From positions 1 through 20,221 of IMG/VR virus record IMGVR_UViG_3300042486_000313: a stretch of 20,221 bases of DNA; one strand, written 5' to 3'. A program made the translations under genes and the position numbers. Source of the DNA: a virus. The notes beneath the pieces are model-generated. The model had not been told where the DNA came from. It made no database searches and saw only the letters and a program-made list of their open reading frames with translations. Below, piece by piece: positions 1 through 20,221 of this stretch. Every line of letters begins with the position of its first letter. The first letter of the stretch is position 1.

Positions 1-134
1 GTAAAAAAAAAAAAGAAGCCGCTCGGGTTTTGGACGTTTATTTGCAAGAGGGTACGATGCGGAAAGCAGCCGAAAAGTTAGGTTGCGGCCATGTGACCGT
101 ACACAATAAGATCAAGTTAATGAAATCAACCTAA
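1..134 (+). CDS. C-terminal fragment of a helix-turn-helix protein
   Basis: This is an open frame entering from the left edge and ending at TAA 132-134, giving a lysine-rich run followed by about 38 residues. The segment from the LDVYLQEG stretch through KAAEKLGCGHVTVHNKIK has the pattern of a helix-turn-helix: a helix with an AAEKLG core, a turn, then a TVHNKI recognition helix. It ends 6 bp before the terminase small-subunit start, so it belongs to the same transcription unit. A role in DNA recognition during packaging or in late gene control is possible, but the N-terminal part is outside the window. Only the helix-turn-helix call is supported. Confidence 0.6.
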   Translation, partial: KKKKEAARVLDVYLQEGTMRKAAEKLGCGHVTVHNKIKLMKST

Positions 135-140
135 CATACT

Positions 141-605
141 ATGGCAGCACCGAGGGGTAATTTATTTGCAATTGGTAATACAGGCGGCAGACCGCCGCTA
201 TTTACTAATCATGAGGACTTAGCATCGAAGATCGCAGCCTATCTTGACTGGGAGGATGAGAACCGTGGTAATGATGCAAAGGGTGTAGGGAAGGGGCTTT
301 ACACTATTTCCGGCTGTGCTTTGTTTTTGGGATTTGCAAGCAGACAATCGTTTTATGATCTCGAAAAAAGAGATGAGTTTTCTTACATCATGCAGCGATT
401 TAAGCTGTTTATGACTCACTGGAATGAACAGAAACTGTACTATATGGGTACTTTCCCCGGCTCTAAGCTATGGTTAACCAACTTCGCCGGGTACACCGAA
501 GAAACAACTCAGACTGTCCGTAACATCACAGAGGTAAAGCCGGAGGTAGTTATGACTGATGCACCTAAATTCGCATCCAGAGAAAGCGAGGTTGACGGCT
601 TGTAA
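141..605 (+). CDS. Phage terminase small subunit (gp3-like)
   Basis: A 154-residue protein that should bind the phage packaging site and recruit the large terminase. The sequence begins GNTGGRPPLF, then has an acidic aromatic helix (AAYLDWEDENRG), a segment reading TISGCALFLGF with SRQSFYDLEKRDEFS, and a late GSKLWLTNFAGY. These match, in order, the features I know from the P22 gp3-like DNA-packaging family, where the last block usually reads ALKNxGW. It lies directly upstream of the large terminase, sharing the A of TAATG, which suggests translational coupling. The start is preceded by ACATACT with no Shine-Dalgarno site. Assignment rests on family resemblance plus position. Confidence 0.88.
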   Translation: MAAPRGNLFAIGNTGGRPPLFTNHEDLASKIAAYLDWEDENRGNDAKGVGKGLYTISGCALFLGFASRQSFYDLEKRDEFSYIMQRFKLFMTHWNEQKLYYMGTFPGSKLWLTNFAGYTEETTQTVRNITEVKPEVVMTDAPKFASRESEVDGL

Positions 606-1774
606 TGTTTAAAACGTCCGGCTTATATCTTGAAAACCTGAATGAAACCGCTGACATTGTAATTGATCAGGGTGGTACTCAATCAGGTAAGACGTACTCA
701 CTTATGCAAGTGCTTTCGAGCAAGGCTGTAAGTGAGTACGATAAGGTTATAACCGTAGTTGGTCAAGACATTCCAAATCTTCGCGCCGGTGCATTGCGCG
801 ATATGCAGACGGTAGTACGTTCGTCTGTTGAGTTACAATCGCTTATCAGTGGTTATAACGCTACAACACTCACCTATACGTTTAACTCCGGTTCTATTAT
901 GGAGTTTAAGTCCTATGGTAATGCACAGGACGCTCACAGCGGTAAGCGCGATTACTTATTTATCAACGAAGCCCCCGGCGTAAGTTGGCAGATTTCTGAG
1001 CAATTAATTGACCGTACCCGTACACGCACCTACATTGACTATAATCCATCCGCCGAATTTTGGGTACATGACAAACTGATTAATAGTAAGTACGGTGATA
1101 AATCAACTCGTTTGATTATTTCCGACCACCGCCACAATCCCTTTCTTTCTCAACAACAGCATGACCATATTGAAGCCAAAGCAGTGCAAGACCCGGCATG
1201 GGGGCGCGTTTATGCACGGGGCTTAACCGGTAAGATCGAAGGGTTAATCTTTAGCCGATGGTCTGTTGTTGATGCGATTCCGAAGGATGCAACTTTTGTC
1301 GGGCGTGGCCTCGACTTTGGTTTTACAAATGATCCGACTGCTGTTGTTGAGGTGTATAAGCAAGATGGTAAGTTGTGGATTAATGAGGTGCTTTACGAAC
1401 GCGGATTAACCAATACAGACATCGACAAACGCCTGATGTCTTTAGGTATTAACAAGTCAGAAAATCTTATCCCCGATTCTGCTGAACCGAAAAGTATTGA
1501 AGAACTCACCCGGTTAGGATGGTATTGCACCGGGGCTTTGAAAGGAGCAGACAGCGTTAAGAATAGTATTGATACTTTGCAACGTTACGAATTGTGCATT
1601 ACGAAAAATTCCGCTAACTTGCGGCGTGAGATCGGCAAGTATAAATGGATTGTTGACCGCAATGGTCGCACACTTAACGAACCGGTGGACTTCGACAATC
1701 ACGCAATTGATGCACTGCGATACGTTGCATTGAACAAACTCCGCCACGCGGGCGGACATATTGAAATGAGATGA
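605..1774 (+). CDS. Phage terminase large subunit (ATPase/nuclease)
   Basis: A 389-residue packaging motor that translocates DNA into the prohead and cuts it. The N-terminal ATPase has a Walker A motif GGTQSGKT at residues 23-30, a Walker B-like DYLFINEA at 116-123 with catalytic Glu122, and a DYNPS motif at 145-149 typical of the coupling motif. The C-terminal RNase H-fold nuclease shows LDFGFTNDPTA around 236-246, an acidic DSAEPK at 291-296, and DNHAIDALRY at 364-373. All three expected acidic clusters are present, so it should be active. Length is slightly short for the family but complete. It overlaps the next gene by ATGA. Confidence 0.96.
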   Translation: MFKTSGLYLENLNETADIVIDQGGTQSGKTYSLMQVLSSKAVSEYDKVITVVGQDIPNLRAGALRDMQTVVRSSVELQSLISGYNATTLTYTFNSGSIMEFKSYGNAQDAHSGKRDYLFINEAPGVSWQISEQLIDRTRTRTYIDYNPSAEFWVHDKLINSKYGDKSTRLIISDHRHNPFLSQQQHDHIEAKAVQDPAWGRVYARGLTGKIEGLIFSRWSVVDAIPKDATFVGRGLDFGFTNDPTAVVEVYKQDGKLWINEVLYERGLTNTDIDKRLMSLGINKSENLIPDSAEPKSIEELTRLGWYCTGALKGADSVKNSIDTLQRYELCITKNSANLRREIGKYKWIVDRNGRTLNEPVDFDNHAIDALRYVALNKLRHAGGHIEMR

Positions 1775-2361
1775 GCAACATCACCATACAACAATTCCAA
1801 AGGGTTTACGCCGCATACATGGCCGATGACTATTTAGAGCCAATCGACCGTAATTTAGCCGTTGTGGCTGCATTGTACGGAAAGCCTGTTGAGTGGGCGG
1901 AATCATTGCCCACCAATAAGCTGTACAAGTACGCAAAACGCGCTACCGAGATCGCCACGCACAACGCGAAACCACTACACGCGCTATCTGTTTGGATTGG
2001 TTGTGTTTGTTATACAATTCGCATCAGTCCGAAATCTTCAACGGTTGCACAGCAGCGCGTACTCGAAACCTGTCGAAGCGAAGAACACGGCGGCTATGTG
2101 GCTAATATGCACCTTGCTTTGTCTGCACTATCTGAACCGGGTAAGTTGTTTGGTTTATTTCCGATAAAAGAAACACCTGAACGGCGGGCGGCAAAGTTCC
2201 AAAAGAAAATGCCGTTCCGCCGCGCTTTAGGTTATGCGCTTTTTTTTTGCGAACTACCGACGAACTTATCGGTAGCTATGGATTTGGAGGTTCAGAAGAA
2301 AGCAAAGGCGGTAACGAACTCGATCCTGAAGCGCAAAAGAAAACTACTATCTCAGCAGTAG
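1771..2361 (+). CDS. Tail assembly chaperone, short (G-like) form
   Basis: A 196-residue protein read without frameshifting. I infer a tail-assembly chaperone from the gene design: a long frame, a homopolymeric slip site about 80% of the way through (T9 at 2240-2248) and an overlapping -1 frame that continues to 2492. This is the classic G/GT arrangement in long-tailed phages, where the short form is abundant and the long form recruits tail tube subunits to the tape measure. The protein is helical, with an N-terminal QQFQRVYAAYMADDY and a basic C-terminus (ILKRKRKLL). It is placed right after the terminase and about 4.3 kb before the tape measure, which is unusual. I cannot name a sequence family with confidence. 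Confidence 0.7.
   Translation: MSNITIQQFQRVYAAYMADDYLEPIDRNLAVVAALYGKPVEWAESLPTNKLYKYAKRATEIATHNAKPLHALSVWIGCVCYTIRISPKSSTVAQQRVLETCRSEEHGGYVANMHLALSALSEPGKLFGLFPIKETPERRAAKFQKKMPFRRALGYALFFCELPTNLSVAMDLEVQKKAKAVTNSILKRKRKLLSQQ
2240..2275 (+). promoter_or_regulatory. Programmed -1 ribosomal frameshift signal
   Basis: Nine T residues occupy 2240-2248; in the zero frame they read CTT TTT TTT TGC, containing the X XXY YYZ heptamer T TTT TTT at 2241-2247. After a 6-nt spacer (2248-2253) comes a perfect 7-bp hairpin: CTACCGA 2254-2260, loop 2261-2268, TCGGTAG 2269-2275. Slip site, spacer length and stem match the known layout for -1 frameshifting, and the -1 frame leads to a plausible C-terminal domain. 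Transcriptional slippage on nine T would give a similar product mix. Confidence 0.75.
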
Positions 2362-2492
2362 CCGCTCGTTTCGGCATTGATTACACAATTCACGTACTTA
2401 GTGCCGGTGATCGTACTAAGTGGGGTTATTATTATGAATTAAACTTTGTGGCGTATTTGAACTATCTTAGTATGCTGCAAGAAATGGAGTAA
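2247..2492 (+). CDS. -1 frameshift extension of tail chaperone (GT-like C-terminus)
   Basis: The second part of the chaperone gene lies in the -1 frame. After slipping on the T run, ribosomes would read 159 residues from 1771 and then 81 more here, a product of about 240 residues. The frame has no ATG near its beginning, so independent initiation is unlikely. The extension has an acidic, Gly/Ser-rich linker (GFGGSEESKGGNELD) followed by a compact region ending ELNFVAYLNYLSMLQEME, consistent with a flexible linker plus a small T-like domain. Stop at 2490-2492. An indel in the T run, from sequencing or mutation, is the main alternative. Confidence 0.68.
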   Translation: MRTTDELIGSYGFGGSEESKGGNELDPEAQKKTTISAVAARFGIDYTIHVLSAGDRTKWGYYYELNFVAYLNYLSMLQEME

Positions 2493-2494
2493 TC

Positions 2495-2675
2495 ATGGAA
2501 TCAATTAAAAGCCTGAAAATTCAACGCCTCGAAATATTGAAAAAAAATATTATCGCCAAGTATTAAATACGAAGAACGCTTAATTTTACGGTGCGATATT
2601 TTTGCTGTTGAAAAAAAGATAGGATCAATGGAAAATGAAATTAATCAATGGCCGACCCGATTGACAAATACTTAG
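2495..2675 (+). pseudogene. Small helical protein gene with frame break at an A8 run
   Basis: An ATG at 2495, 2 bp after the chaperone stop, opens MESIKSLKIQRLEILKKN and stops at 2564-2566 after only 23 codons. If one A of the A8 run (2540-2547) is skipped, the frame continues as ILSPSIKYEERLILRCDI and onward to TAG 2673-2675, giving a charged helical protein of about 59 residues. The second half looks coding: it has heptad-like spacing and ends 28 bp inside the next gene, like other junctions here. It may be a recoded gene, a recent frameshift, or a homopolymer sequencing error. Function unknown; a small structural or assembly protein is possible from context. Confidence 0.45.
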
Positions 2676-3187
2676 CCGAATTAGGGCAGCGTCTGGTTAA
2701 TGAGTTAACCGCGAAACTTGATCAGAAAGGTAAGGTTGCATCTGGCAATCTTCGCCAGTCAATCGGTTATAAGGTTGTGCGAAATGGTGACGAATTAGCC
2801 TTTCAGATCACAGCGGATGAATATTACCAACAGGTTGATAAAGGGCGCGGCAAGTCAACGAAGAAAGGCGATAAACCACTAAGCGCCATTATTTATGAGT
2901 GGATAATTCGTAAGGGTATTCCTGTTGGTGAACTTACCCGCGCCGGTGCTGCTAAAAAGTTTGGAGGCCGCAAAAGATTACGATCACTAATTGAGAATCG
3001 CCGCCGGGGCATGGCGTTTGCGATTGCCCGAAAGATTCATAAACGTGGTTACAAAGGCTCAAACTTTTGGAGCGAAGTAGTGAACGAGGAACTGTTAACG
3101 CAAGTTGAAAAGGAGATAGCCCTACTGTTTAGGGTTCAAATTCAAGCTACGTTAACAGATGGCAATAACAATACATCAGCAGCCTAA
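2648..3187 (+). CDS. HK97 gp10-like tail/neck completion protein
   Basis: A 179-residue basic protein. After an N-terminal helix (IDKYLAELGQRLVNELTAKL), residues 28-40 read GKVASGNLRQSIG, the 'tG.L+.Si' signature of HK97 gp10-like minor tail/neck proteins, followed by beta strands (ELAFQITADEYYQQVDKG), as in that fold. Such proteins join head and tail or complete the tail end. The C-terminal half is rich in Lys and Arg (KKFGGRKRLRSLIENRRRG) and longer than the minimal family domain. It overlaps the broken small gene upstream and the tail gene downstream by 28-29 bp. Family call is fairly good; exact position in the virion is inferred. Confidence 0.7.
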   Translation: MADPIDKYLAELGQRLVNELTAKLDQKGKVASGNLRQSIGYKVVRNGDELAFQITADEYYQQVDKGRGKSTKKGDKPLSAIIYEWIIRKGIPVGELTRAGAAKKFGGRKRLRSLIENRRRGMAFAIARKIHKRGYKGSNFWSEVVNEELLTQVEKEIALLFRVQIQATLTDGNNNTSAA

Positions 3188-4409
3188 CAGTTATACACCG
3201 GCACATAATCCGGTGGTTTACGTGGCTTCGTCAACGAATAACACGCAGCCGAATTTCTTTTATCTGTTCGACGTTTACATCAACGGCGCTGCGTCTTATT
3301 CAGCCCGCATAGCTTCGCCGTCGCATCCTGTTCACGGTTCGCAGTATTGCGACGTGTCTGCCGTTGTTTCGTCGTTTTTGGCAGCGTCTTATTCAACTCC
3401 CGGCGCTTCGTTTGAAACGCACGGCAATACGATGCTGTGCGACGTTGTGGTGCGTATTGGTGAGCGTTACGACATGTTCGGGGTGTCAACTGATTTTCCG
3501 AACTTAGCGGACTCAGTAAAAGTGTATTGTTTTCATGCAGCCATTAAACCGCGTGAATATGAGGCGTGGGATAGTGCAGATTATTTACCCGATACAAATA
3601 CGGTTTCGTTTCTTACTGATATGCCAGACTTGTTGACTGTTTCTGACGATCAACACGGATGGCTAAGTTTTATTTATCGCGGGTTTGGTTCGGGCGGCGA
3701 ACGCGCAAAGTATGCGGAGGTAAGCACGTTCGACAATACAGGTGCACTAATTGCTACAACTCGAATAATAAACAACAACTCAACCATAACAACAAACGCA
3801 CAACGTTTTCAAACTTTCCCATTTGCGCCCCGTTCGCTCAACCTAATTCCGGGCGCGGACATTGTTATTGGTACTCAACCGATTATAACCGCGAATACGC
3901 ATACTTATACGATTAACCTACTTTCATCGGCTCTGGCACAAACAACCGAAGAGCGTTCGTTTAAAGTTAATCGCGATTGCAATCCGTTCGGACAGGCTGA
4001 AATACATTGGTTAAACCGGTTTGGTGGTTTTGATTCATTCAGCTTCAAAGCCCGTGTTGATGAACCTACCGAAGTGGCCATGCAAACATACCAACGGCCA
4101 GAGGGTGAGTTATCCGCAACGGCATGGGATTACGATGCTTCGCGCCCGACATCGCTGCAATACAGCACAATGATTAAGAACGGGCTAATAGTGCATACCG
4201 GTTACCTGCGCGATGCAGAGGCGCGTTATGTGGCCGATCTGGTATTATCTCCATTGCACTATCTGATGTTGCCAGATGGTGAGGGCACACGCGTTCCGTT
4301 AACACTTAAAACGCGAACCATTGCACCGCAATCAACAATAGCAAACGGACGTGTTATGTACGTCTTTGAGTTCACGGTACGTAACGAATACACAGCGCAA
4401 CGCCAATGA
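3159..4409 (+). CDS. Putative tail-tip/baseplate structural protein
   Basis: A 416-residue, beta-rich, Asn/Thr/Ser-rich protein with no signal peptide. It begins ITIHQQPNSYTPAHNPVVYV and carries a conspicuous CNPFGQAEIHWLNRFGGFD at residues 274-292. I associate this pair of features (an 'N-P-V-Y-V-A-S-S' opening and 'W-N-G-G-D-F') with structural proteins of Bacteroidota phages found next to the tail protein that follows here, but I cannot name a characterised member. The start ATG lies 29 bp inside the gp10-like gene, and the stop overlaps the next start (ATGATG). A distal tail or baseplate role is inferred from position before a large tail protein and the tape measure. Confidence 0.55.
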   Translation: MAITIHQQPNSYTPAHNPVVYVASSTNNTQPNFFYLFDVYINGAASYSARIASPSHPVHGSQYCDVSAVVSSFLAASYSTPGASFETHGNTMLCDVVVRIGERYDMFGVSTDFPNLADSVKVYCFHAAIKPREYEAWDSADYLPDTNTVSFLTDMPDLLTVSDDQHGWLSFIYRGFGSGGERAKYAEVSTFDNTGALIATTRIINNNSTITTNAQRFQTFPFAPRSLNLIPGADIVIGTQPIITANTHTYTINLLSSALAQTTEERSFKVNRDCNPFGQAEIHWLNRFGGFDSFSFKARVDEPTEVAMQTYQRPEGELSATAWDYDASRPTSLQYSTMIKNGLIVHTGYLRDAEARYVADLVLSPLHYLMLPDGEGTRVPLTLKTRTIAPQSTIANGRVMYVFEFTVRNEYTAQRQ

Positions 4410-6820
4410 TGGAGGTAATTATCAACGGCGTATCTTGCCCGGTTTCTGGTGAATTACCAGTTAGCCTTAACTTTCAAGTCAACACAATTAAGACTTTGAA
4501 AGATCGGAAAGGTGCGTTCAGCAAGTCCGTAACCATACCCGGCAGTCCCGAAGTGAAGCGGTTGTTTACTCAGATTTTCGAGATTAATCTTGACGTAACG
4601 AATAACACATCAACACAGTTCAATCCCGATTTCAATCCGAATATTAAAACGCCCTGCTATGTGTACGACGGGCAAACACCGGTAATGGTGGGCTTTGCGC
4701 GATTGATGGAGATTAAGCGAAAGTTTCAACAGCTTGGCGATGTTGAATTTATTGTGCAGATCACGGGTGATAACGCTGATCTGTTTACGCTGCTGAATGA
4801 TTACTACCTGACCGATTGCGATCTGTCTGCATTCGATCACACGTACAACCGTGCAACGATCTTAGCAAGTTGGGTTGCGGCGTTTGGGCAGGGATATGTT
4901 TATCCGCAAATCGACTTCGGCCAAAACAATACCACTAACTGGAATCTCACGCACCACTATCCGGCAGTGTACGCTAAACAGTACATTGATTCAATGTTTG
5001 AACTGGTGAGCCGCCAATACATTAGCGGGTTTTTCACCAGTTCGCCGTTTGAAAATTTGGCTGTACCATTTAACCGGGATAAGTTCGCGCTAACCACGCA
5101 GCAGATGCAAGATAGGGCGGTGCTCGAAGAAATTGGCACAACACAAACCTTTGCAATTGATTCAGTGGCAAGTAGCGTAAACATTGCGCCGCTAATATTC
5201 GATACCGAAATTTATGACATATCAAACCAGTATATCGATACCGGTATAGATGCGGGTAAAATAGTTATCGGTACAATCGGCAGTTATACATTCAGGTGCA
5301 GCCTTACGCTTCGATTTACGCTAACATCTGGCACTGGAAACCCTGCCGGTACATTGTTTATTGTTTACGACAACGGCAGCACACAAACAGCAATAGGCGT
5401 AACACCGTTTTCTTTTGCTTCGTTTGGCGTTGACTATGTTGTCGAGGTGTTTTTCACTTCGCCGATACTAATGCAGCCGGGACATAAGATTTGGGTACGA
5501 CTTGACCCGCATATCAATGACCCGTTAGGTACTGCGCTTGGTGCTGTTGATATTAAAGCCCCGTCGTACTTTCAGGGCGTTGTTGGAAACCCGGCGCTGG
5601 TTGAGGGTTCGCCAGTGTCGATGGCCGCTGTTATTCCGCAAAATATCCGCTGTTCGGATTTCCTGATGTGGCTCTGTCAAAAGTTCAATCTAATGATTGA
5701 GCCGTCACGCGATAATCCGAAAAAGTATGTTATTGAACCGGCGGGCGTGTTTTATGGAAATGATTTTATTGACATGACCGAACAACTCGACGTTAGTTCG
5801 GACTTTGTTCAGAAGCCGATTGGACTACAAACTGGCAAGCGTTTCATTTACCGTGATAAGGCCGATACTGATTACCATAACAAGCTATACAGCGACACCT
5901 ACGGTGAAGTGTACGGGCAGCGTGTAATTGATGTGAATAATGATTTCAGCACAGCCGAACAGATTACAGAAACCGGTTTTTCCCCAACAGTACTTGTTGG
6001 ATATACCGGCCACAATCGCATCTATTCAGCAATCGTAAACGGCAACACGTCCGCGCCAACAAAGCACAATATTCGGCTACTGTACTACGGTGGGCTTGTG
6101 CCGTGTTCTCCTGACTGGATAATGATTACAAATGCGGGCAACTTCAATCACAACACCTATCCGTATGTCGGACATCTGGATAGCATCAACACACCTACGT
6201 TTGATTTGAACTTCGGAATACCACAAGCCCTATACTATCCAACAACCGTTTACACCAATGGAAATTGCTATAACTTATATCATTCCGACTTCGTTTCTGA
6301 GATAACAGACCCCGGCGGCAAGATGGTTGAGGCGATGTTTAACGTGAAGCCGGTACATATTTCAACGCTTTCTTTTGGCCGGTTATGGTATGTTGGTAAT
6401 ACGTTATACCGTCTGCAATCAATCGAGGATTACGACCCTGTAAAACGATTACTAAGCAAGGTTACATTACTCAAAGTAAAGCGCGGTGTTTTATTTTCAC
6501 CACGTACTGCTGAAATATTCGGCGGCGAAGGTAGCAACATCGACGGTGAAGCAGCACCGGTAACAATTGGTTACGTTGATCGCGCCCCGGTTGTGGAGCA
6601 AAGTAGGTACGTCGGGAACGTTGTTGATTCAAACACAGACCGCATATTCATAAACGGTAGCGGAAACCGCGTAGGCTCAGGGTGTAATAACATTACAATC
6701 GACGGTAACAACAACACAATACAGCCGGGCGTAACAGGTGTTACACTTATTCAGTGCGAAGGGTTAACCATAGGTGAATCTGATGCAGTGTATATTAACA
6801 ATCATAAACATCACCCGTAA
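4406..6820 (+). CDS. Large tail-tip protein with beta-helical C-terminal end
   Basis: An 804-residue structural protein. The N-terminus has SLNFQVNTIKTLKDRKGAFS and KSVTIPGSPEVKRLF, a pattern I recognise from Bacteroidota phage tail proteins ('L+.R.G.fS.ti.iPgt..N..lF'). The middle is beta-rich, with two regions that look like jelly-roll or Ig-type modules. The last 65 residues or so form short repeats (FINGSGNRVGSGCNNI, TIDGNNNTIQPGVTGVTL, CEGLTIGESDAVYI) like rungs of a right-handed beta-helix, ending NNHKHHP with an HxH. A tail-tip, baseplate hub or receptor-contact role is likely from position just before the tape measure. The start could be either of two adjacent ATGs (4406, 4409). Confidence 0.65.
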   Translation: MMEVIINGVSCPVSGELPVSLNFQVNTIKTLKDRKGAFSKSVTIPGSPEVKRLFTQIFEINLDVTNNTSTQFNPDFNPNIKTPCYVYDGQTPVMVGFARLMEIKRKFQQLGDVEFIVQITGDNADLFTLLNDYYLTDCDLSAFDHTYNRATILASWVAAFGQGYVYPQIDFGQNNTTNWNLTHHYPAVYAKQYIDSMFELVSRQYISGFFTSSPFENLAVPFNRDKFALTTQQMQDRAVLEEIGTTQTFAIDSVASSVNIAPLIFDTEIYDISNQYIDTGIDAGKIVIGTIGSYTFRCSLTLRFTLTSGTGNPAGTLFIVYDNGSTQTAIGVTPFSFASFGVDYVVEVFFTSPILMQPGHKIWVRLDPHINDPLGTALGAVDIKAPSYFQGVVGNPALVEGSPVSMAAVIPQNIRCSDFLMWLCQKFNLMIEPSRDNPKKYVIEPAGVFYGNDFIDMTEQLDVSSDFVQKPIGLQTGKRFIYRDKADTDYHNKLYSDTYGEVYGQRVIDVNNDFSTAEQITETGFSPTVLVGYTGHNRIYSAIVNGNTSAPTKHNIRLLYYGGLVPCSPDWIMITNAGNFNHNTYPYVGHLDSINTPTFDLNFGIPQALYYPTTVYTNGNCYNLYHSDFVSEITDPGGKMVEAMFNVKPVHISTLSFGRLWYVGNTLYRLQSIEDYDPVKRLLSKVTLLKVKRGVLFSPRTAEIFGGEGSNIDGEAAPVTIGYVDRAPVVEQSRYVGNVVDSNTDRIFINGSGNRVGSGCNNITIDGNNNTIQPGVTGVTLIQCEGLTIGESDAVYINNHKHHP

Positions 6821-8754
6821 TGGCAGATGAAAAAAATATTGCGCTAAACCTTGTTATTAAAGGCGAACAGGGCTTTCAGTCTGTTAAGGAACTTCGGCAA
6901 TACCTGAAAGAACTGAACGCAGCGATGTTACAAATGGGCGATACTTCATCTCAGGAGTTCGCGCAGCTTGCACGTGCAGCAGCAAATGCCCGCGATCAGA
7001 TTGACGGCATAAATGAAAACATTCGAGCGTTCGACCCCGATAACAGGTTTGCGGGTCTGGCGCAGGGCGCGCAAGGTATCGCTAATGGTATTCAGCTTGC
7101 AACTTCGGCAATGGCTCTTTTCGGTGCAGAATCCGAAGATGTGCAAAAAATAATGATGCGCGTTCAGGCGGCAATGGCATTCAGTCAGGCAATATCTCAG
7201 ATCGGACAAATGAAGGGCGCATTCGAGGCATTCAACACCGCCGTGCGAGCCAATCCGATATTAGGTGTGGTTGCCGCAATAATCGCGCTTGCTACTGCCG
7301 CTATTGGCCTTTATGAAGCGTTTAAAAAAGATAGCGAAGCACTACAAAGCGTAAATAAAGAACTTGAACGCGCGAAAAAATTAAACGAAGAACTTGCACC
7401 CGAATACGAACGCCAAGCCAAACTTGCAGAGGCGCAAGGCAAGTCAATGCAGGAGGTTAACGATATTCGGCGCAAAGGAATTGACGTTCAGTTGGCTGAA
7501 ATAAACGCATCTATAAAGGTTCAGGAGGTTAAACTTCGGGAAATAAAAACAAATGATTCTCTTTGGGAAAGCACACAGCGGCTACTTGGTGCAGCACTCA
7601 GATATATCGGACAGGCTGCACAGGCGAATTTAATCGAGCTTGCTATTTTGCAAAACAAAAAAGAAAGAGCCGCCGAAGAAGAAAAGACATTAACCGAGCT
7701 TAACGAAAAGAAAAAAGACCTTATAAATGAAATTGCAATTCTCGCAGCAAACGAAAATAAAGAAGCTGAAAAAAGAGGCGAAGAATATAACGCGAAACAA
7801 AAAGCCCTGCGCGAAAAAGATATTGCCGAACGCCGCAAGTATGCCGGTGAGCGAGTAAAGGCCGAACAGGCGTTGAATGATGAAGTGGCAAAGTTGCAAG
7901 ACGAACGCTTTTTAGCAAACTCGAAAAATGAATTAGACCGTATTGCCCGCGAAGAAGAAATTGCAGTTGCAGATTTCAAACGTCGGAATAAAGGGCTTGA
8001 AGATGAAGAGGCATATTATGAGGGGCTGCGACGTTTGCAGGATAAGTACGGGCGAATGAAGCTACTTGAACAGCAGCGGTTAGCAGATGAATCAATGGCG
8101 CAAATGGAGGCGATACTTGCTGAAGAAACAGCCAAACAAGATGCTTTTTTTGCCGAACGTGCCGCCGCTGAAATAGCAACTGAAAAAGCCATTGCAGATT
8201 CAAAGGCTATGCTTCGCCAATCTTCATTTGCCCTGCTGAATGCAATTGCGGATATGGAGTTAGGTAAAGACAAGGCAAACCAAAAAGCAAAGAAAGCTAT
8301 TGCGCTTGTTGATCTTGCTATTGATACAGGTAAGGCTATTGCAAGTATGACACGCGAAGCGGCGGACGCTGCGGCTAAAGCACAAGCGATTACGCCCGTG
8401 CCCGGTGCAGGTGCAATATTTTATGCCGGTTACTACCTTGCCCGACTTGCCACAATTGCAAAGAATATCGGGCAGGCTAAACGAATACTTGAAAGCGGAA
8501 ACGCAACAAGCGTATCAGGTGACGGCGGCGGCGGGCAAACACCAACAGTAAACGCTCCACAATCATTTACGCCGGTAGTGCCGCCAACAACAACACTAAC
8601 AAGCGGATTAAACACAAACACGCAGCAGCAGCAATCAACGCAAAGCAGCAGTATAGCACCGCCTGCAATGCGGGCGTATGTGCTCGAACGTGACATTACA
8701 AACACACAATCAAACGTATCTATATATGAGCAAAACGCAACATTCACCGGATAA
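6820..8754 (+). CDS. Tail tape measure protein
   Basis: A 644-residue protein that sets tail length and supports DNA passage. It opens with NIALNLVIKGEQGFQSVKEL, then has an Ala-rich helical region, a hydrophobic segment at 145-165 (NPILGVVAAIIALATAAIGLY), a long charged coiled coil from about 170 to 460, a second hydrophobic segment at 525-548, a low-complexity Gly/Pro/Gln/Thr linker at 560-612, and a conserved-looking end from residue 617 (MRAYVLERDITNTQ). This layout matches short tape measure proteins of Bacteroidota siphoviruses. At about 1.5 angstrom per residue it would specify a tail near 95 nm, an inference only. It overlaps the upstream gene by TAATG and the protease gene by 29 bp. 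Confidence 0.88.
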   Translation: MADEKNIALNLVIKGEQGFQSVKELRQYLKELNAAMLQMGDTSSQEFAQLARAAANARDQIDGINENIRAFDPDNRFAGLAQGAQGIANGIQLATSAMALFGAESEDVQKIMMRVQAAMAFSQAISQIGQMKGAFEAFNTAVRANPILGVVAAIIALATAAIGLYEAFKKDSEALQSVNKELERAKKLNEELAPEYERQAKLAEAQGKSMQEVNDIRRKGIDVQLAEINASIKVQEVKLREIKTNDSLWESTQRLLGAALRYIGQAAQANLIELAILQNKKERAAEEEKTLTELNEKKKDLINEIAILAANENKEAEKRGEEYNAKQKALREKDIAERRKYAGERVKAEQALNDEVAKLQDERFLANSKNELDRIAREEEIAVADFKRRNKGLEDEEAYYEGLRRLQDKYGRMKLLEQQRLADESMAQMEAILAEETAKQDAFFAERAAAEIATEKAIADSKAMLRQSSFALLNAIADMELGKDKANQKAKKAIALVDLAIDTGKAIASMTREAADAAAKAQAITPVPGAGAIFYAGYYLARLATIAKNIGQAKRILESGNATSVSGDGGGGQTPTVNAPQSFTPVVPPTTTLTSGLNTNTQQQQSTQSSSIAPPAMRAYVLERDITNTQSNVSIYEQNATFTG

Positions 8755-9427
8755 CATCGCCCTGTTTAATGGGTTGCCAGTTTACATCTCAACCGTTGAC
8801 GAACGGGCAGCGGGCATTGAATTTAATTCATTGGTTGCCTCGCCCGCTGTTCAATACACATGGCAAGCATATAGCGCCGAAAAACCAATTCCTGAAAAAC
8901 AGTTTTTTGCTGACACTGAACGCCGAATAATTACCGGCGTTGCAATGCTTGCTGATACACCTATTTATCGCGTGGATAGGGATAAGGCCGGGAATATTAC
9001 TAAAGAATATTACACCGTTTTTCCCTATGAAGAAACCGAAAAAATATTAAAGATGTTTGTGAAGAATGGTAGGCACAACTATGTCAACGTTGATCACAAA
9101 CGAACTGGGAAAGTTGCCGGTGTTGATGCTGTGCCTGATGGCTTGTATTTATTTGAGTTGATTTTTGTTGACAGTAAGCGTGGCGTATCCGCCCCGTCGG
9201 CATTCAGCGAAGTTCCAGACGGCAGTATAATTACATCGTACTACGTGGAATCAGACGAAGTATGGAATAACCTTGTAAAAGACGGTGTGGTATTGGGTTT
9301 CAGCGTTGAAGGTGAGTTCTTGATGTACCCAAAGGAGAAACAGCAATACAGCGCAGAACTCGCTTTAATCGAATCCATACAGCGCGATATAACAGCGATT
9401 GAACAGCATTTAACCGCCGCAAGTTAA
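8726..9427 (+). CDS. XkdF-like prohead maturation serine protease
   Basis: A 233-residue protein from the ATG at 8726; an upstream in-frame start would lengthen the overlap with the tape measure gene and gives no recognisable sequence. Key features fit the XkdF-like phage serine protease family: IITGVAMLADTPIYRVD at 68-84, the segment YYTVFPYEETEKILKM, a candidate catalytic His124 in NYVNVDHKRTG, and a candidate nucleophile Ser193 in VLGFSVEGEF preceded by SDEVWNNLVKDG. It should trim the scaffold and capsid precursor during head maturation. It is immediately followed by scaffold and capsid genes, as expected. The active-site assignment is by family analogy. Confidence 0.85.
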   Translation: MSKTQHSPDNIALFNGLPVYISTVDERAAGIEFNSLVASPAVQYTWQAYSAEKPIPEKQFFADTERRIITGVAMLADTPIYRVDRDKAGNITKEYYTVFPYEETEKILKMFVKNGRHNYVNVDHKRTGKVAGVDAVPDGLYLFELIFVDSKRGVSAPSAFSEVPDGSIITSYYVESDEVWNNLVKDGVVLGFSVEGEFLMYPKEKQQYSAELALIESIQRDITAIEQHLTAAS

Positions 9428-9461
9428 CACCGATAAACAACATAAATTAAACGTACATACT

Positions 9462-10151
9462 ATGTCCGAAAAATCCTTTCTCACAAATCTACGCCTATCC
9501 ATTGCGCGGGCTGCTGCCGAAATCAAAGGGCAGAAGTTCTACGCAACAATTGACGGCGTAGTGGTTGAACCGGAAGGCGGCGAACTAAAGCCCGGCGTTA
9601 AGCTGATGGTGAAAGACCCGGCAACCGGTGAAATGCTACCCGCTCCAACAGGCGAACACACGCTCGACAGCGGCGAAATTGTTGTAGTTGGTGCTGACGG
9701 CATGATTACAGAGATTAAGCCTAAAGAGGCTGACCCTGCTGCCGATCCCGCCAAAGACCCTGCCGAAATGAATGCACCGCCCGCGCCACCGGCTCAAAAC
9801 CCGTCTGCACTGATTGAGCAGATCACGCGTGAAACCCGTTTCAGTGAAGCTGTAAGCGAAGAGGTGGCTAAAGCTATCCCGAAAATCACAGACGCGATCA
9901 AAGCCACATTTACTGAACTGCTCACAGCAAGTAAAGCCGAAACCGATGCGGTAAAAGCGGAATTTGCTGCTTACAAAACCGAAAACGAAACGGCACTGAA
10001 AGACATTCAGGATCTCGTTGAAAAGATTGCCGAACAACCGTCCGCGCAGTCGTTTAAAGAGGTGAAGAAAAAAACAGATCAAACAGAAAAAGTAAAAGAA
10101 CTTACACCAACTCAACAACGCATCGTTGATCGAGGTGGAAATCTTAATTAA
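9462..10151 (+). CDS. Capsid scaffolding protein
   Basis: A 229-residue acidic protein between the protease and the capsid gene, the normal place for a scaffold. Residues 24-85 form a Gly-rich beta domain (FYATIDGVVVEPEGGELKPG, then PAPTGEHTLDSGEIVVVGAD). A Pro/Ala linker covers 86-114, helical/coiled-coil sequence runs from 115 to 200 (EEVAKAIPKITDAIKATFTE and onward), and the tail is basic (VKKKTDQTEKVKELTPTQQR). Helical core plus basic C-terminus is typical of scaffolds that bind the capsid shell; the N-terminal beta domain is an extra that I have seen in Bacteroidota phage scaffolds. Its leader contains ACATACT just before the ATG. Confidence 0.8.
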   Translation: MSEKSFLTNLRLSIARAAAEIKGQKFYATIDGVVVEPEGGELKPGVKLMVKDPATGEMLPAPTGEHTLDSGEIVVVGADGMITEIKPKEADPAADPAKDPAEMNAPPAPPAQNPSALIEQITRETRFSEAVSEEVAKAIPKITDAIKATFTELLTASKAETDAVKAEFAAYKTENETALKDIQDLVEKIAEQPSAQSFKEVKKKTDQTEKVKELTPTQQRIVDRGGNLN

Positions 10152-10188
10152 TCAACAAACACACCAACAAAAATAAAAACACAATACT
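10152..10188 (+). promoter_or_regulatory. A/C-rich leader of the capsid gene
   Basis: These 37 bases are almost free of G and predicted unstructured, ending AATACT before the ATG. There is no Shine-Dalgarno sequence; in Bacteroidota, A-rich unstructured leaders commonly drive strong initiation. The decamer CAACAAACAC (10153-10162) recurs at 16695-16704 before another start, and ATACT-ATG recurs at 141 and 9462. I see no promoter consensus here, so this is a translation element rather than a transcription start. Confidence 0.5.
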
Positions 10189-11214
10189 ATGCCTGAATTT
10201 GATGTAAGTGCGCTTGTGGCGCACATCGAAGAGTCTGCCGAAGAACTCAAACAGACTATGGTTATGGGTCACGAATCGGCCAATGACTTTGAAGATTACT
10301 ACGGACTTCGCGCCGGGCAAACACACCGCATCGGAACGCACGAAGAAAGTATTTACGAAACCGCGTATAACTGTAACCCGTCAACTAATCAGGGTACAAC
10401 CACACTTGGCAAAGTTGACCTGACTGTTAAGCCGCTCGAATTTTACCGCGATTGGTGTCTTGATGAATTGCAGGAATATTTTATTGCAAAAACACTTCCT
10501 GAAAAAACAGCAAGCGGTGAAGCTGCACAGCAAAGCGCGCTTTTCAAACAGTTCACTGATCGCCTATACCAGCGTATTGATGAACGTCTCGAAGTAGGTA
10601 CATGGCAATCGGTAAACACCGTTAGCGTTCCGCAGGGATATCCGGCTGTTGGTGCTTCAAACTGGGATGAGTACAATGGGGTTCTTCGCACGATTGACGC
10701 GGCAAGCGGTGTGATTAATTCACAAACTGTTGCGGGCACATCGGTAACAAATATCACCCTTGCAAACGCCGTTTCGGTTATGACTGATTACACAATGGGT
10801 ATGCCCATTTTGCTGTTTCAGGCTCACCAGAGCGGCGAAGCCTCAACATATATGGGTTGGGACACATTCCGCATTGTGACTCAGGCTTACATGAATGCAA
10901 ACCAATTCAACTTTTACCCGGATAAGGCCGCGTTGAAAAAGGGTGAACTGGAACTGCCAAGCGGTCTTATTATTAAGGCGCGTATGGGATTGAACAGCGC
11001 AAATGCTCCCGCTGCTGCAAATGCAACTATGCAGGATCGTATCGTTACGTTTAAAAAGACCAACATTGCTAAATCTGCAATGACCGCCGCCGAAGTTAAA
11101 ACACCGGAGGTATGGTATGATAAAGACACCAAAAAACTCAAATTCCGCGCGACTATGTCGGTAGGTTACAAAGAGTTTTTTGGCTCTGAGATTTATATGT
11201 ACAAAAACGCCTAA
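10189..11214 (+). CDS. Major capsid protein
   Basis: A 341-residue protein placed directly after protease and scaffold, of the right size for an HK97-fold shell protein. Early sequence is helical (FDVSALVAHIEESAEELKQT), then a loop-like region and a long segment rich in short strands; residues near LEVGTWQSVNTVSVPQG and MPILLFQAHQSGEASTYMGW look like core structural elements, and the protein ends with VGYKEFFGSEIYMYKNA. The sequence is diverged from the well-known HK97 and P22 proteins, so the call depends on order, size and general resemblance to Bacteroidota phage capsids. It is followed by a strong hairpin, the only clear RNA structure inside the late operon apart from the frameshift signal. 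Confidence 0.82.
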   Translation: MPEFDVSALVAHIEESAEELKQTMVMGHESANDFEDYYGLRAGQTHRIGTHEESIYETAYNCNPSTNQGTTTLGKVDLTVKPLEFYRDWCLDELQEYFIAKTLPEKTASGEAAQQSALFKQFTDRLYQRIDERLEVGTWQSVNTVSVPQGYPAVGASNWDEYNGVLRTIDAASGVINSQTVAGTSVTNITLANAVSVMTDYTMGMPILLFQAHQSGEASTYMGWDTFRIVTQAYMNANQFNFYPDKAALKKGELELPSGLIIKARMGLNSANAPAAANATMQDRIVTFKKTNIAKSAMTAAEVKTPEVWYDKDTKKLKFRATMSVGYKEFFGSEIYMYKNA

Positions 11215-11222
11215 TCCACTAA

Positions 11223-11248
11223 CCGCGTAGCCCCGTAAGGCTGCGCGG
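11223..11248 (+). terminator. Strong hairpin after the capsid gene (partial terminator or mRNA stabiliser)
   Basis: CCGCGTAGCC (11223-11232) pairs with GGCTGCGCGG (11239-11248) over ten base pairs, one of them G-T, around the 6-nt loop CCGTAA. It begins 8 bp after the capsid stop. There is no T run downstream, so it is not a standard rho-independent terminator. It may reduce read-through or protect the 3' end of the abundant capsid mRNA. The stem itself is plain in the sequence; the role is inferred. Confidence 0.55.
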
Positions 11249-11263
11249 TAAACACTTCACGAT

Positions 11264-11782
11264 ATGTGTGTAACCACGCTTACAAACGACTTTACACGCC
11301 CCTGCCGAAAGCATGGCGGCGTTGCTGAAATAAAGGTGCGCCCGTGGGTTGAACCTACAACCGCTGCCGGGTTCGCGCTTACCGCATCGCTTGCTACGCT
11401 TTCTGGTGCCGCATTGGCGGGATGGATTAAGTTGTATTGCGATCTGAAAACCAGCAAAGCAATGTCAACCGGTACAACCAACCGCGAAAACGGTTCGTTT
11501 TTTTGGGCACAGCAGGTGGACTGGAAATATCTCGATTTACCTGTTGAGCTCATCGAAGATATGGCTGATATGATGAAGAACAATGTTCACGTTGCCGTTA
11601 AGACCAACGAGGGCAAATACTATCTGTTCGGCTATAACTACGGCATGGCGTATCAGGGCACATTTGACACCGGCGCGGCTCTATCCGATGCAGTTGCCAC
11701 TACATCAACATTCGTTGGCGAGGAAATCAACTTTCCGGTGTATCGAATTTCTCAGACGGTTTACGACCTGCTCGATCAATAA
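11264..11782 (+). CDS. Putative major tail (tube) protein
   Basis: A 172-residue protein. The opening CVTTLTNDFTRPCRKHGGVA resembles the 'm.C..t.g...pC+d..GGi' start of a Bacteroidota phage structural family that I associate with tail tubes. Later it has DMMKNNVHVAVKTNEGKYYL, FGYNYGMAYQGTFDTGAALS and a strand pair ending FVGEEINFPVYRIS, which suits a beta-barrel tube subunit. Location after the capsid and before a small structural protein and the portal is compatible but not decisive. A head decoration protein is the main alternative. The stop overlaps the next start by TAATG. Confidence 0.55.
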   Translation: MCVTTLTNDFTRPCRKHGGVAEIKVRPWVEPTTAAGFALTASLATLSGAALAGWIKLYCDLKTSKAMSTGTTNRENGSFFWAQQVDWKYLDLPVELIEDMADMMKNNVHVAVKTNEGKYYLFGYNYGMAYQGTFDTGAALSDAVATTSTFVGEEINFPVYRISQTVYDLLDQ

Positions 11783-12174
11783 TGCTGCGAGTTAACAGGG
11801 GTTCAGCTAATAATTTGGCGATGACTGGCACTGAGCGTGTCAGCATCGCCAATCCTGTTTTTCTTTTGCGCCTAAAAAAAGCCGGTACAAATGATGAGTT
11901 CGCGTGTATCGTTGAAGATACTTCACCGAATCCGCTACGCTATAATTTATTTGTACTCACCGAATCAAACACACCCGACCCGCTGAATGCAGATTTAACG
12001 CTGCAAAATGGCCGATATACATATTGGCTTTACGAACAGTCGAGCACAACAAATCTCGATTATAACAACGCAATTTCTGAACTTGAAACCGGTATTTTAT
12101 GGGTCGGAAATCTGAACGTTGATACCGATGTGCAAGTTATAAGTGAGCAACAAACCATCCGTTATGTCGAATAA
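11782..12174 (+). CDS. Small structural protein of unknown role
   Basis: A 130-residue protein that looks like a single beta-sandwich: alternating strands such as NPVFLLRLKK, EFACIVED, RYNLFVLTES, LTLQNGRYTYWLYEQ and LETGILWVGNL. Similar small beta proteins occur in Bacteroidota phages near tail tube and fibre genes, where they are usually annotated as hypothetical. It starts by TAATG coupling to the putative tube gene and ends 11 bp inside the portal gene, so it is co-expressed with virion components. No catalytic motif, signal peptide or membrane segment is visible. I do not assign a function beyond likely virion component. Confidence 0.5.
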   Translation: MLRVNRGSANNLAMTGTERVSIANPVFLLRLKKAGTNDEFACIVEDTSPNPLRYNLFVLTESNTPDPLNADLTLQNGRYTYWLYEQSSTTNLDYNNAISELETGILWVGNLNVDTDVQVISEQQTIRYVE

Positions 12175-14179
12175 AAATAGAGGCAATCAACAACAGCAAC
12201 AAGCGAAACAATCCGGTGTACTCACCGAATTGAAATTTATTGACGTTGAAGTGCCTTTGTTTTACGAAAACCCGGCAAAAGGAGAGTACGTTCAATACGG
12301 TAAGGAAAATGATTATCCGCGCTACTTATTCGATCTCTATAATTCATCGCCACTACACGCAGCCATTGTAAACGGTAAGGTGGATTATATCTGTGCGAAC
12401 GGATGGACGTATAACCGTGACGGCCTGAATGCCGCGCAGATTGCATCTATTGATAAATTTATTACCGGGATAAATCCAAAAACACGGATAGCTGCATTCG
12501 ACGGCGTACTATTTAACTGGATTGCGTTTGAAGCAATTTGGAATAAGGCGGGCACTTCACTCACATTTGAGCACGTTCCTATTTCGGATGTGCGTATAAT
12601 GATTGACCCTGAAACAAAAGACATTACCGGCTATGCTTACACTTCGCAGTGGTACACAATAAGCACAAACGGTGTTCGCAAAAAAAATCCTGCACCACAG
12701 GACGCGCCCGACTTTGTGGAGTTTGGGCTGTTTGATGAAGAAAACAAAACAGGCCGCCAATTACTCGTTTACGTTGCTCCGCTTGTAGGTAGTTACGTTT
12801 ATCCGCTGCCCGAATACTACGCAGCAATTAAAGCAATTGAAACCGATTCGCGTTTACAGCAGTACGACTTAAACGAGGTTGCAAACGGATTTAGTGCATC
12901 GGTAGTGATTAACATTCCGGGCAGCGAATGGAGCGACAAAAAGAAACGGGATGATATGGAGGATACGGTTATGAAAAAAGCATCCGGCGAAACCGGAAAA
13001 CGCTTTCTTCTGAACTTCGTTACCGATCCAAATATGAAAGCGACGGTCGAGACAATCGACCTGCCATCTGTTGACCGCTTTTCTAATACTCAAAAAAATT
13101 CAGAGCGTTCGATATTTACCGCTCACACCGTTACATCACCGATGCTGTTCGGGATCAAAACCGAAGGGCAATTAGGCGGGCGCGATGAAATGGATGTTGC
13201 CGAAGATATATTTATTAAGCGTTATGTATCTGGATGGCAGATGGTGTTGGAGGGTATGATAAATAAGCTTGCAAAGTATGCAGGTGTGCCGGTAACGCTT
13301 ACCCTATCCGATGTAAAGCCAAAGCAAGCTAAAACCATTGAGGCTTTCAGCCAATTACCGCCTATGCTTGCTTCTAAGGTTGCGGAGGCAATGAGTGCAG
13401 AAGAAATACGTGAACTCGTTGGATTGAAAGGCACAGCAACCACGACAACACAAACAACACAAGCGCGGTTTAGTATTGATGTTTCACGCCTTACCGGCAC
13501 AAAGAAACACATCGAAGCATTTAGCAAGCGTGGCCGTTCGCGCAGTGATTTCAGTGTGATTTCAAAACGCGCTGTTGATACCGCCGAATACTCCGACATT
13601 GAAGCCGCTGAAATGCGTTTTGTTTCGGCTTACTTCGATGAAGAAATAGTACTGCACGACTTCGCCGAATCCGGTTCTACAATCACGCTTAAATCAGTTG
13701 ATCGTGTGGTGTTGGATATGCTTTCAAAGTCACCGGCCTTAACTGCTGCTGAAATCGCAAAAGCATCTAAATTGCCAGTGGCCAAAATTGAAGCATCAAT
13801 AACTCAGCTTACTAAGTCGGGTTATTTAAAGTCAGTTGCCGATGGACTTACACCGACAGCAACCGGAAACAAAGTAATTGAACGCGCCCCGGCAAAGACG
13901 GCAGAAATTGAAGTGCTTTATTCGTATGAGGTTGCGCCGGGCATGGGTGCTCCGATACTTCCGAAAGACGAAAACGGAAACGAGCGAACCCGCGAATTTT
14001 GTTACGATCTGATTAAACTTGATCGTATGTACACGAAGGAGGAAATACTTGCAATGGAAAACGACTTCGGCGGCAGCGCGTGGGAGGTTCGCGGCGGATG
14101 GTACACGAAGCCCGGCACAACCATTGCAACACCGCAATGCCGCCATATCTGGATGCAAAACATTGTAACACGTAATTAA
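12164..14179 (+). CDS. Portal protein with C-terminal wHTH-like and Cys/His modules
   Basis: A 671-residue portal, the dodecameric DNA gate of the head. After a Gln-rich N-terminus, residues 30-90 (FYENPAKGEYVQYGKENDYP and onward) and 315-360 (SIFTAHTVTSPMLFGIKTEG) match portal proteins of Bacteroidota phages. Residues 440-475 contain EAFSKRGRSRSDF. Residues 510-565 look like a winged helix (VVLDMLSKSPALTAAEIAKA). The end, 610-668, has REFCYDLIKLDRMYTKEEI, VRGGWYTKPGT and PQCRHIW, a Cys/His-containing module reminiscent of the end of minor head (Mu F-like) proteins. I chose the ATG at 12164; a GTG at 12143 would add seven residues. It lies after, not before, the capsid genes. Confidence 0.82.
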   Translation: MSNKNRGNQQQQQAKQSGVLTELKFIDVEVPLFYENPAKGEYVQYGKENDYPRYLFDLYNSSPLHAAIVNGKVDYICANGWTYNRDGLNAAQIASIDKFITGINPKTRIAAFDGVLFNWIAFEAIWNKAGTSLTFEHVPISDVRIMIDPETKDITGYAYTSQWYTISTNGVRKKNPAPQDAPDFVEFGLFDEENKTGRQLLVYVAPLVGSYVYPLPEYYAAIKAIETDSRLQQYDLNEVANGFSASVVINIPGSEWSDKKKRDDMEDTVMKKASGETGKRFLLNFVTDPNMKATVETIDLPSVDRFSNTQKNSERSIFTAHTVTSPMLFGIKTEGQLGGRDEMDVAEDIFIKRYVSGWQMVLEGMINKLAKYAGVPVTLTLSDVKPKQAKTIEAFSQLPPMLASKVAEAMSAEEIRELVGLKGTATTTTQTTQARFSIDVSRLTGTKKHIEAFSKRGRSRSDFSVISKRAVDTAEYSDIEAAEMRFVSAYFDEEIVLHDFAESGSTITLKSVDRVVLDMLSKSPALTAAEIAKASKLPVAKIEASITQLTKSGYLKSVADGLTPTATGNKVIERAPAKTAEIEVLYSYEVAPGMGAPILPKDENGNERTREFCYDLIKLDRMYTKEEILAMENDFGGSAWEVRGGWYTKPGTTIATPQCRHIWMQNIVTRN

Positions 14180-14181
14180 TC

Positions 14182-14688
14182 ATGGCTATCATTCGTGCAG
14201 TATTTATTACCGCTGAATCACTGATGCAGGAAACACCGGCAAACAGTGATATAGATGTGGCTATGCTTCGCAATCTCATTTGGGAAAGTCAGGAGATAAA
14301 AATACGTTCTTTACTTGGTTGTGATTTGTACGACGAACTTGTAGAGCAAAAAATAAATGACGCTGTTACACCGGAAAACGAAACACTGATTGAACAGTAT
14401 ATTCGACCTGCGTTAAACAACTATGTGTTAGCAATGAATATGCCCGTGTTTCATTATCGAATCAGAAATAAGGGTATCGTAGTACAACAAGGCGAAAACA
14501 CGCAGAGCGCGGATTATTCGGAGGTAAACGCAATGTCCCGACTTCATGCAGACAAAGCCGAATCGTTTGCAAATCTCATGCTGAAATTCCTGAATAAAAA
14601 TATTGAAGATTATCCCCTATTTAGAAATTCCGATAACTGCAACTGTTCGGGTTCAGATAGCGCGTACATGATTAGCTTTAACTTGTAA
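14182..14688 (+). CDS. Head-tail connector protein (gp6-like adaptor)
   Basis: A 168-residue, mainly helical protein directly after the portal. The segment SDIDVAMLRNLIWESQEIKI followed by RSLLGCDLYDELVEQK matches the helical 'a.......I..lLG..LYd.l' pattern of gp6-like connectors of Bacteroidota phages, which form a ring under the portal. The C-terminal part has more helices (SRLHADKAESFANLMLKFLN) and ends with a Cys pair (NCNCSG). It begins 2 bp after the portal stop and overlaps the next gene by TAATG, consistent with assembly of one neck complex. Function is from resemblance and position. Confidence 0.65.
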   Translation: MAIIRAVFITAESLMQETPANSDIDVAMLRNLIWESQEIKIRSLLGCDLYDELVEQKINDAVTPENETLIEQYIRPALNNYVLAMNMPVFHYRIRNKGIVVQQGENTQSADYSEVNAMSRLHADKAESFANLMLKFLNKNIEDYPLFRNSDNCNCSGSDSAYMISFNL

Positions 14689-15308
14689 TGCAAAATCAGA
14701 CACTAAATAACATCGAAGCGGCTTTGCGTGATATAGCAGATAATCACGCACAGATACACAATTTCCGTTTCGGTAAGCTGTCCGATTTTGAAAGCACGCA
14801 TTTAACTTCACCGGTTGAAATGTGGTGTGATTACGAAGTAGCCACAAAGCGAAATGCAACGGTGGCTTATGCTATCCGCGTTTATATTTTGGATTTAGTT
14901 CAGGATGACCTGAGCAATGAAACGGAGGTATTTAGTGATACGGCTCTAATCTGCTCAGACATCGAAAGTCAACTTCGCAATTCCGCATATCCGTTTTTCA
15001 TCGACGAAGAAATACTAACATTCAACCCGGTTGAGGAATACAGCACCTACCGATGGACTGGCCACTATTTCACAATCACATTAGTAACCGCAGTTAGTGA
15101 TTGTGGCCTCCCATTTATACCGCCACTATCACCGCCAAACCCAACGCCACCGGCTGCCAATTGCGAACCCGTTACAATTCGTAACATTGAAACACTTGCC
15201 ACCGTTGACACTGTTGCGGCGGGCGGTACATACGACGTACTTGTATTTTCAGGCATTCGTGACCCCGGCATACCACCATTTACTAACTCAATAATAGCAA
15301 CACCATGA
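14688..15308 (+). CDS. Putative tail terminator/neck protein with C-terminal extension
   Basis: A 206-residue protein. Residues 1-135 or so resemble a widespread Bacteroidota phage neck/tail protein: NNIEAALRDIADNHAQIHNF, a SPVEMWCDYE block, an IRVYILDLVQDDLSNETEV block and a strand GHYFTITLVTAV. Size, fold impression and position after the connector suggest a tail terminator or completion protein. A Pro-rich linker (PPLSPPNPTPPAANC) then leads to about 45 residues with TIRNIETLATVDTVAAGGTY, like the start of modules seen in tail fibre proteins. The extension suggests that a fibre-type domain was appended here. Overlaps the fibre gene by ATGA. Confidence 0.5.
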   Translation: MQNQTLNNIEAALRDIADNHAQIHNFRFGKLSDFESTHLTSPVEMWCDYEVATKRNATVAYAIRVYILDLVQDDLSNETEVFSDTALICSDIESQLRNSAYPFFIDEEILTFNPVEEYSTYRWTGHYFTITLVTAVSDCGLPFIPPLSPPNPTPPAANCEPVTIRNIETLATVDTVAAGGTYDVLVFSGIRDPGIPPFTNSIIATP

Positions 15309-16693
15309 CAGCTTTTGTAGGCTCAGTTCAACTCGCATCATTGCCGGAATCCGCATGGATTGCGGCCAACCCGGAACTACTTACTGGGCAGGTCGCATTT
15401 TCAAACGATCAATTTTATCCCGGCTCAGATCAACCGAAATTCAAAGTAGGTAACGGCTCTGCACTATGGTCTGATTTGGATTATATGCCAATCGGCGCAA
15501 TTCCTCCAACATGGGGTACAATCACCGGAACGCTGTCAAATCAAACAGACTTAAACACCGCGCTTACAAACAATGCAAGCGCGGCAAGCGCCGCTGCTGC
15601 CGCCGCCGCCGCTGCACAGGCCACTGCCGATAATAAGACGCTCGAACAGGTGCGATTGCAGGATAACACAATTGACGGCGATATTAAACACACAAGCGGA
15701 ATCGGTGTAATTAACCTGTCAGATACTACGCCCGGCGTTGCGTCGGCTACACTAAGTAGCGGCGACGGCATGGTGTATGCAAACAATGCAGGTTCGGGCA
15801 TCGGCACAAATACGCAAACCGTAGGCTTGTTTACAGATTTCAGCACCGAAACAACAGTAATTAAAAATTCAGCGGGAACTGTAACGTTATTAAGTGGCGG
15901 ATCTCTCGATATTGGCGGCTATCAAATAAAGTCACTGCAAGCGGGAACGGCAGCAACAGACGCGGTTAATAAATCGCAGTTGAACGCAAAGCAAGATATA
16001 GGCGCAAATGTTAACCTTTATCAGCTATCACACGCAAACGGTTACTTTGCGTTTACTGATTGCTGTTCGGCGGGTGATATTGGTTTTTCTGTTCAGGTTT
16101 CTGGCAGCGGAACTGGGGGCACGGCAAGCGCAACACCATTTACAATTCAACCGGCAGTAGGTGTAACGGGCTTTACGATGGGTACGGTAGCTACTAACCG
16201 CGTTGCATACGCTTGCCCGTCAATGGTTGATACTTTGTTTTTCGGACAGGGCGCAGCATACTACGTTAGCAGACACGCAATAAATACACTATCAGATGCA
16301 ACTAACCGCTATACATGCCGAATTGGTTTTATTGATAGTGTTACCGCCGAATCAACGGACGGTGCTTTTTTCAGATACATCGATACTGTGAACTCTGGCC
16401 GGTGGCAATGTGTAACACGCGCAAATAACGTTGAGACGGCAACAGATAGCGGTGTTGCAGCCGCTGCCGGTACATGGGTTAAATTTGAGGTTGAAGTAAA
16501 CGCCGCCGGAAACTCAATAGCGTTTAAAATAAACGGCACAACCGTACAAACACACACAACCAACATACCTACCGGCAGCGGACGCGGCACAAGCTACGGC
16601 AACATGGTGTTGCGCTCAGTAGGTACGGCAAACTTCACATCACTACTGATGGACTTTGCAATGTGCCGCCAAATATTTACAGCTTCACGTTAA
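15305..16693 (+). CDS. Tail fibre / receptor-binding protein with lectin-like C-terminus
   Basis: A 462-residue modular fibre. Residues 22-60 (TGQVAFSNDQFYPGSDQPKF and KVGNGSALWSDLDYM) match the N-terminal domain common to phage tropism determinants and fibres. Residues 69-88 read TWGTITGTLSNQTDLNTALT, a frequent fibre motif, followed by a poly-Ala coil at 91-105. Residues 214-228 (GTAATDAVNKSQLNA) match the phage fibre repeat 'tDAvnk.qL'. The end, about 250-462, is beta-rich with RWQCVTRANNVETATDSGVA and TWVKFEVEVNAAGNSIAFKI followed by NGTTVQ, like a concanavalin/LamG-type jelly roll that could bind glycans. It should contact the host surface. Confidence 0.72.
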   Translation: MTAFVGSVQLASLPESAWIAANPELLTGQVAFSNDQFYPGSDQPKFKVGNGSALWSDLDYMPIGAIPPTWGTITGTLSNQTDLNTALTNNASAASAAAAAAAAAQATADNKTLEQVRLQDNTIDGDIKHTSGIGVINLSDTTPGVASATLSSGDGMVYANNAGSGIGTNTQTVGLFTDFSTETTVIKNSAGTVTLLSGGSLDIGGYQIKSLQAGTAATDAVNKSQLNAKQDIGANVNLYQLSHANGYFAFTDCCSAGDIGFSVQVSGSGTGGTASATPFTIQPAVGVTGFTMGTVATNRVAYACPSMVDTLFFGQGAAYYVSRHAINTLSDATNRYTCRIGFIDSVTAESTDGAFFRYIDTVNSGRWQCVTRANNVETATDSGVAAAAGTWVKFEVEVNAAGNSIAFKINGTTVQTHTTNIPTGSGRGTSYGNMVLRSVGTANFTSLLMDFAMCRQIFTASR

Positions 16694-16712
16694 CCAACAA
16701 ACACTATAAACA

Positions 16713-16985
16713 ATGAGTACACTCGCATCACCCGAACAAACAGACGCGGTATTGCTTGGCCGCGATCCTAACTACTGGATAACTTCGCCGATAAACGACC
16801 TCCTTAACGCTCAATTCAACGAGCATCTGACTATGTATGTCAACGGCAATGACATGATAGATCAGGATGCAGCAAACAACGAGCAATCATTCGGCTTGCG
16901 CTATGTTGAAGGCGGCGGAACGGAAGCCTTTGAAATTTCCCCCGACCCTAACCGCCCGGTTGTGGACTTTCGTTTTCCCGAATAA
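16713..16985 (+). CDS. Hypothetical protein following the tail fibre
   Basis: A 90-residue acidic protein, starting ATG after an A-rich leader that contains CAACAAACAC. It includes NYWITSPINDLLNAQFNEHL and ends NRPVVDFRFPE. No transmembrane segment, signal peptide or known motif is visible. Its position directly after the fibre gene suggests a fibre chaperone, a fibre-associated virion protein or a small assembly factor, but this is context only. Confidence 0.55.
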   Translation: MSTLASPEQTDAVLLGRDPNYWITSPINDLLNAQFNEHLTMYVNGNDMIDQDAANNEQSFGLRYVEGGGTEAFEISPDPNRPVVDFRFPE

Positions 16986-16996
16986 TAAACACACCT

Positions 16997-17242
16997 ATGG
17001 AACACACATTCGACAAACAACAAACCGCGCTTTTTCTTGCCGACGGACATCCCGGTTACGAAACCGGTCAGCAAAACGACATCTCAGAAATTGATTTGCT
17101 GCCACAAGATCAACTCATTATTATACTGACTGATCTTCATGCAATCGCAGACGGCGCGGAAACGCTTTTAGGAACTATGTCAGACGGCACAATCGTGTAT
17201 ATCGGAGATGCACCCCGCAATCCGATACCGCCCCGAAATTAA
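16997..17242 (+). CDS. Hypothetical small acidic protein
   Basis: An 81-residue protein with an ATG 11 bp after the previous stop, preceded by AAACACACCT. It has an acidic centre (ISEIDLLPQDQLIIILTDLH), a helix and a hairpin-like strand pair (TMSDGTIVYIGDAPRN), and a Pro-rich end. It is soluble and without recognisable motifs. It sits between fibre and putative lysis genes, so either virion or lysis function is possible; I assign none. Confidence 0.5.
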   Translation: MEHTFDKQQTALFLADGHPGYETGQQNDISEIDLLPQDQLIIILTDLHAIADGAETLLGTMSDGTIVYIGDAPRNPIPPRN

Positions 17243-17290
17243 TTGACGGCTTTTCTGCTCGCTGTCAACGACCCGACAACACAGCAAGGG

Positions 17291-17635
17291 ATGGAAAAGG
17301 CCTATGAATTAATTATTGCCGCGCTTACACTGATTCTTGTTGTAGCCAATAAATGGACGCGAACACACGTAGTGAAAGCTATTAAGAAATGGCTGACAGA
17401 CGACGCGATTATTGAGCAGCAGAAAAAGATAACCGAGGATATTAAACAACTGGTTGAGATGCAACACGCCGCAATCGTTCAATTAACACAAACGACATCA
17501 ACAATAGACAAACTGCGAGAAGCTGTTAAAGAGTTGGGGATCGACTTTTCCGAATTGAAAAAGAGCGAAGATGCTTTACGTGAAAAAATTTCCGATATTC
17601 GGGAACGAATCGCTAAACTCGAAGCCAGACAATGA
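17291..17635 (+). CDS. Membrane-anchored coiled-coil protein, possible holin
   Basis: A 114-residue protein from the ATG at 17291. It has one N-terminal hydrophobic segment (YELIIAALTLILVVANKW), a basic stretch (RTHVVKAIKKWL), then a long coiled coil to the end (TIDKLREAVKELGIDFSELK and onward). A TTG at 17243, directly after the upstream stop, would add 16 residues and cannot be excluded. One TM plus coiled coil, next to a multi-TM protein at the end of a late operon, suggests a lysis role such as a holin or spanin-like partner. No endolysin is seen beside it, so this is tentative. Confidence 0.5.
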   Translation: MEKAYELIIAALTLILVVANKWTRTHVVKAIKKWLTDDAIIEQQKKITEDIKQLVEMQHAAIVQLTQTTSTIDKLREAVKELGIDFSELKKSEDALREKISDIRERIAKLEARQ

Positions 17636-17985
17636 AGTCACACTATTACAGATACCTTGCCCTTATAGCCATCGACACGCTGTTGTCGATGGCTTGGCAT
17701 TTAGGCACAACCGAAACACAGGAGCGTTATATTTACTACGCTTCGATGGCGTTACGCGCAACAATCTCAATAAATGCCGCCTTACTCGCAGGGGCAAAAG
17801 GATGGAAACCGGGACGTTTCGCGCTTATACTTGTGCTATGGTATAGCCTTGTATCGGTTGCGGACGTAGGTGATACTTTGGGTGACGGCAATGTTTTATC
17901 GGCTAATGTAGAGTTATCTTTATTCGTTTCCGGTGCTGCCGCGATTACAATTGCCCGTGCTTTTTTGCCGGATAAAAAATTGTAG
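17632..17985 (+). CDS. Small multi-pass membrane protein, possible holin
   Basis: A 117-residue protein with up to four hydrophobic segments: YRYLALIAIDTLLSMAWHLG, YASMALRATISINAALLAGA, ALILVLWYSLVSVADVG and VELSLFVSGAAAITIARAF, ending with basic DKKL. It overlaps the upstream coiled-coil gene by ATGA and ends the run of closely packed late genes; the promoter for the next unit begins inside its last codons. Size, topology and place fit a holin, but there is no family signature I can name. Confidence 0.5.
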   Translation: MKSHYYRYLALIAIDTLLSMAWHLGTTETQERYIYYASMALRATISINAALLAGAKGWKPGRFALILVLWYSLVSVADVGDTLGDGNVLSANVELSLFVSGAAAITIARAFLPDKKL

Positions 17986-17993
17986 TATATTTG
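17964..17993 (+). promoter_or_regulatory. Bacteroidota-type promoter at the end of the late operon
   Basis: TTTG at 17964-17967, an 18-nt spacer, then TATATTTG at 17986-17993, which matches the Bacteroidota -33/-7 consensus (TTTG and TAnnTTTG). Transcription would begin near 17999-18001. The -33 box lies in the last codons of the membrane protein gene. The predicted transcript meets a terminator about 45 nt later. Confidence 0.65.
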
Positions 17994-17999
17994 CAACTC

Positions 18000-18073
18000 T
18001 ACAATACCTGTCGTTGGTTTTGAGAGCAACGCCCATCGTTGCGAACCCGCCTATTGATACGGCGGGTTTTTTT
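18000..18073 (+). ncRNA. Predicted short RNA with alternative hairpins
   Basis: A transcript from the promoter at 17964-17993 to the terminator at 18044-18073 would be about 70-75 nt and contains no ATG-started frame. CAACG at 18027-18031 can pair with CGTTG at 18012-18016 (10-nt loop) or, within GCAACG/CGTTGC 18026-18042, with CGTTG at 18037-18041 (5-nt loop). The two stems exclude each other. It could be a phage small RNA or an attenuator leader for the genes from 18102. Existence is inferred from the signals only. Confidence 0.45.
18044..18073 (+). terminator. Rho-independent terminator
   Basis: AACCCGCC (18044-18051) pairs with GGCGGGTT (18061-18068) around a 9-nt loop, followed by a T run from 18067 to 18073. 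It ends the late operon read-through and the short RNA. Its T run overlaps the region where a -33 box for the next gene would lie. Confidence 0.85.
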
Positions 18074-18077
18074 ATTC

Positions 18078-18101
18078 ATACATAGTATGTATATTAGCCG
18101 C
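18078..18101 (+). promoter_or_regulatory. Palindrome and leaderless-type promoter box
   Basis: ATACATA-G-TATGTAT (18078-18092) is a perfect 7-bp dyad. It overlaps TATATTAG (18090-18097), a near match to the TAnnTTTG -7 box, with CCGC and the ATG directly after. Initiation 4-7 nt after the box would put the RNA start at or next to the ATG, giving a leaderless mRNA. The same TATATT-N-GCCGC-ATG layout recurs at 19389-19403. The dyad may be an operator. Confidence 0.5.
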
Positions 18102-18566
18102 ATGACTGAACCTAAATCTAAAGTACTTGCCGCGTTTTCAAAGCTGTTCGCGTCTGGCACACAAGGCGATATACTGCTGTACGGTTACGATAAGGCAACA
18201 ACTGAAACGCTGATTGCTCACTGTAAAGCCTCAAAGCGTATGGTTAACAGCTATGCAGAGACGGCGGCACAATATCAGGAACTTACCCGCGTGGTGTCTG
18301 CAAAGCATAACATCATTACATCGGTGGGCGATAAATACGGGCTTATCGTTGTATTTCACTGGCACAACTTGCAGTTGTTTAAGCTGCTGCAAATGGCTGA
18401 TATAGTGGTGTCGAATGTGCCTTTCCGGGGCGAAACGGCGCACAGCCTGTTGCGTGTAAACGCGGGCGATAATATGCACATTACGGCCTACTCAAACACG
18501 TTGCCGATAAACAAGTCTGCCGGTTCTATTCTGCCGGTAGGCGATAGTAACTTAACTCTATTCTGA
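18102..18566 (+). CDS. Hypothetical protein, first gene of small operon
   Basis: A 154-residue soluble protein from the ATG at 18102; an in-frame TTG farther upstream would run through the terminator and is rejected. The sequence shows alternating helices and strands (GDILLYGYDKATTETLIAHC, ITSVGDKYGLIVVFHWHNLQ, NAGDNMHITAYSNTLP) but no motif I recognise. It heads four overlapping genes (to 19354) and follows a terminator plus a leaderless-type promoter box, so it opens a new transcription unit. Possible roles include host interaction or regulation; I assign none. Confidence 0.65.
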   Translation: MTEPKSKVLAAFSKLFASGTQGDILLYGYDKATTETLIAHCKASKRMVNSYAETAAQYQELTRVVSAKHNIITSVGDKYGLIVVFHWHNLQLFKLLQMADIVVSNVPFRGETAHSLLRVNAGDNMHITAYSNTLPINKSAGSILPVGDSNLTLF

Positions 18567-18811
18567 TGGATATACTTTATTTTGCCGCTATCGGTGCAGT
18601 GATCGCCGAAGTGATTGCTCCGGTAATACTTGCATTTTTTGGCAAACGCAAACTGAAGCCGTTTACCTGCGCCGGGTGTGCTGCTTTTTGGCTTGCGCTG
18701 TGCATCAACTGGCAGCAGTGGCAAACACTCGAATACTACGGTACGGCAGCACTTGCATACTTTGCCGGGCATCTACTGGTAAGGCTTTTTAAACTTATTC
18801 CGATCAAATGA
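18566..18811 (+). CDS. Small membrane protein with CxxC motif
   Basis: An 81-residue protein with an N-terminal hydrophobic segment (YFAAIGAVIAEVIAPVILAF), a basic turn (GKRKLKPFTCAGCAAFW), and two more hydrophobic stretches (WLALCINW and AALAYFAGHLLVRLFKL). The KPFTCAGCAAFW block, a CxxC followed by an aromatic residue, recalls a small membrane protein that I have met in Bacteroidota phages. It could bind metal or form a disulfide. It starts one base inside the stop of the previous gene and overlaps the next by ATGA, indicating coupled expression. Confidence 0.6.
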   Translation: MDILYFAAIGAVIAEVIAPVILAFFGKRKLKPFTCAGCAAFWLALCINWQQWQTLEYYGTAALAYFAGHLLVRLFKLIPIK

Positions 18812-19062
18812 GAAACGAATTAACCGAACACGAATACACGAAGCTGCTACCGTATAAGCAGTATATATTCGCAGCAGTACCGGGCGCAACGCTATACGGC
18901 GATAAGCACCATTCAGCGTGGGCAATTATGGCCGATATATGGTGGGATATGAAACGCGCCCGAACGGACGGCTTTTGCCCCGATTGCGTGTATTCAATGT
19001 ATCAAAATTTCAGGGACTTAATCACTATTTACGAAAAGCACAATGGCATTCAAACGAGATAA
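18808..19062 (+). CDS. Hypothetical protein with CxxC motif
   Basis: An 84-residue protein with many Tyr, His and Trp residues. It has KLLPYKQYIFAAVPGATLYG, DKHHSAWAIMADIWWDMKRA and a CxxC (GFCPDCVYSMYQNFRD). The Cys pair with nearby His residues might bind zinc, but only one CxxC is present. Coupled by ATGA to the CxxC membrane protein, it may act with it. It overlaps the following gene by 20 bp. No function can be named. Confidence 0.55.
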   Translation: MRNELTEHEYTKLLPYKQYIFAAVPGATLYGDKHHSAWAIMADIWWDMKRARTDGFCPDCVYSMYQNFRDLITIYEKHNGIQTR

Positions 19063-19354
19063 GATCGACACACTGGCCGGTGACTTCAATAAGGCTGAAT
19101 TTGTTGCAGCGGGTACTAATGTACTAAGCAATGAAAAATTAACCTGCTTTATACGCTACCTGATTTCAGCCGAACGGCAACGCGGCGCAATTGGCAAGGC
19201 GAACCCGGCGAATGTTGCGGGTGAAGATTTTGAACAGTGGCTCAAGCTTCACGGCTGCGACAATCCTGAAATGTCCGCTGAAATACTTGCTGAAACAAAG
19301 CCTGTTGTTTCAGTGCAACGAATAGCCACCGCGTCGGACTGGTTGAAAAAATAA
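19043..19354 (+). CDS. Hypothetical protein, last gene of small operon
   Basis: A 103-residue, mostly helical protein (DTLAGDFNKAEFVAAGTNVL, EKLTCFIRYLISAERQRGAI, EDFEQWLKLHGCDNPEMSAE) with no transmembrane segment or known motif. It starts inside the preceding gene and ends 46 bp before the lipoprotein gene, where a new promoter region begins. Charged, helical and small, it could be a nucleic acid or protein binder, but this is speculation. Confidence 0.55.
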   Translation: MAFKRDKIDTLAGDFNKAEFVAAGTNVLSNEKLTCFIRYLISAERQRGAIGKANPANVAGEDFEQWLKLHGCDNPEMSAEILAETKPVVSVQRIATASDWLKK

Positions 19355-19363
19355 CCTTGCTTA

Positions 19364-19400
19364 CTATATTCGTTTACAAACGAATGTCTATATTCGCCGC
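19364..19400 (+). promoter_or_regulatory. Operator-like palindrome and promoter box of the lipoprotein gene
   Basis: ATTCGTTT-AC-AAACGAAT (19368-19385) is a perfect 8-bp dyad. It is bracketed by two copies of CTATATTCG (19364-19372 and 19388-19396, 24 bp apart). The second copy contains TATATTCG, a -7-like box, followed by CCGC and the ATG, so the mRNA would be leaderless. The dyad sits where a repressor would cover the promoter. A clear -33 TTTG is missing. Confidence 0.55.
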
Positions 19401-19940
19401 ATGAAAAAGACCTACCTCATCATATTTGCCGCATTTATTGCAGCATCATGCAGTAAAGAACTGCCAGACATTACACCTATTCAGCGTGACGGCGGCGTTG
19501 TTGCTCAAACATCAGAGCAATCACCATTCGCGAAGTATGAATTTATATTTATACCGAACACAACTTGTAATACTTCTATTATTACCGGGCAATACCGGCT
19601 GTTTTATTCAAGTTGCAACAATGCACCGAATGACAATTCGATAACCGCGATTAAAGTTTGGTATCGCGAATACAGATGGACGGCTTGCGTTAATGGCTTG
19701 CCGGTATCGCCCGGCAGCGGATGGGTAATGGTTCAAAACGCCTGTGCCGTATCTGGCCTCTCAAAATGGGTGAAAGCCTCGACAACCTTACCTGCGGGAA
19801 CTTGGCTCAGTATTTGCCTTAACGGGAAACCGGTGAACCCGAATAACGACCCCGATTATATCGGCTTACAGTCAAGTAACTGGGAGTTAATTTACAGTAA
19901 TTGCGGCAATGGGATTGCGTTGTTTTGGCAGTACCCGTAA
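19401..19940 (+). CDS. Phage-encoded lipoprotein (moron-type)
   Basis: A 179-residue protein with a lipoprotein signal: basic MKKTYL, a hydrophobic core (IIFAAFIAAS) and a lipobox ending at Cys17, so the mature form should be lipid-anchored and exported. Six further Cys residues follow. Two segments share the pattern C-[VL]-NG-x-PV-x-P ... W ... C (ACVNGLPVSPGSG and ICLNGKPVNPNND), which suggests an internal repeat and possible disulfides. It has its own promoter region and terminator, the signature of a moron gene expressed by lysogens or early in infection. Superinfection exclusion or host surface change is a reasonable guess, unproven. Confidence 0.75.
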   Translation: MKKTYLIIFAAFIAASCSKELPDITPIQRDGGVVAQTSEQSPFAKYEFIFIPNTTCNTSIITGQYRLFYSSCNNAPNDNSITAIKVWYREYRWTACVNGLPVSPGSGWVMVQNACAVSGLSKWVKASTTLPAGTWLSICLNGKPVNPNNDPDYIGLQSSNWELIYSNCGNGIALFWQYP

Positions 19941-19959
19941 AGTCACTCCTTTTCACATC

Positions 19960-19985
19960 AGCCCGGCTAACCACCGGGTTTTTTT
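19960..19985 (+). terminator. Rho-independent terminator of the lipoprotein gene
   Basis: CCCGG (19962-19966) pairs with CCGGG (19974-19978) around CTAACCA, with one G-T and one A-T pair extending the base, followed by seven T (19979-19985). It lies 20 bp after the lipoprotein stop and closes that unit. Confidence 0.8.
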
Positions 19986-20058
19986 ATCCCCAAAACCATC
20001 CCGGCCGTAAATTAACAACCCTAATTTACAGCACGTTACAATTTATCTGCGAAATAAA

Positions 20059-20112
20059 TTTGCGTATGTCGAAGCGGTGATTTACATTTGTCGTATCAAA
20101 ATCAAACGACAA
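20059..20112 (+). promoter_or_regulatory. Bacteroidota-type promoter with flanking dyad
   Basis: TTTG at 20059-20062, a 20-nt spacer and TACATTTG at 20083-20090 fit the TTTG/TAnnTTTG consensus exactly. Transcription would begin near 20096, about 16 nt before the ATG at 20112. TTGTCGT (20088-20094) and ACGACAA (20106-20112) form a 7-bp inverted repeat over the start region and first codon base, a possible operator. The 73 bp between the terminator and the promoter hold no other signal that I can see. Confidence 0.65.
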
Positions 20113-20221
20113 TGACAACCATCTTCAACACCACCGGCAGTAAAGCAGTAAACATCTCAACCGATGCAACTGGAACGGTTCGCGCTTTTTATGTTCAAAT
20201 CTACAACGGCGAGCAACAGGT
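20112..20221 (+). CDS. N-terminal fragment of an unknown protein
   Basis: An open frame from ATG 20112 to the right edge, 36 full codons, beginning MTTIFNTTGSKAVNISTDAT and continuing GTVRAFYVQIYNGEQQ. It looks like a small strand-rich protein. The promoter just upstream makes the start believable. Too little is present to suggest a function. Confidence 0.6.
   Translation, partial: MTTIFNTTGSKAVNISTDATGTVRAFYVQIYNGEQQ

Follow-up and report, generated by a model that had tools for sequence, protein, structure and literature searches.

The closest described systems are tail genes in which a -1 shift yields two proteins. In phage lambda the slip site is G_GGA_AAG, and a position directly upstream of the tape measure gene is a usual, if not strictly defining, feature of G/GT genes. 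A conserved tail-assembly frameshift of long-tailed phages is attributed to Xu, Hendrix and Duda (2004), as cited in PMC5009743. The slip site of P2 E/E+E' is T6G, and that of the P2-like phage Smp131 is T7G (PMC3931495). Two different machines are known to slip in dnaX, where the Thermus gene has nine T and uses transcriptional slippage and the E. coli gene uses ribosomal slippage (reviewed in PMC5009743). According to the same review, U_UUU_UUU is a modest -1 ribosomal site in E. coli, weaker than A_AAA_AAG, and runs of nine A or T cause efficient slippage by bacterial RNA polymerase.

The window analysed here is positions 1 to 20,221 (20,221 nucleotides) of IMG/VR record IMGVR_UViG_3300042486_000313, which derives from a Bacteroidota phage. 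The 3' end of its terminase gene (1774) overlaps the start of a chaperone-like gene (1771), which reads GCG CTT TTT TTT TGC in the zero frame across 2236-2250 (Table 1). The -1 frame is open from 5' of the T run up to its stop codon; the only start codon there is a TTG at its beginning (2247), with no ATG nearby. The predicted product of a shift is a 159 aa N-part joined to an 81 aa C-part, giving 240 aa. The original prediction was accurate on these points: the T9 run, the heptamer, the 6-nt spacer and the 7-bp stem lie where it placed them and have the form that it described, and the 81-codon -1 frame without its own ATG does lead to a product of about 240 residues. It also had the zero frame meeting the -1 frame at this site; the two do overlap there, but the zero frame continues for 37 codons past it.

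Table 1. Features of the chaperone-like gene and its neighbours, in window coordinates.
Feature	Coordinates	Strand	Description and evidence
Terminase large subunit	605..1774	+	Pfam Terminase_3C 2.4e-14; PHROG 5653 9.5e-30; immediate upstream neighbour
N-part of chaperone-like gene (G analogue)	1771..2247	+	159 aa including the second slip Phe; ORF, 33-member alignment, AlphaFold2
Zero-frame ORF	1771..2361	+	196 aa product without shift; final 37 codons overlap the -1 frame
T9 run	2240..2248	+	Slip heptamer T_TTT_TTT at 2241-2247, in ribosomal phase
Spacer	2248-2253		6 nt, between heptamer and stem
Perfect 7-bp hairpin	2254..2275	+	Possible local stimulator; present in window, not conserved
-1 frame C-part (T analogue)	2247..2492	+	81 codons plus stop (2490-2492), reached only by shift
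HK97 gp10-like tail completion protein (weak)	2648..3187	+	HK97-gp10_like E 0.045 (below cut-off); phrog_5 E 0.028; next downstream gene
Candidate tape measure protein	6820..8754	+	phrog_1538 tail length tape measure E 0.063 (weak); size, composition

The chaperone-like gene adjoins the terminase gene and is separated from the candidate tape measure gene downstream by about 4.3 kb, not placed directly upstream of it. This place beside the terminase is unusual for a gene of this type, and the placement in prophage L117 is similar. The gene order over 605-14179 is itself unusual: it opens with the terminase, followed by the chaperone-like gene, the tail genes and the candidate tape measure, and closes with the likely capsid (10189) and the portal (12143). 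Near the end of the record, 19401-19940 encodes a small protein whose signal is of the lipoprotein type (FAAFIAASCSKE); it may be a surface or exclusion lipoprotein.

Relatives were gathered by terminase scans of viral contigs and bacterial genomes, which gave 414 loci with a located terminase (including some contigs fetched twice; counts by distinct context or by cluster remove these duplicates). Split loci were identified with profile searches built from the N-part and the C-part. The two parts lie in different frames in 327 of the 414 loci, and the offset is -1 in all of them and +1 in none. Loci with the N-part alone are contig ends, fused genes whose C-part falls below the threshold of the second profile, and seven truncated Mucilaginibacter loci. 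An alignment of homologues had been proposed as a check on conservation of the run; in the loci gathered here, T6-T10 stands at the junction, with the slip heptamer in phase, in all split loci except two (L059/L220, one sequence). Among 226 distinct contexts whose run has seven T or more, it is T7 in 71, T8 in 11, T9 in 138 and T10 in six, and T6 is found in one further group of seven loci. When counted as 68 clusters (<75% identity), the lengths are T6 in one, T7 in 12, T8 in three, T9 in 50 and T10 in two. All runs shorter than nine T start at the third codon position, which places T_TTT_TTY in the P and A sites; runs of nine or more contain the heptamer whatever the phase, and phases are mixed there. 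Moreover, in an alignment of 33 N-parts that are 14-24% identical to that of the window, the two slip Phe residues are the sole invariant columns. Their codons are almost always TTT TTT, whereas TTC makes up 27% of the Phe codons in the terminases. As judged from these alignments, the conserved frameshift signal is the in-phase T run.

The T9 run is also a rare sequence in these genomes. A whole-window scan found no second T9 on the + strand, and there is no other run of exactly nine T in 334 kb (the window plus 41 relatives), in which T7 occurs 30 times, T8 nine times and T11 once. The same T9 is carried by contig L001, which is 99.35% identical to the window over 5247 nt without gaps, and marine contigs recovered by the terminase search, with 58% terminase identity to the window, have an identical layout and T9. 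An error in the T count, which the original prediction had raised as a possible objection, is contradicted by this recurrence in independent contigs.

T7 runs fall almost wholly within the Mucilaginibacter clade of the terminase tree. Selection for exactly nine T seemed strong elsewhere (25 of 26 clusters outside the T7 clade), and the preference resembled a mark of polymerase slippage, but this selection was rejected as an explanation, since the flanking amino acids, which are hydrophobic in the two frames, and Phe codon usage largely account for the pattern. In phase 1 the flanking T's encode V/L/I before the slip codons and Leu/Phe (in the -1 frame) after them; in phase 2 they encode Phe, with TTT used over TTC in 35 of 42 (P = 0.08 at local codon usage). 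In a GC-rich relative (L059:3300-3400, the same in L220) the -1 split is kept and the junction reads CAT TTT ATC, with no slippery heptamer.

Selection acts on the -1 frame as protein. For a set of nine marine sequences, the pN/pS of the C-part in the -1 frame is 0.12, and the overlap with the zero frame gives 0.15 when read in the -1 frame and 0.92 when read in the zero frame. Two Mucilaginibacter sets behave in the same way, with 0.21-0.23 for the C-part in the -1 frame and, in the overlap, 0.24-0.28 in the -1 frame against 0.81-0.94 in the zero frame. Because of this contrast within the overlap, these ratios indicate that purifying selection acts on the -1 frame from the slip site onward and does not act on the zero-frame tail.

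A group of relatives, mostly from guts, encodes the protein in one frame of 182-190 residues (L025, from human faeces; L177, a Candidatus Azobacteroides genome; L088, L097 and L098). These fused genes lack the second N-terminal unit and keep the first, together with the C-part; neither a slip run at the join nor a hidden slip site near it was found. Against the PHROG 28240 profile, hhalign gave 93% for the C-part and 95% for the first N-terminal repeat. In the terminase tree, fused and split genes are separated by one change; Bacteroides phages, which form the outgroup, also have a single frame at this place. Intact single-frame homologues, the other objection foreseen in the original prediction, are thus confined to a separate gut clade, and the objection fails.

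A different arrangement is seen in seven Mucilaginibacter genomes (L111, L114, L116, L118, L125, L139 and L182), where the chaperone-like gene is cut off immediately ahead of the slip site. By comparison with the intact L117, together with L184/L185, the gene continues, clearly in six of them, inside the last prophage gene, which lies about 23 kb away in L117. The breakpoint is near-identical each time, the terminase tree needs seven separate changes, of which at least six are forced, and the C-part was not found elsewhere in these seven genomes. The truncations look like a recurrent site-specific deletion. The bacterial-genome matches (L103-L182) are mostly from Mucilaginibacter, and in several of them a YCF48-like host gene, the same each time, adjoins the end of the element; it could be a site-specific prophage or else a GTA-like element kept by vertical inheritance. 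Another of the relatives, L024 (PP511318.1, Dulem virus 31), is classed as Microviridae, yet it is 35.8 kb long and carries tailed-phage terminase, portal and capsid genes, so that its taxonomy looks wrong.

The identity of the protein was approached by sequence and by predicted fold. Sequence libraries gave no named family for the window protein, a weak match to Phage_TAC_7 (E 0.0098) was seen in one of the 33 N-part family members, and tblastn of the N-parts of the window and two relatives against annotated phages returned nothing useful. The AlphaFold2 model of the N-part (pLDDT 87) consists of helices and a small strand element, and that of the C-part has a pLDDT of 70. A Foldseek search with the N-part matched unnamed phage proteins to E 2e-8, including P12024S_38 of Nonlabens phage P12024S, a cultured relative that was recovered by fold comparison alone. 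Fold comparison of the N-part also gave E 0.024 for one protein named as a tail assembly chaperone and E 2.6 for HK97 chaperone 2ob9, neither of them significant, and the C-part search gave no significant match. The name tail chaperone, used from the outset, is plausible from the G/GT organisation of the gene together with this weak fold evidence; it does not extend to a significant match with a named family.

Two cultured Nonlabens phages, P12024S and P12024L, likewise have the gene after the terminase, with the same T9 and the C-part in the -1 frame. Both parts were deposited as separate hypothetical proteins with the frameshift unannotated, an annotation that can now be corrected to two parts of one split gene. 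In Flavobacterium phage 6H (L188) a fold-similar gene on the complement of 10352-10927 ends in an in-phase T6, and the C-part-like -1 frame is preceded by a stop directly after the T6; this phage was left out of the split count.

The hairpin downstream of the run has a stem of CTACCGA (2254-2260) and TCGGTAG (2269-2275), an 8-nt loop and a folding energy of -8.3 kcal/mol. An essential stimulating role, of the kind known from IS elements and retroviruses, would fit its spacing; within the window, 0.7% of positions are followed at 3-10 nt by a perfect 7-bp stem, and the marine group L012 carries a different stem at a similar place (z -2.3). Nevertheless, the nearest relative, L027, has no comparable stem, nor do most representatives, and no conserved structure 5-9 nt after the heptamer was found over the 68 clusters. 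Folding just downstream of the run is only slightly stronger than in shuffles, with a mean z of -0.46 ± 0.17 in 42 representatives and -0.31 ± 0.11 in the 68 clusters, and the 65-nt region with the window hairpin is itself unremarkable against shuffles (z = -1.2). An essential role is doubtful on this evidence; the hairpin, which had been put forward as part of a complete signal, is not supported as a necessary part of it and is not the conserved signal, and it may be an optional local aid in the window. The L001 gene is identical to that of the window and so offers no variation for hairpin covariation. No known RNA family matched at the slip site. An intrinsic terminator at the T run was also considered and rejected: the scan called none, and a 4-bp stem before the run is no better than shuffles.

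We consider it probable that a programmed -1 ribosomal frameshift makes two proteins from this one gene. Most ribosomes would translate 1771-2361 into a 196-aa G-like protein, and a fraction, holding tRNA-Phe at each TTT codon of T_TTT_TTT (2241-2247), would slip one base back and go on to complete a 240-aa GT-like fusion whose C-part is helical and 81 residues long. If the analogy with lambda G/GT and P2 E/E+E' holds, the short and long forms would serve tail assembly at a fixed ratio. We infer that the ribosome slips and not RNA polymerase, and likewise the product ratio and the chaperone role. The ribosome is favoured as the general mechanism because runs shorter than nine T are always in ribosomal phase, and at the T9 of the window, too, it is in our judgement the likely slipping machine. 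Several points count against a ribosomal reading, namely the weak type of site in E. coli terms, the lack of a conserved stimulator, the nine T of most clusters and the run-less split of L059/L220. RNA polymerase might instead add one U (or lose two) on the T9, so that normal translation would yield the 240-aa protein, as in Thermus dnaX. Nine A or T is a length on which the polymerase slips efficiently (PMC5009743), and T9 is the commonest length (50 of 68 clusters) and occurs in differing codon phases. Set against this, 16 of the 68 clusters have six, seven or eight T, all in the ribosomal phase, which a polymerase does not need, and the extra T's of the others are explicable by V/L/I, Leu/Phe and Phe coding. 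The phase test is uninformative at nine T, where every phase contains the heptamer. Transcriptional slippage, which the original prediction had named as the competing mechanism, therefore loses ground where the runs are short and keeps some at the T9 of the window; overall we regard it as unlikely. It is similarly improbable that the family uses both machines, with ribosomal slippage on six to eight in-phase T and the polymerase, alone or in addition, on nine or ten; were that so, tail genes would have their own equivalent of the two-machine dnaX case. The literature examined yielded no account of a tail chaperone ratio set by transcriptional slippage.

Two other accounts dispense with slippage. 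Separate translation of the -1 frame from an internal start, with no fusion, would be compatible with the TTG at the slip site of the window (2247) and with the annotation of P12024S_39 from an internal ATG, but no start codon is common to the relatives, many of which have none from the opening of the frame to 60 nt past the run. Furthermore, the slip site is where selection on the -1 frame sets in, and the gut relatives encode the C-part fused to an N-terminal part in a single frame, which together make this account very improbable. Homopolymers are error-prone in principle, and a sequencing error or a decaying gene might be suspected; this is refuted by purifying selection in both frames and by the recurrence of the split, which 327 loci share across numerous assemblies and which the deposited genomes of two cultured phages also show.

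Ribosomal frameshifting at the T run remains our preferred reading, and the window gene is a genuine, well conserved member of the known G/GT frameshift kind. The -1 frameshift of this kind that was originally predicted at the run is upheld by the split, its direction and the run itself, all kept in 327 relatives, and by selection on the -1 frame as protein. The Bacteroidota branch of G/GT recoding had apparently not been described before. In it, the frameshift is kept in hundreds of relatives whose proteins otherwise have almost no residue in common. With natural variants of run length and phase numbering in the hundreds, a cultured pair (P12024S/L) and a single-frame sister clade, the family allows tests of which machine is slipping when the T run is long, and of why the short/long pair is dispensable in certain tailed phages.

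Among known families and systems, PHROG 28240, a group of unknown function that holds the fused gut relatives, resembles the window gene in its profile match and its place after the terminase, and differs from the split genes in having one frame, no slip run and no second N-part repeat. The likeness to dnaX is that one gene gives two proteins at a homopolymer and that relatives have different slip sites; however, dnaX is a cellular gene, and the Thermus run acts in RNA polymerase. P2 E/E+E' and Smp131 share with the window gene a T-run slip site, the -1 direction and a tail gene, and the weak Phage_TAC_7 match of one of the 33 members (E 0.0098) is a possible link between the proteins; they belong, however, to P2-like myophages of Proteobacteria and have shorter runs. 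With lambda G/GT there is no detectable sequence relation, the slip site here is a T run, and the gene stands beside the terminase, with some 4.3 kb between it and the candidate tape measure, in contrast to the lambda type directly before it. In organisation, nevertheless, the two agree: each is a small late-region gene with a -1 shift near its end, and each specifies a short and a long protein with a common N-part, the long form adding a small C-part.
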